A stretch of DNA of 64,000 nt from Desulfobacteraceae bacterium (GTDB taxonomy: Bacteria > Desulfobacterota > Desulfobacteria > Desulfobacterales > Desulfosarcinaceae). The first letter of the stretch is position 1, and the number at the start of each line of letters is the position of its first letter. Below are positions 1 through 64,000 of the stretch, in pieces. The stretch lies in NCBI GenBank assembly GCA_024230435.1, contig JAAERL010000021.1, forward strand, positions 1 to 64,000. Direction: 5' to 3'. Both the position numbers and the translations under genes were made by a program. The notes under the pieces were generated by a model. It made no database searches and was not told where the DNA came from. It saw only the letters and a program-made list of their open reading frames with translations.

Positions 1-549
1 CCACATATAATCGACAAATCCTTCACCGTTATTTTGGCAGACCTTTAAAAATTCCCTGAAAATATATTTGCCTTCGGGGTCTTTGAAATCTGACATATTT
101 TTGCCGTTGAGAGCAGGTTTGACCGGGTGCATAACCATTTTCAGCCCGGTGTCGTTAATCCAGAGATAATCCTTGCCCTGGTAACGCATTGCCTTGATCA
201 TGTTTATAGCCGGCTGCTGTTTGTCCAAAGTGTTTAAGTAGCCGTCATTATGAATTTTTTCCACAGCCGTATAGGCTACTTCAACAATGCTTTTAAGCTG
301 TTGCTTATATGCATTTGCCACCATTGCCGTGTCATGGGCCGCCTGATACTTATCTTCCAAAATAGCATATGTGTTGCCTATAAGGTCCTGGAGTTTTTCA
401 CGCTTTTCGGCCATCAACGTTTCTTTCATGGTTTCAATTTCAGAATGGCCCCGCTTGTTCAGGCTTTGGACAGATATAGTCATAGCAAGTACGCCAAGGA
501 TCAAAACTCCGGCTATCGAGATTAACGTCAACTTTTTAGTGATACTCAT
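1..549 (-). CDS. Methyl-accepting chemotaxis protein or sensor, N-terminal part (cut by window edge)
   Basis: Reading leftwards from an ATG at 549, preceded by a strong ribosome site (CAGGAGGGAG), 183 codons stay open to the edge. The N-terminus is a basic stretch then a hydrophobic membrane segment (about residues 8-26). A periplasmic sCache_2/Cache-like sensor follows, with the family's hallmark series DYLWINDTG, MVMHP and GEGFVDY. The second membrane span, HAMP and signalling domain lie outside the window, so a receptor and a histidine kinase cannot be told apart. I favour a chemoreceptor because the neighbours are flagellar genes and a sigma-28 site lies upstream at 814-840. A 176-bp repeat sits in the leader between that site and the start codon. 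Confidence 0.75.
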   Translation of the reverse strand, partial: MSITKKLTLISIAGVLILGVLAMTISVQSLNKRGHSEIETMKETLMAEKREKLQDLIGNTYAILEDKYQAAHDTAMVANAYKQQLKSIVEVAYTAVEKIHNDGYLNTLDKQQPAINMIKAMRYQGKDYLWINDTGLKMVMHPVKPALNGKNMSDFKDPEGKYIFREFLKVCQNNGEGFVDYMW

Positions 550-610
550 ACTCCCTCCTGCTTTAGCTGCAAACAAAACCGTTTTTTAATGCGCCTTTGA
601 TTCGGGTTTT

Positions 611-786
611 AGGCGATTTGCAGTCAAAAAATATACCATCTTGTTTGTCTTTTTTTCCGGCTTGTGCGTTATGCCAAAGGTGCGAATACCTAAAGTATGC
701 AGACTTTGGCACGCCTTGAAGACGAAAAAAAATCTAAGCCCAATAAGGTATCTGCTAAGAGGCTATATTTTTTTTGCCAATCGCCT
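611..786 (+). repeat. Long-palindrome repeat, copy 1
   Basis: The ends are AGGCGATT and AATCGCCT. Near the middle is an inner inverted repeat (673-710) made of GCCAAAGGTGCGAATAC facing GTATGCAGACTTTGGC. The flanks carry A- and T-rich tracts that pair across the element. The same pattern recurs at 13568, 38611, 40781 and 61282, with reduced copies at 59411 and 24146. Here it lies in the presumed leader of the chemoreceptor gene. Confidence 0.85.
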
Positions 787-813
787 TATTCCTTACAATT
801 GAGGTATTTTGAT

Positions 814-840
814 GTATCGGCCTTTTTTGTTGAAATCTTA
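814..840 (-). promoter_or_regulatory. Sigma-28 (FliA)-type promoter for the chemoreceptor
   Basis: On the minus strand TAAGATTT, an 11-base spacer and GCCGATAC match the enterobacterial FliA pattern TAAAGTTT-N11-GCCGATAA in 13 of 16 positions with exact spacing. It points at the receptor gene starting at 549, leaving a leader of about 255 bases that contains repeat copy 1. Chemoreceptor genes are commonly FliA targets. Confidence 0.6.
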
Positions 841-971
841 AAAAAAAATACGATATACGAATTTCAGTTTATACTTGCGGCACGTTGCAGGTCATGCAAC
901 TTTTCATTCCTAAACAGGTTCTCAGAGTCTAATCACAGAAAAAAGATAAACATACAAAGAAAGGAGAAAAG

Positions 972-1733
972 ATGATGCCATCCTTTGGTTTAAAAGGCCG
1001 AATTGCCCTGGTTACAGGCGCAAGCCGCGGCATTGGCCGGGCCATTGCCGAAACGCTGGCAAACAGCGGCGCCGAGGTTGTCCTGGTTAGCCGCAAAATC
1101 GCAGGGCTTGAAACTGTGTCTGAGAAAATCCGCCATAATGACGGCAAAGCTGTTTGTTTTGCCTGTCATATGGGAAAGCTGGCTGAAATCGAAAAACTTT
1201 ATGACTATATTCAAAAAAAATACGGCAGGCTTGATATTCTGGTCAACAACGCCGCAACCAATCCCCACTTTGGCGACATATTCACTGTAGATGAAGGCAT
1301 TTGGAATAAAACTTTGGATGTAAACCTGAAAGGGCCATTTTTCATGATTCAAAAGGCAATAGCTCTGATGCAAGCCGCGGGGCAGGGGGCTATTGTGAAT
1401 ATTTCATCGGTCAACGGTATCCGGCCCGCGCCCATGCAGGGTGTTTACTCTATTACCAAAGGTGCGCTGATCACCATGACCCGGACCTTTGCTAAGGAGC
1501 TGGCATCGTCCAACATCCGTGTCAACGCAGTATTGCCTGGATTTACAGACACCAAATTCACGTCGGTTTTAATGGAAAACAAGCAAATCTACGATATGGT
1601 GGTCAATCAGATACCTTTAAAAAGACATGCCGATCCTGATGAAATTTCCGGAGCTGTACTGTATCTGGTATCTGATGCCGCATCCTATACAACCGGTGCA
1701 TGCCTTGCCTGCGATGGAGGTATTCTGGCATAG
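972..1733 (+). CDS. SDR family NAD(P)-dependent oxidoreductase
   Basis: This 253-residue classical short-chain dehydrogenase carries the Rossmann motif TGASRGIG (residues 15-22), NNAA in strand 4, the catalytic serine in NISSVNG and the Y-x3-K pair in YSITKGA. It ends in the usual GACLACDGG, where the family has the consensus G..(I/L).VDGG. Length and motifs fit FabG-like 3-oxoacyl or alcohol dehydrogenases; the substrate cannot be read from sequence. AAGGAG at 961 precedes two adjacent ATG codons (972 and 975) and either may be the start. No operon partner is visible: the chemoreceptor is divergent and the flagellar operon has its own promoter. Confidence 0.9.
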   Translation: MMPSFGLKGRIALVTGASRGIGRAIAETLANSGAEVVLVSRKIAGLETVSEKIRHNDGKAVCFACHMGKLAEIEKLYDYIQKKYGRLDILVNNAATNPHFGDIFTVDEGIWNKTLDVNLKGPFFMIQKAIALMQAAGQGAIVNISSVNGIRPAPMQGVYSITKGALITMTRTFAKELASSNIRVNAVLPGFTDTKFTSVLMENKQIYDMVVNQIPLKRHADPDEISGAVLYLVSDAASYTTGACLACDGGILA

Positions 1734-1812
1734 ACTTCGATATTAGTAGTATAAGCGCCCTGGAATTTAACGGGTGATTTGCATAAGATAATGAAACAGG
1801 GGGCTTTTGGAA

Positions 1813-1911
1813 ATGAAACGGCTGGATAATTTGCAAATTAAAGCAAAACTGAAGTTAGGTTTTTCCGTCGTGATAGCAATTATGCCTGCTATAAGATCAA
1901 GCGCTCATTAA
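1813..1911 (+). pseudogene. Fragment of a chemoreceptor N-terminus
   Basis: A 32-codon frame encodes a basic head followed by LKLGFSVVIAIM, the typical cytoplasmic head and first membrane segment of methyl-accepting chemotaxis proteins. It then runs into a stop. No receptor sequence continues in any frame before the hairpin at 1961. It reads as the remnant of a deleted receptor gene, fitting the motility neighbourhood. The fragment is short, so a small membrane peptide remains possible. Confidence 0.4.
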
Positions 1912-1960
1912 TAAACTGGCTATCCGATATTCACAACTTTGCCCCCCCCCTTACTTGTAA

Positions 1961-1999
1961 AGTCAAAAAGCCCGGCTTTTCTTGCCGGGATTTTTGACT
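1961..1999. terminator. Strong hairpin, probable bidirectional terminator
   Basis: AGTCAAAAAGCCCGGC, a loop TTTTCTT, then GCCGGGATTTTTGACT form a 16-bp stem with one mismatch. The A/T-rich outer stem supplies a T tract on both strands. It separates the SDR gene and receptor remnant from the flgF operon. A run of nine C lies just upstream (1942-1950). Confidence 0.7.
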
Positions 2000-2093
2000 T
2001 TGATAGGTAAAACTTGCCGATCCATTGACGTCAATATTTTCCTTTAATGAAAATTATCCTTTAATTACAGGATTTTAATCAGCTATGTGAGCG

Positions 2094-2109
2094 TGGCATA
2101 GTCATTGCT
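2094..2109 (+). promoter_or_regulatory. Sigma-54 promoter of the flgF operon
   Basis: TGGCATAGTCATTGCT keeps the GG and GC dinucleotides ten bases apart and matches TGGCAYG-N4-TTGCW apart from the seventh base. Transcription would begin near 2121, just ahead of flgF at 2144. Sigma-54 control of rod, ring and hook genes is usual in flagellar hierarchies with an FlrC/FleR-type activator; no such activator is in the window. Confidence 0.7.
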
Positions 2110-2143
2110 AAAACAATAGCAGACTATTTCGGAAAGGAATGAT

Positions 2144-2881
2144 ATGAGCGGATTGATTTATAAAGCGGCATCTGGCGCCCTTCTCCAACAAGCCAGGCTA
2201 AATGTGCTTTCCCATAATCTGGCAAACATAAACACCATTGGATTTAAAGCCGACAAGATTGAATTTCGCGTACCGCAAGACGAGCAAGAAAGAACTGCCG
2301 CAAATCCGGCTTCACAAGTAACGCCATATACGCCTCCGGCCACTTTTGCAGTAAATTATTCAGCCGGACAAATGTTGCGTACCGGAAACCCGCTTGATGT
2401 GGCCCTGACAGGCAGCGGATTTTTTGAAATAGAAACTCAAGAAGGCCTTGAGTATACCCGCAGCGGAAATTTTACATTGGATTCGCAAGGGGTGCTCACG
2501 TCCGGCGATGGTTTTCCGGTAATGGGGCAGGCAGGGCCAATTACCCTTGATGGCGCGGTTATAGAAATCGGAGACAATGGAGACATCTTCGTCGATGGCG
2601 CCTTAGTGGACAGGATAAAAGTGGTTGATTTTGCAAAACCATACGATTTGTCAAAAGTGGGACCAACGCGTTTTGCGCCGACTAAGCCGGATGTCCGCAT
2701 TCAAGATGCTGAAGGGACAATGGTAAATCAAGGTGTTGTGGAAAACTCCAACGTAAACGCCGTTGCCACGATGACCGAACTGATTGAAACCACGCGCGTT
2801 TTTGAAGCCTATCAGCGTGTGATAAGAGCCTCTGACGAGGCAACAGCCAAAACGATAAATGATGTGGGACGCAGTATCTAA
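2144..2881 (+). CDS. flgF: Flagellar basal-body rod protein FlgF
   Basis: This 245-residue proximal rod protein starts with the Flg-family N-terminal signature (A-x2-GAL..Q, NVLSHNLANINTIGFK). It ends with the C-terminal flagellar motif NSNVNAVATMTELIETTRVFEAYQRVI, the two coiled-coil ends that assemble the rod. The central FlaE/D1-like segment has QMLRTGNPLDVALTGSGFFEIET. Rod proteins are exported by the flagellar type III system and have no signal peptide, as here. AAAGGAATGAT precedes the ATG. First gene of the sigma-54 operon, 31 bases before flgG. FlgF rather than FlgG is assigned from its shorter length and the order flgF-flgG. Confidence 0.93.
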   Translation: MSGLIYKAASGALLQQARLNVLSHNLANINTIGFKADKIEFRVPQDEQERTAANPASQVTPYTPPATFAVNYSAGQMLRTGNPLDVALTGSGFFEIETQEGLEYTRSGNFTLDSQGVLTSGDGFPVMGQAGPITLDGAVIEIGDNGDIFVDGALVDRIKVVDFAKPYDLSKVGPTRFAPTKPDVRIQDAEGTMVNQGVVENSNVNAVATMTELIETTRVFEAYQRVIRASDEATAKTINDVGRSI

Positions 2882-2912
2882 TATAAAAGGAGTATAAAAG
2901 GGGGAACACCAA

Positions 2913-3701
2913 ATGATTCGCAGCCTTTGGACAGCAGCATCAGGCATGCAAGCCCAGACTTCAAATATCGATGTCATTTCAAACAATCTGGCCAATGTAA
3001 ATACTGCCGGTTTTAAACGAAGCCGTGTGGATTTCCAGGATCTGCTTTATGAAACCATGCGTGCCGCCGGAACAAACGCCGGTGGCAGCGGCCAGGTTCC
3101 CACCGGGATTCAGGTAGGGCTGGGCACCCGGATGATTTCGACCCAAAAAGTGTTTATCCAGGGAAATTTTCAGCATACCCAAAACGATTTGGATATGGCC
3201 ATCGAAGGCCAAGGGTTTTTCCAGATAATCCAACCCAATGGTGATATCGCCTATACACGCGCGGGCAATTTTAAAATCGACGGGGAAGGGAGAATGGTCT
3301 CACCGGATGGTTTTTTGTTGGAGCCGGAAATTACTCTGCCCATTGACACGCTGGGCGTTTCCATTAGTACGGATGGTACGCTTTCAATTATTCAGGCCGG
3401 TCAAACAGAACCCGTTGAACTCGGAACAATTGAATTGGCCCGTTTTATTAATCCAGCGGGACTGCAAAGCATCGGCCGTAATCTTTACCTGGAAACAGCC
3501 GCCTCGGGAGACGTTGTAACCGGAACGGCCGGTGAAGATGGTTTCGGCACCATCGCCCAAGGCTTCCTGGAGATGGGTAATGTAAGCGTGGTGGATGAAA
3601 TGGTGAATATGATTACCGCCCAGCGTGCTTATGAAATTAACAGCAAGGCGATCCAAGCGGCGGATGATATGCTTCAAACCGCCAATAACCTGAAACGATA
3701 G
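2913..3701 (+). CDS. flgG: Flagellar distal rod protein FlgG
   Basis: At 262 residues this is the standard FlgG length. The N-terminus [32 protein letters not shown] and the C-terminus [30 protein letters not shown] are close to consensus. The segment after residue 40 has QDLLYETMR, the FlgG-specific region that builds the distal rod. It forms the part of the rod that crosses the P- and L-rings encoded downstream. The gene begins 31 bases after flgF behind AAGGGGGAAC and is followed 17 bases later by flgA, so co-transcription is expected. Confidence 0.96.
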
Positions 3702-3718
3702 GCGATAACGGTGACGTT

Positions 3719-4699
3719 ATGAAAAACTGCGCCCTGCATAAAGTGATGTGTTTTTCCATTGTAGTGTTTTTGCTGTTTCTTGTTGGCTTGGCATGGGCAA
3801 AACCCATACAAATAAGGTTGTTGCGCAAAGCGGTCATTAGCTCTGAAAATGTCACCCTGGGCCGCATCGCCGATCTGGAATGCCAGGACCAGGAATTGAA
3901 AAGGAAATTGAAATTATTGAAAATTACCCGTGTCAGGGTGCCCGGGCAATCCTTGTACGTACATGCAAACCAGGTCAGCTCTGCGTTATCTAAAATCGAT
4001 TTAAAAAAATCGGATTACAACTTGATCGCCAAAGCGCCGGTGAAAGTAACCCGCAAATACGCTACGGTAACCTCTGATATGATTTCAAAAGCCGTGCGTA
4101 AGTTCATTGCCCGCAAAGCGCCATGGAAATCGAGTCAATTAAAAGTTGCGTCTGTTCATTGCACCAAGATAGTTCGTGTTCCCAAGGGTAAGGTGTCTTT
4201 TAAGCTCACAGCGCCCAAAAAGACGGATTGGCTGGGCGCTGTCGCCTTTAACGTGTTGATCAAAGTTGACGGAAAAACGGTGCGCAAGCTCAGCGCTACA
4301 GCGACAATACAGGTATGGAGCAATGTGGTGTTTTCGGCCAAACCCCTTGGAAAAGATCAACCGCTGAAATCATCGGATGTGATCATTAAAAAGGCCAACC
4401 TGGCGGCCGTTCCCACAGGCGCGGTTTTGAAAAAAAAGGATGTGATCGGAAAGCGGCCCCGGCGTGCTGTGGCCGCTAACAGCATCTTGAGAATGAATCA
4501 ATTTAAAAAAAGACACCTTATTCATAAGGGTGATGTTGTGCAGGTTATCGCCGAATCCGGATTGCTCAGAATCGCCACCCAGGCTAAGGCCAGGGAAAAC
4601 GGCGAAGACGGCGAACGAATCCGGATCGAAAATCTATCTTCAAAAAAAATAGTATATGCAACGGTTATGGACGCGCACACCGTAAAGGTTGATTTTTAA
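3719..4699 (+). CDS. flgA: Flagellar P-ring formation chaperone FlgA
   Basis: The product is 326 residues with an N-terminal signal peptide (hydrophobic residues 9-27, ending LAWA before KPIQIRLL), so it acts in the periplasm. There it chaperones FlgI into the P-ring. The C-terminal half (about 205-326) is the SAF/ChapFlgA domain: NVVFSAKPLGKDQPLKSSDVI, a VGKRPRR-like segment and the terminal KGDVVQVIAESG...DAHTVKVDF. It is longer than E. coli FlgA (219 residues) because of an extended N-terminal domain, which is common outside enterics. It sits between flgG and flgH in the sigma-54 operon. Confidence 0.9.
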   Translation: MKNCALHKVMCFSIVVFLLFLVGLAWAKPIQIRLLRKAVISSENVTLGRIADLECQDQELKRKLKLLKITRVRVPGQSLYVHANQVSSALSKIDLKKSDYNLIAKAPVKVTRKYATVTSDMISKAVRKFIARKAPWKSSQLKVASVHCTKIVRVPKGKVSFKLTAPKKTDWLGAVAFNVLIKVDGKTVRKLSATATIQVWSNVVFSAKPLGKDQPLKSSDVIIKKANLAAVPTGAVLKKKDVIGKRPRRAVAANSILRMNQFKKRHLIHKGDVVQVIAESGLLRIATQAKARENGEDGERIRIENLSSKKIVYATVMDAHTVKVDF

Positions 4700-4709
4700 A
4701 GGACGAAAT

Positions 4710-5465
4710 ATGCTTAACCGATTGAGAATCATAAAATTGATTGCCGGTGCAAGTTACATGGGGATATGGATGTGTGGCTGGGGGTGCGGCGGGCTTATGT
4801 ACGATCAGGCAAAAAAAGATGCGCAGACGCCATATGCCCAACAACCGGCTATGTCCGGACAAGCCGAAACGCCTTTTAAAACGGTGGCTCTTGCGCAAGT
4901 TTCGGAAGGATCATTGTGGCAGGACAATAGTCCGTTGAGCTCCATGTTCATCAATGTCAAAGCACGCCGCACAGGTGATATCATTACCGTAAAAATTGTC
5001 GAATCCTCCAGCGCCAGCAACACGGCCAGCACCTCAACAGACCGGTCGAGCGCTTTGACCGGCGGAATAACCAATTTTTTCAATATGGAGCAAAGCTATC
5101 CCAGCGACCGGCCGTTTTTTAATCCTTTTTCCGGTGTCGCGGCAAGTCTTGACAGCGAGTTTGAAGGTTCAGGCGCTACTATCCGCAGTGGTGATCTGAC
5201 CGCTTATCTGACCGCTCGCATAGTAGAGGTGCTGGAAAACGGCAATTTAGTTATTCAGGGTACCCGCGAGGTAAGGATTAATCACGAAAACCAGATCATT
5301 ACGCTTACCGGCTTGGTTCGTCCCCGTGATATTTCAGCCGATAACGTGGTGCAATCGACTTATATAGCGGATGCCAAGATATCCTATAGCGGCTCCGGGG
5401 TAATTAACGATCGTCAGCGACCGGGCTGGCTGATGCGGTTTTTTGACAAGGTCTGGCCCTTTTAA
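4710..5465 (+). CDS. flgH: Flagellar L-ring protein FlgH (lipoprotein)
   Basis: The 251-residue product has the FlgH signature LWQDNSPLSSMFINVKARRTGDIITVKIVESSSASNTAST and the C-terminal block NGNLVIQGTREVRINHENQIITLTGLVRPRDIS..N.V.STYIADAKISYSGSGVI. The N-terminus is a signal peptide with a cysteine in GWGCGG as the likely lipidation site, although the lipobox is poor. I start it at the ATG at 4710 behind AAAGGACG; an upstream TTG at 4689 overlaps flgA and lacks a ribosome site. FlgH forms the outer-membrane ring, so the cell has an outer membrane. Confidence 0.93.
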   Translation: MLNRLRIIKLIAGASYMGIWMCGWGCGGLMYDQAKKDAQTPYAQQPAMSGQAETPFKTVALAQVSEGSLWQDNSPLSSMFINVKARRTGDIITVKIVESSSASNTASTSTDRSSALTGGITNFFNMEQSYPSDRPFFNPFSGVAASLDSEFEGSGATIRSGDLTAYLTARIVEVLENGNLVIQGTREVRINHENQIITLTGLVRPRDISADNVVQSTYIADAKISYSGSGVINDRQRPGWLMRFFDKVWPF

Positions 5466-5499
5466 TATGGCTTTGCCAAGGGGAAAAGGTGACTTTAGC

Positions 5500-6630
5500 G
5501 TGTTCTCATACAAATGCAATTATAACATCTCGACTTTGCTTGTGATGGTTTGCCTTGCGATGATGTTATCAGCGTTTTTCCCGGCTGATCTGTTCGCCGT
5601 ACGCATAAAGGATATCGCGAATATCAAAGGCGTGCGAAGCAATCAATTGGTGGGCTATGGTTTGGTTGTAGGTTTGGACGGTACCGGGGATGGAAAAAAA
5701 TCGTTGTTTACGGTGCAATCGATGGTCAGCATGCTGGATAAAATGGGAATCAGCGTTAAATCAAGCGACGTTTCCGTTTCCAACGTGGCGGCGGTGATGG
5801 TGACGGCCAAACTACCGCCGTTTGCAAGGAGCGGAAGCCAGATCGATGCTCTGGTCAGTTCAATCGGCGATGCCTCAAACTTACAAGGCGGCACATTGCT
5901 GCTGACGCCTTTAAAAGCGGCAAACGGCAATGTGTATGCGGTAGCTCAGGGACCTGTGAGCACAGGTGGCTTTTCCGCAGGAGGCGCCGGCGGCTCGGTT
6001 CAGAAAAATTTTCCCACGGTTGGGCGGGTGATCAGTGGCGCGCTGGTTGAACGTGAGGTCGATATGGACTTTAACCGGCGCAACTGTCTGGTATTAAGTC
6101 TGCATTATCCGGATTTTACAACGGCGGCGAGGGTCAGGGACGCGATTAACGGTCTTTTTTACGGCCGAATCGCCAAAGCCCCTGACGCTGGAACGGTTGA
6201 GCTGAATATACCCGCTTCTTACGCCGGTAATTTGGTCGATCTGGTGGCCAAGATTGAAAAACTTGATGTCAAGCCTGATACAGCGGCCCGGGTGGTAATC
6301 AATGAACGCACCGGTACTGTGGTTATGGGCGAAGACGTGCGGATTTCAACCATTGCCATTGCCCACGGCAACCTGAGCATCGTTATCAAGGAAAGCGCTT
6401 CGGTTTCCCAGCCTGCTCCGTTTTCACAGGGTGAGACGGTTGTAACCCCGGATACCGAAGTAACCGTTAAGGAAGGAGGCAAGCAACTGGTCCTGATGCA
6501 AGCAAGCACCAGTATTGGGCAGGTAGTGCGGGCTCTGAACGCTCTGGGCGTTTCTCCCCGGGACCTGATTGCCATTTTTCAGGCCATTAAATCGGCTGGG
6601 GCATTACAAGCCGAACTGGAGGTCATTTAA
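5500..6630 (+). CDS. flgI: Flagellar P-ring protein FlgI
   Basis: The mature part begins VRIKDIANIKGVRSNQLVGYGLVVGLDGTGD, unmistakable for FlgI, and the 376-residue total is near the usual length. A signal peptide precedes it (hydrophobic segment ending FFPADLFA), matching assembly around the rod in the periplasm with FlgA as chaperone. I choose the GTG at 5500 because AAGGTGA lies seven bases ahead. In-frame ATG at 5467 and TTG at 5443 upstream have weaker sites, and the latter would overlap flgH. The C-terminus (STSIGQVVRALNALGVSPRDLIAIFQAIK) is also canonical. Confidence 0.95.
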   Translation: MFSYKCNYNISTLLVMVCLAMMLSAFFPADLFAVRIKDIANIKGVRSNQLVGYGLVVGLDGTGDGKKSLFTVQSMVSMLDKMGISVKSSDVSVSNVAAVMVTAKLPPFARSGSQIDALVSSIGDASNLQGGTLLLTPLKAANGNVYAVAQGPVSTGGFSAGGAGGSVQKNFPTVGRVISGALVEREVDMDFNRRNCLVLSLHYPDFTTAARVRDAINGLFYGRIAKAPDAGTVELNIPASYAGNLVDLVAKIEKLDVKPDTAARVVINERTGTVVMGEDVRISTIAIAHGNLSIVIKESASVSQPAPFSQGETVVTPDTEVTVKEGGKQLVLMQASTSIGQVVRALNALGVSPRDLIAIFQAIKSAGALQAELEVI

Positions 6631-6633
6631 ACC

Positions 6634-6969
6634 ATGTCCGATGTGCTCAAATTTCAACTACCCGATATGGGAACACTCAAGGGGTTATACAGCGGCCTAC
6701 GGGCCGGCAACGGCATGAAAGCCCAGCCCAAATCGCTGCAAAAAACCTGTAATGATTTCGAATCCCTGTTCATTAATTATATGATGAAGCAGATGCGTCA
6801 AACGGTGCCTCAGAATGGTGTTTTTTCTGGGAACAGCGCCGAAAAATTATATACGACCATGCTTGACAGCGAAATGTCTAAAAACATTGCGCACCGGGGC
6901 GGCATCGGCCTGGCTTCGATGCTGCTGCGCCAGTTAGAGGAGATTGGCCCAACTGATCAAAACGATTAG
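6634..6969 (+). CDS. flgJ: Rod-binding protein FlgJ, N-terminal-domain-only form
   Basis: This 111-residue protein corresponds to the rod-binding half of FlgJ: CNDFESLFINYMMKQMRQTVP, then EKLYTTMLDSEMSKNIAHRGGIGLASMLLRQL. The C-terminal muramidase domain of enteric FlgJ is absent, as in many delta- and alphaproteobacteria. There, a separate lytic enzyme opens the peptidoglycan for the rod, and none is encoded in this window. It starts three bases after flgI with GGAGG inside the end of flgI, so translation is coupled. It is the last gene of the sigma-54 operon; a sigma-28 promoter follows. Confidence 0.88.
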   Translation: MSDVLKFQLPDMGTLKGLYSGLRAGNGMKAQPKSLQKTCNDFESLFINYMMKQMRQTVPQNGVFSGNSAEKLYTTMLDSEMSKNIAHRGGIGLASMLLRQLEEIGPTDQND

Positions 6970-6996
6970 AAAAGCCGAGGTATTTTCAACTTGCCC

Positions 6997-7023
6997 TAAA
7001 GTAATATTGCCTATAGCCGATAC
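6997..7023 (+). promoter_or_regulatory. Sigma-28 (FliA) promoter of flgM-flgN-flgK-flgL
   Basis: TAAAGTAA, exactly 11 bases, then GCCGATAC match the FliA consensus TAAAGTTT-N11-GCCGATAA at 13 of 16 positions. The start site would be near 7030. The -10 box is also the left arm of a hairpin (7016-7043, GCCGATACCT facing AGGTATCGGC). A second hairpin at 7042-7060 (GCTGCTG facing CAGCAGC) lies in the leader. Neither hairpin has a T tract, so I do not call them terminators. Confidence 0.8.
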
Positions 7024-7125
7024 CTAAATCAGGAGGTATCGGCTGCTGATCCGCAGCAGCTTACTATCGCATTTAATTCCAAGCCAGGACTGATCCGGAA
7101 GCTAAAGCCGGTCAGGAGGTTAAGC

Positions 7126-7467
7126 ATGAAGATTAACGCAAACAACGCAAATATCCAGATGGAGGCGTATTTAAAACAAATACGCCAGCAAGGTCAGACG
7201 TCGAATGATCCGCCGCAAAACAAAAACGTGCAAAGCGCCGCGCAACAAACGGACAAAGTTGAACTTTCATCCCAGGGCCAGGAAGTCCAAAAGGCCGCAT
7301 ACGCTCTCAAGCAAATGCCTGAGATCCGTGAGGAAAAAGTTCAGGAAACAAAGTCTGAAGTTGATAACGGCACTTATAAAGTGGTTGGTCAGCAGGTCGC
7401 CACTGATATGCTGCGAGAGTCTTTAGAAAACGACGTTGTATTACATAAGGTAAATATGCGCGTTTAA
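7126..7467 (+). CDS. flgM: Anti-sigma-28 factor FlgM
   Basis: This 113-residue protein has the FlgM layout: a disordered, glutamine-rich N-terminus for export, the motif TDKVELSSQGQEVQKA, and a C-terminal helical part (YKVVGQQVATDMLRESLENDVVL) that binds FliA. FlgM holds the flagellin-class sigma factor inactive until it is secreted through the finished hook. Its own promoter here is FliA-type, giving the usual feedback loop. CAGGAGG lies seven bases before the ATG. It is followed closely by flgN, flgK and flgL. Confidence 0.9.
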   Translation: MKINANNANIQMEAYLKQIRQQGQTSNDPPQNKNVQSAAQQTDKVELSSQGQEVQKAAYALKQMPEIREEKVQETKSEVDNGTYKVVGQQVATDMLRESLENDVVLHKVNMRV

Positions 7468-7483
7468 AGATTAGGATTGTGTG

Positions 7484-7981
7484 ATGAGCCAAATTGATCA
7501 ACTAATCGATGTATTGAAGCAAGTTGAAAAAAAGTATACCCAATTGCTGCCTCTTTTGGATAGTGAACTCGAGGCGGTAATAGCAGTCGATATCAAGGCG
7601 TTGACCAGTGCCGTCTTGGAAAAGGAACGTCTCATATCCGGCATCAGGCAATTGGATCAAAAACGCATCGCGTTACTGACCCAATTATCTGTTCAATTTA
7701 ACTTTTGTCCGGATTCAGTCACGCTGTCGGCGCTGGCCCAAAAGGTTTCATACGAGCACGGTATCGAACTCAATACATTGAAAGGCTCTATCACCAAGCT
7801 GATCCAAAGAGTTCAGCAGTCCAATAAACAAATGCGCATGCTAATCCGGCATTGCCTGCGACTTGTAGAACAAGCTTCGTCCTTTTTTTATCATTGGGCG
7901 CAAGTTTCTTCGGTATATGGCGTATCGGGAAATATTAACAGCGCCAATACCGGTGGACGATTGGTGACTAATACCGCCTAA
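7484..7981 (+). CDS. flgN: Flagellar export chaperone FlgN-like protein
   Basis: The 165-residue, mostly helical protein has no strong catalytic motif. It is placed as FlgN by position between flgM and flgK and by its pattern: a long N-terminal helix (LIDVLKQVEKKYTQLLPLLDSELEAVIAVDIKALTSAVLEKERLI) and a C-terminal helix ending in a Ser/Asn-rich tail. FlgN escorts the hook-filament junction proteins FlgK and FlgL to the export gate, and both genes follow directly. GTG at 7481 and ATG at 7484 are adjacent; I use the ATG. Confidence 0.8.
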   Translation: MSQIDQLIDVLKQVEKKYTQLLPLLDSELEAVIAVDIKALTSAVLEKERLISGIRQLDQKRIALLTQLSVQFNFCPDSVTLSALAQKVSYEHGIELNTLKGSITKLIQRVQQSNKQMRMLIRHCLRLVEQASSFFYHWAQVSSVYGVSGNINSANTGGRLVTNTA

Positions 7982-8008
7982 CCATTAAAAAAAGGAGGTA
8001 ACTTAAAG

Positions 8009-9403
8009 ATGCCAAACGTCTATGGTTTGCTCAATGTCGGTCAAACGGCTCTTCTGGCTCAGCAGAAAGCCATTGATATCACAGGCAATAACATCGCAAA
8101 TGTCAACACTCCCGGTTATTCACGCCAACAACTGACCCTTGTTCAGAAAACCCCCGTGCGCGTCGAAGGTATGACAATGAGTACCGGCGTTACGTCAGAA
8201 ACCCGCATTCAAAGATTCTACGACCAGTTTTTGGTCGCCCAACTCAATTCTGAAAAGGATGCCCTGGGCCGATGGGATGCCCAGAAAAATGTTATGGCAA
8301 AAACCGAAATTCTGTTTGACGAGGTTTCCGGCTATGGTCTCAACGGTGCGATGTCCGATTTTTGGAACGCCTGGCAAAATGTAGCCAATAATCCATCCGG
8401 GCATGTGGAACGGGTCAGCCTAGTCAATACCACCCAATACCTGACCAGCACCTTCAGCCAATTAAGAGGCAGCCTGACAAGTCTCCAGGAAGATATTGAC
8501 GACAGTGTTGACAGTGCTGTCACCCAAATCAATATCATAACCTCTCAAATTGCCGATTTAAACCTAAAGATCATCCAGGTTGAATCCGGGGGCCATAATG
8601 CAAATGATTTCAGGGATCAGAGGGATTCTCTGGCCAATGATTTATCAACACTCATAGATATTGAAAGTTTTGAAGATGGAGATGGCAACCTGACCATTAC
8701 GGCAGGCAGCGGCCAGCCCCTGGTGGAGATCGGCAATGACTGGACGTTGAGCACGGCCAATAGCGGGGGAGTACAGCATGTTTACTGGAATTCGAGCAAC
8801 GGCTCAACCACCGATATTACCACCACTATCTCCGGCGGAGAACTCAAAGGGTTTATCTATGGCAGGGACACCCTCATTAACGGATATTTGACGGATTTGG
8901 ACTCACTGGCCAGCACGTTGATCACGCAAGTCAATACCCTGCACAGCACTAGTGCCGGTTACGGGCTCGATGGAACCCAAAACAATTTTTTCACAGGCAG
9001 TGACGCATCGGATATTGCAGTAAACACAGCCATTGTTTCAAACCCAAATAAAATTGCGGCTGCATCGGATAGTGCACAGCTGCCCGGCGATAACACCAAT
9101 GCCATCGCCATTGCCAACCTGCAAAGCGCTTTGACCATGTCCGGTGGAGCAGCCACTTTTGATAACTACTACACAGCGCTGGTCGGCGAAGTAGGCCAGG
9201 ATGTGCTGTCATCTAATTTTAACTATGAGCATGAAGTAACCATGGTAAATCATCTTGAACAGCGCCGCCAGGAAATCTCAGGAGTTTCCCTGGATGAGGA
9301 AATGGTGAACATGATTCAACACCAGCACGCTTATAACGCTGCGGCCAGACTGATTACCATGACGGATGAATTGCTGGACACCTTGTTGTCCTTGACCCGG
9401 TAA
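8009..9403 (+). CDS. flgK: Flagellar hook-associated protein FlgK
   Basis: This 464-residue protein begins LLNVGQTALLAQQKAIDITGNNIANVNTPGYSRQ, the FlgK form of the flagellar N-terminal motif. It ends DEEMVNMIQHQHAYNAAARLITMTDELLDTLLSL. FlgK is the first junction protein between hook and filament, exported unfolded with FlgN help. The length is typical for FlgK with a modest variable middle domain. AAAGGAGG precedes the start at good spacing, and flgL follows after 28 bases. Confidence 0.95.
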   Translation: MPNVYGLLNVGQTALLAQQKAIDITGNNIANVNTPGYSRQQLTLVQKTPVRVEGMTMSTGVTSETRIQRFYDQFLVAQLNSEKDALGRWDAQKNVMAKTEILFDEVSGYGLNGAMSDFWNAWQNVANNPSGHVERVSLVNTTQYLTSTFSQLRGSLTSLQEDIDDSVDSAVTQINIITSQIADLNLKIIQVESGGHNANDFRDQRDSLANDLSTLIDIESFEDGDGNLTITAGSGQPLVEIGNDWTLSTANSGGVQHVYWNSSNGSTTDITTTISGGELKGFIYGRDTLINGYLTDLDSLASTLITQVNTLHSTSAGYGLDGTQNNFFTGSDASDIAVNTAIVSNPNKIAAASDSAQLPGDNTNAIAIANLQSALTMSGGAATFDNYYTALVGEVGQDVLSSNFNYEHEVTMVNHLEQRRQEISGVSLDEEMVNMIQHQHAYNAAARLITMTDELLDTLLSLTR

Positions 9404-9431
9404 TTATCTAAGAAAAGGGGGGGCACAAGCC

Positions 9432-10301
9432 ATGCGCGTGAGCAACCAAATGATGGCCAACCGCATAAAGGTCAACTTGAATAGACAAACATCGCAAATG
9501 TTTAAAGTACAGGAACGTATTGTCACCGGGAAAAAAATCAACCGTCCTTCCGATGATCCCGTTGGCATAGGTGAGGCCTTGAATTACCGCAAAATCATAT
9601 CCAATATGGAACAATATGGCGAGAACATTGAGAAGGCCAAAATTCATATTGATACAGTTGAATTGATCCTTGACACAGTAACCGACTTTTTATCGGATGC
9701 AAAAGAAATCGCTTTTGATCCTAATGTTGATATGCGCGACTCTTTTGCCGAAGACATCAGCACTATCCGGCAGCAAGTGCTTCAAATGGCAAATTCGCAA
9801 ATGAACGGTAATTATATTTTCGGCGGTAATCTTACCGATACAGAGCCATTTGTCGAAGCCGCCGGTGTGGTGTCGTACGCCGGTGATAATGATGCCAAGG
9901 ACTACATGGTCGGTGAAAACTTAATTATTGATATTCAGGCGGACGGCAACAATATATTTATGGGGGCGGATGATATCTTCGATGTATTGGCCGATTTGGA
10001 AACCGCCTTGCTCGCAGACGATACCGCGAACATTACAGGCCAGATAACACGTATCGAAAGCGCCTTGGACCAGCTTGAAACCGTACGCGTGGAAAACGCC
10101 GGACGGAGCCATAGGCTTACTGCTACCAAAAACTACTACGATCATTACAAGGTAAATATGCAAGACATGCTATCGCAAACCGAAGACGCTGATATGGCCG
10201 AATCAATAATAGATCTTCAGGTTCAGCAAGTGGCTTACGAGAGCACCCTGGCCACATCCGCCAAGATGGTTACGCGCAGCCTGGTGGACTTTATTTCATA
10301 G
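9432..10301 (+). CDS. flgL: Flagellar hook-associated protein FlgL
   Basis: This 289-residue flagellin-like junction protein starts MRVSNQMMANRIKVNLNRQTSQMFKVQERIVTGKKINRPSDDPVGIGEALNYR, where the RPSDDP turn and its flanks are diagnostic of FlgL/flagellin N-termini. The C-terminus AESIIDLQVQQVAYESTLATSAKMVTRSLVDFI completes the coiled coil. FlgL links FlgK to the filament. No flagellin gene is in the window. The gene ends three bases before the converging motB gene, with no room for a terminator between them. Confidence 0.95.
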   Translation: MRVSNQMMANRIKVNLNRQTSQMFKVQERIVTGKKINRPSDDPVGIGEALNYRKIISNMEQYGENIEKAKIHIDTVELILDTVTDFLSDAKEIAFDPNVDMRDSFAEDISTIRQQVLQMANSQMNGNYIFGGNLTDTEPFVEAAGVVSYAGDNDAKDYMVGENLIIDIQADGNNIFMGADDIFDVLADLETALLADDTANITGQITRIESALDQLETVRVENAGRSHRLTATKNYYDHYKVNMQDMLSQTEDADMAESIIDLQVQQVAYESTLATSAKMVTRSLVDFIS

Positions 10302-10304
10302 GCA

Positions 10305-11036
10305 TCATTGCGTTCTGCGGGGAAGATTTCCAATAATAATTTCAACACGCCTGTTTTTTTCGCGCCCTTCGGCTGTGGAGTTGGAGGCAATGGGCCGGTA
10401 TTTACCAAATCCCATGGTGGAAATGCGTTGCGGGTCAATGGATGAATTCGCAATCAAAAATTCCGCAACGGCCGAAGCCCTTGCGGCGGACAACCTAAGG
10501 TTGGTTTTAAACGGTCCGCCGCGCATGCGAATGTTATCCGTATGCCCGGATATGATAACATCTTCATCGGAGGATTCTAATAATTCGGCGACTTCTTTTA
10601 AAAGAGGTTTCAAAACAACCTTGATTTCAGCTTTGCCGGAATCAAAAGTGCTTTCTCCCATAAGGCGAATGACTACTTCTTGTGCTCCTTCTTTAATTTC
10701 GATTTTACCTTCCATACCTTCAAGCTTGGAAGCGAAGAGCTCTTCTACCTGCCGGCCGATTTCTTCCCTGATACGCGTGGCAATGATCTCCTGATCAAAA
10801 TCTTTGGCGATCATTTTCATGCCTTTTGGAATTTCCATTATTTTGGTGCGTTTTTGGACACCAAACGCTTTTTCCATTGACCCGGCAACCTGTTTGTATT
10901 TTTGACGATCCAGTTCAGAAAAAGATAGCAGCAGCACAAAAAAACACAGCAGCAGACTCATCAGATCCCCAAAAGTGACCACCCATTTCGGCGCTCCGGG
11001 CTCAATATCAGGCTTTTCTTCTACAGGCGCTCCCAT
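10305..11036 (-). CDS. motB: Flagellar stator protein MotB/PomB-type
   Basis: This 243-residue protein has one membrane span (about 20-40) containing the ion-carrying aspartate D24 in TFGDLMSLLLCFFVLLLSF, the position of D24 in PomB and D32 in E. coli MotB. The C-terminal half is an OmpA-like peptidoglycan-binding domain (SGHTDNI..., NLRLSAARASAVAEFL, GFGKYRPIASNSTAEGREKNRRVEI). With MotA it forms the stator that turns the flagellum. The coupling ion cannot be settled from sequence, although the partner resembles sodium-type PomA. It overlaps motA by one base. Confidence 0.93.
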   Translation of the reverse strand: MGAPVEEKPDIEPGAPKWVVTFGDLMSLLLCFFVLLLSFSELDRQKYKQVAGSMEKAFGVQKRTKIMEIPKGMKMIAKDFDQEIIATRIREEIGRQVEELFASKLEGMEGKIEIKEGAQEVVIRLMGESTFDSGKAEIKVVLKPLLKEVAELLESSDEDVIISGHTDNIRMRGGPFKTNLRLSAARASAVAEFLIANSSIDPQRISTMGFGKYRPIASNSTAEGREKNRRVEIIIGNLPRRTQ

Positions 11037-11818
11037 CAGGCAACCGCTCCTTCACCCTCCTGGTTCTCACCCACTTCACGTTCTTGCGGGGACAGGAAAA
11101 TTTTTAATGACTCTTCAAGAACCATTGGTGAAACGCCCCGGTTTATGCCAATGGCAGCCTCGACAATTATATTTTTATTTAATTTTTCCTGTGCACTGCG
11201 CAATTTCAATTTGTCGGCCAAAGGAAGAAAAATAAAATTTGCAAACACCGCGCCGTAAAGTGTCGTCAAAAGAGCCACAGCCATAGAAGGCCCAATAGAG
11301 GCCGGATCATCCATAGTGGCCAGCATTTGCACCAAACCGATCAGGGTTCCTATCATGCCAAATGCCGGGGCCGTATCGCCCATGCCTTTAAAAACTTCCT
11401 GGCCGAGGCCATGGCGCAGAAGAGTCAGCCGGATATCCTTATTGAGCATATCTTCGATTAATCCTTCGTCATAGCCATCGGAAAGGTATTGCAGAGCCTT
11501 GGCGGAAAAAATGTCCGAGGGCTCTTCTTTTTCCAGCGCGATCAATCCTTCTTTTTTGGCAATGCGCGTAAAATTGACCATTTCTTTTATAATCGTTTGC
11601 GGATCGTCCATTTTTAGCAAAAACGCTTTCATCGCGACTTTAATGGAGCCTAAAACATCCGCCATCTTAAACTTGATAAAAGTGGTGGCAATGGTGCCGC
11701 CCAAAACAATTAGCAAACCCGGAAGATTGATGAAGACGGTCGCGCTGCCGCCCATGATAATGGCCGCTAAAATAAAAAAAGTACCGCTGGCCAGGCCGAT
11801 AACGGTTGCTATATCCAT
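11036..11818 (-). CDS. motA: Flagellar stator protein MotA/PomA-type
   Basis: The 260-residue membrane protein opens MDIATVIGLASG and has four hydrophobic spans with a cytoplasmic loop between spans 2 and 3. The conserved late segment is FKGMGDTAPAFGMIGTLIGLVQMLATMDDPASIGPSMAVALLTTLYG. That block, including the proline pair region and the short length, is closer to PomA/LafT-type proteins than to enteric MotA (295 residues). It lies between the HD-GYP regulator (10 bases upstream) and motB, so the three genes probably form one sigma-28 operon. Confidence 0.93.
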   Translation of the reverse strand: MDIATVIGLASGTFFILAAIIMGGSATVFINLPGLLIVLGGTIATTFIKFKMADVLGSIKVAMKAFLLKMDDPQTIIKEMVNFTRIAKKEGLIALEKEEPSDIFSAKALQYLSDGYDEGLIEDMLNKDIRLTLLRHGLGQEVFKGMGDTAPAFGMIGTLIGLVQMLATMDDPASIGPSMAVALLTTLYGAVFANFIFLPLADKLKLRSAQEKLNKNIIVEAAIGINRGVSPMVLEESLKIFLSPQEREVGENQEGEGAVA

Positions 11819-11828
11819 AAACTATCCT

Positions 11829-13007
11829 CTATTTGTGAACAAATACCGTATCGCTAATGTTTCCTATCAAATTGTATTGTTTCAATTTTTCAATAGTTTT
11901 GCTATCGAGTTCAGTACCAGCGGCCATGATAAAGGCGCCGGTTTTCATATGCACATCTTTTGCAACAACCATAGCGGGCTTTAATTTATCCAGATGAATT
12001 TCATAATCCGTTGATTTTTCAAATTCTTGATTTCTTTTTTCATTTATCTCAAGAAGCAGATCCACAATATGCGGATCTAATTGATAGCCTCTTAATTTGT
12101 TCAAATGCTCATGAACATCCTTTCGTTTGATCTGATCACGATATATCAGGTTATCATAGCTATTGGCGGCGCAGACGATCCTTGCTATGACCGGAATCTG
12201 CTCACCGGCCAGCTGGTCCGGAAAACCCCGTCCATTGTATTGCTCATGATGCATGCGAACGATGCCGGCAACCGGCTTTAATAAATCGATTTGCCCGAGA
12301 GTAATTTCGCCGCGCACCGGATGACTGCGGTATAAATCATACTCATCTCCTATTAATTCGATACGTTTTTTACTCAATATGGTTTCGGGCAGCCCGATTA
12401 AGCCGATGTCATGCATCAAACCGGAAACCTTGCTGATCTCATAGTCTTGAGCTGCTACCTGTTCATGAAGTTGGGCCAGCTCAAAGCAAAGTTTACCTAC
12501 ACGCTGACAATGGGCGCCCAAGTTTTTGCTGTAGGCTTCCATTAAGGTGATAAACATTTGGATGGTTTGGAAATAATTATTTTTTATGGCGATATATTTC
12601 TTGTTCAGTTCCCGCTCTAAGCTGATAATTCGCTCACCAATTTCCAGGCGTTCACGCAGTTCATCAAGATTTACCGGCTTTGCAAGGAAATCGTCCACAC
12701 CGCTTTGCAATCCCCGGACAATATCCGTTCGTGTGTCCTGGGAACTGATCAAAATAAAATAGATATATTTTTCCAAATTCAGGCTACGAACCTTTTTTAC
12801 CAGCTCCAAGCCATCGATATTGGGCATCAACCAATCGCTGACAATAATATCGGTATTTAATTTTTCCAAAATCTCAAGTGCTTGCTGTCCATTATTCGCG
12901 GTATTGATAACATAACCCCAACTGGACAAATTTTTTTCCAGCACGGCCAGCGTACCGGTATCATCTTCCACTAATAGAATTTGCAACGCACCGCTTTTCT
13001 TTGACAT
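11829..13007 (-). CDS. Response regulator with HD-GYP domain (putative c-di-GMP phosphodiesterase)
   Basis: A receiver domain fills the first 120 residues (ILLVEDD, phospho-acceptor aspartate in IIVSDWLMPNIDG, lysine in FLAKPV). An HD-GYP domain follows, with HCQRVGKL, MHDIGLIGLP, HPVRGE and HHEQYNGRGFP. The last line is close to the HHExxDGxGYP signature but has N for D and F for Y. Such proteins usually hydrolyse c-di-GMP. I start at the ATG at 13007, seven bases after GGAG; an ATG at 13031 adds eight residues. Its place ahead of motAB behind a sigma-28 site suggests control of flagellar rotation or the motile-sessile switch. Confidence 0.88.
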   Translation of the reverse strand: MSKKSGALQILLVEDDTGTLAVLEKNLSSWGYVINTANNGQQALEILEKLNTDIIVSDWLMPNIDGLELVKKVRSLNLEKYIYFILISSQDTRTDIVRGLQSGVDDFLAKPVNLDELRERLEIGERIISLERELNKKYIAIKNNYFQTIQMFITLMEAYSKNLGAHCQRVGKLCFELAQLHEQVAAQDYEISKVSGLMHDIGLIGLPETILSKKRIELIGDEYDLYRSHPVRGEITLGQIDLLKPVAGIVRMHHEQYNGRGFPDQLAGEQIPVIARIVCAANSYDNLIYRDQIKRKDVHEHLNKLRGYQLDPHIVDLLLEINEKRNQEFEKSTDYEIHLDKLKPAMVVAKDVHMKTGAFIMAAGTELDSKTIEKLKQYNLIGNISDTVFVHK

Positions 13008-13124
13008 TTCATCTCCGTGTTGCATTGTCATTTTTCAGCCGCTTTTTCCCATTATGCTTAACTTTGAGCATCAGCTTATGCTCTCAAAGGTCTAATTTGA
13101 TTAGATCGTTTAACGCTGAAAGCA

Positions 13125-13151
13125 ATATCGGCCCGCTTTGACAAAACTTAA
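13125..13151 (-). promoter_or_regulatory. Sigma-28 (FliA) promoter of the HD-GYP-motA-motB operon
   Basis: On the minus strand TTAAGTTT, 11 bases and GCCGATAT match the FliA consensus TAAAGTTT-N11-GCCGATAA at 14 of 16 positions. The predicted start near 13117 lies about 110 bases before the start codon at 13007. This puts the stator genes in the late flagellar class with flgMNKL. Confidence 0.75.
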
Positions 13152-13567
13152 CCCATTGATCTTTGAAATTACACATATTTCAGATAACTGAACAGCTAGA
13201 GGTCATAATATTAAAAAGGTTTATGCAAAAAAATGCTTCTTATGTGTAAAAAAACTTATCCCTAGTAATCAGCCAAGGATCCTTGTATTCGAATCGGCGC
13301 GTACCAAGACCTAAAGATTTAAAAATTAAAGTTTAAAACAAAAAAGGACGATATGAAGATCGGGAAACCATGTTTTCGATGGGAAAGAAAATGCCGCTGA
13401 TTTTCTTTATGCCTTGTATGATTTTATCCAATATTACCTGTTTCTGATCTTGACATTAACCATTTGATAGCATTTTAAAATTTTAATGGCCTTAATGTTT
13501 GAAAAATTATAATCTAACAGTAACCTAATTATCATTACTAAATGATCCGGCTGGATCATAAATGCTT
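13152..13567. other. AT-rich intergenic region without a recognisable gene
   Basis: I see no open frame with a ribosome site, no RNA gene and no clear promoter in this stretch. It lies between the sigma-28 promoter of the stator operon and repeat copy 2. Short frames such as one from about 13353 are closed within some 15 codons. Confidence 0.5.
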
Positions 13568-13728
13568 AGGCGATTGGCGGAAAAGAATATACCAGATTGA
13601 GCTTCGATTTTTTTTCGTATTCAAGGCGTGCCAAAGTTTGCATACTTAACGTATTCGCACCTTTGGCATAACGCAGAAGACGGAAAAAAAGACATACAAG
13701 ATGTTATATTCCTTAACACAAATCGCCT
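13568..13728 (-). repeat. Long-palindrome repeat, copy 2 (reverse orientation)
   Basis: It starts AGGCGATTGGCGG and ends AATCGCCT. The inner inverted repeat reads in the opposite sense to copy 1 (GCCAAAGTTTGCATAC first, then GTATTCGCACCTTTGGC). It sits about 80 bases ahead of the histidine-kinase gene at 13810, flanked by TT on the left and TA on the right, like the other copies. Confidence 0.85.
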
Positions 13729-13809
13729 TAAATCAATGTTACGTAAAAACCTGCATTCAGTGGTAAAATAAGCGGCGAGCAGGCACAGCCGTATCAGGAG
13801 TAATAACTC

Positions 13810-15543
13810 ATGGAAATTCTAATCGTTGAAGATGATTTTATCTCACGCAGCTTACTCAAAAAAATGTTGCTATCAATAGGGCAAAAGGTCATTGAGGCTG
13901 AAAATGGCCGAAAGGCCTGGGAAGTCATTAAGGAGCGTAGCTGCAAATTTATCATCACTGATTGGATTATGCCGGAGATGGATGGACTTGAATTGTGCCG
14001 AAGGGTTCGTCAAAACTATAAAGACAATTATGTTTACATTATTATGCTCACTGTCAAGGATCGCAAAAAGGACCTGGTCAATGTATTGGAAACAGGAGCC
14101 GATGATTTTATTCCCAAACCTTTTGATCCAGAGGAGCTGCGCGCCCGTGTACTAACCGGTATACGAATCCTTGAACTTGAAGACAACCACATCAAACTGC
14201 AACAAAACATTGTTGAAAGCCGCAAAAAGCTGCGTACTGTTTTCGACTGCCTTCAAGAACAAATTGTATCGATAGATCCGGATTTTACCATTGTATCGGC
14301 AAACAAATCTTTTGTTAAAGATACACGGCTCGGTATCGATCATGTGGTGGGCAAGAACTGTGAGCAACTCAAAGAAGAATCTGCTGTATTAAAAAATTAT
14401 TCATCCAAAATTATACCGCTTGTGCAAAACGTGTTTGCCAGGGGAAAAGCAAACGAAAACGTCATAATCTTTGACGAACAGCCGGATTCAAAAATTTACA
14501 AACAAGTCAATTGTCTGCCCATTAAGGATAAATTGGAACGGGTCGTTCAAACCGTTGTTGTAATGAAAGATATTACCGAAGAGCGCCGCAATACTGAAAA
14601 AATCCGCCAGCTAAACGAACGCTTGCTGGAAAGTTATAGTCAAATCGAAGCTAAAAACAAAAAGCTGGAGCAAACCCTGGTAAGACTAAAAGAGACCCAA
14701 CACCAGATGCTGCATTCCGAAAAAATGGCCTCCATTGGTCAACTTGCCGCCGGTGTTGCCCATGAAATTAACAATCCCACCGGCTTTGTCAGCTCTAACC
14801 TGAAAACGCTGGGAGATTACCAAAAAGATATGCATGAGCTGATCCTGCGCTACCAGAAATTTTTAAAGAGCCTGGAATCTGCCGGAAACAAACCTGATCT
14901 TTCCTCTACGATTACACCAAAAATACAGTCGCTTAAAGATTTTGAAGAAGAAATCGATATTGATTTCCTCATCAAGGATACCACGGATTTGATATCGGAC
15001 TGTCGTGAAGGCGCCTCCCGAATTAAAAAAATCGTATTAGACCTGAAGGACTTTGCCCATCCCAACGAGGATAAGGTTCAATCCACGGATATCAATAACG
15101 GAATTTTATCCACCCTGAATGTTGTCAGCAATGAAATTAAATACAAAGCCTCTGTGACTAAGCATCTGGAACAAATTCCCAAGATAAATGGTTATCCTCA
15201 CCAGTTAAACCAGGTTTTTATGAACATACTGATCAATGCCGCACAATCTATTGAAAAAAATGGAAATATAGATATCAATACCAGATCCCAAAAAGGTTTT
15301 GTGGAAATATCCATAAGCGATACGGGATGCGGCATACCTGAAGAAAATATAAATAGAATATTCGATCCTTTCTTTACTACAAAAGATGTGGGAAAAGGCA
15401 CCGGTTTGGGGATGAACATCGCGTTTAACATTATCAAAAAGCACAAGGGCACAATTGACGTCAGCAGTACGGTAGGCAAGGGAACAACGTTTCTGATCCG
15501 GCTCCCAGTCGAAAACAGCAGTCAACCCAGCCCTGCAAGTTAA
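13810..15543 (+). CDS. Receiver-PAS-histidine kinase hybrid sensor
   Basis: Residues 1-120 are a receiver domain (phospho-acceptor D51 in ITDWIMPEMDG, lysine in IPKPF), followed by a PAS-like region (about 140-255, ending VVMKDITEERR) and a coiled coil (260-305). A HisKA-type dimerisation helix carries H318 in GVAHEINNPTGF, and the HATPase domain shows the N (NILINAAQS), G1 (DTGCGIP) and G2 (GKGTGLGM) boxes. There is no membrane segment, so it is a soluble kinase that receives a phosphoryl signal at its N-terminus. It heads a cluster with a REC-HD-GYP, an HDOD, a REC-PAS and a second kinase gene. The signal is unknown. Confidence 0.88.
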   Translation: MEILIVEDDFISRSLLKKMLLSIGQKVIEAENGRKAWEVIKERSCKFIITDWIMPEMDGLELCRRVRQNYKDNYVYIIMLTVKDRKKDLVNVLETGADDFIPKPFDPEELRARVLTGIRILELEDNHIKLQQNIVESRKKLRTVFDCLQEQIVSIDPDFTIVSANKSFVKDTRLGIDHVVGKNCEQLKEESAVLKNYSSKIIPLVQNVFARGKANENVIIFDEQPDSKIYKQVNCLPIKDKLERVVQTVVVMKDITEERRNTEKIRQLNERLLESYSQIEAKNKKLEQTLVRLKETQHQMLHSEKMASIGQLAAGVAHEINNPTGFVSSNLKTLGDYQKDMHELILRYQKFLKSLESAGNKPDLSSTITPKIQSLKDFEEEIDIDFLIKDTTDLISDCREGASRIKKIVLDLKDFAHPNEDKVQSTDINNGILSTLNVVSNEIKYKASVTKHLEQIPKINGYPHQLNQVFMNILINAAQSIEKNGNIDINTRSQKGFVEISISDTGCGIPEENINRIFDPFFTTKDVGKGTGLGMNIAFNIIKKHKGTIDVSSTVGKGTTFLIRLPVENSSQPSPAS

Positions 15544-15583
15544 TTTATAAGAAATCTGCGGGATCAAAGGGGCGGCTATAAAA

Positions 15584-16960
15584 ATGGAACATACCCTATT
15601 ACTTGTGGATGACGAAAAAGCCATTACTCGTTCTCTTCAACGTTTGTTCAGAAGACAAGGATACACTATTGTGACCGCTGAAAGCGGAAAAGAGGGGCTT
15701 GAAAAACTTCAGGAACTTACTCATCCGGTTTCGCTAATTATTTCCGACCAGCGGATGCCGGAAATGAATGGCGCTCAATTTCTTGAAAAAGCAAAGGATC
15801 TGTTTCCGGACGCTATTCGTTATCTGTTAACAGGTTACTCCGATGTTGGGGCCGTTATTCAGGCAGTTAACAAAGGTGAAATTCACCGCTATTTAACAAA
15901 GCCCTGGAACGATGACGATTTGCTTTTGCATGTACGCCAAAGCCTTGAACATTATGAGTTGGTGATGGAAAACAAGCGCCTGACATCACTGACAATTCAA
16001 CAGAATAAATCTCTTGCTGAGCTGAACGGAAACTTAGAGAAAAAGGTGCAGGAACGAACCAAAGAGGTTTATGAAAGAAACAAGGCCTTGCAGACCATCA
16101 ACAGCATGCTCGAAAACAGTTTCAAGGATTCGATTAAGTTACTTGTTTCCATGGTGGAAATGTTAAATCCCGGGTTAGGTAAATGCATGCGTAAAGTGGC
16201 CAGCCTGGCCCGGCAAACCGCCCAAACAATGAAACAGTCTGCAAAGGATTTAGATACCATCGAAATGGCGGGTATGATACATGATATCGGTTTGCTGGGA
16301 GTTCCCGAAGACATTTGGTGCAAAGATGTTAAACAAATGACCGATGAACAATTCCAGATATACAGCGAGCATCCCATAATCGCCTCAATTATTCTGGAAA
16401 ATATAGAAAAAATGGCAAACGTGGGAGAATTGGTTCTTTACCATCATGAGCATGTAAACGGTACCGGGTTTCCCAACGGTCTAAGAGGAAACCAGATTCC
16501 CCTGGGATCGAAAATATTGCTGGCGGTGTCTGACTACTGCAACATCACTGAAACCTGGCCCAGGGATATGCAGAAACTAATGAATATGGTGCGCAGAAAG
16601 TTCGAGCCTGAAGTCTGGAAATCCATGGCGATTGATGACGGCCCGGAACCAATAATAGAAAATGCCGCCGAGCAGAAACTTTTTCAGGGGGCCAAAAGAA
16701 AATATGACATTGAAGTTGTTAGCGCCTTACTTAGAACGGTCAAGAAAAACAATAACATTCCGATAACTTATACCATGGAGCTGTCAAGTCTTGCAGCGGG
16801 TATGACGTTAATGCAAGACTTGCGTTTGAATGACGGACGATTGTTATTAACTAAAGGATCTGTACTCAAACCGGCTTCGGTTCAATCGATTCAAAGCATT
16901 GGTGAACGCGCAATGATACCCGGTAAGGTTTCTGTTTCAATTCCCGGGAATCCGGATTAG
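15584..16960 (+). CDS. RpfG-type response regulator with HD-GYP domain
   Basis: The 458-residue protein has a receiver domain with D55 in IISDQRMPEMNG and the TKPWND motif typical of RpfG-like receivers. A coiled coil spans about 125-175, then an HD-GYP region carries MIHDIGLLGVPEDI, SEHPIIA and HHEHVNGTGFPNGL. The metal-binding HD and the HHE are present, and the GYP reads GFP, so activity on c-di-GMP is plausible but not assured. A C-terminal segment of about 100 residues (LAAGMTLMQDLRLNDGRLLLTKG) resembles the tail of the HD-GYP protein at 11829. The HDOD gene starts eight bases after its stop. Confidence 0.85.
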   Translation: MEHTLLLVDDEKAITRSLQRLFRRQGYTIVTAESGKEGLEKLQELTHPVSLIISDQRMPEMNGAQFLEKAKDLFPDAIRYLLTGYSDVGAVIQAVNKGEIHRYLTKPWNDDDLLLHVRQSLEHYELVMENKRLTSLTIQQNKSLAELNGNLEKKVQERTKEVYERNKALQTINSMLENSFKDSIKLLVSMVEMLNPGLGKCMRKVASLARQTAQTMKQSAKDLDTIEMAGMIHDIGLLGVPEDIWCKDVKQMTDEQFQIYSEHPIIASIILENIEKMANVGELVLYHHEHVNGTGFPNGLRGNQIPLGSKILLAVSDYCNITETWPRDMQKLMNMVRRKFEPEVWKSMAIDDGPEPIIENAAEQKLFQGAKRKYDIEVVSALLRTVKKNNNIPITYTMELSSLAAGMTLMQDLRLNDGRLLLTKGSVLKPASVQSIQSIGERAMIPGKVSVSIPGNPD

Positions 16961-16968
16961 GCAAAAGT

Positions 16969-17901
16969 ATGTCACTACCAGGGCAAATAAATAAACAAGC
17001 CGGAACGCAGAAGGCGCCTTCTGTCCCAAATCTTTTGGAAAAGTCAGCAGACGAATTTTTAATGGAACTGAATTCGGTTCATGAACTGCCAACGTTGCCT
17101 TCCGTTGCCATGCAGGTTAACCGCATGCTTCAGGATATTGAAACTCCGGCTCAGGAACTTGCCAAGGTAATTGAAAAAGACCATGCTATCGTGCCAAAGC
17201 TCTTAAAATTAGTGAATTCAGCATTTTTTGGTTTCAGCAAAAAGGTTACCAATGTCGCCCATGCCATTATGTTGATGGGATTCAATACGGTTCGCAATGC
17301 GGTAGTGACCATCGCTGTTATCGACAGTGTTAAATTGCAAGGTAAATTCAATGGATTCGATATTTCTTCTTTCTGGCTTCACGCCATTGCGGTGGCAACG
17401 GTCAGCCGTTACCTTGACGAGCAGACGGGCGGGCGCCACAAGGAGGATATTTTTACCGCCGGATTAATCCATGATATCGGAAAAGTGGTTATGGCCAACT
17501 TTTACAGCGAACATTTCGCCCTTGTTTTAAGGGATATGGCTGCGGAAAAAAAAGGGTTCCGGGAAATTGAAAAACGCTATTTTCCTTTAGGCCATGATTC
17601 CATAGGCGCTTACCTGTCATTGCGTTGGAACCTTCCTAAAAAGTTACGCAGGGTTATCGCATTTCACCATGACCCGGAAAAAAAGGCCGTTTGTGATCCC
17701 TTGACGCTTTTGGTTCATTCGGCCGATGTGTTGATATCTTCACATTTTGACTCCACGGGCCCAAAGGTGAAACAAACCATTTGCGATTCGGCCAATAAAA
17801 TAATGTTTTCGCAAATTAAAGACGTACGGAAATGGATGCCAGAGGTCAAAAAAAAAGCAGAAGAAGCTTATTATGCTATGGCTGAAGGATTACCTAGATG
17901 A
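16969..17901 (+). CDS. HDOD domain signalling protein
   Basis: The HDOD signature is clear in this 310-residue protein: LPTLPSVAMQVNRMLQDIETPAQELAKVIEKDHAIVPKLLKLVNSAFFGF, then NTVRNAVVTIAVID and GLIHDIGKVVMANF. HDOD proteins are HD-related scaffolds in two-component and c-di-GMP signalling. Here most of the HD metal ligands beyond HD at GLIHDIG look incomplete, as usual for the family, so an enzymatic role is doubtful. Its stop overlaps the start of the following REC-PAS gene by four bases (ATGA), so the two are translated together. Confidence 0.85.
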   Translation: MSLPGQINKQAGTQKAPSVPNLLEKSADEFLMELNSVHELPTLPSVAMQVNRMLQDIETPAQELAKVIEKDHAIVPKLLKLVNSAFFGFSKKVTNVAHAIMLMGFNTVRNAVVTIAVIDSVKLQGKFNGFDISSFWLHAIAVATVSRYLDEQTGGRHKEDIFTAGLIHDIGKVVMANFYSEHFALVLRDMAAEKKGFREIEKRYFPLGHDSIGAYLSLRWNLPKKLRRVIAFHHDPEKKAVCDPLTLLVHSADVLISSHFDSTGPKVKQTICDSANKIMFSQIKDVRKWMPEVKKKAEEAYYAMAEGLPR

Positions 17902-18737
17902 ATGACAAAGGGCGCACCATCCTTTGTGTAGATGATGAAACTTTTATTCTGCATTCTCTAAAACGGTTATTGCGAAGAGAGGGATATAAGATTCTGACAG
18001 CCTCCAGTGGTATGGAAGCAATTGATATTCTAAAGCAAAATAAAGTACACCTAATTATTTCGGATCAAAGGATGCCGGAGATGAACGGTACGGAATTTTT
18101 TGCCCATGTCAAAGAAGAATTTCCAGATGTGCTGCGGATTATTTTGACTGGCTATACGGATGTGGATTCAATTACAGAGTCAATCAACAAAGGTCATATC
18201 TATAAATTTTTTCTCAAACCCTGGAACGACCACAATTTAAAATTGGAAATCAGGCAGGCTCTGGATCAATATGATTTAGTCCAGGCAAATAAACGGCTCG
18301 ATGAGCAGGTTGTTGTTCAAAATGATCAGCTTAAACAAATGAACGAACACTTAGAAGAATTGGTTGAAGAACGCACCCGTGAGATTGCCATTCAAAACCA
18401 TGCCTTGCAGCTTTCTCACGCCGTATTGGAAGATCTGCCGCTGCCGATCATTGGCGCCGATAACAATACCATGATTATTTTAGTCAATAAAATGGCCAAA
18501 CGGCTTATCAGCAAGGAAAACATAAATATCGGCGTGCCTTTGAGCATGTATTTCGGCGAAAAGATTGATAAAGCCGTCGAAAATGTAATAAAGTCCGGAC
18601 AATCCATCCAATTAGACATAGAACTCAAAGAAACCAGCGCAGTTACCATTGATATGTACCCGTTTTCCGGGCATTATAAAGGAAAGGGAGTCATTATTAC
18701 GCTGGGCAATGCACAGGATATAGCCATCCATAAATGA
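17898..18737 (+). CDS. Response regulator with receiver and PAS-like domains
   Basis: The 279-residue protein has a receiver domain (VDDE, D56 in IISDQRMPEMNG, FLKPWND), a coiled coil of about 50 residues (LDEQVVVQNDQLKQMNEHLEELVEERTREI) and a C-terminal PAS-like module (about 170-275, LEDLPLPIIGADNNTMIILVNKMAKRLI). It has no helix-turn-helix or enzyme domain, so it may relay phosphate or modulate the kinase encoded next. It shares four-base ATGA overlaps with both neighbours. Confidence 0.8.
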   Translation: MNDKGRTILCVDDETFILHSLKRLLRREGYKILTASSGMEAIDILKQNKVHLIISDQRMPEMNGTEFFAHVKEEFPDVLRIILTGYTDVDSITESINKGHIYKFFLKPWNDHNLKLEIRQALDQYDLVQANKRLDEQVVVQNDQLKQMNEHLEELVEERTREIAIQNHALQLSHAVLEDLPLPIIGADNNTMIILVNKMAKRLISKENINIGVPLSMYFGEKIDKAVENVIKSGQSIQLDIELKETSAVTIDMYPFSGHYKGKGVIITLGNAQDIAIHK

Positions 18738-19972
18738 CCAATTTTCCCAATAACTTCGTTGTGCTTAAAAGTGTACGGAACATTATCATGACCTACGCAA
18801 AGTGCAATATCTTGTTTGTAGATGATGCGCCTGATATTCTAAAAGCAATTCGGCGCATTATGAAATCTGAACCCTATCATTGTTTCTTCGCCTCCGGCGG
18901 AGATGAAGCGATAGCCCTGCTTGCGGAAAAAGAGAATGATTTTTTTCAAGTCGTGATAACGGATATGCGCATGCCTCCGCCTGACGGGCAGGAGGTAGTG
19001 TCTCATATTGAAAAGCATTATCCTCAAATTGTGAAAATAATTATATCAGGCTGGGATGATAGCGACACGATTATTAAAGCTGTCAACACCGGCCGGATTC
19101 ATAGTTACATCATCAAGCCCTGGGACAACAGGGAGCTTAAAATCAGGGTGAAGCAAGCCCTGGATATTTACCTGCTCAATAGAGAAAAACAAATTCTGTT
19201 TCAAAAGTTGGAAGATCAGAACAAATACTTGGAACACTTGGTGCTCGAACGCACCCAAAAACTTCTGAAAGTCCAAAACGAGGCCATGCTTGGAAAATAC
19301 GCAGCTCAAATTGTTCATAATCTGAACAATCCGCTGCATGCGGTTTCCGGGGCCCTTGAAATGCTGGAATTGATGTTTAATCGCATAGATACCTTTTCCC
19401 GCGGAAAAATAGCGCATATGCTATCGCTGGCCCAATCCAGGGCTCACGATTTAAAGCATATTATCTCCGGTATCCTGCAAAACGTCCGGGTTGATGCCTG
19501 CTTTGAGTTGATGCCTGTGAATGTCAACGCTATTATTAAAAAGGAACTCGATTATTTTGAACTGAATCCGGCGCTTGAGCAAAAAACGAAAAAGGATATT
19601 CAGCTTGACCCCGAATTGGCGCAAGTGATGGGCAACACGGTGCAGATCAAACAAATCATCAATAACCTGATATCCAATGCCATAGACGCCATGGAAGCGG
19701 TTGAAGAAAAGCAACTGAGCATTAAAACGTATCAGGACAGCACAACTATTTATATCAAAATCAGTGATAACGGAATGGGGATACCCGCAAAGAATCAACC
19801 ATATATTTTTGATTCCAATTTTACCACAAAACCTTGCGGCAAAGGCACAGGCCTTGGCCTGGCTTCGGTAAAAACCATGGTGGAAGCATACTCAGGTGAC
19901 ATTGACGTTGTATCGGAGCACAATAGGGGATCAACGTTTGTGGTAAGGCTGCCGATAACACAGTTGAGTTAG
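18734..19972 (+). CDS. Receiver-histidine kinase hybrid
   Basis: A receiver domain (FVDDAPDI, aspartate in ITDMRMPPPDG, IIKPWDN) is joined by a coiled coil to a kinase core. The H-box histidine lies in AAQIVHNLNNPLHAVSG, then come an N-box NNLISNAIDAM, G1 DNGMGIP and G2 GKGTGLGL. The H-box HNLNNP differs from the more usual HEINNP of the kinase at 13810, so the two are not simple duplicates. No membrane span is present. The start at 18734 overlaps the preceding stop; an ATG at 18788 directly before the receiver domain is an equally likely start and would shorten it by 18 residues. It is the last gene of the five-gene cassette. Confidence 0.82.
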   Translation: MTNFPNNFVVLKSVRNIIMTYAKCNILFVDDAPDILKAIRRIMKSEPYHCFFASGGDEAIALLAEKENDFFQVVITDMRMPPPDGQEVVSHIEKHYPQIVKIIISGWDDSDTIIKAVNTGRIHSYIIKPWDNRELKIRVKQALDIYLLNREKQILFQKLEDQNKYLEHLVLERTQKLLKVQNEAMLGKYAAQIVHNLNNPLHAVSGALEMLELMFNRIDTFSRGKIAHMLSLAQSRAHDLKHIISGILQNVRVDACFELMPVNVNAIIKKELDYFELNPALEQKTKKDIQLDPELAQVMGNTVQIKQIINNLISNAIDAMEAVEEKQLSIKTYQDSTTIYIKISDNGMGIPAKNQPYIFDSNFTTKPCGKGTGLGLASVKTMVEAYSGDIDVVSEHNRGSTFVVRLPITQLS

Positions 19973-20066
19973 CGCCTGTCTTACACATGATATCAAATGG
20001 TATCGTGTGGCCCGGATCGGCTATTTGAGCTCTTGAAAACTGTAACTATCTTTTTTTCAAACCCCT

Positions 20067-20816
20067 TTAGATACGGTTAATGCTTGACGCTATATATCCT
20101 GCGCCAAAACCATTATCGATGTTGACCACGGCGACATTAGAGCTGCAACTGTTGAGCATACCCAAAAGAGCGGTTATTCCTCCCAGGCTGACGCCATAGC
20201 CCACACTGGTCGGAACAGCGATCACCGGGCGGCTTACCATGCCGGCCACCACACTTGGCAATGCTCCCTCCATACCTGCAGCGACAATAAGAACCCGAGC
20301 CTGTTCAATCTGTTCTTTATGGGCAAAAAGCCTGTGAATGCCTGCTACTCCAACATCAAACAGGGTTTGCACTTCGTTACCCATGGCATCGGCGGTAAGG
20401 CTGGCTTCCATTGCGGCCGGTATATCGGAAGTTCCGGCCGAAATGACCAAAATGACGCCTTGGCCTGTTTTGGCAAGCTCTTGTTTTTGGAGCCTGATCA
20501 TGCGTGCTGTTTCGTTGTAGTCGGCTTCGGGAAACCTTTGGAGCACCTGCGAAGCTTTTTCAGCATCCACGCGTGTCACTAAAACAACTTGCTCCTGGGA
20601 TATCATTCGCTCCATGATGCCTGTAATTTGCTCAACGGATTTGGACTCGCCAAAGATGACTTCGGGAAAGCCCTTGCGCAAACTTCGGTGATGATCTATA
20701 TGAGCATAGTCAATATCTTCCATGGCCAGATGGGACAACTGATTTTGTGCCTGGCAGACATCAATATCACCGCTGGCCAATGCATCCAGTATTTTTTTAA
20801 GTGTAGTGGAATTCAA
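20067..20816 (-). CDS. larB: Nickel-pincer cofactor biosynthesis protein LarB
   Basis: The 249-residue protein matches LarB throughout: a helical N-terminus with GFPEVIFGESKSVEQI, then a PurE-like C-terminal domain with VISAGTSDIPAAMEA, DVGVAGIHRL, VAAGMEGALPSVVAGMVSRPVIAVPTSVGYG and NIDNGFGAGY. LarB carboxylates and hydrolyses nicotinic acid adenine dinucleotide, the first step to the nickel-pincer cofactor of lactate racemase-type enzymes. larC, larE and larA are not in the window. The start is a TTG at 20816 behind AAGGAAG. It is monocistronic here, convergent with the signalling cassette and divergent from kdsB. Confidence 0.92.
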   Translation of the reverse strand: MNSTTLKKILDALASGDIDVCQAQNQLSHLAMEDIDYAHIDHHRSLRKGFPEVIFGESKSVEQITGIMERMISQEQVVLVTRVDAEKASQVLQRFPEADYNETARMIRLQKQELAKTGQGVILVISAGTSDIPAAMEASLTADAMGNEVQTLFDVGVAGIHRLFAHKEQIEQARVLIVAAGMEGALPSVVAGMVSRPVIAVPTSVGYGVSLGGITALLGMLNSCSSNVAVVNIDNGFGAGYIASSINRI

Positions 20817-20952
20817 TTATGCTTCCTTTTATTCTAATTGTTCTAAAGATTTTATATCCAGCTAACTTCAAGAGCATGCATTACGCCATCAGTTGCCGTT
20901 CGGTCAATTATTTTTCTATGAAAAACCGCGAAATTAAATAATAAGGTATCTT

Positions 20953-21702
20953 ATGAGAATTGCCGCCGTCATCCCCTCACGTTTCGGTTCCAGCCGTTTT
21001 GAAGGAAAACCTCTTGCCATGATAGATGGCTGCTCAATGATCCAAAGGGTCTATGACAGCGCCGCAAAAGCCGCAAAAGTTGACACTGTCGTGGTGGCCA
21101 CAGATGATGACCGCATTTTAAAGGCTGTGTCACAATTTGGAGGCCGGGCGGTCATGACCAGCTCCAAGTGCCGTTCCGGAACGGACCGGGTAGCTGAAGC
21201 GGCCCGTCTTTTGGCTTTGGCCAACGAAGATATCGTGATCAATGTTCAGGGCGACCAGCCCCTGGTAAATCCATTATGTTTCGACCAGGTTGTCGCGCCT
21301 TTGATTCAAGCGCCGGAAATCGGAATGTCCACACTTGCGTTTAAAATAGTGGATCAGCAGGAATACACAAATCCGAAAGACTGCAAGCTCGTTATGGACC
21401 GGCAGGGATTCGCGCTTTATTTTTCACGCCAGGCCATCCCTTGCGCCAGGGACCAGGGATTAGCTTTCGACGCATTTAAACACTTGGGCGTTTATGCTTA
21501 TACCCACCGGTTCCTGAAGCAATTCACTCAATGGCCCATAGGTCAATTGGAAAACATTGAGAAACTTGAACAGCTGCGCACCCTGGAAAACGGGCATCGT
21601 ATCAAAGTCGTGATAACAGAGTATGATTCGCCGGAAGTAGATTTACCGGAGGATATTTTGCGAATCGAAAAAAAATTGCAACTGCTCAAGTCTCACCCAT
21701 AA
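20953..21702 (+). CDS. kdsB: 3-deoxy-manno-octulosonate cytidylyltransferase (CMP-KDO synthetase)
   Basis: The 249-residue enzyme shows the KdsB nucleotide-binding start VIPSRFGSSRFEGKPL, then VATDDDRI, SGTDRVAEA, NVQGDQPLVNP and LGVYAYTHRFL. It activates KDO with CTP for the lipopolysaccharide inner core in the cytoplasm, supporting a Gram-negative host. Its length equals the family norm. It is apparently a single gene with a weak AT-rich hairpin (21775-21795) downstream. The rest of the KDO pathway is elsewhere. Confidence 0.95.
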   Translation: MRIAAVIPSRFGSSRFEGKPLAMIDGCSMIQRVYDSAAKAAKVDTVVVATDDDRILKAVSQFGGRAVMTSSKCRSGTDRVAEAARLLALANEDIVINVQGDQPLVNPLCFDQVVAPLIQAPEIGMSTLAFKIVDQQEYTNPKDCKLVMDRQGFALYFSRQAIPCARDQGLAFDAFKHLGVYAYTHRFLKQFTQWPIGQLENIEKLEQLRTLENGHRIKVVITEYDSPEVDLPEDILRIEKKLQLLKSHP

Positions 21703-21774
21703 CAAAAATAATGGTCTTGCCCATCAAACTTCCCAAAGCCCCCATTGCATAGGGTATATTTGTTTTGTAAATGA

Positions 21775-21806
21775 ATCATTTTATTTCAAAATGATAGCTT
21801 GCTTTT
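21775..21806 (+). terminator. AT-rich hairpin with T tract after kdsB
   Basis: ATCATTTT, a five-base loop and AAAATGAT form a perfect eight-pair stem, followed by GCTTGCTTTTTTG. The stem is AT-rich, so termination would be weak. It is the only candidate between kdsB and the sigma-54 site at 21905. Confidence 0.4.
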
Positions 21807-21904
21807 TTGTTTCTATCAAAAAAAGGTTGGACCAGCTTTGATATCTGATTTAGCAACAATGAATATTGGCATTATAACAACAGATTAGCATTTTATACCT
21901 TTGC

Positions 21905-21920
21905 TGGCATGTGGTTTGCA
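21905..21920 (+). promoter_or_regulatory. Sigma-54 promoter upstream of the small Cys protein
   Basis: TGGCATGTGGTTTGCA matches the sigma-54 consensus TGGCAYG-N4-TTGCW at every defined position. Transcription would start near 21931, about 60 bases before the ATG at 21990. This makes the small gene a regulated unit dependent on an enhancer-binding activator not found in the window. Confidence 0.75.
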
Positions 21921-21989
21921 TTAACTAATCTCAAGTGTTTTTAAGACAAAATCAATTTAATTTTATAAATTTAAACAAAGGTATGAGCT

Positions 21990-22193
21990 ATGTTAATCGA
22001 TCAGCCGCAACGACTGGCGGAAAATGTAAAATTGCAGTGCGATAATTGTAAAATTTTATTTGCCGGGTATGTATGTTTCTATCAACGCAGACGATCAATC
22101 TTCCAACTTCTATTATGTTCCGAGTGTATTGAATTGGACTCCAAAAGCATCCTTGAAAACACCTTAGAAGTAATTAAAGTTGGTGTGAAATAA
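21990..22193 (+). CDS. Small cysteine-rich (zinc-ribbon-like) protein
   Basis: I do not recognise a family. The 67-residue frame has cysteines at 17, 20, 29, 43 and 46, giving two CxxC pairs (CDNC and CSEC) spaced like a zinc ribbon, and a basic patch YQRRRS between them. AAAGG lies ahead of the ATG. Support for a real gene comes from the strong sigma-54 site at 21905 and a good terminator at 22350, which frame it as a single transcription unit. A role as a small regulator or metal-binding protein is a guess. Confidence 0.55.
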   Translation: MLIDQPQRLAENVKLQCDNCKILFAGYVCFYQRRRSIFQLLLCSECIELDSKSILENTLEVIKVGVK

Positions 22194-22349
22194 TCTTGAG
22201 AACATAAAATTCTTCTCCAATGCTATTACCTTTTTGCCCTGTACCTGTTTTAATCAAACGCACGCAGATTCAGGCAGATATCCAATTAGTCGTTATTATT
22301 GAATTATTTAATATAGTGCAGTATTGCTCCCCTTTGCATCTATCCGCTG

Positions 22350-22383
22350 AAAAAGCCCGGTCATAGTGGCCGGGCTTTTTTGC
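22350..22383 (+). terminator. Rho-independent terminator of the small Cys gene
   Basis: AAAAAGCCCGG, a nine-base loop and CCGGGCTTTTT pair perfectly over 11 bases and run into further T residues. It lies about 155 bases after the small gene with no other gene between. Confidence 0.8.
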
Positions 22384-22818
22384 TTTCGTTCACCTGTTAG
22401 CCCGAACCGCGAAGCAAGGAGTCTTGCTGGCATAAAGGATAACAAAAAAACTTTTAGCGATTCATCCCGGCAGTAAATTACCGGGAATTCTCGCTGGGTA
22501 ATTTTTAAAATGCGGATAGTGTTGACAAATTACCGCTAATTCATTTAGATAAGATCTATTCTGCCTGCACAATAACAAACACAATTCATGGCGGTTTCCT
22601 ACAAGCAGGTACCCATACTGACAGGGTTTGACAACAAACAAGACCTCAAATTATTAGTGCTCATTAAAAGATAGCCGGGTTAGCCCTTTTTAGGGTTCAT
22701 CTGAAAAATCCTGCGTCTTTGCGCAGTTCTTTACTCGCCCCTCCCTGAAAATTAAGCGATATCGCCATAGTTTTTAAACAGTTGGATAAATAACAAAAAA
22801 ATGAAAGGAGGCATGAAA
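22384..22818. other. Intergenic region upstream of the putative metallopeptidase
   Basis: No gene is visible. It contains a possible sigma-70 promoter (TTGACA at 22522-22527, 17 bases, TTAGAT at 22545-22550) and a small hairpin near 22680 (AGCCC facing GGGTT). The ribosome site AAAGGAGG of the next gene is at its right end. The long leader of more than 250 bases could be regulatory, but I recognise no riboswitch. Confidence 0.35.
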
Positions 22819-24147
22819 ATGGGTCATTTAAGTACGAACTTTAATAACAAAGAGGCCTGGCAAACTCTTCAAGCTACTTTGCACCGAAGGATAGAAGTTG
22901 ATTCAAGTGAAATTAATAGAGTGATCGAGTTTGCCAGGCGCACACCCGGGCTTAGCCAATATGAAGATGGACTGCAAAAGTTGGCTGTTTTTTTCGAGGT
23001 CGCTACGCAGCAGTATAAACAAAACAATCCTGATGAATTATCCGGCCTGGTCGAATTTTGGGAAAGGTATCGCGCCGCTGTCATACAACGCTATACAGCC
23101 GTTACGCCTATAGAGTTAAGAGCCGCCGATAAAGTCGTTGAAGATATTTTCAGAAGATTTCTAAATGGTGTGCCGGAACCTAATATGGCCTACTCGATAG
23201 ATGCTGTTCCTCTTGTATATGGTGGCGAAGGCGGATTAGGTGCTTATTTTACCCATCCTCCGGGATGGAACCGGCCGTTTGCGATCATTAATCTACCCCA
23301 TACCGCTTTTGATAATGTTTGGCAGTGGCTTGCCTTGCCGCATGAGGCCGGTCACGATACCTATGTGGCTGTCAACGGCCTTCAAAAGGAAATTGAAACG
23401 GCATTAGAGGAAAGGATGACGGCGGCCGTTCAAAACGCAGAGCTGGAAATACCCGATGTTGAAATTGATCTGACACGTTTTGGTATCAATTATCAGCGTT
23501 CATATAGCGGCGCAGAGTTTATTTCCACCATTTGGAAAAGATGGGCCAACGAGGCTCAGGCTGATATGTTGGGGCTGCTAAGCTGCGGGGCTGCCGCGAT
23601 CATCGCATTGCAGCAGATCATCGGATTTAGCGCAAAACATTCCTGGGAATTGTTCTCCAAAGACGGAAAAATTTGTGACGCACCCGAAGAGCACCCCACC
23701 TCCTATGTAAGAAACGCCCTGAACATTGCAGCGCTCAGAACAATAAGTACAGCACACAATCAGCTTGCAGACGAGATTCAGACGCGTTTTGAAGCATTGC
23801 GGGATTCAGCACCTGACATCGAGTGGTATCTTACCGAACAATACGTGATCGCTCGTTGCCCTGCCATTGAAATGGTTAAATCGGCTGAAATTGCGGCACA
23901 AGTTCTGCTGACGCACACGATGCAAAGCCTTGGCAACAAATGTTACATGGATCTGATAAATTTTTCACACGCTGATCAATCTATTGTAGATGAAATATCA
24001 AATCGTTTGTTAGCCGGTGATCCCACTTTTTGCCAAGTTGACAAAAACGCCTCTGCCAGACATTGCCTTGCGGCCACCATGTTCGCTTTTGAAAAAGATA
24101 ACAGCAAAATGGACTTGATCAACCGCACGTTCAAACAGTTTGTTTAG
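22819..24147 (+). CDS. Putative zinc metallopeptidase (HExxH, unassigned family)
   Basis: The 442-residue protein has no signal peptide or membrane span. Its key feature is LPHEAGHDTYV, an HExxH zinc site (H175, E176, H179), followed 65 residues later by NEAQADMLGL. There E245 and D249 resemble the third ligand helix E-A-x-A-D of gluzincin-type peptidases. The flanking FAIINLPHTAFDNVWQWLALP resembles a substrate strand before the active helix. I cannot place it in a named family. AAAGGAGG, followed seven bases later by the ATG at 22819, fixes the start; an upstream in-frame ATG at 22801 lies before the ribosome site. The stop codon TAG is completed by the first bases of a repeat fragment. Confidence 0.6.
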   Translation: MGHLSTNFNNKEAWQTLQATLHRRIEVDSSEINRVIEFARRTPGLSQYEDGLQKLAVFFEVATQQYKQNNPDELSGLVEFWERYRAAVIQRYTAVTPIELRAADKVVEDIFRRFLNGVPEPNMAYSIDAVPLVYGGEGGLGAYFTHPPGWNRPFAIINLPHTAFDNVWQWLALPHEAGHDTYVAVNGLQKEIETALEERMTAAVQNAELEIPDVEIDLTRFGINYQRSYSGAEFISTIWKRWANEAQADMLGLLSCGAAAIIALQQIIGFSAKHSWELFSKDGKICDAPEEHPTSYVRNALNIAALRTISTAHNQLADEIQTRFEALRDSAPDIEWYLTEQYVIARCPAIEMVKSAEIAAQVLLTHTMQSLGNKCYMDLINFSHADQSIVDEISNRLLAGDPTFCQVDKNASARHCLAATMFAFEKDNSKMDLINRTFKQFV

Positions 24148-24175
24148 GCGATTTGCGCAAAAGAATATATCATTG
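24146..24175. repeat. Long-palindrome repeat, end fragment (copy 7)
   Basis: AGGCGATTTGCG plus AAAAGAATATATCATTG matches one end of the repeat family, then similarity stops. No second end is found before the hairpin at 24184. The AG at its start forms part of the TAG stop of the upstream gene. Confidence 0.55.
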
Positions 24176-24183
24176 AAATCAGC

Positions 24184-24218
24184 TTGCAGGCAGCGACAGC
24201 CAATACCGCTGCCTGCAA
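24184..24218. terminator. Hairpin between convergent genes
   Basis: TTGCAGGCAGCG and CGCTGCCTGCAA form a perfect 12-pair GC-rich stem with an 11-base loop. It lies between the converging metallopeptidase and metal-permease genes. There is no T tract on either side, so terminator function is likely from position but not certain. Confidence 0.45.
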
Positions 24219-24236
24219 TGCCAAGGTGCTCATTTA

Positions 24237-25073
24237 TTAAGAAATCTTATTGAATCGGAAAAGGGCTTTTTCCACACCTAAAAACAGGAAAAACACAACA
24301 CCCCCCACCATTATGATAGAGGCCCCTGACGTCAGATTATAGGTATAGGCAAGCCATAGGCCGCAAATGGTAAAAAGGGTGCTCAGGATGATAGAGCCTA
24401 TAATCATTTTGGCAAGTGAACGAGAGTGCCGTTCCATAATAAACGGCGGAATGGTAAGCAGGGCGATCACGAGGATAAGCCCTACGATTTGTATCAATAA
24501 AACAATTGTGACGGCCAGGAGCAAAATGAGCATAATGTACAACAATGTAGTGGGAACGCCACGGATACGCGCAAATTCCTGGTCGTAAGAAATAGCTATA
24601 AGATCCTGGTAAAAATAAAGCATCAGGCAGCAAATAAGTCCGCACATTGCCAGCATCAACCAGATATCCGAAATAGCAACGGTAAGGATACTGCCGAACA
24701 GGTAACTCATAAGGTCGACATTGTAACCGGGAGTTAAATCCAACAAAAGGATTCCCGTCGCCATACCCACGGCCCACATCACGCCGATCAGGGTATCCGT
24801 GCGATGTTTCGCCTTCAGAGTTACGGTTGCCATAATTAGAGCCGTAACAGTGGAAAATCCAATGGCGCCTGCCATATAAGGCCAGCCAAAATAAAAGGAC
24901 AGGCCGATTCCGCCATAAGCGGCATGGGCAATACCGCCTGAAAGGAAAACAATACGATTGATGACCACAAGCGTGCCCATGATTCCGCAAATAATACTGG
25001 CCAGCAGTCCTGCCAGAAAAGCATGTTGCATAAATTCAAATTGCAGTGCTTCAATCATGATGTTCGTGCTCAT
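24237..25073 (-). CDS. znuB: Metal (zinc/manganese-type) ABC transporter permease
   Basis: This 278-residue ABC-3 family membrane protein has about eight hydrophobic spans and the family motifs GGIAHAAYGGIGLSFYFGWP, DTLIGVMWAVGMATGILLL and VGLILVIALLTIPPF. It forms the channel of a ZnuABC-like importer with the ATPase encoded upstream. Sequence does not distinguish zinc from manganese or iron. The reading frame overlaps the end of the ATPase gene by 23 bases; a second ATG at 25058 reduces this to an eight-base overlap and may be the real start. Confidence 0.85.
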   Translation of the reverse strand: MSTNIMIEALQFEFMQHAFLAGLLASIICGIMGTLVVINRIVFLSGGIAHAAYGGIGLSFYFGWPYMAGAIGFSTVTALIMATVTLKAKHRTDTLIGVMWAVGMATGILLLDLTPGYNVDLMSYLFGSILTVAISDIWLMLAMCGLICCLMLYFYQDLIAISYDQEFARIRGVPTTLLYIMLILLLAVTIVLLIQIVGLILVIALLTIPPFIMERHSRSLAKMIIGSIILSTLFTICGLWLAYTYNLTSGASIIMVGGVVFFLFLGVEKALFRFNKIS

Positions 25074-25878
25074 CGTGTTTTTTTAAAACGCGCTGGGGTA
25101 ATCCATGAGCAACCAGTTCAACCGGACAAACATCTTCGACTGTGCAAGAATACATGCTTTCCAGCATGTCACCGGTAATTTCAGCCTGATCGTGATAATG
25201 CAACCGTTTGTTCACACAAGCCACCGATTTGACGTAGGATGACACGATAAACAGATCATGGCTTACCATCAAGATACTGATTTTTTGATTCAGTTCTTTC
25301 AATATGTTGAAAAAATCTGTTTTGCCCTTGGTGTCGAGGCTGGCGGTAGGCTCATCCAAAAGCAGCAGTTCGGGAGTAGTAATTAATGCACGCGCAATAA
25401 ATACCCTTTGACGCTGCCCACCGGATAATTGACCGATCATTTTGCCTGCGCAATCGGCAACATGCATAATTTCAAGGGCTTGCATGGCTTCGCGCCGATC
25501 CTGATCCCTTTTGCGCTGCCACCATTTAGTCCGGGGCTCAAGTTTTCCCATCAAAACCACATCCAGAACAGTTATGGGAAAAGAACGGTTTATATGAACA
25601 TTCTGGGGTACATATCCGATTTTTTGGGAAGCTTTTCCCGGCGTTTCGTCAAAAATACGCAAAGACCCGCTTGTGGGTTTTAACAGCCCTAACATGAGTT
25701 TAAGCAGAGTGGTTTTTCCGCCGCCGTTTGGGCCAATCATGGCAATAAAATCACACTTATAGATGTTAAAATTTACATCCAGCAGCACCTTCTGGCCGTT
25801 TTTGGCATAAGAGACATTTTTTATTTCCACCAATTTTTTTTTTTTCATATCAAGATTGATGCCTGTGTGTCTCTCCAT
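25051..25878 (-). CDS. znuC: Metal ABC transporter ATP-binding protein
   Basis: This 275-residue ATPase has Walker A GPNGGGKTTLLKLM, Q-loop GYVPQNVHI, signature LSGGQRQRVFIARAL, Walker B LLLLDEPTASLD and switch histidine MVSHD. The C-terminal tail ends KKHDEHEHHD, a histidine-rich stretch fitting metal handling. Its ATG at 25878 overlaps the stop of the upstream coiled-coil gene (TAATG), suggesting coupling; an internal ATG at 25848 before MKKKKLVEIKNVSY is the alternative start. No periplasmic metal-binding protein gene adjoins, which is unusual for this transporter class. Confidence 0.88.
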   Translation of the reverse strand: MERHTGINLDMKKKKLVEIKNVSYAKNGQKVLLDVNFNIYKCDFIAMIGPNGGGKTTLLKLMLGLLKPTSGSLRIFDETPGKASQKIGYVPQNVHINRSFPITVLDVVLMGKLEPRTKWWQRKRDQDRREAMQALEIMHVADCAGKMIGQLSGGQRQRVFIARALITTPELLLLDEPTASLDTKGKTDFFNILKELNQKISILMVSHDLFIVSSYVKSVACVNKRLHYHDQAEITGDMLESMYSCTVEDVCPVELVAHGLPQRVLKKHDEHEHHD

Positions 25879-26819
25879 TAAGGCAGTATCTGTTCGTTAA
25901 TTGAATCGCCGGTTGAATCGTAAATTGAATCTCTGGTTGAATCGTAAATTGAATCTCTGGTTGGATCGTCAATTGAATCGCTGGATTTTTCAGGTTCCGG
26001 GGTAACGGGTTCAGAAGGTGTATTCTGCTCGGTTGAGGTAGTGTCTTTTTGTGGCGGGCTGCTGTTTTTTTGTTTTTTTTCCAGCTCGGCAAGCTGGTCT
26101 TTCAGGGTTTGTATTTGAGCCTTAAACGATTGTTGCAATTTTAAAGTCTCGAGACGTGTGGCCAGATTCAAGTCCTTTTTTTCCAATTTTTTATCATCCA
26201 GTGTGCCCAATTGTTCATCAAGCTCCTTTACCTTGGACGAGGCGTTTTCCACCTTGGAGGCAGTAGCTTTTATGCTTAAATGAATTCGTTGAATTTGGGA
26301 TTTCAGATTTTCAGGGATTCGCGCCGTCTGGCTCTGGATTTCTTCAATACTTGCAGCCAGGTTTCTTATTTTTTTATTTAAATCATTTTTTCCGGCTTCC
26401 AGAGCTTGCTTGCTGACCATGTACTTTTTGGCGCTTTCAAGAGACTTTTTGAGTTTATCCAGGTTCACTTCAATTCTCGCTATTGATTTCTCGTGAGAGC
26501 GCATCAGCTTTTTCACATTTTCCTGTACCTTGGCTTGCTGAACAGACAGGGTTGCGAAACGGGAATCCAAATCCTTAGTAAGCCTTTGAACTCCCATATT
26601 TCTGCTATCTGCTGTTTGCACAACCTTTTTTTTCATATCCAGATAGGCAATAACCACGATAGCCACAATAATAACCGGTATCATGATGCTGATCATGGTT
26701 ACACGGGTACTGAGTTTTTCAAAACGAATCTCATCAATATCCGAGGGAGCCCCTGATTTTCCCGAATCATCATTTAACGCTATTTTATAATGGCTATCTC
26801 TAGGGTTATTTGAATCCAT
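25878..26819 (-). CDS. Membrane-anchored coiled-coil protein with C-terminal octapeptide repeats
   Basis: The 313-residue protein has a short cytoplasmic head, one membrane span (about 40-60, MISIMIPVIIVAIVVIAYL) and a long coiled coil (about 70-245) rich in Lys, Glu and Gln. A Pro/Ser/Thr/Glu-rich tail ends in imperfect repeats of DSIYDSTR. I recognise no family. By topology most of the chain is periplasmic. Its stop overlaps the start of the metal ATPase gene, so it is likely co-expressed with the transporter and occupies the place where a binding-protein gene would be expected. It lies six bases after guaA's stop on the same strand. Confidence 0.7.
   Translation of the reverse strand: MDSNNPRDSHYKIALNDDSGKSGAPSDIDEIRFEKLSTRVTMISIMIPVIIVAIVVIAYLDMKKKVVQTADSRNMGVQRLTKDLDSRFATLSVQQAKVQENVKKLMRSHEKSIARIEVNLDKLKKSLESAKKYMVSKQALEAGKNDLNKKIRNLAASIEEIQSQTARIPENLKSQIQRIHLSIKATASKVENASSKVKELDEQLGTLDDKKLEKKDLNLATRLETLKLQQSFKAQIQTLKDQLAELEKKQKNSSPPQKDTTSTEQNTPSEPVTPEPEKSSDSIDDPTRDSIYDSTRDSIYDSTGDSINEQILP
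25899..25990. repeat. 24-bp tandem repeat in the coiled-coil gene
   Basis: The word AATTGAATC recurs at 25899, 25923, 25947 and 25971 with an exact 24-base period. It encodes an eight-residue unit (DSIYDSTR and variants). It lies within the coding region and keeps frame, so copy-number changes would alter only tail length. Confidence 0.85.
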
Positions 26820-26825
26820 ATCCTT

Positions 26826-28355
26826 TTATTCCCATTCTATAGTACTCGGTGGTTTTGAGCTGATATCGTATACAACCCGATTTATCCCCCTAACCTCATT
26901 AATAATCCGATTTGAGATTTTTGCAAGAAACTTGTGGGGCAGCCTTGCCCAGTCGGCAGTCATGGCATCTTTGCTGGTCACGGCCCGAATTGCAACAATA
27001 TTTTCGTATGTTCTGCCGTCACCCATAATACCTACACTTTTAATCGGTAACAATACTGCAAAGGACTGCCACAGCTTTTTGTAATAGCCTTGCTCTCTGA
27101 TTTCATCAAGCAAAACAGCATCGGCCTCCCGCAAAATTGCCAATCGCTTTTCGGTAACTTCACCGATAACTCGAATCGCCAGGCCTGGGCCGGGAAAAGG
27201 TTGACGCCAGATCAATTCATCATCCAATCCTAATTCTTTTCCAAGCTTTCTAACCTCATCCTTAAACAAATACTTTAAGGGTTCGACAAGCTTGAGTTTC
27301 ATAAATTCAGGAAGGCCGCCCACATTATGATGAGATTTGATAACCGCTGTAGGGCCCCCAAAGGCGGATTGAGATTCAATGATGTCAGGATACAGGGTTC
27401 CCTGGGCCAGAAATTCGGCGTTTTCTATTTTTTGGGCTTCAGCCTCAAAAACATCCATGAAGATTTTGCCAATAATTTTGCGCTTTTCTTCAGGATCGGA
27501 GACACCGGAAATAGCGTCTAAAAACAGTTTAGCCGCATTTACAAACCGGATGTTGATATTCAAATGGTTTTGGAATTTTTGCCGGAGCTTTTCAGCCTCG
27601 TTTTTACGCAACAGCCCGTTATCGACAAATATGCAAGTCAAGCGGTCGCCAATGGCTTTATGAATCAGCAACGCAGTAACCGAAGAGTCAACTCCTCCGC
27701 TGAGTCCTAAAATGACATGGCCGTCTCCTACAGATTCCCGGACTTGGTCCATGGCGTGTTTTGAAAACGAATTCATCGTCCAATTGCCTTTACAGCCGCA
27801 AATATCCACAAGAAAATGCCTGATCATTTGCGTGCCTTTGCGCGTATGTTCCACTTCAGGGTGAAACTGAAGGCCGTAGAAGCGCTTTTGGTCGTTATCC
27901 GCCGCAGCGATGGCAGTATTAGCCGTGGAAGCCGTTATAACAAAATCGGAAGGCAATTGCTCGATGGAATCCCCGTGGCTCATCCACACCTGATTTGGAG
28001 AGGCAACGTTATCAAAAATACCGTTTTGCCGTTCAATTTGAAGCTCAGCAAAGCCATATTCCCTCTTTTGAGCACACTTTACCTTGCCTCCAAGCGAATC
28101 CATCATAAATTGCATACCATAACAGATTCCTAAGATGGGGATACCCAGGTCAAAAATACCTGTGTCCGCTTTGGGACTATTGGCCTCATAGATGCTGGCC
28201 GGTCCTCCGGACAGGATAATTCCCTTTGGATTAATATTTTTTATTTGGTCAATGGTAATCGTCGGGGCTTCTATCTGGCAATAAACCTGACATTCACGTA
28301 CTCGACGGGCGATCAGTTGGTTAAATTGTGAACCGAAATCAATAATTAGAATCAT
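26826..28355 (-). CDS. guaA: GMP synthase (glutamine-hydrolysing)
   Basis: The 509-residue bifunctional enzyme has an N-terminal class I glutaminase with the nucleophile cysteine in ILGICYGMQ and histidine in QFHPEVEHT. An ATP pyrophosphatase domain with the P-loop LSGGVDSSV and a dimerisation domain ending KPPSTIEWE follow. It converts XMP to GMP with glutamine nitrogen. Its length is standard. No guaB is adjacent; the next gene on the strand is the coiled-coil protein six bases on. Confidence 0.97.
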   Translation of the reverse strand: MILIIDFGSQFNQLIARRVRECQVYCQIEAPTITIDQIKNINPKGIILSGGPASIYEANSPKADTGIFDLGIPILGICYGMQFMMDSLGGKVKCAQKREYGFAELQIERQNGIFDNVASPNQVWMSHGDSIEQLPSDFVITASTANTAIAAADNDQKRFYGLQFHPEVEHTRKGTQMIRHFLVDICGCKGNWTMNSFSKHAMDQVRESVGDGHVILGLSGGVDSSVTALLIHKAIGDRLTCIFVDNGLLRKNEAEKLRQKFQNHLNINIRFVNAAKLFLDAISGVSDPEEKRKIIGKIFMDVFEAEAQKIENAEFLAQGTLYPDIIESQSAFGGPTAVIKSHHNVGGLPEFMKLKLVEPLKYLFKDEVRKLGKELGLDDELIWRQPFPGPGLAIRVIGEVTEKRLAILREADAVLLDEIREQGYYKKLWQSFAVLLPIKSVGIMGDGRTYENIVAIRAVTSKDAMTADWARLPHKFLAKISNRIINEVRGINRVVYDISSKPPSTIEWE

Positions 28356-28494
28356 TTATGTGCCTCATAGCGATTTTATTCAATGAACAAAAGGAGTTAA
28401 ACGGTTTGCGAAAATAGCCTGAATATGGTAGAGACGGCTGAAAAAGTCAATGCTTTTATGTGTTCAAAATAACACAAATTTTTGGTGGGTTTAA

Positions 28495-29298
28495 ATGATC
28501 ATTCAAATATATGAAATTCAGACACTTGAAGAAGCTCAAATGATGGTGAGGTTGGGCGCTGATCATATCGGAAGCGTTCTTGAACGGATTGACGATTGGC
28601 AAAATCCGGAAATCAAAAGAACCATACAGTTTATCCAAAGCAAGGGACACAAAAGCAGCCTGATTCCTTTATTTACAGATATTGATACAATTTTTCGCGC
28701 CTTGGATTATTATCAACCTAATATTCTGCATTTTTGTGAGACACTGCCCGCACAAGAGCTTCAGGGGCCGGTACTTGAACTAATCTATGATCGTCAGAAT
28801 AAAATCAGGCAACACAGCCCGGGGCTGCAGATCATGCGTTCGATTCCCATAGCGGTCAGTGACTGCTTAACTCCGGTAGCCTCTTTGGAGATAGGCCGCA
28901 TATTCGAGCCCATAAGCGATTGGTTTCTTACCGATACGTTGTTAACGGACTCGTTTGACCAGGCGCAACCGGTCAACGGGTATGTCGGCATCACCGGGAA
29001 AACATGCGATTGGGGTGTGGCAAAGGAACTGGCAGCCGCGAGCAGTATCCCCGTTATCTTAGCAGGAGGTATTGGCCCATCGAATGCGTATAAGGCTGTA
29101 AAGGCAGTTGAGCCTACCGGAATTGACAGCTGCACAAATACAAACAGGGTTAATGAACATGGCAAGCCGGTTCGTTTTAAAAAGGATCCTGAAAAAGTAA
29201 AAAATATGATTTCGGCGGCCCATATCGCTCATTCCGAGCTGAATCCAGAAAAAGGGCCAATTGAATTAAAGGAGATAAAAGATGTTCGAAAGTGGTGA
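28495..29298 (+). CDS. Phosphoribosylanthranilate isomerase-like TIM-barrel protein
   Basis: The C-terminal half matches TrpF: GYVGITGKTCDWGVAKELAAASSIPVILAGGIGPSNAYKAVKAVEPTGIDSCTNTN covers the phosphate-binding loops of the barrel. At the N-terminus the canonical KICG with the catalytic cysteine is replaced by MIIQIYEIQ, so it is probably not a normal tryptophan-pathway enzyme. The chain is about 267 residues, longer than TrpF (near 200), with an inserted middle. No trp genes adjoin; instead its last 17 bases overlap efp. Another isomerase or a non-catalytic role is open. Confidence 0.65.
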   Translation: MIIQIYEIQTLEEAQMMVRLGADHIGSVLERIDDWQNPEIKRTIQFIQSKGHKSSLIPLFTDIDTIFRALDYYQPNILHFCETLPAQELQGPVLELIYDRQNKIRQHSPGLQIMRSIPIAVSDCLTPVASLEIGRIFEPISDWFLTDTLLTDSFDQAQPVNGYVGITGKTCDWGVAKELAAASSIPVILAGGIGPSNAYKAVKAVEPTGIDSCTNTNRVNEHGKPVRFKKDPEKVKNMISAAHIAHSELNPEKGPIELKEIKDVRKW

Positions 29299-29845
29299 TT
29301 TACGAAAAGGCGTCAAATTGGAAATCAACGGCGAACCTTATGTCATTGCCCAGTTTGAATTTGTAAAACCCGGCAAGGGCCAGGCGCTATACAAATGCAA
29401 ATTGAAAAACATGATCACAGGAGCCCAATTCGATAGAACCTTTAGATCAGGCGAAAAGTTCAAACCTGCTGATCTTGAGGAGATCGATATGGAATACCTT
29501 TATTTTGATGGTGATAGCTATTGCTTCATGAATACATCAAATTATGAGCAAGATATGCTTACAGCCGATCAGGTTGGCGATGCCATAGCTTTTCTAAAAG
29601 AAAACACGGTGTGCAGCGTACTGTTGTTTGAAGGCCGGCCTATAGAGCTCACCCTGCCCAATTTTGTGCAATTGCGTATCACCACAGCCGAACAGTGGGC
29701 AAAAGGCGATACCGCAAGTGGTGATACCAAACCTGTAACACTTGAAACAGGCCATGTCCTGCAAGTTCCTCCATTTGTAAATGAAGGCGAACTCATCAAA
29801 ATCGACACCCGTACCGGTCAATATGTTGAAAGGGTAAAAGGTTAA
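29282..29845 (+). CDS. efp: Elongation factor P
   Basis: This 187-residue translation factor relieves ribosome stalling at proline runs. The N-terminal KOW-like domain has EFVKPGKGQALYKCKLKNM with K32 at the tip of the loop, the position modified by lysylation or rhamnosylation in other bacteria. Two OB domains end VPPFVNEGELIKIDTRTGQYVERV, the conserved terminus. AAAGGAGAT precedes the ATG inside the upstream TrpF-like gene. No modification enzyme is nearby. Confidence 0.96.
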   Translation: MFESGDLRKGVKLEINGEPYVIAQFEFVKPGKGQALYKCKLKNMITGAQFDRTFRSGEKFKPADLEEIDMEYLYFDGDSYCFMNTSNYEQDMLTADQVGDAIAFLKENTVCSVLLFEGRPIELTLPNFVQLRITTAEQWAKGDTASGDTKPVTLETGHVLQVPPFVNEGELIKIDTRTGQYVERVKG

Positions 29846-29879
29846 AAAACAGGTAACTAACCGTCGAAACCTCTTTGGC

Positions 29880-29895
29880 TGGCACACGTCTTGCC
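29880..29895 (+). promoter_or_regulatory. Sigma-54-type promoter with no obvious downstream gene
   Basis: TGGCACACGTCTTGCC keeps GG and GC ten bases apart and agrees with TGGCACG-N4-TTGCW at nine of eleven strongly constrained positions. Transcription would run rightwards from about 29907 into the 200 bases before the converging ion-channel gene, where only a doubtful 59-codon frame (ATG at 29976) exists. Confidence 0.55.
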
Positions 29896-29906
29896 CGATT
29901 GGATTC

Positions 29907-30110
29907 ATTTTTAAGGCCGGTCAATGGGGATGGGTGCAAACATATTGTCTGCGCCCATTCTTGCGCAGGTATAAAATGTTTTATCAACCTGTTGGGCCGT
30001 TAGCAGCGCCAAAGCTGCTCAATCAAGTGATAGCGGGTAGAGCGACCCTATTGCCCAAAAAACAGATGATCTGTGCAAACGTTCTGATGGGGCTACGGTC
30101 TTTTTCTCAG
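29907..30110 (+). ncRNA. Possible sigma-54-dependent small RNA (tentative)
   Basis: Downstream of the sigma-54-type site are a hairpin at 29928-29960 (GGATGGGTGCA facing TGCGCCCATTC, two wobble pairs) and a small one near 30029 (GGGT facing ACCC). A GC-rich stretch running into GGTCTTTTTCTC ends near 30112. No frame has a ribosome site. I infer a transcript but cannot exclude that this is only the trailer of efp. Confidence 0.25.
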
Positions 30111-30947
30111 TTAATCTCCTTCGTATTTTTGAAAAATAACTTGGCCGCAAGATTTGCAGTGTGACGCATCCTTGTCATGGAAAATAAGTCCGCAACTTTG
30201 GCAAACCACCTGCTTTTTCTGTGCCATATGAATCCATTCCCTCACGATGCGGCTTGCTTGCCATGGAATTAATATTATTCCGGATAAAATCATGAGAACC
30301 GTAACCCATCGGCCGGATTCGGATTGGGGAGTTATATCTCCAAAACCGACAGTTGTCAGGCAAACAACGGTAAAATAAAAAGCATCGCCAAAAGAGGATA
30401 CATTGGCGTTGACCTGACTTTCTACATGGTAAAAAAGCACCGCCGAAACAAAAAAAATCATTATAATGGTAAACAATAAGCGCACAACCCGAAGCAGGGA
30501 CGGGGAAATGTTACCAAAAAAAAAGAAAGGATCGGCGGTAAATCTCAAAAAACGAAATATCCGCAAAACCCGGAAGGAGCGTATGACACGAATAAATCCT
30601 AAATCAACGGCTGTGCCAAGCTGAGCAAGCAGCAACCATAGGGTGGGCAAGATGGCAATTAAATCGATGAGGCTGTATTTATCGCGCAACTGCCGCCATC
30701 TGCCGGGCGCGGCATAAAGCCTGATTGCGTATTCGATAATAAAAAAAAACACGATACCGATTTCAATACGCCAAAGCAGCGCCCTGTTTTTTTCACTCAT
30801 CGGGTATGTTTCGATAACGAGCAAGGCGCAAATAGCTAAATTTAACGCAATGATAACTATATCGATGAACTTGCCAAGGGGTGTTTGGCAATCGATGAGA
30901 TAGTATTGAAGGACTTTTCTTATTTTCAAAGACCTTGAGGCGGTCAT
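30111..30947 (-). CDS. Voltage-gated-type potassium channel with C-terminal zinc ribbon
   Basis: The 278-residue protein has six hydrophobic segments, a fourth with arginines every third residue (RVIRSFRVLRIFRFLRF) as in voltage sensors, and the potassium filter TTVGFGD in the pore loop. After the last span a short tail carries CQSCGLIFHDKDASHCKSCG, a four-cysteine zinc ribbon, where many bacterial channels carry other modules. It probably moves potassium across the inner membrane, possibly with redox- or metal-sensitive gating by the ribbon. Its start overlaps the CorC/HlyC gene by four bases. Confidence 0.85.
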   Translation of the reverse strand: MTASRSLKIRKVLQYYLIDCQTPLGKFIDIVIIALNLAICALLVIETYPMSEKNRALLWRIEIGIVFFFIIEYAIRLYAAPGRWRQLRDKYSLIDLIAILPTLWLLLAQLGTAVDLGFIRVIRSFRVLRIFRFLRFTADPFFFFGNISPSLLRVVRLLFTIIMIFFVSAVLFYHVESQVNANVSSFGDAFYFTVVCLTTVGFGDITPQSESGRWVTVLMILSGIILIPWQASRIVREWIHMAQKKQVVCQSCGLIFHDKDASHCKSCGQVIFQKYEGD

Positions 30948-32203
30948 TGGCTATCTGGCGCAGGCTGTTGCACAGCCTTTTGTTTTATCGAAGGCCGTAC
31001 AATATATTCTCTGATACGGTTTCCTTCCTTTACCTTTACAACCACATCATACTTACCAATGCTGATTTCCTCGTTTTCATCTGGAATTCTTCCAATTTGC
31101 TCAAGCACATAACCGGAAAAGGTGTCATACTCTGCCGATTCGGGTATATTCATACCAATTTTTTCATTGACCTCTTCAATATCGGTTTTACCCAGAACCA
31201 CCCATTCTTTGTTTTTGCTTTTGGTGATAAGCGGTTCCACCTTATCGGTCTCATCGATGATTTCACCCACCAGCTCTTCCAGGGCATCCTCTAATGTAAT
31301 GAGCCCGGATATACCACCGTGTTCGTCCACCACAAGGGCTAAATGAGCCTTACGTTTTTTAAACTGCTTCATAAGGGAATCGAGTTTGATATGCTCGGGT
31401 ACAAAGTAAGGAGCTCGCATAAGAGTGGCAATATCCATTGGCTCTTTACTTTTAGCCTGATGGGCCAGGATGTCTTTGACGTTTAAAATTCCGACAATTG
31501 TGTCAATATTATCCTTGATGACAGGTATCCGTGTGAAACCGGATTCGGTAATCGTTTTTAAATCAAGGGGTTCCTGAATGTCCAGAACAAACATGTCCGC
31601 CCTGGGCGTCATGATTGTCGAGGCATTGGTATCGTCAAAATCGAAGATTTTGTGTATAAACTGCTGCTCGACTTCGTTGATCTGACCTTCTTCATGCACA
31701 ACTTCAACAAATGTTTTCAGCTCCTCCTCGGTTACAGTGGGGCTGTGTTTGATCATTCCGGTCAGTTTGGGGATAAAATCGAGAAAAAATACAACCGGTC
31801 TGACCAAAATGGAGAACCAATACACCGGATAAATGGCAAAGCGGGCGATGAGCACATTGTTGTGCGTGGCTACGGATTTGGGCATTACCTCTCCAAAAAT
31901 TAATATCAATAAGGTCATCACGCCGGTTGTAAGTCCCAAGGCATAATTTGGAAACAGCTTAAGGGTCACTGAGGTGGCCAGGGCTGAAGCGGCAACATTG
32001 ACAATGTTGTTGCCAATCAAAATTGTGCTTAGCAATCTATGCGGATCATTTTTCATCCGCCGAATTAGTTTATAGGATTTTCCCTTTTGTTTGGATAAGT
32101 GACGGGCTTTCGTTTGACTGATGGAAAACAGCGCAGTCTCCGCCGATGAAAAAAAACCAGATAATAAAAGCAATATAAATAATGGGACAAGATGACTAAC
32201 CAT
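30944..32203 (-). CDS. CNNM/CorC-HlyC family membrane protein
   Basis: The 419-residue protein has an N-terminal DUF21/CNNM membrane domain with about four spans (LLLLSGFFSSAETALFSIS is diagnostic). A CBS pair (about 205-325; DIQEPLDLKTITESGFTRIPVIKDNIDTIVGILNVKDIL, VVDEHGGISGLITLEDALEELVGEI) and a C-terminal CorC_HlyC domain follow. The family is linked to magnesium or cobalt efflux; the older haemolysin label is not a functional claim. It is co-transcribed with the ion channel through an ATGA overlap. Confidence 0.9.
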   Translation of the reverse strand: MVSHLVPLFILLLLSGFFSSAETALFSISQTKARHLSKQKGKSYKLIRRMKNDPHRLLSTILIGNNIVNVAASALATSVTLKLFPNYALGLTTGVMTLLILIFGEVMPKSVATHNNVLIARFAIYPVYWFSILVRPVVFFLDFIPKLTGMIKHSPTVTEEELKTFVEVVHEEGQINEVEQQFIHKIFDFDDTNASTIMTPRADMFVLDIQEPLDLKTITESGFTRIPVIKDNIDTIVGILNVKDILAHQAKSKEPMDIATLMRAPYFVPEHIKLDSLMKQFKKRKAHLALVVDEHGGISGLITLEDALEELVGEIIDETDKVEPLITKSKNKEWVVLGKTDIEEVNEKIGMNIPESAEYDTFSGYVLEQIGRIPDENEEISIGKYDVVVKVKEGNRIREYIVRPSIKQKAVQQPAPDSQ

Positions 32204-32519
32204 TACCTCATCTTTCTAAAATACCACAGCACTGCCCTGTAGAAACGCACGTCGGCTCCAACGTCAGGGGCTACTGTCGCACTACCATAACTAGGTATAT
32301 TTTTAATTCTATGGGATTTAATTGAAGAGCCGGATAAAAACGGGTCGTCCAAGGTTTTTTTTTCCTCCAGACCAAGTCAGGGCATACACGCCCGAATCAA
32401 CGGTCATACTGGATCTTAATATATCAACTGATTGTATATATTCAAGCAAATTTATTTACCGCCTTTTGGAAACAGTATCTTAGGTTCCGGCTTGGCGTTG
32501 CTTGTGTTTACGCAATGAT
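32204..32519. other. Intergenic region without a recognised gene
   Basis: This stretch lies upstream of the CorC/HlyC gene and downstream of the DUF89-like gene, both on the minus strand. I see no frame with a ribosome site, no RNA gene and no clear hairpin. It must hold the promoter of the CorC/channel pair. Confidence 0.4.
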
Positions 32520-34319
32520 CTATTTTTTCCGGCGTTCAATCAGCCGCTGATCATACATCTTGCCCACAGCATATTCCCTGCGCCGCATGAATCGTTCCAT
32601 AGCCGGACCTATGATTTGCATTTCGGGGTGTTTTTTTTGCACACTCAGCGCAATTGTAATCTCCTTTGTGCACCCAGTACTATAAGTAGCGTCTTTGCCC
32701 ACCCATTCGGGTGGAATTTTAGTATCAAGAAGTTCAAATGACTTTACAATATCATCATAGGTTTGGAATCTCCAGATGTCGATATGGCCGCTACGCTGTA
32801 CGATTTCCCACATATACATCAAATCGTCGGCATCCATTCCCGGTTCATAATATTGGGAAGGGTTGATAATAAAGGTGTGGGTGGATTGTTTGGTTAAATA
32901 CTCGATAAAAATGGACATTATTTTTTTTGCAATTTTAATTTTTCCGGGAATGCTGCCAATGACGCCACTGTAAAAGATAACGGTCATGCCATTGGATTTT
33001 GCTTTTTGCATTTTAAAAATGATGCTTTGAGCTTTATTTTCAAGATCCTGGTGGGAAAATTTCACCACCAACGGATGGCGTGGTTTAAAATGAATGCAAA
33101 AACCGCCTCGGGCATGCGTCTTGATATTGAAAATATCGGTAGTGAATTGAAAATGGGTCTCAAATAATCGCGTGTATTGATTCAGTCCCCGCGAGATAAT
33201 ACAATCCGCCTCCTTGAATACACGGGCAAAAGTGGTCGAGGATAGATGAAGATTCAGATTTTCACTGGTGCCGTCCGAAAGAACCAGCAAATCGGCTTCC
33301 GCCCGCATCATGCGCACCATATCGTTTTTGCTCATGCCCTGGTTCTCAATAATAATTGCGTCACCAAGAGCCTCTTTAAAAACAGGGTCATTGTCAATAT
33401 CCTGTACCGTAACTTTTGTGAATAATGGGCCTTTTTTAAGGACAAGAATCACCTTGTGGCCCATATTGATCAAAAAGCGAATGACTTTAAGATCCATAAT
33501 TACCTGCCCAGACTCATCCGTCATCCACAATATTCGTTTGCGCTTGAAAGGCGCGGCGCCGATGCCCAAAAAATCAACCAGGTTCTGTAAGCCATTTCCA
33601 TGTTCGTGTTGATTAAAAATTTCCAAAAAATATTTTAATGTATTATCGGCGCACTGTTCGTTTTTCCACAATGACGGTGTATTAGAAAGGTTCAACAGAC
33701 GTTTGAATTCCACCTCGGAAATTTTGGCTTTAATTTCATCAAGGGTCGGGGGCGGATTTTTCAAAGCCTTTTTGTCTATGTGATTCAGGGCTTTTTTAAC
33801 TACGGTCAAATCAAGAATGTTCCGGGCAAGCTGGTTACGGCGATTTTTTTCTTCGATAAAAGGATCGGCGATATACGTGCGGTCCATATAGATTTTTAAA
33901 AGCCGCTTTTCAACCCTGGAAGGAATCATTATTTCATCGCGGGTTTCGTGTTTATGTTTTGTGATAATCAGCGATTCGAGGAAGATTTTTTCATACGGAT
34001 CTTCAATTTGGCGTTCAATAAGGGCTAATATGTCAAGTTGAATTTTATTATAACATTTTTGCAAAAACGAGGATTGATTGCGGTTCATAATAGCTGTAAA
34101 CATTTTATCGCAGCAAGGATAATACCGCTCATTCTCATCGGTATACACCATAAACCGGATTTGCTCGTAAGTGGCGGCAATCTCAGGGTAGGCGACAGGG
34201 TCCATATGGTTTTCAATAAAAAACGTTGTTAACCTGGAATCCATTTCGGGATTTTCGCCGGCCCGGTAAATTTCAGTGGCTGATTCATTGTTTTCATAAT
34301 TGTTCTTTAGAATATTCAT
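32520..34319 (-). CDS. DUF89/ARMT1-like protein with altered metal site
   Basis: I recognise only the central part of this 599-residue protein. ILWMTDESGQVIMDLKVIRFLINMGHKVILVLKKGP (from 263) and LFTKVTVQDIDND look like the core of DUF89 damage-control phosphatases, where the line normally reads DNxGE. ADCIISRGLNQYTRLFE resembles the later metal-loop strand. Here the site is D268-E-S-G-Q272, so the Asn and Glu metal ligands are changed and activity may be lost or different. The N-terminal 250 residues are helical without a match. It overlaps the HAD gene by four bases and is the last of a three-gene operon with a glycosyltransferase. Confidence 0.5.
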   Translation of the reverse strand: MNILKNNYENNESATEIYRAGENPEMDSRLTTFFIENHMDPVAYPEIAATYEQIRFMVYTDENERYYPCCDKMFTAIMNRNQSSFLQKCYNKIQLDILALIERQIEDPYEKIFLESLIITKHKHETRDEIMIPSRVEKRLLKIYMDRTYIADPFIEEKNRRNQLARNILDLTVVKKALNHIDKKALKNPPPTLDEIKAKISEVEFKRLLNLSNTPSLWKNEQCADNTLKYFLEIFNQHEHGNGLQNLVDFLGIGAAPFKRKRILWMTDESGQVIMDLKVIRFLINMGHKVILVLKKGPLFTKVTVQDIDNDPVFKEALGDAIIIENQGMSKNDMVRMMRAEADLLVLSDGTSENLNLHLSSTTFARVFKEADCIISRGLNQYTRLFETHFQFTTDIFNIKTHARGGFCIHFKPRHPLVVKFSHQDLENKAQSIIFKMQKAKSNGMTVIFYSGVIGSIPGKIKIAKKIMSIFIEYLTKQSTHTFIINPSQYYEPGMDADDLMYMWEIVQRSGHIDIWRFQTYDDIVKSFELLDTKIPPEWVGKDATYSTGCTKEITIALSVQKKHPEMQIIGPAMERFMRRREYAVGKMYDQRLIERRKK

Positions 34320-35173
34320 TTTGTATTCACTCCTAGATAGGGAATCACCTGATCAAGGCGGGTAACAATTAAATCCGGCTTGACATTCTGAACCATTGGA
34401 TCTTTGTCCCTCAAACGTAAAGATCTGCGGTCACCGGCAAACAAAATGGTTTGAAAACCTGCGCAGTTGGACGGACCAATATCATTGCGCATGTCATTGC
34501 CAATATAAGCTGTGCGGGACGGTTTTATTCCCATTTTTATCAGATTATCCCGCGCCAGTTGAAACAGTTCTTGAGACGGTTTAGCCCGGGCATGCTGGTA
34601 CGATAAAATCGTAAGCTCTGGAGCAAATCCGGTCTCAGTCCAGCTATCCTTTAAAAAATGTTGAAATATCAAAGGCGTAAAAAACTGCGCATTTGAAATA
34701 ATCCCCAAAATCGTACCCGATGATTTGCAGGCGTTCAAAAGGTCCGTTAAATAGGGCATCGGCCAAACCGGATTCATGATCAATTCAAAATCAATCGCAA
34801 ATCGTTGGGCTTGATCAATTGTTTCAAATTGCAACAGCTCTTGCCAGATATGTTCTATCCGGATTTCCGGAAAACGAATACCTTTGCGTTTTGCCTGGGC
34901 ATGTTGCTTGGTAACCGCACTGATCAGGAGCTGTTGCAACTGTTCCGGATTATGGCGAATCCGGTAATTTTTAAGTAATTGGGCAAGACGCTCATCAGGT
35001 TTTATTTTTTCGGGCAGCAAAAAAATATCGCCACTGCCGCTGATTAAAAGAGTTCCGTAGATATCACACAGCAGGCAATCCAGGCGGCCTTTCAAGCGCC
35101 CCTGAGCCTGCATCCCCGTGGACAGGGGGTAAAGCGGTTGCAGGTCAATGCGAATATGTTTTTCATTCATCAA
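34316..35173 (-). CDS. HAD superfamily hydrolase with DxYGT motif
   Basis: Motif I is LLCDIYGTLL (D37, Y39), motif II lies in LGIISNAQFF, a lysine follows in ARAKPSQELF, and motif IV is YIGNDMRNDIGPSNCAGFQTILFAGD. The second aspartate of phosphatase-type HADs (DxDGT) is replaced by tyrosine, as in haloacid dehalogenases, so phosphatase activity is uncertain. At 285 residues it has a helical cap between motifs I and II. It overlaps the glycosyltransferase gene by 11 bases and the DUF89-like gene by four, so the three proteins probably act together on a sugar or sugar-phosphate compound. Confidence 0.75.
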   Translation of the reverse strand: MMNEKHIRIDLQPLYPLSTGMQAQGRLKGRLDCLLCDIYGTLLISGSGDIFLLPEKIKPDERLAQLLKNYRIRHNPEQLQQLLISAVTKQHAQAKRKGIRFPEIRIEHIWQELLQFETIDQAQRFAIDFELIMNPVWPMPYLTDLLNACKSSGTILGIISNAQFFTPLIFQHFLKDSWTETGFAPELTILSYQHARAKPSQELFQLARDNLIKMGIKPSRTAYIGNDMRNDIGPSNCAGFQTILFAGDRRSLRLRDKDPMVQNVKPDLIVTRLDQVIPYLGVNTK

Positions 35174-36578
35174 AGATTCCCCATTTTAAAAGGCTGAAAT
35201 ATTCCGGTTTCAAAAATGCCTTGATCAAAGACTGTTTGTCGATACGGTGAATTACGCTCTGATTGACAACGCTGCGGTAAATCCGGGCCAATCTATCAGC
35301 GTAATCATTGAATCCGTAATGGCGTATTAACAGGCCGCGGTTGTGTTCGATCAACGCATCGGCATTAGCTGGGGGCTCAGGATGTTCAAGTATCGGATTA
35401 AGTTTTTTTAATGTATTAACAGCATTTTGTTCATTTATAAGGCGCACCAGGACCTTCTTCTGGAACGGTTCGCTCAGCAATCCGAAATCAATGCGCCCCT
35501 TGGATATCAAGCCGTTCCATAGCTGCTGGATATCTACCGTGGACGCCGGGACCCCAAACCGATCCATCGCGTGTTGAAAACATGCATGCCACTGCTGGTA
35601 TAAGTTTTGGGCGTCAATCCATTCCAAGGGAATTTCCAGTTTGCGGTAAAGATGATCCAATCCAATTTTTCGGGATATAAAATCCTGGCAAATGTCCGGC
35701 AGCAATCTTCCCCACAACGGCTTTCCGTATATCCAGGGTTCCAGAAAGGTATATCCGAAGCCTTCGTTAATACTTGTGGTCACAACGTCGCCGCAACCGC
35801 CTAAAAGCGCGGCAAAATCATTTTTCAGTCCGGCTTCAAAAATCACGGGAAGCCGATGCTGGATTGCAAAATGCTTCCATTGGCCGTAAATTTTAATATC
35901 TTTGGCGCTATTGGGAGGCAGCGTGATCATAAGCCGACGCCTTTTTTCAAAGAAACATGTCAGCAGCAGCGCTTCACCGATGTTCTTGCGGCGGATAGCT
36001 CGAACGGGATAAAGGGTAACGTTTTTCAGGTCCGGGCAAACCGGTTGGGTTTTTAAAGGTTCGAAAATCGGATTCGGTAATAGGTGAAGGCCTTGATCCT
36101 TGAGCCCGGCTTGTTGCAACACCCGATAGTCCCGGGTGTTCAAGACAGCATAATGGCAATTTTTTAAATAATTTTCAGTGAAATAGAACTCCGGCCTGCC
36201 GTCTTCGGCAAAATCGTGCACCTGACACAACAACGCAATTGCCTGGTCTTGCAATTTTTTTAAAACGGCTTGCAGCAGATGATTTTTTGCTAACGTTGGA
36301 TTATGAACATGGATACAATCCGGGCCTGCGGGCCAAACAGCGTAAATTGCCTTTGTAATCTGCTGAGCAACGCGCTGAGCTGTTATTCCGCGCGGTAAGC
36401 TTCGATCATAGGCTAATCCGGGGATGACGCACACCGGCAGCCGGCAACTGTCGTCAGCAGGTTCTCCGCTCAAAACAAGCGTCTGGATGCCTAACTTGTT
36501 CAACGCCCGAACCTGTTGGTCTATTACCGAGGTGACTCCGCCTGTTTTTACATGAAAATGGATAAATGCGATTTTCAT
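35163..36578 (-). CDS. Glycosyltransferase family 4-like protein
   Basis: The 471-residue protein begins MKIAFIHFHVKTGGVTSVIDQQVRALNKLG, the GT-B N-terminal strand with the glycine-rich acceptor loop. The C-terminal half carries NEGFGYTFLEPWIYGKP, containing the E-x7-E pair of retaining GT4 enzymes, and RAIRRKNIGEALLL near the nucleotide-sugar site. A C-terminal extension of about 150 residues has no match I know. It is cytoplasmic. It leads the three-gene operon and is divergent from manA, whose product feeds mannose-sugar nucleotides, so a mannosyl- or glucosyl-conjugate is a reasonable guess, no more. Confidence 0.72.
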   Translation of the reverse strand: MKIAFIHFHVKTGGVTSVIDQQVRALNKLGIQTLVLSGEPADDSCRLPVCVIPGLAYDRSLPRGITAQRVAQQITKAIYAVWPAGPDCIHVHNPTLAKNHLLQAVLKKLQDQAIALLCQVHDFAEDGRPEFYFTENYLKNCHYAVLNTRDYRVLQQAGLKDQGLHLLPNPIFEPLKTQPVCPDLKNVTLYPVRAIRRKNIGEALLLTCFFEKRRRLMITLPPNSAKDIKIYGQWKHFAIQHRLPVIFEAGLKNDFAALLGGCGDVVTTSINEGFGYTFLEPWIYGKPLWGRLLPDICQDFISRKIGLDHLYRKLEIPLEWIDAQNLYQQWHACFQHAMDRFGVPASTVDIQQLWNGLISKGRIDFGLLSEPFQKKVLVRLINEQNAVNTLKKLNPILEHPEPPANADALIEHNRGLLIRHYGFNDYADRLARIYRSVVNQSVIHRIDKQSLIKAFLKPEYFSLLKWGIFDE

Positions 36579-37089
36579 CTAAAATTCGGTGGGCAGACTC
36601 CGGCATTTATGCCGGAGAGCAAATACCGTCTCCTTTCTCCTGTAAAGCAGGCGTACCCATCGGTATGGTGCAACAATCGGCAATACTTGCTGCTAATATC
36701 TTGTACAGCGCCTGTTCGGGGTTTTGTCCAAATCCACAGCAAAAGTGCTATACTCCTGCAATTTTCGCCCTTTAGGGCGGGGGTAGTTGACTCCATTCGT
36801 TAATTTTCTTATTTCATTAGGGCCTTGGAGTCTGTAATTATACCTTTATTGGGCCGAATTTGAATTTGTTTTCAAAGCGCACCGATGAGTGCATACGCAA
36901 AGTTTTTGCCCATAGGCGCAACATAACGAAAACGAATTCAAAAGGTCATATAAATAAAAGGCCTTATAAATCAAAACAAGCAAGAGCAAGATATTTACAG
37001 CCTGAAAGACCCCTGATAATTAATAACTGTATATAACATGCTAAGTATGTACAATAAAGATACTTATACGCTAAAAAGGAACGTGCCCA
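36579..37089. other. Divergent promoter region between glycosyltransferase operon and manA
   Basis: There is no convincing gene. Frames here lack ribosome sites and overlap on both strands. The right half contains an inverted repeat: TTGAATTTGTTTTC at 36860-36873 facing GAAAACGAATTCAA at 36928-36941 (13 of 14 pairs), which could be an operator or a short repetitive element. The AT-rich stretch before 37090 must hold the manA promoter. Confidence 0.4.
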
Positions 37090-38328
37090 ATGGAGCATAT
37101 TTTTAAGCTCAAAAATCCGATTCAACCTTATGCCTGGGGCTCACGGACAGCTCTGGCCGAATTCTTAGGGCAAACGCCGTCTGACAATTCACCACAAGCG
37201 GAGCTTTGGATGGGTGCTCACCCTAAAGCCGCCTCGGAAATTTATTTCCAGCAAAAATGGCAGAAACTGGATGCGGTGATCAGCAATTATCCCACTGAAA
37301 TGCTGGGCCGGCAAATAAACACGGATTACAGCTCCCAATTGCCCTATCTGTTTAAAGTGCTGGCGGCGGACCAGCCTTTATCGATACAGGCCCATCCAAG
37401 CATGGCTCAGGCTCAAAAAGGGTACGAATACGAAAAATCTCAGGGAATTTACCTGACAGCTGCGAATCGGAACTACAAAGACAATCGCCATAAACCGGAA
37501 TGTATTGTCGCTTTGACGCCCTTTTGGGGGATTTGCGGTTTTCGCCCGGTTTCACAAATGCTGTCTTTGCTCAAAACCGTATGGCCTGATGGAATGAAAA
37601 AAAACATTTCCAATCTTGAAGATTCTCCGGACAGCAGGGGAGTGCGCCGTTTTTTCAACTTTCTTATGCAGCTTTCCCCGGATCAACGTCTTGATTTGAT
37701 ACCACGTGTTTTGAAAAATACGGAAAAAATCAAAAATCAAGACCGAGCGTTTGAGTGGATGCGGGTCCTGAATAATTATTATCCTAATGATATCGGAGTA
37801 TTATCGCCATTGCTACTAAACCTGGTCTGCTTACAGCCCGGCGAGGGCCTTTTTCTTGCCGCGGGTCAATTGCATGCTTATTTGTCAGGGCTGGGAATTG
37901 AAATTATGGCAAACTCCGATAATGTTTTGCGTGGCGGATTAACCCCTAAGCACGTGGATGTTCCCGAGTTAATGAAAATTTTGGATTTCAATCCCGGCTC
38001 ATTGTCCATATTGAAACCCGAACCGGTCAGCGATACGGAATCTTGTTATGAAAGCCTGGCAGATGAATTTGAACTTTCATGCATTCACATATCATCTTCA
38101 AAGAAACATATTTCGGCGCAAGCGCAGCTACGGTCTCCTGAAATCCTGTTATGCTCAAACGGCAACGCCGTTATCCGGCGGATTGCCGATCCTGATGAAT
38201 GTGTAAACCTCGAAAAAGCAGAATCCGCCTTCGTTGCTTTTGATGCCGGGCAGTATGCCATCGAGGGCAGCGCCAGCTTGTTTAAAGCGGCTGTGAACCG
38301 GAATAAATATCCGCGGCCGGCAAAATGA
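37090..38328 (+). CDS. manA: Mannose-6-phosphate isomerase, class I
   Basis: The 412-residue zinc enzyme opens FKLKNPIQPYAWGSRTAL and has the cupin metal ligands in SIQAHPS and NYKDNRHKPE. The C-terminal block AGQLHAYLSGLGIEIMANSDNVLRGGLTPKHVD is the classic type I PMI signature. It interconverts fructose-6-phosphate and mannose-6-phosphate for GDP-mannose or catabolism. AAGGAACG precedes the start. It stands alone on this strand, divergent from the glycosyltransferase-HAD-DUF89 operon. Confidence 0.95.
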   Translation: MEHIFKLKNPIQPYAWGSRTALAEFLGQTPSDNSPQAELWMGAHPKAASEIYFQQKWQKLDAVISNYPTEMLGRQINTDYSSQLPYLFKVLAADQPLSIQAHPSMAQAQKGYEYEKSQGIYLTAANRNYKDNRHKPECIVALTPFWGICGFRPVSQMLSLLKTVWPDGMKKNISNLEDSPDSRGVRRFFNFLMQLSPDQRLDLIPRVLKNTEKIKNQDRAFEWMRVLNNYYPNDIGVLSPLLLNLVCLQPGEGLFLAAGQLHAYLSGLGIEIMANSDNVLRGGLTPKHVDVPELMKILDFNPGSLSILKPEPVSDTESCYESLADEFELSCIHISSSKKHISAQAQLRSPEILLCSNGNAVIRRIADPDECVNLEKAESAFVAFDAGQYAIEGSASLFKAAVNRNKYPRPAK

Positions 38329-38382
38329 CCGCTTTACCTATAGACGTGCGCAGCACCTTGCAATTTGCAAAAGGAGGGGGCA

Positions 38383-38601
38383 ATGATTCGCTACAGCGGT
38401 ATCAACCATTTGGCTATGGTTACCAACGACATGACAGGTACTATACGGTTTTGGCGTGATTTGCTTGGAATGCGGCTGATCGGCGGGCTGGAAGGGCCGG
38501 AGCCCCAACCCGGGCATTGGCCTGAAACGGTGGCCATCACACAGGAAAAAGACCGTTTTGTCTATCCGGGTGAGGGAAAAATCTTAGCTGGTAAGAAGTA
38601 A
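38383..38601 (+). pseudogene. VOC/glyoxalase family remnant with internal deletion
   Basis: The 72-codon frame starts like a vicinal-oxygen-chelate protein (YSGINHLAMVTNDMTGTIRFWRDLLGMRL, with the first metal histidine). After residue 30 it jumps to a Pro-rich tail (GPEPQPGHWPE...RFVYPGEGKIL) that resembles the end of longer VOC proteins. A complete VOC domain needs about 120 residues, so the second half-module is missing. GGAGGGGG ahead of the ATG is a strong ribosome site, so it may still be translated. Repeat copy 3 begins ten bases after the stop. Confidence 0.5.
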
Positions 38602-38610
38602 GGCGAACTA

Positions 38611-38768
38611 AGGCGATTTGTGTTAGAGCTTGTTTGGGAAATAGAAAATTTAGCGAAAAAGTGCGAATACGTAAAGTATGCAAAACTTTGGCGCGCCTTG
38701 AAGGCGAAAAAAATCTAAGCCCAATATGTTATCTGTTAAAATGATATATTTTTTTCTGCCAATCGCCT
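38611..38768 (+). repeat. Long-palindrome repeat, copy 3
   Basis: It has ends AGGCGATTTG and CCAATCGCCT, with the inner part GTGCGAATACGTAAAGTATG and ACTTTGGCGCGCC in the same sense as copy 1. The left arm is degenerate (TGTTAGAGCTTGTTTGGGAA), so pairing across the element is partly lost. A partial second left end (TAAGGCGAA) overlaps the stop of the VOC remnant. Confidence 0.8.
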
Positions 38769-39097
38769 GAGTTAACCTTCTGCAAATCTATATTAAAAAA
38801 TAATATCCTTCTTGACACTTTCTGGCATTATTTGTCATTTTAAAGTATTGCCGGGTTAGAGACAGTTGAATTCAAGCGCCCATCTAAATTCATTTCCCAG
38901 GTAATTTGGCCGCCTAAATTATAAGCGAATTCGCTGTAAGCATCATGCGGAAAAAGCAGTTCCAGCTTCAAACGCATTATAGAGAAAATCCAAAATAAAG
39001 TAACCGTTCAAGCCCCTATAGACAGGGTGTCTTGCGTTTACAGGTTATAGAACAAGCGCCTTTTTTATTGCTATAATAACTATAAGGAGGATACTGG
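38769..39097. other. Leader region of the glutamate synthase-like gene
   Basis: No gene is seen. A TTGACA at 38812-38817 followed by AT-rich sequence could be a promoter, leaving a leader of more than 200 bases. A TATAAT directly before the ribosome site (AAGGAGG near 39084) lies too close to the ATG to act as the -10 box. I recognise no riboswitch. Confidence 0.3.
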
Positions 39098-40681
39098 ATG
39101 AATTTATGCCGACCTAATTCAAACGAAGCTTTGCAGACAAGAAACCGTTCCCGAAGCATAGCGCCCCAATCAGGATTATGCAGCCGGTGCGTGGATGGAT
39201 GTAAGGGCAATTGCGATCTTTTCAAATCTACGTTCCGTGGCAGAGAACTGCTCTATCCCGGACCCTTTGGCGCAGTCACCGCCGGGGCGGACAAGGATTA
39301 TCCTGTAGATTATTCCCATCTGAATATCATGGGATATGCCGTCGGAGCGGAAGGAATTGAAGCTGATCCTGATCACGCCGTTTTTCCTGTAGTCAACACT
39401 GAAGCATGGTACGGCGCCACGGAAAAAATTAAAATGAAAATCCCAATGTTTACAGGTGCTTTGGGCAGCACGGAGATTGCCCGTGTAAACTGGAGCCATT
39501 TTGCCGTTGGAGCGGCGATTTCGGGAATCAGCCTTGTTTGCGGCGAAAATGTTTGCGGGATTGATCCGAAATTGGAATTTGACAAAAACGGTATGGTCAA
39601 AAAGTCACCCGATATGAAGCGCAGGATAGACCAATATCGCCGGTATCACGAAGGATACGGCGATATTATGGTTCAGATGAATGTTGAAGACACAAGGCTG
39701 GGCGTTGCCGAATACGTTATCGATAAGTTGGGCGTTGAAACCATTGAATTGAAATGGGGCCAGGGAGCAAAGTGTATCGGCGGTGAAATCAAGGTGGATA
39801 CGGTTGAGCGGGGCTTGGAATTACTCAATCGCGGTTACATTGTAACACCGGACCCATCAGACGAGTCGAATCAAAGGGCTTTTAAGGACGGTGCGATTAA
39901 AGAGTTTGAACGTCATTCCCGTGTAGGCTTTTTAGAGCAGGATGAGTTCATGAAAGAGGTCGATCGTATTCGCAAACTCGGCGCAAAGCGTATCACGCTC
40001 AAAACCGGAGCTTACCCAATGCGTGAACTGGCCATGGCGATTCGTTGGTCCTCGGACGCCAAAATCAGCCTTGTTACCATTGACGGCTCCCCTGGCGGTA
40101 CAGGTATGAGCCCCTGGCGCATGATGACCGAATGGGGCATACCCGCAATCTACTTACATTCCATGGCTTATGAGCTTTGCCTCAGACTGGCAAGCAAGGG
40201 AGCATGGGTGCCCGATATTGCCTTTGCAGGCGGATTTTCCTCAGAAGATCATATTTTTAAAGCCCTTGCCTTAGGCGCTCCATACTGCAAAGCGGTCTGC
40301 ATGGGACGCGCCCTGATGATTCCAGGAATGGTGGGAAAAAACATCGAAAAGTGGCTAAAAGGCGAAGACGGAGGTCTTCCTCCCTCAGTGTCTAAATTCG
40401 GTAAAACAAAAGAAGAGATCTTTGTATCCTATGAAGAATTGAAAACAAAATATGGTAAGGAAATCAAAAACATTCCGCTGGGCGCTATCGGCATCTACAG
40501 TGCTGCGGAAAAAATCCGTATAGGCTTACAGCAGCTTATGGCCGGCTCGCGTAAATGGCGGACACATCTTATCACCAGAAAAGATCTGGCGTCATTGACC
40601 GAAGAAGCCGCTAAAATCACGGGTATTCCCTATATCATGGACGCCTACAGAGAAGAAGCCCTTGCAATTATTGACGCTTAG
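39098..40681 (+). CDS. FMN-binding glutamate synthase family protein
   Basis: The 527-residue protein matches the central FMN/synthase domain of GOGAT as found in stand-alone archaeal-type proteins. It shows IKMKIPMFTGALGS, the phosphate-binding TIDGSPGGTGMSPW and AGGFSSEDHIFKALALGAPYCKAVCMGRALMIPG. The N-terminus has a short cysteine cluster (LCSRCVDGCKGNC) that may hold an iron-sulphur centre. The amidotransferase domain and a partner small subunit are absent here, so the electron donor is unknown and strict glutamate synthase activity is unproven. AAGGAGG precedes the ATG. It appears monocistronic, followed by repeat copy 4. Confidence 0.85.
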   Translation: MNLCRPNSNEALQTRNRSRSIAPQSGLCSRCVDGCKGNCDLFKSTFRGRELLYPGPFGAVTAGADKDYPVDYSHLNIMGYAVGAEGIEADPDHAVFPVVNTEAWYGATEKIKMKIPMFTGALGSTEIARVNWSHFAVGAAISGISLVCGENVCGIDPKLEFDKNGMVKKSPDMKRRIDQYRRYHEGYGDIMVQMNVEDTRLGVAEYVIDKLGVETIELKWGQGAKCIGGEIKVDTVERGLELLNRGYIVTPDPSDESNQRAFKDGAIKEFERHSRVGFLEQDEFMKEVDRIRKLGAKRITLKTGAYPMRELAMAIRWSSDAKISLVTIDGSPGGTGMSPWRMMTEWGIPAIYLHSMAYELCLRLASKGAWVPDIAFAGGFSSEDHIFKALALGAPYCKAVCMGRALMIPGMVGKNIEKWLKGEDGGLPPSVSKFGKTKEEIFVSYEELKTKYGKEIKNIPLGAIGIYSAAEKIRIGLQQLMAGSRKWRTHLITRKDLASLTEEAAKITGIPYIMDAYREEALAIIDA

Positions 40682-40780
40682 CGTCTTCCAAAGCCATAGA
40701 AATGAAAAATATGACTGCGGGCTGGATTGAGTAAAAGCAAATCCGGATTACACTCGATCCAATCAGCAAAGTCATGGCTT

Positions 40781-40952
40781 AGGCGATTGGCGAAAAAGAA
40801 TATACCAGATTGAGCAGAATTTTTTTTCGTCTTCAAGGCGCGCCAAAGATTGATGATCAGTTTGCATACTATACGTATTCGCACCTTTGGCATAACGCAC
40901 AAGACGGGAAAAAAGACATACAAGATGGTATATTCTTTAACCTAAATCGCCT
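40781..40952 (-). repeat. Long-palindrome repeat, copy 4 (reverse orientation)
   Basis: AGGCGATTGGCG at the left and AATCGCCT at the right enclose the inner arms GCGCGCCAAAGATTG and GTATTCGCACCTTTGGC in the same sense as copy 2. Directly after the right end a further left-end sequence AGGCGATTTG begins at 40954, so two elements may have been joined. The element lies between two convergent genes. Confidence 0.85.
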
Positions 40953-40987
40953 TAGGCGATTTGTAACTTGGCAGCCTGATCAGCGCT

Positions 40988-43117
40988 CTATAATAATATT
41001 CTGGCATCAACGATGCTCAGGCCGTCATAATGAAGAATCACTGGATTCAAGTCCATTTCAGCAATTTCAGGATAGGATTCAATAATATCGGAAACCTGCA
41101 AGAGAAGGTTTACCAGCGCCTTTTGGTCATAAGGGGATTGGCCTCGCACGCCTTCTAATATTGGAGAAGATTTGGTTTCCGCAATCATGCTTTTGGCTGA
41201 AAATCGGCTAATCGGAAGTACCCGGAAACTGATGTCCTTTAAAATTTCAACCATTACACCGCCCAAACCGTACATAATGACTGGACCAAATTGCTCATCT
41301 ATTTTAGTGCCGATGATCACTTCGAGCCCCTGTTTTGCCATGGGGCCTACCAGAACGCCTCGAATATCGGCGCCGGGATTATATCTTTTGCAATTTTCCA
41401 TGATCTGGGAATAAGCAACACGTACGTGTTCAATTCCTTTTAAATTAAGTTTAACCCCTCCGGCATCACTTTTATGTAAAATGTCCGGCGAAACCACTTT
41501 CAAAACAATCGGCCCTTTAATTTGTGCTGCAAAGCAAATGGCCTCTTCTTCAGAAGTGGCCAATTGATCACCTGCCACCGAGCATCCATGTATTCGCAAC
41601 AACCGTTTTGCTTCGTGCTCGAGCAAACCGGTCCGGCCTTCCTTAATAGCGTGCTCTATAATTTGCTTGCCTTCTGATTTAGCTTTTGTTCCCCAATCGA
41701 AAACAAAATTGGTCTTTGCATGATAACTGGCCAGGTAATTACCATATTGATTCAGTGCATCAATGCATTTACAGGCCACATCCAAAGAATCGTAAACCGG
41801 TATATTGTAATAGCGGCAAAGCTCCAGGGAGTGGGGATGTTCCGAATTGAAAAGACTATGGATGACTACGGGCTTATTGCGTTTTTTCACAAGCTTGCCC
41901 ATTTGATGCGCCGCGTCCTCTTCTTTCAGGGAAAGGGTTTGGGCAAACCTGATACCGTAGCCGCCAAACAAACCAACCAGCAGCAGGGCTCCCACAGCGC
42001 CGTCTTTAAGAATAATTCTGGCGCAATCTGCAAACAGGGAAGGGTCTGCGTCAGTACCTCCGGCAACATCTACCGGATTTGTGACTGTGGCGGCGGCCGG
42101 CAGAATTTCAAGCAATTTTTTTTGTGTTTTATTACTCAGTTCCGGTATCTCAATGCCATATTCGGTTAAAATATCCGCAGCAATGGTGGCATGCCCGCCG
42201 CCATCGGCCAAAATGGCGACACGGCCGTTTTTAAGAGGAGGACAACTCGATAAGGTTTCCGCAACAGGAAACAATTCATCCGAATTATCGATTACCACAA
42301 TGCCTGCACGTTTGAATGCGCCTTTTGCAACCAGGCTCATACCAGCCAGGGCGCCGGTATGCGAGCCGGCGGATCGTCTGCCGGTATCCGTACGTCCGCT
42401 TTTTAAAAGAATAATAGGTTTTTTTTGGGTGGTAATATAAGCTTGCTGTAAAAACTCACGCCCCGCGCTCATTCCTTCCACGTACATCAAAATGGCCCGT
42501 GTGTCCTCATCATGCAAAAGGAATTCAAGATATTCATGAAACTTGATATCAGCCTCATTTCCCACCCCCACATAATAGGAGAATCCTTTACTGCTTTTGA
42601 GTTTTGCCTCGGTAATCAGGCTTAGCGCCATATTTCCGCTTTGAGTCAATAAAGCGATATCCCCCCTTGGCACGTTTCGTATTCCCACAAGATTCAGGTT
42701 GTCAATTAAATTCAACATACCGGACGTGTTGGGACCTATCAGGCGGATATTATACGTTTTTGCTACGAATATGATTTTTTCTTCCAGTGTCTTTCCAGCT
42801 TCACCGGTTTCACGGAATCCTCCAGCCAGAATAACCGCGCCGGAAACTCCTTTTCTGCCGCACTCTTCTAAAATGGCCGGAACCGTGGAAGCAGGTGTTG
42901 CGATCAAAGCAACATCAACCGGCCCTTCCACTGCAGAAACGCTAGAATAGCAAGAAAACCCAAGAATGGTGTCTTCTTTTGGATTAATCGGATAAATTTT
43001 TCCTTCATATTTTTCATCCAACAACATTCGAATCGCCTGATAGCCTCGCTTTGTCTCAGCTTTTGAAGCGCCAACGACTGCTACTGATCTAGGATGCATC
43101 ACCTTCTCAAGTCCCAT
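40988..43117 (-). CDS. ADP-forming acyl-CoA (acetyl-CoA) synthetase, fused alpha-beta
   Basis: About 709 residues combine the alpha part (CoA-binding VAVVGASKAETKRGYQAIRMLL, succinyl-CoA ligase-like, with the phospho-histidine motif SGRTDTGRRSAGSHTGALAG) and the beta part (ATP-grasp, GPIVLKVVSPDILHKSDAGGVKLNL and EMDLNPVIL). Such enzymes make ATP from acyl-CoA, ADP and phosphate or run in reverse to activate acids. I begin at the ATG at 43117, eight bases after GAGGT; a GTG at 43132 is upstream. Adjacent genes encode a crotonase and unrelated proteins, so the acyl substrate may be a beta-oxidation intermediate. Confidence 0.9.
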   Translation of the reverse strand: MGLEKVMHPRSVAVVGASKAETKRGYQAIRMLLDEKYEGKIYPINPKEDTILGFSCYSSVSAVEGPVDVALIATPASTVPAILEECGRKGVSGAVILAGGFRETGEAGKTLEEKIIFVAKTYNIRLIGPNTSGMLNLIDNLNLVGIRNVPRGDIALLTQSGNMALSLITEAKLKSSKGFSYYVGVGNEADIKFHEYLEFLLHDEDTRAILMYVEGMSAGREFLQQAYITTQKKPIILLKSGRTDTGRRSAGSHTGALAGMSLVAKGAFKRAGIVVIDNSDELFPVAETLSSCPPLKNGRVAILADGGGHATIAADILTEYGIEIPELSNKTQKKLLEILPAAATVTNPVDVAGGTDADPSLFADCARIILKDGAVGALLLVGLFGGYGIRFAQTLSLKEEDAAHQMGKLVKKRNKPVVIHSLFNSEHPHSLELCRYYNIPVYDSLDVACKCIDALNQYGNYLASYHAKTNFVFDWGTKAKSEGKQIIEHAIKEGRTGLLEHEAKRLLRIHGCSVAGDQLATSEEEAICFAAQIKGPIVLKVVSPDILHKSDAGGVKLNLKGIEHVRVAYSQIMENCKRYNPGADIRGVLVGPMAKQGLEVIIGTKIDEQFGPVIMYGLGGVMVEILKDISFRVLPISRFSAKSMIAETKSSPILEGVRGQSPYDQKALVNLLLQVSDIIESYPEIAEMDLNPVILHYDGLSIVDARILL

Positions 43118-43168
43118 TGTATATAACCTCACTTTCTTACGGCGATGAATTTGCCTCTACTGTTTTTT

Positions 43169-43933
43169 TTACTTTTTTCGTTTTTCAAAATCATTCAAAG
43201 CTTGATTACGTTCTTTGGTTGCAACACAAGCCAAACAGGCTTCGACCTCAAAATCCATAATGGCCTCCAGGCTAGCTTCTCCTTGCGCCAAATGAAGTCC
43301 GCGTTTAATCATTTTTAATGAAAACAGGCTGTTTTTTGATATGCGCCCGGCCATATCCATTGCGTATGCCAAGAGATCATCTTTGGGCACTGCTTTGTTA
43401 ACCAGGCCAATGCGTTCGGCCTCCTTACCATCAATAGGCTCGGCCGTAAAAAGCAATTCTTTAGCTTTTCCCGGTCCGATTAAATCTTGAATCAGCCGGA
43501 ATGCTCCACCGGTGACAGATGATGAGACTTTGGCTTCAGGCGAACCTATTTTTGCGTCTTCAGCGGCAATGCGGATATCGCAAGCCAAAGCCAGTTCATA
43601 TCCAGAGCCAAGGGCATAACCGTTAATTGCGGCAATGGTGGGTTTTTCATATCGAATGATTTGACGTGAAACGTGTTGAAGCGTTTCAAGGTATATACGA
43701 TAATCTTCAGCGCTGCGTGTTTTGGATTCTTTTAAATCTGCGCCAGAGCAAAAAGCCCTTCCTTGCCCTGTAATAAGTACGGCTTTTATTTCAGGAGCAA
43801 GCCGGGCGTGATCCAGAGCCGCCTGCAAATCATCCCATAACTGGCGATTCATTGCATTGAGCACATCAGGACGATTAAGTTTTATCAACGCGATTGCATT
43901 ATTCTTGCTATAAATAAGTGTTGAAAAATTCAT
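43169..43933 (-). CDS. Enoyl-CoA hydratase/isomerase family protein
   Basis: The 254-residue crotonase-fold protein has an oxyanion-hole segment GRAFCSGADLKE, the second conserved block AAINGYALGSGYELALACDIRIAAEDAKIGSPE and the C-terminal GLVNKAVPKDDLLAYAMDMA. The glutamate of GSPE corresponds to one of the catalytic acids of hydratases. The site's other Glu is not obvious (SSSVTGGAF), so isomerase or other crotonase chemistry is possible. It lies 51 bases upstream of the acyl-CoA synthetase on the same strand and may share its mRNA. Confidence 0.88.
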   Translation of the reverse strand: MNFSTLIYSKNNAIALIKLNRPDVLNAMNRQLWDDLQAALDHARLAPEIKAVLITGQGRAFCSGADLKESKTRSAEDYRIYLETLQHVSRQIIRYEKPTIAAINGYALGSGYELALACDIRIAAEDAKIGSPEAKVSSSVTGGAFRLIQDLIGPGKAKELLFTAEPIDGKEAERIGLVNKAVPKDDLLAYAMDMAGRISKNSLFSLKMIKRGLHLAQGEASLEAIMDFEVEACLACVATKERNQALNDFEKRKK

Positions 43934-43962
43934 TCAAGGTATCCCTGTATTCATTTTGACCG

Positions 43963-44181
43963 TTAATAATTTTTAATATCAAGGGCATAGCTATTGAAGT
44001 CTTTTTCCTCTAAAAACCGGCTTACCATTTCACTTACTTTTAAGGCCGTGTCTACGTGGCAAACACCGCTGGCATTTTTTCCGGCTGATTTTTTAGTGTT
44101 ACCAACAATTGCCTGTAGCGTTTCAGTTTTGATGAGCACTGTCAGGTTTAACCTTAACTTGTCTTGCGCTTTATCCGTCAT
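43963..44181 (-). CDS. Small conserved-looking hypothetical protein
   Basis: The 72-residue frame has AAAGGAG and AGGAT ahead of its ATG and lies 29 bases upstream of the crotonase gene on the same strand, so co-transcription is likely. It is polar, with one cysteine (GVCHVD) and a helical C-terminus (ALKVSEMVSRFLEEKDFNSYAL). I recognise no family and infer no function. Confidence 0.55.
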   Translation of the reverse strand: MTDKAQDKLRLNLTVLIKTETLQAIVGNTKKSAGKNASGVCHVDTALKVSEMVSRFLEEKDFNSYALDIKNY

Positions 44182-44300
44182 ATCCTGAAAACTCCTTTAT
44201 TTTATCCGCCATTGTTTGTAATATTTGCAGGTTAAAAAACGATTCCTTGAAATTGAAATAGTTGCCCGGAGTTGCTTCATAATACTGATTTAAGTAGATA

Positions 44301-44324
44301 ATAACTATAAAATTAGTTAGTTAT
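44301..44324. promoter_or_regulatory. Inverted repeat between divergent genes
   Basis: ATAACTA at 44301-44307 and TAGTTAT at 44318-44324 form a perfect inverted repeat with a ten-base centre that itself contains TTAGTT. It lies in the 188-base region between the divergent small gene (start 44181) and the Cys-rich gene (start 44370), where a repressor site would fit. Confidence 0.3.
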
Positions 44325-44369
44325 CCAAAAAATAATCGGTTTTCCAAGGATCAAATAAGGACCGCTTTA

Positions 44370-44987
44370 ATGAATGATTATCAAAAGGAAGAACTGGAAG
44401 CGCTTGAACAAATTAGTCAGACTATGGTGCAGCTCAAGCCGGATGAACGGATAATGCTTAGTGAAATGATCGAACCTTATTTATCTTTCCGCCGGAAGCT
44501 AGATGCATTTTTATCCGGCAAATTCAGCGATCACTGTACGAGCAGTTGCTACCAGAACAACCTAAGCGCATGTTGCAGCAAAGACGGAATCATCACCTTT
44601 TGGGCCGATGCCGTGATCAATCTATTTTGTTCAAGCAAAGCACAAATACAAGATGTTTACAAGTCGTTGAAAGAGCCTTGGTCTCAGGTAAAATGCACAT
44701 ACCTGACGCCTGGCGGTTGCTGCTGGAAAGTCAGGCCGCTGGTTTGCGCAATGTTTATTTGCGATTCGGCGCAAAAAAATGTTTTCGGTAAAAATGCTCA
44801 AGCGAAAACGAAATGGAGGCAATTCGAGAGAACGGCAAAATCCTTCCGGTGGCCGGATAAAATTGTTCTTTTTGATAGTTTAGAGCGCTGTTTTATGGAA
44901 AAAGGCTGCCGTTCATCTCTCATGCACTTAAACACAAGTCCGGGTTTATTGAATATCAAAAAAAAATATGGTGTTAAGCTGTATTGA
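44370..44987 (+). CDS. Cysteine-rich protein, YkgJ-like metal-binding cluster
   Basis: The 205-residue soluble protein has 12 cysteines, clustered as HCTSSC, ACCSKDG, GGCCWKVRPLVCAMFIC and two late single residues. The block with GGCCWKVRPLVC resembles YkgJ-type zinc/iron-chelating domains, where a Cys-Cys pair, an aromatic residue and an R-P-x2-C are conserved. The N-terminal 50 residues are helical. AAGGACC precedes the ATG. It is flanked by convergent proB, so it is probably its own unit. A metal-binding role is inferred; the substrate is unknown. Confidence 0.6.
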   Translation: MNDYQKEELEALEQISQTMVQLKPDERIMLSEMIEPYLSFRRKLDAFLSGKFSDHCTSSCYQNNLSACCSKDGIITFWADAVINLFCSSKAQIQDVYKSLKEPWSQVKCTYLTPGGCCWKVRPLVCAMFICDSAQKNVFGKNAQAKTKWRQFERTAKSFRWPDKIVLFDSLERCFMEKGCRSSLMHLNTSPGLLNIKKKYGVKLY

Positions 44988-45048
44988 TGTATTTGGCCGG
45001 TTTTTGATCTGTACAACTATGCCGGGCGCAAGAAATGTCTAATCTAAA

Positions 45049-46167
45049 TCACAACAGCACCATGTTATCCCTGTGAACGACCTCATCATAATGATTTGCT
45101 CCAAGGCAGGATGCCACCTGCCTTGACTTTAACCCTTTGATCAGACTGATATCCGATGAACAAAAGTTAACCAATCCCTTTCCGATCAAAATTCCGGTTG
45201 CGCTTTCAAAACTGACGGCACTACCTTGCCCGAAATTGCCGAATACATCTAAAATACCGATGGGCAGCAAGCTTTTTCCATTTTTTTTCAAAGCTGTGAC
45301 AGCTCCATCATCAATCACCAGACGCCCTTTGGGTTCTAATGTATATGCGATCCAGCACTTCCGGCTGGCCATTTTCTCGGCTTTTGGAATAAAATAGGTG
45401 CCGATTTTTATTCCATCAAACAATTTCAAGAGGATATCACAGATATCCCCTCTTGCGACAATCATCGGGATACCGGCCGAAGTAACTTTTTTTGCCGCCT
45501 GTATTTTGCTCAGCATTCCGCCGGCGCCAAGCACTCCTGGCATATCAGAGGCGAATTGTTCTATTTTATTTTCAAAAGCATTTGTTCTTTCTATTAAAAC
45601 TGCATCTTTATGCTTCCTTGGATCTTTATCGTACAGGCCGTCGATATCTGTAAGAACAAGTAAAAAATCAGCGTCCATTAATAATGTGATCATGGCGGCC
45701 AGGTTATCATTGTCCCCAAGTTTAATTTCTTCAACCATGACTGTGTCGTTCTCATTAATAATTGGGACAACCTGCCAATTCATCAGCATATTTATTGTAT
45801 TTCGAGCATTTAAATATCGTTTGCGATCATTGAGATCCTCACCTGTCAAAAGAATTTGGGCAATTTTTTTGTCCCGGAGGCCAAAGCTTTTTTCATAAGC
45901 ATTCATTAACCCGCTTTGGCCGATGGCTGCAATGGCCTGCCGTTTTGGGATCTCCTCCGGTCTTTTATTCATCTGCATTTTACGCAATCCGGCCGCCATG
46001 GCTCCTGATGAAACAACAATGACCTCAATACCGCTGTCCATCAGCCTGGAAATCTGATTCGAAATCGATTCGATTACTTGAAGGTTCAAGCTGTTAACCG
46101 CCGTAATAACGTTACTGCCAAGTTTAACGACAACGCGCCGGGCTTTTTTCAATTTATTCTGTGGCAT
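45049..46167 (-). CDS. proB: Glutamate 5-kinase
   Basis: The 372-residue enzyme has the amino-acid kinase start RRVVVKLGSNVIT, SSGAMAAGLRKM, INENDTV and LTDIDGLYDKDPR. A C-terminal PUA domain (about 275-372, RLVIDDGAVTALKKNGKSLLPIGI) follows, as in E. coli ProB. It phosphorylates glutamate in the first step of proline synthesis. It overlaps proA by one base, so the pair is translated together in the order proA-proB, reversed relative to E. coli. The PUA domain and feedback site make proline inhibition likely. Confidence 0.97.
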   Translation of the reverse strand: MPQNKLKKARRVVVKLGSNVITAVNSLNLQVIESISNQISRLMDSGIEVIVVSSGAMAAGLRKMQMNKRPEEIPKRQAIAAIGQSGLMNAYEKSFGLRDKKIAQILLTGEDLNDRKRYLNARNTINMLMNWQVVPIINENDTVMVEEIKLGDNDNLAAMITLLMDADFLLVLTDIDGLYDKDPRKHKDAVLIERTNAFENKIEQFASDMPGVLGAGGMLSKIQAAKKVTSAGIPMIVARGDICDILLKLFDGIKIGTYFIPKAEKMASRKCWIAYTLEPKGRLVIDDGAVTALKKNGKSLLPIGILDVFGNFGQGSAVSFESATGILIGKGLVNFCSSDISLIKGLKSRQVASCLGANHYDEVVHRDNMVLL

Positions 46168-47471
46168 CAGGCATCCCCTTTAAATGAGAGGTTTAATTCT
46201 GTATGCAAATAGGCTCTTGCACAAGGCCCGCTGTAATCGGCAACTTTGTGGCCGTTGCCAATTAACCTCCACTGATAGATCATCAGCCCCTCAAGGCCCA
46301 CAGGTCCACGGGCATGAATTTTATTTGTACTGATGCCAACTTCCGCGCCAAGACCAAACCGAAACCCGTCTGCAAATCTTGAACTGCAATTCCAGAATGC
46401 ATTCGCTGTATCTGTGTGATCCATGAATTGAACGGCTCTTTGCTTATCAGCAGTGACGATAACATCTGTATGGCCCGAACCATACCGGTTGATATGGGAA
46501 ATTGCATTTTTAAGGGAGCCAACTACTTTGACTGAAACTTTATAATCAAGGTATTCGGTTTGCCAGTGGGCCTGTGTAGCCTGGTCACAGGAAATGATGG
46601 CGCAAGTTTTTTTACAACCATAGATCGTTACACCATGTTTATCCATTTGTTTTTTCAATTGAGGTAGAAAATTTGCCGCAACTTTTTCATGAATTAAAAA
46701 TGTTTCCGCAGCATTGCAGACCGCTACATACTGGCATTTGCTGTCTGTGCAGATTTGTAATGCCATATCCGCCTCCGCCTTCGAATCCACATAAATATGA
46801 CAAATGCCGTCCGCGTGACCAAGCACAGGAATTAGCGTATTATCCATGATTAACTTTACAAAGGCATTGCTTCCTCTGGGGATAATCAAATCGACAAAAT
46901 CATTTAACGCAAGCATACGGGTGACTTGATCACGTCTTTCGAGCAAAACCAGCCAGCCATCGGGCAATCCTGATCTAACGCCTGCATCATGAATAAGATC
47001 GGCAAGAATGCGATTGGTTCCGGCAGCCTCACTGCCCCCTTTGAGCAACACGGCATTACCGCTTTTCAAGCATAGTGCGGCAATCTGGACCAGTGCGTCC
47101 GGACGGGATTCAAAAATCACACCGATAACGCCGATGGGCCGGCTAACCTTATAGAGTTCAAGCCCTTTATCCAGAAGGGTTGCTTTCAAGGTAACTCCCA
47201 CTGGATCGGGCAGTTTAATGAGACTGTCAATACCATCACAGGACTCGGCAATTTTATCACTATCAAATTTTAACCGCTTGATCAGGGGGGCGTCCAGTTG
47301 ATCTTTTTTAGCTTTTTGAATATCAGCCGTATTGTGTTTTGCAATCCGGTTTCCATTTTTAAGCAATACATCTTTGATATGTTCAAGCGCCTGATTTTTG
47401 ATAGTTGCCGGCAAAGCCGCCATGGAGGTTGAAGCATCCTTGCATTTTTGGGCGCACGTTGTGATATCCAT
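46167..47471 (-). CDS. proA: Glutamate-5-semialdehyde dehydrogenase (gamma-glutamyl phosphate reductase)
   Basis: The 434-residue enzyme has RPIGVIGVIFESRPDALVQIAALCLKSGNAVLLKGGSEA, a nucleotide-binding segment, and the catalytic cysteine in YVAVCNAAETFLIHE. The end (AEVGISTNKIHARGPVGLEGLMIYQWRLIGNGHKV) is typical of ProA. It reduces gamma-glutamyl phosphate from ProB to the semialdehyde with NADPH. proA and proB form a two-gene operon; proC is not in the window. A hairpin at 47497-47531 separates it from the upstream synthase gene. Confidence 0.97.
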   Translation of the reverse strand: MDITTCAQKCKDASTSMAALPATIKNQALEHIKDVLLKNGNRIAKHNTADIQKAKKDQLDAPLIKRLKFDSDKIAESCDGIDSLIKLPDPVGVTLKATLLDKGLELYKVSRPIGVIGVIFESRPDALVQIAALCLKSGNAVLLKGGSEAAGTNRILADLIHDAGVRSGLPDGWLVLLERRDQVTRMLALNDFVDLIIPRGSNAFVKLIMDNTLIPVLGHADGICHIYVDSKAEADMALQICTDSKCQYVAVCNAAETFLIHEKVAANFLPQLKKQMDKHGVTIYGCKKTCAIISCDQATQAHWQTEYLDYKVSVKVVGSLKNAISHINRYGSGHTDVIVTADKQRAVQFMDHTDTANAFWNCSSRFADGFRFGLGAEVGISTNKIHARGPVGLEGLMIYQWRLIGNGHKVADYSGPCARAYLHTELNLSFKGDA

Positions 47472-47496
47472 TTTATTTTCCTAAAGGTAAACGATT

Positions 47497-47531
47497 ACAG
47501 GCCGGATTTAACTTTGCCAAATCCGGCCTGT
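47497..47531. terminator. GC-rich hairpin between the pfa-like synthase gene and proA
   Basis: ACAGGCCGGATTT and AAATCCGGCCTGT pair perfectly over 13 bases with a nine-base loop. It follows the synthase stop (47643) by about 110 bases in the direction of transcription. No long T run follows on the minus strand, so termination strength is uncertain. Confidence 0.55.
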
Positions 47532-47642
47532 GATATTGCTGTTTTGTCAAGGTGAAAGCCGTGAAGCATTTATCCGGCGAACCTATGATAAACAGAATTT
47601 GAAGTTCGAAAAAGCTGTAAAAATCTGAGGATTTCAAAATTT

Positions 47643-50600
47643 TCAGGATTGATTTTCAAACGCTTTTTCCAAGTTTTCGTTCATAATCGCTTCATAGCCT
47701 TCGAGGCGGGCTATCACATTCTTTTGTTCATCCAGGAAAGAAAAATCACCAACCATTTTGTGCCCAGATACGCTTACTATCTCTAATATTGCCGAAACTT
47801 CCTGTTCCGGGAACCGATCCCGGTACTGCCGGTATGAAGCTGCATAGCTTGGCAGCGATACCTTGCCTTGATTGTCATGGCACCAGATAATGGCCATTTG
47901 AAAAGCGCAATCCAAAACAAGGGGATCGGCAATCCAGCGGCTGCGCAGAGGATCATTCATCCAGCGGTCAGGTCCGGGCGCTGCCGACACCTGGGCGGTC
48001 ATTCCGGTTTTTGACAATCTGATAATTTTTTTAATCCCCCTTAAGGCCTGACCGTGAAACAGGATACGGTTGTAAATGTCATCGATGGACGGAACACTTC
48101 CGTTATTCTTGAAATGACCATTTTCTATAAAGGCCGGAGCAGATGGCAATTGATCTGTTAAAATGGCCCTGGCGCTTGAATGAACTACTTCGCGCCCTTC
48201 CATAACGCCATTTCTGATTTCCACGTCAACTTCATAAATTTGACCGTTACGTTTTGCTTTTCCAGCCATTAAGCGTATCATTTTGTCACCGGAATCCAGA
48301 ACAATCCCCTTGCATAAACGAAGATTGTCCATTCCATGCAAGGCAAGCCCGGGATTGGCATGCAGGGCGCTATGGGCAAGCCACTCGGCAATCAGTGCAA
48401 AAGGCACTACAGGGTGACCATCCAATCGATGCGATTCTAAAATAGGTACACGATCAAGATCAATGTTCCTTTTTGCCGCTATATTCAGGTCAGTCAGCGA
48501 TTTATCAGTTCCGGCCGGTTGTTCATCGAAACCGGCATTGACATCCGGGACAGCGGGACCGCCTAAAACGACCTCAATGTCAGCGTCAGGAGCCGTGTTT
48601 GCCATTTCTTCGGCCATGGCGCGTGAACCGCCCTGAATGGGTATCAACGACACACCGCGTTTTGTAAAACTCAGTTTCAGCGAGGACGTCACCATTCCGC
48701 CGTCCCACGGTCCCCAATTCAAAGCCAGGGTTTTACATTCAGGGCGTTTGGCTGCTTGGTCACGTGCCATTTTATTCAATATTTCATTTGCCATAGCGTA
48801 GTCAGCCTGCCCGGCGTTTCCTAATCGGGCGCTGATGGATGAAAATAAGACAAGGTAATTCAATTGATCATCGGCTGCAGCAAATAACAGATTTTCCAGC
48901 CCTTTGACCTTCGTATCTAGCACACGCTCCAGCTGTTCGGGTTGTTTTTCGGTAATCAGGCAATCTTCCAACACCCCTGCGCCGTGGATCAGTCCCTTAA
49001 TAGGACCTAAATCATTGCGGATTTTGCCGAATACGGTTTGAAGATCCTCTGCGCAACGGACATCCGCCGAATAATAACCGGCTTGAATATTATCGCGTGA
49101 AAGCGCTTCAAGGCAGCGGGCGGTATCACGATTGGCTTTAATAATCCGGTAGCGTTCATCGATTTGTTTCAAAGAATCTACTTTTCCACCGAAATGATTT
49201 TCAAGAATAGCCTTTTTGATTTGAGTTTGATCTTCCAACGCATTGAGCCATTCAGGTTCATCGCTTGGCGCTGCAGATCGTCCCAACAAAGCCAGGCGGC
49301 AGCCGGTCTGCAAGGCCAGATAACTGGCGGCGGCAGAGGTGACTCCCCGCGCACCGCCGGTTACAACGACAACATCGTGTTTGCCTAATGTGATGTCCCC
49401 GGTTGTCTGCAAAGCCGCCTGTTCTTGATGCAACGTCCAGCGTTTGCCTTCGGTCAAACCAATTTCAGCAGGTGTTTCCGGTGACATATGGATCAGTTCA
49501 GACACCACGGCATTGGCGATTGCGGTTGTATCCTGCCAGCCAGGATCAATATCTAATGCCATACAACTGATATCCTCCCATTCCAAGGCAGCGGTTTTTA
49601 TCAAGCCGGTCAAAGCGCCCTGCCTGGGGTCTGCAACCGGACCGCCTTTAAACCCGAACGCACCGTCAAAAAAAGTAATAGACGAGAAAAAGGGTTCCGG
49701 TTTTGTTTGCGATACCGCATCTTTTAACAAAGGCTCGGCCGCCTTTGCCCATAACAGCGCATCTTGTGGTGTTACAGGGGCGATAAGGATTAACCCGGTT
49801 AGATGAGTTAATTTATCAAGATCTTTATATGACGCCACAATTCCGGCTCTAAGGTTTGCCTTGGTCAACTCTGCGACAATGGCTTCACTCAATCCTTTGC
49901 CGGAAAGGGTAACACCGATAAAATGATCATCTGAGGGTTGCAACTGTTTGTGCTCATGCAGGGGCGCGGACCGGACTTTCACAATACTGCGTAAGACGGT
50001 ATCGGATGGCTGAACATGCTGCGGCAGCGCCTCCGGTTCGGAAACCGTATCTGTACCAGGTTGGTTGCCTGAACCTGCAAGGTAGCCGCTGATCTGCGCC
50101 AGGGTTTTCAAACTGCCCATAAGATCCGGCGTAATTTTGGGCAAGTGGGGCATTTTTTCCTCAAGGGCGGATAAAATTTCAACCCGCTTGATGGAATCAA
50201 TGCCAAGGTCGGACTCGATGTCCATCTCCATGCTCAGCATATCGGACGGATAGCCGGTTAATTGACTCACAATCTCCAGCACAGCCTGATGGATATCTTC
50301 GGTATTGGCCTGCCCGCCGGATTGCGCCTGAGAGCCTGAACCTGAACCTGACGGGTGACCGTTGGATAGATAATCGCTGATCTGCGCCAGGGTTTTCAAA
50401 CTGCCCATAAGATCCGGCGTAATTTTGGGCAAGTGGGGCATTTTTTCCTCAAGGGCGGATAAAATTTCAACCCGCTTGATGGAATCTATGCCAAGGTCGG
50501 ACTCGATGTCCATCTCCATGCTCAGCATATCGGACGGATAGCCGGTTAATTGACTCACAATCTCCAGCACAGCCTGATGGATATCCTCGGTATTGGCCTG

Positions 50601-53600
50601 CCCGCCGGATTGGGGTGTACCCGCTTGAGCTTGCGCCTTAGCGGCAAGCCGGGGCCGAAAAGGTTCAGGAGCCCTTTTTGCCGGTTCTTCAGGTTTAGCT
50701 TCGACAGGGTAAGAGGGCGCCTTCACATTTTCCACGGCCATAGGTTCAACAGCGGCAAGGGCAGGGTGAGCCGATTGCTCTTCGGACAAATCCAATTGAT
50801 CTGTTAAGCCTGAGCCCTGATGAGCATGTTGAATAAGATGATGCAGGGTTTTGCTCGCTTGCGACTGGGCTTCAAGAAATTTCTGGTGCGCCTGGGCGGT
50901 TTGGGATTGAAGGGCCTGTAAAGAAGCCAACCCTTGTTGTAAAACGGATATACTAGTGGCCAATGTTTTTTTGTCTGATGATTTCATCGTTTTTTGATTA
51001 AGTTGCGTTCTTGTATGGGGCAACGCTTTTTGGGTTAATGTGGATTGCGCGGCTTCAGGCTTGTTCAATTCGGATGCACTATCGATAGAAACAGAGTTCA
51101 AAGCCATTGTTCCAATTGCATGGGATGCGATTATCGATTGTTCCTTTTTCTGTATTGACGCCTTTGAATTAACCGTCACCGGCGGCATAGGAGCATTTTT
51201 TTTCCGGGCATTTTGTTTGGTTACCGGTTTTGGGTTACGATAATTAGCGCCGCTGAGCGTAATGGCCATTTTTACTTTGCGTTCTTGAGTCTGTGTTTTT
51301 TCCCAACGTTGAAGTTGTACCGGGTATCCAATGGCGGCCAATTCCGATAATGCCAATGCAAGATCATAGAGCCCGTAGTTTTTTCCCCAGGAACGGTCCA
51401 GGGCTATGGCATGGTGGGGCTTTTCTTTCAAGATATCGCTTACTAAATGTGTCAGTACGGTTTTTGGGCCGATTTCAACAAATGTACGGCAACCGTGCAG
51501 ATATAACTGCTCCACATTGGATAGGAAATCAACGGGGGCGGCCAGTTGCTTGCATAATATTTCCTTGGCCTGGTGGTCTGTGCAAGGATAAAAATCTCCG
51601 GAAGTGTTGCTCATTACCTTTATGCTTCCGGGATTCATTGCCACGGCTTCGACCACTTTTTTAAAGGGCTGGCGGGCATCGGCTACAAAAGAGCTATGGA
51701 AAGCCGCCGCCACAGGAAGCCGTATGGTTTTCCATCCCCGGTCATGGCAGGCTTTTTCAATTTCCAGAATCGCTTGTGTCGAGCCGGAAACAATTCCCTG
51801 CTGGTAGCTGTTGCGATTGGCCAGTAAAACCTGGCAGCCGCTTTTTTCAATAAAATTTTCCAGCATGTCCACCGGGGCCTTTACGGCCAGCATGGTTCCC
51901 GGATCCGTTCTCTTGCTGGAACATGCTTGTGCGATCAACTTGCCCCGAGCCTGGGAAATAGTCCAAAGATCAGCCTGGCTGATCCATCCGGCAGCATACA
52001 GGGCCACCAGTTCACCATAGCTGTGGCCACAGGTTGCATCGGCTTGCAAACCAAAAAATTCCAAGGCCTTAAGCATTGCCACACTCGCAATGCCGATGGC
52101 CGGTTGGGCGACATCGGTTTGGCGCAAACGGGCTTCTTGTTCCGGACCATCGCTGAGTGTTCCCGGATAAATCTGGTCGGTTATCGGCATGTGCTCTTTC
52201 ATTATGGCCTGGGCCCGGTTCAGCGCCTCGAGGCTTTCGGGGAAACAGCACACCATGTCCCTTCCCATGCCCACATATTGACTTCCCTGTCCAGGAAACA
52301 AGAATGCCAGCCCGCTGCTTTGAGCGCCTTGCCCATAATAGATGGCTCTGCCCGAGCGAAACGGTTCGCAGCTTGATTGATTTACAATTGAATCCGCGTC
52401 AGAGAACCGGGAAAGGATGGAATCCATATGTTCATCAGATGACAAGACCATCACCAGCCGGCAGTTATCCTCGGGTTGATAAGCCTTGCGGGTTTGCGCC
52501 GCAAGACGGCTCAACGCTTCAAAATCCGTTTTGGTTTCGGCTAATTTACGCCATTTATGAACAGCATTAAGCAAACCGGCTTTATCATTGGATGAAAAGG
52601 CTGCGATTTCCACAGCGCCTTCCCATGCTGGTTCTTGCTTAACATTTTGATATTCTTCAACCACCGCGTGAAAATTGCTGCCTCCAAAACCAAATGAACT
52701 TACACCGGCCCGGCGAGGATGCTGCTCATCGGCAACCCATGGGCGAAGAGTATTATTTAGATAAAAGGGACTCTTGTCTAAATTCAGATTGGGGTCCGCA
52801 GGCTGCGCATTAAGCGTCGGCGGCATAACTTTGTGATAAAGGGCCAGGGTTGTTTTGATTAATCCTGCAGCTCCTGCCGCCGCTTTTGCGTGGCCTATAT
52901 TGGATTTTACCGTTCCCAGGGCGCATTGATTTTTGGAGGCGCAACTGTCGTTAAATACGCTGCAAAGCCCTTCAAACTCAACCTGATCGCCTACGCGGGT
53001 GCCTGTGCCGTGGGCCTCAATCAGCCTGACGGTGGAGGGGCAAATGCCCGCATGCGCGTAGGCCTTTTTCATTGCACTGGCCTGTCCTTTTGAGCTGGGA
53101 GCATATATCCCGGGGGTTTTTCCGTCGCTTGCCGAACCGAGTCCTTTGATAACGGCGTAGATACGATCGCCGTTTTTTTCGGCATCCGCTAACCGTTTTA
53201 ACACGACCAGCCCAATGCCTTCTCCAAGCAGCGTTCCGTCCGCATTTTTGGAAAACGGCTGGATCTCGCCGTTTTGGGAAAGAATATGAGTTTTGGAAAA
53301 ACACATATGCATAAACACATCGTTGATGGTATCCACACCACCAGTGATTACCATATCACTGCGGCCGGTTATAAGTTCAAGCAATGCAGAGTTAATTGCC
53401 CCCATGGAACTGGCGCAGGCGGCATCTACAACACAATTTGTGCCCCCCAGATTCAGCCGGTTGGCAATCCGTCCCGCTACAACATTTCCTAACAGTCCGG
53501 GAAAGGAATTCTCCTGCCATCCGACATAACTGTCTGAAATGTTTTTTATTACGGTATCAGATTGTTCTTTTGGAACTCCCGCTTCATCAAGGGCCCGGCG

Positions 53601-54053
53601 CCAGATAGGGTGCCCAAGCCTTGCGCCTAAAGGGATAACCAGTTCCTGGGTACCTGTTATGCCCAGCATAATGCTTGTTTTGCTGCGATCAAAAGCCTTA
53701 CCGTTATCACCGCCGTAACCGGCGTCTTCGAGGGCTTTTTTAGCGGCCATCAATCCCAGAAGCTGGGAGGTATCCGTTGCTTCCAGAACGTTGGGAGGAA
53801 TACTGAATTCGGTGGGATCAAATAATACCGGCGGTAAGTATCCGCCCCGGTTATTACAAATATGATCCGGTTTTTCAGGGTCAGCATCAAGATATTCCTT
53901 TAGATCGGCCCGCGATGACGGTGGATTCGTGATACCGCTCTTGCCTCTCATAAGAAGGCGGGTAAAGGATTTTAAATCCTTGGAACGAGCAAACATACAA
54001 CCAATGCCGATAATGGCTACCGGCTCTTGAATTAATTCTTGGGTAGATTTCAT
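47643..54053 (-). CDS. pfaA: PfaA-like iterative polyketide/fatty-acid synthase, KS-AT-ACP-ACP-KR-DH
   Basis: This single 2136-residue protein carries a ketosynthase (about 10-465; C213 in DAACASS, H349 in HGTGT, H388 in NIGHAK) and an acyltransferase (about 580-880; S678 in GHSYGE). A Gln/Ala/Pro-rich linker leads to two almost identical carrier domains (about 1147-1226 and 1243-1322, each with LGIDSIK). A ketoreductase (about 1560-1830; TGGARGVTS, FSSISARLG, Y in QADYAMAN) and a C-terminal dehydratase (from about 1860; H-x3-G-x4-P in ESHRLDGHPVVP and D-x3-Q in LDCAFQM) follow. This merges the usual PfaA with a dehydratase normally found in PfaC. The carriers need a phosphopantetheinyl transferase not seen here. 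The product is probably a long-chain or branched secondary lipid. Confidence 0.85.
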   Translation of the reverse strand: MKSTQELIQEPVAIIGIGCMFARSKDLKSFTRLLMRGKSGITNPPSSRADLKEYLDADPEKPDHICNNRGGYLPPVLFDPTEFSIPPNVLEATDTSQLLGLMAAKKALEDAGYGGDNGKAFDRSKTSIMLGITGTQELVIPLGARLGHPIWRRALDEAGVPKEQSDTVIKNISDSYVGWQENSFPGLLGNVVAGRIANRLNLGGTNCVVDAACASSMGAINSALLELITGRSDMVITGGVDTINDVFMHMCFSKTHILSQNGEIQPFSKNADGTLLGEGIGLVVLKRLADAEKNGDRIYAVIKGLGSASDGKTPGIYAPSSKGQASAMKKAYAHAGICPSTVRLIEAHGTGTRVGDQVEFEGLCSVFNDSCASKNQCALGTVKSNIGHAKAAAGAAGLIKTTLALYHKVMPPTLNAQPADPNLNLDKSPFYLNNTLRPWVADEQHPRRAGVSSFGFGGSNFHAVVEEYQNVKQEPAWEGAVEIAAFSSNDKAGLLNAVHKWRKLAETKTDFEALSRLAAQTRKAYQPEDNCRLVMVLSSDEHMDSILSRFSDADSIVNQSSCEPFRSGRAIYYGQGAQSSGLAFLFPGQGSQYVGMGRDMVCCFPESLEALNRAQAIMKEHMPITDQIYPGTLSDGPEQEARLRQTDVAQPAIGIASVAMLKALEFFGLQADATCGHSYGELVALYAAGWISQADLWTISQARGKLIAQACSSKRTDPGTMLAVKAPVDMLENFIEKSGCQVLLANRNSYQQGIVSGSTQAILEIEKACHDRGWKTIRLPVAAAFHSSFVADARQPFKKVVEAVAMNPGSIKVMSNTSGDFYPCTDHQAKEILCKQLAAPVDFLSNVEQLYLHGCRTFVEIGPKTVLTHLVSDILKEKPHHAIALDRSWGKNYGLYDLALALSELAAIGYPVQLQRWEKTQTQERKVKMAITLSGANYRNPKPVTKQNARKKNAPMPPVTVNSKASIQKKEQSIIASHAIGTMALNSVSIDSASELNKPEAAQSTLTQKALPHTRTQLNQKTMKSSDKKTLATSISVLQQGLASLQALQSQTAQAHQKFLEAQSQASKTLHHLIQHAHQGSGLTDQLDLSEEQSAHPALAAVEPMAVENVKAPSYPVEAKPEEPAKRAPEPFRPRLAAKAQAQAGTPQSGGQANTEDIHQAVLEIVSQLTGYPSDMLSMEMDIESDLGIDSIKRVEILSALEEKMPHLPKITPDLMGSLKTLAQISDYLSNGHPSGSGSGSQAQSGGQANTEDIHQAVLEIVSQLTGYPSDMLSMEMDIESDLGIDSIKRVEILSALEEKMPHLPKITPDLMGSLKTLAQISGYLAGSGNQPGTDTVSEPEALPQHVQPSDTVLRSIVKVRSAPLHEHKQLQPSDDHFIGVTLSGKGLSEAIVAELTKANLRAGIVASYKDLDKLTHLTGLILIAPVTPQDALLWAKAAEPLLKDAVSQTKPEPFFSSITFFDGAFGFKGGPVADPRQGALTGLIKTAALEWEDISCMALDIDPGWQDTTAIANAVVSELIHMSPETPAEIGLTEGKRWTLHQEQAALQTTGDITLGKHDVVVVTGGARGVTSAAASYLALQTGCRLALLGRSAAPSDEPEWLNALEDQTQIKKAILENHFGGKVDSLKQIDERYRIIKANRDTARCLEALSRDNIQAGYYSADVRCAEDLQTVFGKIRNDLGPIKGLIHGAGVLEDCLITEKQPEQLERVLDTKVKGLENLLFAAADDQLNYLVLFSSISARLGNAGQADYAMANEILNKMARDQAAKRPECKTLALNWGPWDGGMVTSSLKLSFTKRGVSLIPIQGGSRAMAEEMANTAPDADIEVVLGGPAVPDVNAGFDEQPAGTDKSLTDLNIAAKRNIDLDRVPILESHRLDGHPVVPFALIAEWLAHSALHANPGLALHGMDNLRLCKGIVLDSGDKMIRLMAGKAKRNGQIYEVDVEIRNGVMEGREVVHSSARAILTDQLPSAPAFIENGHFKNNGSVPSIDDIYNRILFHGQALRGIKKIIRLSKTGMTAQVSAAPGPDRWMNDPLRSRWIADPLVLDCAFQMAIIWCHDNQGKVSLPSYAASYRQYRDRFPEQEVSAILEIVSVSGHKMVGDFSFLDEQKNVIARLEGYEAIMNENLEKAFENQS
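50087..50324. repeat. Tandem duplication unit, ACP2 copy
   Basis: This 238-base stretch repeats at 50375-50612, exactly 288 bases (96 codons) away, with two visible differences. It encodes the second carrier domain. The pair is a recent or gene-converted in-frame duplication inside the synthase gene. Confidence 0.9.
50375..50612. repeat. Tandem duplication unit, ACP1 copy
   Basis: This is the partner of 50087-50324, differing at only two of 238 positions that I could find. It encodes the first carrier domain. The intervening linker is rich in Gly, Ser and Gln. Confidence 0.9.
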
Positions 54054-54207
54054 TGATTTTTATTGATTTTTACCGTATGCACGAACGGCATCAGCCAATT
54101 TTTACCATTCGAAGTAAAAGAGGTGATGCCGTTATCATGCTGTTAATACAAATGCAGAGCATATTGAGTTTTCATTTCGACACAAAACAATTTCTTATAT
54201 TGGGCAC

Positions 54208-54236
54208 TTAATAATCCATAAGTTTTTATTTTGCAA
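54208..54236 (-). promoter_or_regulatory. Candidate sigma-70 promoter of the synthase gene
   Basis: On the minus strand TTGCAA, 17 bases and TATTAA give the right spacing with a moderate -35 and -10. The start would lie about 145 bases before the ATG at 54053. There is no good ribosome site at that ATG, so the start or the promoter could be misplaced. Confidence 0.4.
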
Positions 54237-54239
54237 CAC

Positions 54240-54268
54240 TTGACTTAGGATAATTCAGTTGTCATATT
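54240..54268 (+). promoter_or_regulatory. Candidate sigma-70 promoter of the MerR-like regulator
   Basis: TTGACT, 17 bases and CATATT precede the regulator gene at 54297. The -10 box lies inside the 30-bp palindrome at 54254-54283, so a protein bound there would control this promoter. Confidence 0.5.
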
Positions 54269-54283
54269 AATATTACAACTGAA
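54254..54283. promoter_or_regulatory. 30-bp palindromic operator candidate
   Basis: TTCAGTTGT and ACAACTGAA are perfect nine-base arms around a 12-base centre that holds ATATTAATAT, itself palindromic; only one pair of the 15 fails. It overlaps the -10 region of the regulator promoter and lies between the divergent regulator and synthase genes. Confidence 0.65.
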
Positions 54284-54296
54284 CAACTTTTTAGAA

Positions 54297-54836
54297 ATGT
54301 TTTATTACACTAACAGAGATTTATCAGTTAAGCTGCAATTTAATCTGTCCAAATGGAAAAGATGGGTGCGCGAATTCCTGCCTCCCGACCCGCTCGGCGG
54401 TTTACAATCCGGCTATGCAAGACAATTGAGCCTCAAAGACGCCTTTTATGTTTTTTTGGGCGGAGTGCTGGTCGGTTCTTTAAAATTCACCATACCCGAA
54501 GCCAGGCGCATACTTAATGATATAACACCCTGGCTCAAAGCAACGGGGCTTTTTAGTTTTTCACCAGCACTCATGTACGCCTTGCCCCATAAAAATTCAT
54601 TTCATTATCATTTAGGTATTATGATTTTGAACCATGAGCAGTTTGTATACAGTCTGAGCATAAAACCCTTAAAATTGGTACCCGGTGACGAATTGATTTG
54701 TTTGCAAAAAGATGCCGATCAGCTTTTACCGGTTGCTGAAGGCGTGGATTCACCGCAAAAAATTCTACAAGCATATCGTGTACTGAATGTCAGCGCCTTA
54801 TATATTGAATTTCTTGAAAAGCTCAAATCGTCCTGA
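54297..54836 (+). CDS. MerR-like regulator encoded within the pfa-like locus
   Basis: The 179-residue protein has an N-terminal 75-residue region resembling a MerR-type winged helix (LQFNLSKWKRWVREFLP, then SGYARQLSLKDAFYVFLGGVLVGSLKFTIPEARRILNDI, comparable to the GYRxYxxxDVxxL and GFSLxEIxxxL lines). The C-terminal 100 residues are unfamiliar and may sense an effector or dimerise. It lacks a clear ribosome site. It is divergent from the synthase gene and convergent with pfaD, and a palindrome sits at its promoter. The natural reading is an autoregulated controller of lipid synthesis; a direct test is lacking. Confidence 0.55.
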   Translation: MFYYTNRDLSVKLQFNLSKWKRWVREFLPPDPLGGLQSGYARQLSLKDAFYVFLGGVLVGSLKFTIPEARRILNDITPWLKATGLFSFSPALMYALPHKNSFHYHLGIMILNHEQFVYSLSIKPLKLVPGDELICLQKDADQLLPVAEGVDSPQKILQAYRVLNVSALYIEFLEKLKSS

Positions 54837-54846
54837 CAATCCTGTG

Positions 54847-56496
54847 TCATACAGGCGCATTACCTAGGTATTCGCGGATTTGCTCAAGCCTTAAGGGGCG
54901 CAAATGAATCGGCGGTAAGCAAATACCTTGGCTTTTGAGCCAATGGAGCCTGGTTAAAAAAGCCGCGCCATAAAGCAAATTCATGGCCAGTACGTTTACC
55001 CGGCGTTCCTTTTCATTTTCGAGAAAAGACCCCTTTGTCCAGGCATTGAACGTTCCCATGGCGGGACCGCACCAAATCTGGTAATCCATTTTGCGCTCGG
55101 GAACTCCGGTTTTTGCCCAAATGGAAGACAAGCCCAGGTAGGAACGGAATACCAGCGCCATTTTATGCTTGGAATCCTTTTCAGCGCGAGCGATTTGGGA
55201 AGGATCGCGCTCTTGAAAAAACAAGCGGGTTTTTTCCCAGGCCTTTTGAAATGAAGATTTGAGCATATCGCGTTCCACTAAATGGCGTATCTTTTCCGGG
55301 ATATGATCAAATTCGTCATATGTTCTGTATAATTCGTAGAGCTTTGCGCCTCTCATGGCAAACATGGTTCCGCGCTTGAGCACCTGAACTTTTGCTCCCA
55401 GCTCGAACATATCAGCGGCAGGGGCCATGGTCACATCGGCCTGTTGCGCCTGACCCAGCATTTCACGGATAACTGGAGCCGTATCGGCTTCTACGCAGGA
55501 TTGGTTTATAGATCCGGTTAAAATATAGGCGGCCCCCATGGAAAAAGCGCCGGCGGCGGCATCGGCAGTGGCAATGCCGCCAGCCAGCCCGACCCGTAGG
55601 GGAATCTTATACCCATAGGTGTTTATGGCTTCATCCTTTATCGATAGAATTGTCGGCAGCAAGGCAAGGGCAGGGCGGTTATCCGTATGCCCGCCGGAAT
55701 CGGCTTCGGCCGTCATGTCCTGGGCTACGGGAATATGCCGCGCCAATTGCGCTTCCCGGGAAGTGATTTTGCCTTGTGCAACCAATTGATCAAGAATGTT
55801 TTGGGGAGGCGGCGCAAAAAAATTTCTGGCCACTTCCATACGGGACACCTTGGCAATAACTTTGTTCGGGCAATAAATCTGTCCATCCTGGGATTGGCGA
55901 ATGCCTTTGACGCGAAATTGGACCAGCGGCGCGGTCAGCCTCAGATAAGCCGATGCGCTTACCAGCTTAATGCGATGCTTTAAATAAAGATCCACAACTG
56001 CTTGTTCCAATTGGGGATCATTGGGGCTGTGAATCAGGTTGAACCCAATGGGCATGGTATCGGCATCGGCTTGCAGCTGATCAATTGCACGGGCCACTTG
56101 ATCAAGAGCCAATCCGCCGGCGCCAAAAAAACCAATCATGCCGTTGCGTCCGGCCGCCCGAACCATTTCCACCGAGCTAATGCCATTGGCCATGGCTCCC
56201 ACAATATAAGCATATTGAATGCCCATGTCCCTTTTAAAGGATTCATCTCCAAGATCAGAAGCATGCAACGGCGGGGCAAAACCGATTAACGGCAAGCCGT
56301 CTTGCTGCCCGTCAAAACCACTGCCTAACACTGCTGTTCCCTCATGGGAAATGCCTATCCGACCATTATGGTTTACAAAATGCACCGGGCCGGCGAGATT
56401 GTAAACCGCTGCGCGAATGGATTCGATATCACTTTTTAAAGATTTACGATCACCTAACCACTGCCCCACAGGCAGCAACGCAAGCTTTTTTTCCAT
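54847..56496 (-). CDS. pfaD: PfaD-type trans-acting enoyl reductase
   Basis: This 549-residue flavoprotein of the nitronate monooxygenase-like TIM-barrel fold matches PfaD throughout: GFAPPLHASDLGDESFKRDMGIQYAYIVGAMANGISS, GFFGAGGLALDQVARAI, PIGFNLIHSPNDPQLEQAVVDLYL, GLAGGIATADAAAGAFSMGAAYILTGSINQSCVEA and AADMFELGAKVQVLKRGTMF. PfaD proteins reduce enoyl intermediates bound to the carrier domains of PfaA-type synthases in trans. AAGGGAAGAG precedes the start. The gene is on the same strand as the synthase but separated from it by the regulator, so it has its own promoter. Confidence 0.93.
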   Translation of the reverse strand: MEKKLALLPVGQWLGDRKSLKSDIESIRAAVYNLAGPVHFVNHNGRIGISHEGTAVLGSGFDGQQDGLPLIGFAPPLHASDLGDESFKRDMGIQYAYIVGAMANGISSVEMVRAAGRNGMIGFFGAGGLALDQVARAIDQLQADADTMPIGFNLIHSPNDPQLEQAVVDLYLKHRIKLVSASAYLRLTAPLVQFRVKGIRQSQDGQIYCPNKVIAKVSRMEVARNFFAPPPQNILDQLVAQGKITSREAQLARHIPVAQDMTAEADSGGHTDNRPALALLPTILSIKDEAINTYGYKIPLRVGLAGGIATADAAAGAFSMGAAYILTGSINQSCVEADTAPVIREMLGQAQQADVTMAPAADMFELGAKVQVLKRGTMFAMRGAKLYELYRTYDEFDHIPEKIRHLVERDMLKSSFQKAWEKTRLFFQERDPSQIARAEKDSKHKMALVFRSYLGLSSIWAKTGVPERKMDYQIWCGPAMGTFNAWTKGSFLENEKERRVNVLAMNLLYGAAFLTRLHWLKSQGICLPPIHLRPLRLEQIREYLGNAPV

Positions 56497-57007
56497 GAAA
56501 TATCTCTTCCCTTATAAAGGATTTAATTTTGAATCGAAAACGCCAACCCGGCCATGGAATTGACATTTATGTAAAGACGCTGCTTAACACCCTTTCGAAA
56601 ACAGGTAAATTTGGCCGGAATCAAGACGTATAAAATTTTGAGCACAACGCAACTATCGGGCAAATTAGCCATTTATGAATGGGCACTACCTAACCAATCT
56701 TGACCCAAGTGTCAAATAGCATCCTAAAAGTATGATGACATTTAAAAAAACGGCCGAAAATGGAAAATAATGACATACAGCGAATTATCCGGAGATCTTC
56801 CGGGGATTAGACATCCTTATATATAAAGGATAACCTGCGTACCTGCCATTTGTTTGCAATTGATTTTTTCAGATTTAAGACAGTGCGAATAAAACGCCAA
56901 ATCAGTTGCATAAGCCCCCACAGTTTTTTCCCAACCCTTTTTCCACAATCAAAAAATTAAGATCCCGGTCTACAAGCAGGTCCATTTCGCAACTGATATC
57001 ATTCTTT
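56497..57007. other. Intergenic region upstream of pfaD
   Basis: No gene, RNA or repeat is recognised in these 511 bases. It lies upstream of pfaD and downstream of the M24 peptidase gene, both on the minus strand, so it must hold the pfaD promoter. Short frames lack ribosome sites. Confidence 0.4.
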
Positions 57008-58129
57008 TTAGTTGGCATAATCTTCGATTGAATAAGACTCTTTTAATTTGTTGAGTACTTTGAATCCGCCGGATGTCACCAGCACCTGGTTTTCAAGTCT
57101 TATTCCTCCCCATTGAGGCAGGTAGATACCTGGTTCGACCGTAACGATCATTCCGGCTTTGAGGGTGTCGTCTTTTTGTGGGCTTAACCGGGGCGCTTCA
57201 TGAACGGCCATGCCTGTTCCGTGGCCCAGGTTATGGCCGAATTTCCCGGCAAATCCTTGTTCGTGTATGTAGTCCCGGGCAATACGATCGATATAAGTTC
57301 CGCTGACGCCGTCCTTTATGGCGTCAGTCGCCCTTTTTTGAGCCTCCAGAACAGTAGAGTAAGCTTTTTTGAAAGTATCATCTGGTTTACCAATAATAAT
57401 CACCCTTGATGCATCTGAACAGTAACCGTTTACTTTAGCTCCCCAGTCAAAAAGGATGGGCTCGCCTTCACGTATTGGACGATCTGAAGGAATGGCGTGG
57501 GGCAAGGCGCTATTGGGACCGGCGGCAATAATACTTGGAAAAGACAGGGCTTGAGCTCCGGCTTCGCGCATACCGGCTTCCATGGACCAGGCAATTTGTT
57601 TTTCCGTCACACCCGGTTTAAGTTTTCTGACGACTTGCTGAAAAATTGATTCGGCCAGATCAATGGCCTTTTGGATTTTTAAAATTTCATCTTCTGATTT
57701 TACGACTCTCAGCAACTCGACCATTTCATTTAAAGGTTCTAATTCAACCGGCGAATCATTGTTCTTTAATTCTTTTAAAAAAGATCGATACTGACTGACT
57801 GAAACCCGGGAACTTTCAAATCCAAGTTTTGCCGTTTTTAGTTTCCGGACAAGAGCAGGCAGCTCCTTAGCCAGACCTTTTTTATATATAACCACTTCAA
57901 ACAACGAAGCTTCTTGAGCTGCTTGTGTTTCAAACCTGGAATCCGTTGCCAGGATGAGATTTTCTTGCGAAATCAACAGCGCTCCGGCAGATTCATCTAT
58001 TTGATGATCTTCACCTTTGAATCCGCTCAAATACCGCCGATTTTCTTCAATAAGCACCAAAAGCGTATCAATTTTTTTTTCAGCGATGTGCTGACGCACG
58101 CGGGTAATCCTGTCCTCTAATATCGTCAT
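57008..58129 (-). CDS. M24 family Xaa-Pro aminopeptidase
   Basis: The 373-residue protein has a creatinase-like N-terminal domain and a pita-bread catalytic domain. Metal ligands lie in LFDWGAKVNGYCSDASR (two aspartates), HNLGHGTGMAVHEAP (histidine), VTVEPGIYLPQWGGIRLENQVLVT (two glutamates). It is the size of PepQ/YpdF-type enzymes that remove the N-terminal residue before proline in the cytoplasm. AGGAAAATAAA precedes the ATG. Neighbours give no pathway hint. It sits close to efp in type of function but not in position. Confidence 0.92.
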   Translation of the reverse strand: MTILEDRITRVRQHIAEKKIDTLLVLIEENRRYLSGFKGEDHQIDESAGALLISQENLILATDSRFETQAAQEASLFEVVIYKKGLAKELPALVRKLKTAKLGFESSRVSVSQYRSFLKELKNNDSPVELEPLNEMVELLRVVKSEDEILKIQKAIDLAESIFQQVVRKLKPGVTEKQIAWSMEAGMREAGAQALSFPSIIAAGPNSALPHAIPSDRPIREGEPILFDWGAKVNGYCSDASRVIIIGKPDDTFKKAYSTVLEAQKRATDAIKDGVSGTYIDRIARDYIHEQGFAGKFGHNLGHGTGMAVHEAPRLSPQKDDTLKAGMIVTVEPGIYLPQWGGIRLENQVLVTSGGFKVLNKLKESYSIEDYAN

Positions 58130-58315
58130 TTTATTTTCCTATTTTAGTATTGATCCGCCAAACCGATTTAACTCGCCGTTTACATTTTGCCCATAATATC
58201 TTTTGCTTTTTTCCAAAATTTGTTTCACATACACTTTATTTTACATGTAATAACATGATTTTTTTTGGCATGCTATTGTTGCCGAATTCTTTATCACGTT
58301 TATAAGGGGTATGCT

Positions 58316-58702
58316 ATGCAGATTAGAACGCACCAGCAAATTGATCAAACATTATGCGGAAGGCCAATTTTGTTAGAACATGGCAAATGTCATGTTGAAA
58401 TGGAATTAACCCGGGAAATGGTTGCAGACGCCACAGGTTTGGTGCATGGCGGATTTATTTTCGGATTAGCGGACTACGCAGCCATGCTGGCGGTCAATCA
58501 TCCCAATGTTGTTTTGGGCTCTGCGGACGTAAAATTTTTAAAACCGGCTTGCCAGGACGATACAGTTATAGCCCAAGCCCAGGTTAAAAAAACGCAGGGA
58601 CAAAAATATTGGGTTGAAGTTTCTGTTATCAAGTCCGGTCAGGTGATTTTCAAAGGCAGCTTTACCTGTTTTGCCTTGGACGAACATGTGCTGAAAAGGT
58701 AA
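58316..58702 (+). CDS. PaaI-type hotdog thioesterase
   Basis: A 128-residue hotdog-fold protein with the motif ATGLVHGGFIFGLADYAAMLAVN (HGG and the acidic residue on the central helix) and a C-terminal strand KYWVEVSVIKSGQVIFKGSFTCF. Such enzymes hydrolyse acyl-CoA thioesters. The ATG at 58316 with AAGGGGT upstream fixes the start; a longer in-frame reading from 58265 lacks a ribosome site. The next gene, elbB-like, follows after 50 bases and may be co-transcribed. Confidence 0.85.
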   Translation: MQIRTHQQIDQTLCGRPILLEHGKCHVEMELTREMVADATGLVHGGFIFGLADYAAMLAVNHPNVVLGSADVKFLKPACQDDTVIAQAQVKKTQGQKYWVEVSVIKSGQVIFKGSFTCFALDEHVLKR

Positions 58703-58752
58703 GGATTAATTTGTGATTTCAATGTTTAGCGTTTATAAGAAGGAGAGGATGT

Positions 58753-59412
58753 ATGAGTAAAAAAGTCGGTGTGTTATTATCAGGCTGCGGAGTGTTTGAC
58801 GGCACTGAAATCCATGAATCCGTACTAACATTGCTTTTTCTTGATAAAGTAGGCGCAGAGGTGATTTGCACTGCGCCGGATATGAACCAGTTGCATGTGA
58901 TCAACCACATGACTCAGGAAGTTATGGATGAAAAACGTAACGTGCTCATTGAATCAGCCAGAATCGCCAGAGGCAATGTTTTAGATTTAAAGACCCTTGG
59001 TGCAAATGATATGGACGCCATTATCATACCGGGCGGATTCGGGGCTGCAAAAAATCTCAGTGATTTTGCCTTGAAGGGGCCTGAATGCGAAGTGCATAGT
59101 CAGGTGAAACGAATTTTGGCGGAAATGCTCAAGGCAAAAAAACCCATCGGCGCTATTTGTATTTCTCCGGCGATGGTTACCAAGGCCCTTGCTGATGTTC
59201 ATCCGGAGGTCACGATTGGCATTGACACGGGTACGGCTGCAGCTATCGAGACAATGGGGGGCAAACATCTGTCGTGTAAAGTGGCTGATATCATAGAAGA
59301 CAGCTCAAATAAGATTGTTACCACCCCTGCATACATGCTCGGTCCTGGAATAAAAGATGTGGCTGTTGGAATTGAAAAACTGGTGAACAAAGTTCTCGAT
59401 CTGGTCAATTAG
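58753..59412 (+). CDS. elbB: ElbB family DJ-1/PfpI-like glyoxalase
   Basis: The 219-residue protein matches ElbB closely: GVLLSGCGVFDGTEIHESVLTLLFLDKVGAEVICTAPD, VLIESARIARG, IIPGGFGAAKNLSDFA, PIGAICISPAMV (nucleophile cysteine) and VVTTPAYMLGPGIKDVAVGIEKLV-like end. ElbB is a glyoxalase III-type protein once linked to isoprenoid synthesis. AAGGAGAGG precedes the ATG. Its TAG stop is completed by the first two bases of a reduced repeat element. Confidence 0.93.
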   Translation: MSKKVGVLLSGCGVFDGTEIHESVLTLLFLDKVGAEVICTAPDMNQLHVINHMTQEVMDEKRNVLIESARIARGNVLDLKTLGANDMDAIIIPGGFGAAKNLSDFALKGPECEVHSQVKRILAEMLKAKKPIGAICISPAMVTKALADVHPEVTIGIDTGTAAAIETMGGKHLSCKVADIIEDSSNKIVTTPAYMLGPGIKDVAVGIEKLVNKVLDLVN

Positions 59413-59468
59413 GCGGTTGGCGGAAAAAAGACATGCAAGATGGTATATTATTTAACTGCAAATCGCCT
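59411..59468 (-). repeat. Long-palindrome repeat, internally deleted copy 5
   Basis: AGGCGGTTGGCGGAAAAAAG joins directly to GACATGCAAGATGGTATATT and the right end AATCGCCT. The core and most of the left arm are missing, leaving 58 bases. The remaining right half matches copies 2 and 4. Its first two bases complete the TAG stop of elbB. Confidence 0.75.
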
Positions 59469-59553
59469 TAAAGCCTGTTTTGGGATTTGATCAAAGTTCG
59501 TTTCATCGAAAAGCGCTAATCAGGAAGGATTTCGGAAAGGATACTTGAGCCGA

Positions 59554-59585
59554 TTTTAGAGCCTGTTGAAAAACAGGCTCTAAAA
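59554..59585. terminator. Perfect 14-bp hairpin, bidirectional terminator
   Basis: TTTTAGAGCCTGTT, a GAAA tetraloop and AACAGGCTCTAAAA form a perfect stem whose outer pairs give U tracts on either strand. It lies between the convergent elbB and YfaZ-like genes, where a shared terminator is expected. Confidence 0.8.
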
Positions 59586-59638
59586 TCAGGGTAAACACAT
59601 ATCTTTTGAGATAATTATCTTTTTCGCAGGTACAGAGT

Positions 59639-60235
59639 CTAAAAGCTCATAGTAAGACCAAGCCTTACCATGCTTTCATCCAAATCCCATTTGCCGGACT
59701 CGCTGTCCATTCCAACATCATATGCATTGTAGCTTAATCTGACAGATGCGTTTGGCAACACTCGCAATCCTACCCCCATATTAAGCTCGGTATAATTATC
59801 AGCATCCTCAAAAGTCAACGGATCAGGACTGTAGGCCATTCCACCGAAAATCTCCAATGGAATGGGCATAATTCTTTTGGGAAATACATAACTTAATTTT
59901 CCCGCAAAAGCTACTGCAGCGATATCACCTGAGCGATGGCCATCCTCGGCGGTACCATAAATGCTTTTAAGTCCGACCTCGGTACCAAAACCTTGCCCGA
60001 AATTATCGTTGCCAACGAACAATCCAAGATTTGCCCATTTAAATTTCGTGTCATCGCTTTCACTATAAAGACCTGATAACCCAAGTTTCATATATCCGTT
60101 GTTTGTGGGTTTTCGAACACCAACATCACCATAAAGAGTGTGCTGGCCCGCAGATAGTTCCAGGTCAATTGTGTCAGCATAACAAATTCCGCTCCCAATA
60201 ATCAAAACAATCAATACCATTAAACCGTTACGCAT
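59639..60235 (-). CDS. YfaZ-like outer-membrane beta-barrel protein
   Basis: The 198-residue protein has a signal peptide (hydrophobic residues 4-15, cut after GICYA). Alternating aromatic/hydrophobic beta strands follow, including GYMKLGLSGLYSES and NMGVGLRVLPNASVRLSYNAYDVGMDSE. It ends MVRLGLTMSF with a terminal phenylalanine, the outer-membrane assembly signal. This pattern fits the YfaZ family, whose function is unknown. GGAGG fixes the ATG at 60235. It is a single gene. Confidence 0.75.
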   Translation of the reverse strand: MRNGLMVLIVLIIGSGICYADTIDLELSAGQHTLYGDVGVRKPTNNGYMKLGLSGLYSESDDTKFKWANLGLFVGNDNFGQGFGTEVGLKSIYGTAEDGHRSGDIAAVAFAGKLSYVFPKRIMPIPLEIFGGMAYSPDPLTFEDADNYTELNMGVGLRVLPNASVRLSYNAYDVGMDSESGKWDLDESMVRLGLTMSF

Positions 60236-60247
60236 ATGTTCCTCCAA

Positions 60248-60560
60248 TTTTAATAAAATAATAGCATATCCATCCTTTAGAGCTATAACCAGCTAATGCA
60301 ATTTGACGTACTCGTCTTTTTTGAATGGATACAACGTTGTTTGCGCTCCCCAATACAAACACGTATACAATGGCCTCCCATATTTCTTTCAAGAATCGTG
60401 CCTTCTTAAAATCACTTGATTTTTATAAAAATTTTAAAATAAAGGCGCGATCATAAACAAAACGAGTATACAAAATAGTCACTTTGATTACCATAATGGA
60501 ACCTGCGTATCAAGAAAGCTGGAAAAATGAAAAATTATTAAAATTATTTATAGTCATATC
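60248..60560. other. AT-rich intergenic region
   Basis: No gene, hairpin or repeat is recognised. It lies between the divergent YfaZ-like gene and the tRNA-Leu promoter. Confidence 0.4.
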
Positions 60561-60590
60561 TTGACAAACTGCTAATGATGCAGGTAAAAA
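60561..60590 (+). promoter_or_regulatory. Candidate sigma-70 promoter of tRNA-Leu
   Basis: TTGACA is followed after 18 bases by TAAAAA. It lies about 70 bases ahead of the mature tRNA end, which would need a 5' leader removed by RNase P. Confidence 0.45.
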
Positions 60591-60656
60591 GACCATTCAC
60601 TGGCTGAATGAAAAGCGTTTCGGCTGAATTTTAAAAATAGGCATTGATATAGTTTT

Positions 60657-60744
60657 GCCTGGATGGCGGAATAGGTAGACGCAAGGGACTTAAAATCCCT
60701 CGGTATTTAATACCGTGCCAGTTCGATTCTGGCTCCAGGCACCA
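60657..60744 (+). tRNA. tRNA-Leu (anticodon TAA), CCA encoded
   Basis: The acceptor arms GCCTGGA and TCCAGGC pair over seven bases, followed by A and an encoded CCA. The anticodon loop CTTAAAA on stem AGGGA/TCCCT gives TAA, reading UUA and UUG codons. A long variable arm (CGGTATTTAATACCG) marks a class II tRNA. The T loop is GTTCGATTC. Confidence 0.97.
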
Positions 60745-60753
60745 ATAATACCA

Positions 60754-60790
60754 GGGGGTTAGCTAAGCGCTAATCCCCTTGTCTTTTTAA
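60754..60790 (+). terminator. Terminator of tRNA-Leu
   Basis: GGGGGTTAGC and GCTAATCCCC pair over ten bases (one G-U) around TAAGC, followed by TTGTCTTTTT. It lies ten bases after the CCA end. Confidence 0.85.
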
Positions 60791-60926
60791 ACTATAAGTT
60801 TTTTCTCCAACTGAGTTAAATTTTTGACAAAATGTTCCGATAATGACTATGACCCTGGCATCAAATGAAAAGGGAGATCGTTTTGTTCTGAAGCGTTTTT
60901 ATCGCTTGAAAGTGTAATATTCCCAG

Positions 60927-60955
60927 TTGACAAAACCGGGGAATAACTTTAATAT
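60927..60955 (+). promoter_or_regulatory. Sigma-70 promoter of the HU/IHF gene
   Basis: A perfect TTGACA, 17 bases and TAATAT precede the ATG at 60985 by about 30 bases, leaving a leader of some 23 bases that contains the ribosome site AGGGGGGA. Confidence 0.75.
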
Positions 60956-60984
60956 TTTTAATTAATTAGCTTTAGGGGGGATAA

Positions 60985-61260
60985 ATGAACAAAGCAGATT
61001 TAGTAAATGCACTCAAAAACCATAATGGCTTTACGCGTTATGAAGCTGAAAAAATAGTAGATATTTTTTTCGGTACTATGGCTGACGCGCTCGCCCGGGG
61101 TGAAAGAGTGGAAATTCGTGGTCTCGGAAGTATTTTTGTCAAAGAGTATAAATCGTATGTAGGGCGCAATCCTAAAACAGGAGAGCCTGTAAGTGTAAAG
61201 CCCAAAAAACTGCCTTTTTTCAGATGCGGAAAAGAACTTAAAGAACGGGTGGATTTTTAG
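60985..61260 (+). CDS. HU/IHF family nucleoid DNA-binding protein
   Basis: This 91-residue protein of the HU/IHF fold has the N-terminal helices (MNKADLVNALKNHNGFTRYEAEKIVDIFFGTMADAL), saddle strand RVEIRGLGSIFVKEYKSYVGRNPKTGEPVSVKPKKLPFFRCGKELKERV. The beta arm has GRNPKTGE and the proline that intercalates DNA (SVKPKKLPFF). The features sit between HU and IHF-beta, and subunit identity is uncertain. It bends DNA and could assist sigma-54 promoters. It has its own promoter and is followed by repeat copy 6. Confidence 0.93.
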   Translation: MNKADLVNALKNHNGFTRYEAEKIVDIFFGTMADALARGERVEIRGLGSIFVKEYKSYVGRNPKTGEPVSVKPKKLPFFRCGKELKERVDF

Positions 61261-61281
61261 GAAAACAGCCGTTAGCTGTTT

Positions 61282-61449
61282 AGGCGATTTTTGCTAAAGA
61301 ATATAACATCTTGCTCATCTTTTTCTGATTCTGAACCGTTTTTACGGTTGTGTCAAAGGTCCGAATAGGTAACGTATGCAGACTTTGGCGCACCTTGAAG
61401 GCGAAAAAAGTTTCACGCAATATGATATATTCTTTTCCGCCAATCGCCT
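61282..61449 (+). repeat. Long-palindrome repeat, copy 6
   Basis: It is a full-length copy in the same sense as copies 1 and 3: AGGCGATTTTTGC at the left, the inner GTGTCAAAGGTCCGAATAG...GTATGCAGACTTTGGC in the middle, then TTCTTTTCCGCCAATCGCCT at the right. It follows the HU/IHF gene. Confidence 0.85.
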
Positions 61450-61638
61450 TATTTCTTATAGCGCATCCTTATAGTGTCCATCAGTTCAATGACACTAAAG
61501 GATGGGATTCAGCCATTACCCGCCTCTTCCAAGGGCTTGGAATTTGCAGCACTCTAAAAATATAGCCTAAATGGAAGGAAGATGTCCTGAAATAGTGCAT
61601 CAAGGGAAATTTCTTTATGCCCTTAACATAAATAGGCG

Positions 61639-62085
61639 ATGCTAAATTACTCGCATACGTTAAAATTTCCGGCCGCAAAATCTAAAGACCGGTTAAAAAT
61701 TCCTCAATCAAAGATGGATGAGGCGCCGCTGGTTCAGGATGACTTACTTTCTGAAGAGGAAGAAAATTGGATCGTATGCAAACAGTGTGGCCAAGAGCTT
61801 GCCAAGCCAACCGAACGCGCTGATGTTAACGGATCACACCGGCATTCATTTGCAAATCCAAATGGGATAATATTTGAAATCGGATGTTTTTCCATAGTTC
61901 GCGGTTGCCGGAAATATGGTGTGCCATCCGCTGAATTTACATGGTTTCCGGGATATGCGTGGCAAGTTATTGTTTGCGCCAAATGTTTATCCCATTTGGG
62001 CTGGTTGTTTTTGTCCAGGCAAAGCGGCCATTTTTTTGGACTTATACTTGTTCAATTAGCGGAGCGGCCGTCCAAAAACCACTAA
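61639..62085 (+). CDS. CULT-domain (cereblon-like thalidomide-binding fold) protein
   Basis: A 148-residue protein with a non-conserved 40-residue head, then a complete CULT domain. Zinc ligands are C47, C50 (CKQC) and C113, C116 (CAKC). Three tryptophans, W102, W108 and W122, lie in FTWFPGYAW and GWLF. Their spacing to the second zinc pair is the same as the human cereblon triad W380, W386, W400 with C391, C394. HSFANPNGIIFEIGCF and FFGLIL complete the family lines. Bacterial single-domain CULT proteins are known from Magnetospirillum; the natural ligand is unsettled. The start at 61639 has a weak ribosome site; ATG at 61714 is the alternative. Confidence 0.85.
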   Translation: MLNYSHTLKFPAAKSKDRLKIPQSKMDEAPLVQDDLLSEEEENWIVCKQCGQELAKPTERADVNGSHRHSFANPNGIIFEIGCFSIVRGCRKYGVPSAEFTWFPGYAWQVIVCAKCLSHLGWLFLSRQSGHFFGLILVQLAERPSKNH

Positions 62086-62090
62086 ATAAG

Positions 62091-62273
62091 GTCAACAACC
62101 CCTCGGCTAAAGACCGAGGGGCTTGAAGAGGTAACTATTAAGCCCGGTTGATTAGCCTAAGCTCTTTGAGAGCTACGTTACACTGGAATATATAGTCACC
62201 CTGGAATACTCCACACGTTCCAGGCACAGAGGCGATTCATCCCCAAGGCTAAAGACCTTGGGGTTTTCTCACC
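62091..62273 (+). mobile_element. Relic or non-autonomous IS200/IS605-type element (two hairpins)
   Basis: Two hairpins bound a 180-base segment with no gene: CCCCTCGG/CCGAGGGG at 62099-62121 and CCCCAAGG/CCTTGGGG at 62251-62273. Both have the same loop CTAAAGA. The left one continues GGCTTGAAGAGG and the right is preceded by GGCGATTCAT and followed by TTTTCTC, which resemble the subterminal hairpins of IS200/IS605 elements. No tnpA or tnpB remains. The right hairpin with T tract may also end transcription of the CULT gene. Confidence 0.5.
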
Positions 62274-62431
62274 TCATCATTTTATAAAATTGTATACAAA
62301 CAGACAAATATAGGCTAAGGAATTCAAATTGCCGGGTATAGCATCGGATTTATAACCGGCTGGTTATTCAATTTAGTTATTCACTATGACTTTAAATTGT
62401 GCTTATAAACATAAAAAAGCACTATAGATTG

Positions 62432-62447
62432 TGTTTCACGTGAAACT
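62432..62447. promoter_or_regulatory. parS centromere site (ParB-binding)
   Basis: TGTTTCACGTGAAACT matches the near-universal parS consensus TGTTTCACGTGAAACA at 15 of 16 positions, with the full 14-base palindrome intact. Such sites bind ParB and lie mainly near the replication origin. The parAB genes and origin are not in the window. Confidence 0.85.
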
Positions 62448-62546
62448 GAATATCATTATCAATAAGAATCAGTGCATCGGCCGATCACAGATTGGACAAA
62501 TTGGCTATTTGTGCATTGGAACCGGTTTTCTTTCAATGGGTACGAC

Positions 62547-62744
62547 ATGACCAAAATATCCCATCTAATAGGATATGCCTGCGTTTTATTTGCTGCCATT
62601 ATTTTAGGAAATTGGTTTATCGCTGAATTAAAGAAAAAAACGGCCAATAGGGGAAATTGGTATAATCCGCTACTCACCATTCCCGGAATAATAATTATTA
62701 TAATAGTTTTAGCCATGCCTATCGCGGCCCGCTTGCTACGCTGA
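62547..62744 (+). CDS. Small two-span membrane protein
   Basis: From the ATG at 62547, 65 residues give two hydrophobic spans (ISHLIGYACVLFAAIILGNWFI and LLTIPGIIIIIIVLAMPIAAR) joined by a basic loop. A longer frame from 62472 exists but would start inside AT-rich sequence without a ribosome site. GGGTACG lies ahead of the ATG. I recognise no family. It precedes the radical SAM gene by 16 bases, so co-transcription is likely. Confidence 0.55.
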   Translation: MTKISHLIGYACVLFAAIILGNWFIAELKKKTANRGNWYNPLLTIPGIIIIIIVLAMPIAARLLR

Positions 62745-62760
62745 GTCAAACTCCGAATAC

Positions 62761-63855
62761 ATGTCAATAAAACACCTTTACGCAGACCCTCCACTTTTAC
62801 GGCATCAACGTGTTGCAGAAATAGCTGATAGACTTGAGCTTACGCCACAAGTGCTTGAAGACAAAAGCATACTATTCAAGCTTATTAAATCCAGCAATGA
62901 CCCCTGGCGTAAGGGCAAGGAAATTTTATGGTTATCAAACAATAAGGGGGCGTTTATCAAGCCATGCCCCGGAACGCGGGATTATTTATGTTGCGGATAT
63001 CAAATCCTTCACTTTGCGGCGTATTGTGTCATGGATTGCTCTTATTGCATTCTGCAAAGCTATTTTCATCCTCCCGTGTTGCGCTATTTTATCAACCATA
63101 ACGATTTATTTTTAGAGCTTGAGCAAATTTTTCAAAAAAATAGCATAGTGAGAATAGGAACGGGAGAATTTACAGATAGTCTTATGTGGGAGAACTTTTC
63201 AGATCTTACTCCCGATCTGGTTCACAGATTCTCTTCACAGCAGAACGCAATTCTGGAGCTCAAGACTAAAACAGTTAATATAAAAAAGCTTAAATTATTA
63301 CCTCACAACCGTAAAACGATTCTTTCCTGGTCACTGAACACACCGCAAATTATCAGCAAACAAGAAAGAGCTACGTCATCCCTGGATGCCAGGTTTCGAG
63401 CTGCAAGACAATGCAGTGACTGGGGATACCCATTGGCATTCCATTTCGACCCCATATTTATCTATCCGGGTTGCGAGAAGGAATACAAAAATGTTGTGAA
63501 AGAATTGTTCACCCATATCTCGCCATCCAATGTGGTTTGGATCAGCCTGGGGGCCTTTCGATTTATGCCCGCATTGCAGCAGGTTGTAAAACAGCGTTTT
63601 TCCGAATCGGATATTGTGTATGGAGAATTCATACCGGGCTTGGATGGTAAAATGAGATATTTCAAAAAGCTTCGAATGGACATGTTTAAGATTTTAGTTG
63701 AACAGATAAAGTCGATTTGCCCGGATGTGTTAGTTTATTTATGCATGGAAGATGAGCAGGTCTGGAACTATTGCTTTGGATATTCTCCTGATCAAAAAGG
63801 CGGGATTGCCGCTATGCTTGATGACAGCGCCCGGAGGCATTGTGATCTTGTGTAA
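62761..63855 (+). CDS. Spore photoproduct lyase (SPL)-like radical SAM protein
   Basis: The 364-residue protein has CVMDCSYC, a C-x3-C-x2-C motif (C89, C93, C96) in the context GYQILHFAAYCVMDCSYCILQSYF typical of SPL-family radical SAM enzymes. RIGTGEFTDSL follows, and the barrel strands ILELKTKT, TILSWSLNTP and LAFHFDPIF continue through to a C-terminal RFSESDIVYGEF...MRYFKKLRMDMF. SPL repairs thymine spore photoproduct in spore formers; relatives in non-sporulating bacteria have unclear DNA-repair or other roles. The ribosome site is weak. Nothing else is recognised to the window end (63856-64000). Confidence 0.85.
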   Translation: MSIKHLYADPPLLRHQRVAEIADRLELTPQVLEDKSILFKLIKSSNDPWRKGKEILWLSNNKGAFIKPCPGTRDYLCCGYQILHFAAYCVMDCSYCILQSYFHPPVLRYFINHNDLFLELEQIFQKNSIVRIGTGEFTDSLMWENFSDLTPDLVHRFSSQQNAILELKTKTVNIKKLKLLPHNRKTILSWSLNTPQIISKQERATSSLDARFRAARQCSDWGYPLAFHFDPIFIYPGCEKEYKNVVKELFTHISPSNVVWISLGAFRFMPALQQVVKQRFSESDIVYGEFIPGLDGKMRYFKKLRMDMFKILVEQIKSICPDVLVYLCMEDEQVWNYCFGYSPDQKGGIAAMLDDSARRHCDLV

Positions 63856-64000
63856 AACGCAAATCGCTGATCAAGTGCTTGAAAATTATAATTCTTTCCT
63901 ATTTTTTTGTTCAATTCATTTTCGTTCGTTGCGTCAAGCTGCATAAACGGTAGGCATGCCCCCATCTTTGCTTCTTGAAAGTTAATCCAAATCCTTTGCA

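Follow-up and report, generated by a model that had tools for sequence, protein, structure and literature searches.

A bacterial cereblon-type CULT protein with an intact aromatic cage, and leads to its role

Few drug sites are used as much in targeted protein degradation as the pocket of cereblon. To our knowledge, bacteria have no ubiquitin ligase of the cereblon kind, and the finding of a near-identical pocket kept in bacteria raises the question of the reason for it. We address this question at a locus in a stretch of 64,000 nt (the window) from Desulfobacteraceae bacterium (GCA_024230435.1, contig JAAERL010000021.1, positions 1-64,000, forward strand).

Fold, zinc site and cage of the CULT protein

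The gene and the parts of its conserved domain are as follows.

61639-62085 (+): single-domain CULT (bacterial cereblon-type) protein, 148 aa, ATG start, intact ORF (phmmer, AlphaFold2 model)
61765-62073 (+): CULT domain (beta-tent), residues 43-145 (model, superposition)
61777-61788 (+): first zinc CxxC (C47, C50), invariant among 54 sequences and aligned with the MsCI4 zinc site
61942-62004 (+): aromatic cage and second CxxC (W102, W108, C113, C116, W122), invariant in 54 sequences and in the MsCI4 register

Searched with phmmer against the PDB, the protein matches MsCI4 of Magnetospirillum gryphiswaldense, to which it is 42% identical, over its residues 46-145 (E 5.6e-27), and human cereblon at E values of about 1e-11 to 1e-13. 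The CxxC pairs at 47/50 and 113/116 and the tryptophans at 102, 108 and 122 lie where the original prediction for this DNA had placed them, and their W-6-W-5-C-3-C-6-W spacing is exact. In an alignment of 54 sequences, C47, C50, N73, G76, W102, F103, W108, C113, C116, G121, W122 and F132 are invariant; N73 and G76 belong to the NPxG hairpin (N73-P74-N75-G76). The full Cys/Trp motif, searched as C..C-(12 to 70)-W.{5}W.{4}C..C.{5}W, is kept in 174 of 174 homologous loci.

An AlphaFold2 model built from 54 relatives has a mean pLDDT of 85.6, with blocks at or above 92 across most of the domain. It superposes on MsCI4 (6r0q) with a VIA-align Z of 20.0 and an rmsd of 0.8 Å over 103 residues; model residues 43 to 145 pair with residues 20 to 123 of the chain, which places W102, W108 and W122 on W79, W85 and W99. 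The fit to human CRBN gives a Z of 18.2, an rmsd of 1.4 Å and 32% identity. The prediction had named tryptophans that fail to superpose on the cereblon cage, or a missing zinc site, as evidence against it; in both fits the three tryptophans are in register, and the cysteines of the predicted zinc site (C47/C50/C113/C116) align, so neither objection stands. Profile search, structure and the alignment of four Cys and three Trp residues thus all agree on a CULT-domain protein with an intact aromatic cage.

Pfam and NCBIfam scans of the protein gave no CULT family call, and the match to PF03226 (Yippee-Mis18) is below threshold (E 0.006, 17.1 bits versus a gathering cut-off of 26.6). A weak Yippee-Mis18 match without a Pfam CULT hit is expected of CULT proteins. 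That this match is the sole CULT-like Pfam hit would suit a Cys/Trp pattern arisen by chance, or an ordinary zinc protein of the Yippee/MsrB type that lacks an imide cage, a reading that is almost certainly wrong: we reject chance because of the phmmer matches to MsCI4 and human cereblon, and the cage invariant in 54 aligned homologs, the complete motif in 174 loci and the 0.8 Å fit, which we count as refuting, stand against it.

The closest known system is MsCI4 itself (cereblon isoform 4, MGR_0879, PDB 4V2Y and others), which has the same single CULT domain, zinc site, three-Trp cage and NPxG hairpin; the window protein differs in its longer, acidic head, with 46 residues before the first Cys versus 23 in the MsCI4 chain, and in the LKxP motif that this head carries. 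The thalidomide-binding domain of human CRBN has the fold and cage register in common with the window protein, which, unlike CRBN, is without a DDB1-binding part and without a LON domain (148 aa in total, no LON match in the Pfam scan). Yippee/Mis18 proteins (PF03226) are beta-tent relatives with a weak profile match, and the window protein falls under their Pfam cut-off. Outside the CULT domain, the Pfam scan and the model leave a short low-confidence head and no other domain. It is virtually certain that the protein belongs to group I of the bacterial CULT proteins of Lupas et al. 2015, of the MsCI4 type; it is an addition to a family already published in 2015, with a close homolog solved. 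That group was described as mainly delta-proteobacterial and as consisting wholly of the CULT domain (PMC4287342).

A candidate reader of cyclic imides

MsCI4 binds imides, thalidomide and uridine (PMC4287342, PMC4449219), and its solved complexes in the PDB include thalidomide, deoxyuridine and valerolactam. C-terminal cyclic imides are degrons of human CRBN (PMC12117711). From the fold and cage data and this published binding, we place cyclic-imide reading first among the possible roles, the reading of uracil in DNA repair second and the binding of a free metabolite third. The protein is most likely a soluble reader of cyclic imides, probably of aspartimide or glutarimide damage at protein C termini; that its main role is cyclic-imide reading in protein quality control has, in our estimate, a probability of about one half.

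We infer a natural ligand, a partner and an outcome along the following lines. Zinc would pin the two beta-sheets of the domain together, and the three-Trp cage and the NPxG hairpin would hold a cyclic imide ring (glutarimide, aspartimide or uracil-like). The protein could then capture, as human cereblon does, proteins whose C terminus has turned into a cyclic imide through Asn/Gln damage, with its acidic tail and conserved motif tethering it to a partner. Captured proteins might be delivered to a protease such as ClpAP, repaired or plainly sequestered.

PCMT1 is reported to make C-terminal cyclic imides (work cited in PMC13001092). PCMT-family genes were matched in 60 of 60 relatives, with or without CULT; this co-occurrence is uninformative because every genome matches and because PF01135 (PCMT) also hits other methyltransferases.

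Distribution and gene neighbourhood

The original prediction had taken bacterial CULT proteins to be few. Searches with a profile of 54 sequences overturn this: CULT occurs in 154 of 242 sampled genomes (64%) of the window's order. Of genomes drawn at phylum level, 29 of 297 carry it in the window's phylum, 44 of 195 in that of a Pyxidicoccus locus (L038) and 21 of 398 in that of a gammaproteobacterial MAG. In the phylum of a MAG labelled Chloroflexi (L037), the starting genome was the only carrier among 301. At the sensitivity used, searches of viral contigs, plasmids and phages returned no relative, and a mobile or phage role is therefore unsupported.

Candidates for CULT fused to other domains were set aside: the long ORFs looked like upstream read-through, many of them in G+C-rich DNA, and no conserved extension was seen in them by eye. 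Two genomes of the window's family carry a second, divergent CULT copy (L082:2478-2939 and L083:6164-6625) with 25-27% identity to the window protein, a different head and shared neighbours of its own.

The surroundings of the gene in the window contain the following features.

60985-61260 (+): DNA-binding protein of the HU/IHF family, usually found next to CULT on its upstream side in the bacterial family (PF00216, E 4e-30)
61282-61449 (no strand): imperfect inverted repeat (arms of 33 nt, 79%) within the HU-CULT gap, which is widened here
62091-62329 (+): HEARO/omega-like RNA lacking an adjacent nuclease ORF (Rfam RF02033, 71 bits, E 2.7e-12)
62472-62744 (+): small membrane protein with two helices; its downstream position is conserved among relatives
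62761-63855 (+): radical SAM protein of the spore photoproduct lyase (SPL) superfamily (PF20903, E 8e-23)

The CULT gene had been described as standing alone beside HU, an IS200/IS605-like relic and parS. HU is indeed its neighbour, with IHF-beta, below cut-off, as the nearest NCBIfam model, but the gene is not alone: of the 22 family loci that bear the main CULT copy, 17 have an HU/IHF-type gene immediately upstream in the same orientation. The intervening gap is -11 to 304 bp in relatives versus 378 bp in the window, where it holds the inverted repeat (arms at 61282-61314 and 61417-61449), a probable and possibly separate insertion relic. The relic downstream is present, with its identity corrected to the HEARO/omega RNA family; its RF02033 match of 71 bits is below the gathering score of 83, and it occupies the place that a gene termed c23 has in relatives. 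The parS-like site was confirmed as a palindrome, TGTTTCACGTGAAACT, at 62432-62447, with one mismatch to the consensus and a chance expectation of 0.01 per window. A tRNA-Leu (anticodon TAA) lies upstream of the HU gene at 60657-60744 (+).

Within the family, CULT follows HU and is itself followed by c23 and the membrane protein; the next gene encodes an SPL-like radical SAM protein in some loci and an XPB/RadD-like helicase in others. The window's radical SAM protein scores 102 bits against TIGR04070, under the 400-bit cut-off. The c23 gene (about 110 aa) is missing from some family loci, the window's among them. Further upstream, many loci have either RecC or else RecB plus RecD, in the latter case often together with a PilZ protein. 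A locus from another family of the order (L318) has c23, the membrane protein and the helicase in common and lacks HU. The c23 protein (e.g., L047:5564-5896, 110 aa) has 33 invariant positions across 13 sequences; Pfam gave no match of weight for it, and none of the fold matches to its model (pLDDT 93) was convincing (best Foldseek E 0.055, best Z 6.8).

A conserved block with varying flanks is consistent with an operon, and shared descent in one family explains it equally well. The block is also the ground for the main rival reading, in which CULT reads uracil or pyrimidine damage as one component of a module for DNA repair, alongside HU/IHF, components of RecBCD and either an SPL-like enzyme or a repair helicase. 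This fits the family gene order with RecC or RecB-RecD upstream, the HU gene that adjoins CULT in 17 of 22 loci and the binding of uridine by MsCI4 (PMC4287342). However, the repair context is limited to one bacterial family and L318, with unrelated neighbours in the other families read, and the flanking repair genes vary between genera and may reflect inherited gene order only; we regard the DNA-repair reading as rather unlikely.

The N-terminal motif and the Clp genes

Two features of the head ahead of the CULT domain bear on a possible partner.

61660-61671 (+): N-terminal short motif L8-K9-F10-P11, the window version of hydrophobic-[LF]-[KR]-x-P (head comparison)
61717-61767 (+): acidic linker, residues 27-43 (sequence; low pLDDT)

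The acidic excess is 6 within the 25 residues preceding the domain, and the first 40 residues of the model have a pLDDT of 55-64, which is consistent with a disordered head. The head had been called acidic and non-conserved; the first holds, whereas the second does not, as a short motif recurs across lineages. We compared the heads of 170 distinct CULT proteins, with start codons set mechanically. Usually 25-35 residues ahead of the first Cys, relatives have a hydrophobic residue, L or F, then K or R, often with P two or three residues on, followed by an acidic linker. This h[LF][KR] pattern is present in 98 of 169 heads versus 25.3 (sd 4.2) in shuffles; the reversed pattern is unenriched (21 versus 25.9). 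Counted per lineage, it occurs in 46 of 100 versus a shuffle mean of 17 and maximum of 29 (500 shuffles), a comparison that models kinship only through this lineage collapse and counts the motif in the same sequences in which it was spotted. The window's version, T7-L8-K9-F10-P11, carries T in place of the hydrophobic residue and stands slightly farther out, some 37 residues ahead of C47. We found no report of a CULT tail motif in the open-licence literature.

Conservation of the tail motif suggests a protein partner, and the head may be a docking motif on a flexible acidic tether. This argues against a third reading, in which CULT is a buffer or sensor for some free small metabolite (a cyclic imide, a hydantoin or a pyrimidine) and has no protein target. 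Such a role would suit a single small domain, published soaks in which nothing beyond the glutarimide or uracil ring is seen to be recognised (PMC4449219) and the neighbourhoods read across the order, among which no constant CULT gene partner was seen. Imide or pyrimidine degradation genes, however, do not recur beside CULT among annotated neighbours, and we consider this reading unlikely.

For cyclic-imide reading, the tail motif and a set of Clp-linked loci point to a partner candidate. In L037 and L039, near relatives despite their labels (ClpS 80% identical), the gene order is CULT-ClpS-ClpA, with a gap of 22 bp between CULT and ClpS in L037. In L040, L243, L247 and L248, ClpA is convergent to CULT at a distance of 0.1 to 3.4 kb, together with ClpS where the sequence extends far enough; in L067, ClpS and/or ClpA is found some 4 kb upstream of CULT, on its strand. 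L040 and L240 are the same contig, and this Clp-linked locus was counted once. Clp genes are thus near CULT in three independent lineages versus about 0.3-0.4 expected within 5 kb (Poisson p about 0.003-0.009), a statistic that is a lead and not a test because Clp was singled out after the neighbourhoods had been viewed. Most relatives, like the genome of the window itself, have CULT away from Clp genes. No report of CULT beside ClpS-ClpA was found in the open-licence literature.

That bacterial CULT is a Clp adaptor is a lead only. Its specific form, a C-degron adaptor of ClpS/ClpAP whose cage would take cyclic-imide ends while its tail motif docks on the protease, is quite improbable in our estimate; if true, it would make CULT a ubiquitin-free counterpart of the cereblon pathway. 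ClpS, the N-degron adaptor of ClpAP, serves as a working analogy only, that of a small adaptor-like protein with a tail, and neighbours CULT in some lineages; the window protein is unrelated to it in sequence (no PF02617 match). The wide spread in the order, the shared tail motif and the occasional links to Clp genes together give a testable lead on the bacterial role, and since the gene is common and chromosomal in one order, the question is accessible with an ordinary gene-deletion strain.

Across the order, ClpS is present in 146 of 154 genomes with CULT versus 59 of 88 without it (p 2.6e-8), and in genomes of good quality in 99 of 101 versus 33 of 46; two good-quality genomes have CULT and no detected ClpS. 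The association is borderline in a regression with genome size and completeness that left out 13 double-negative genomes (p=0.05), and at family level it has a p of 0.008.
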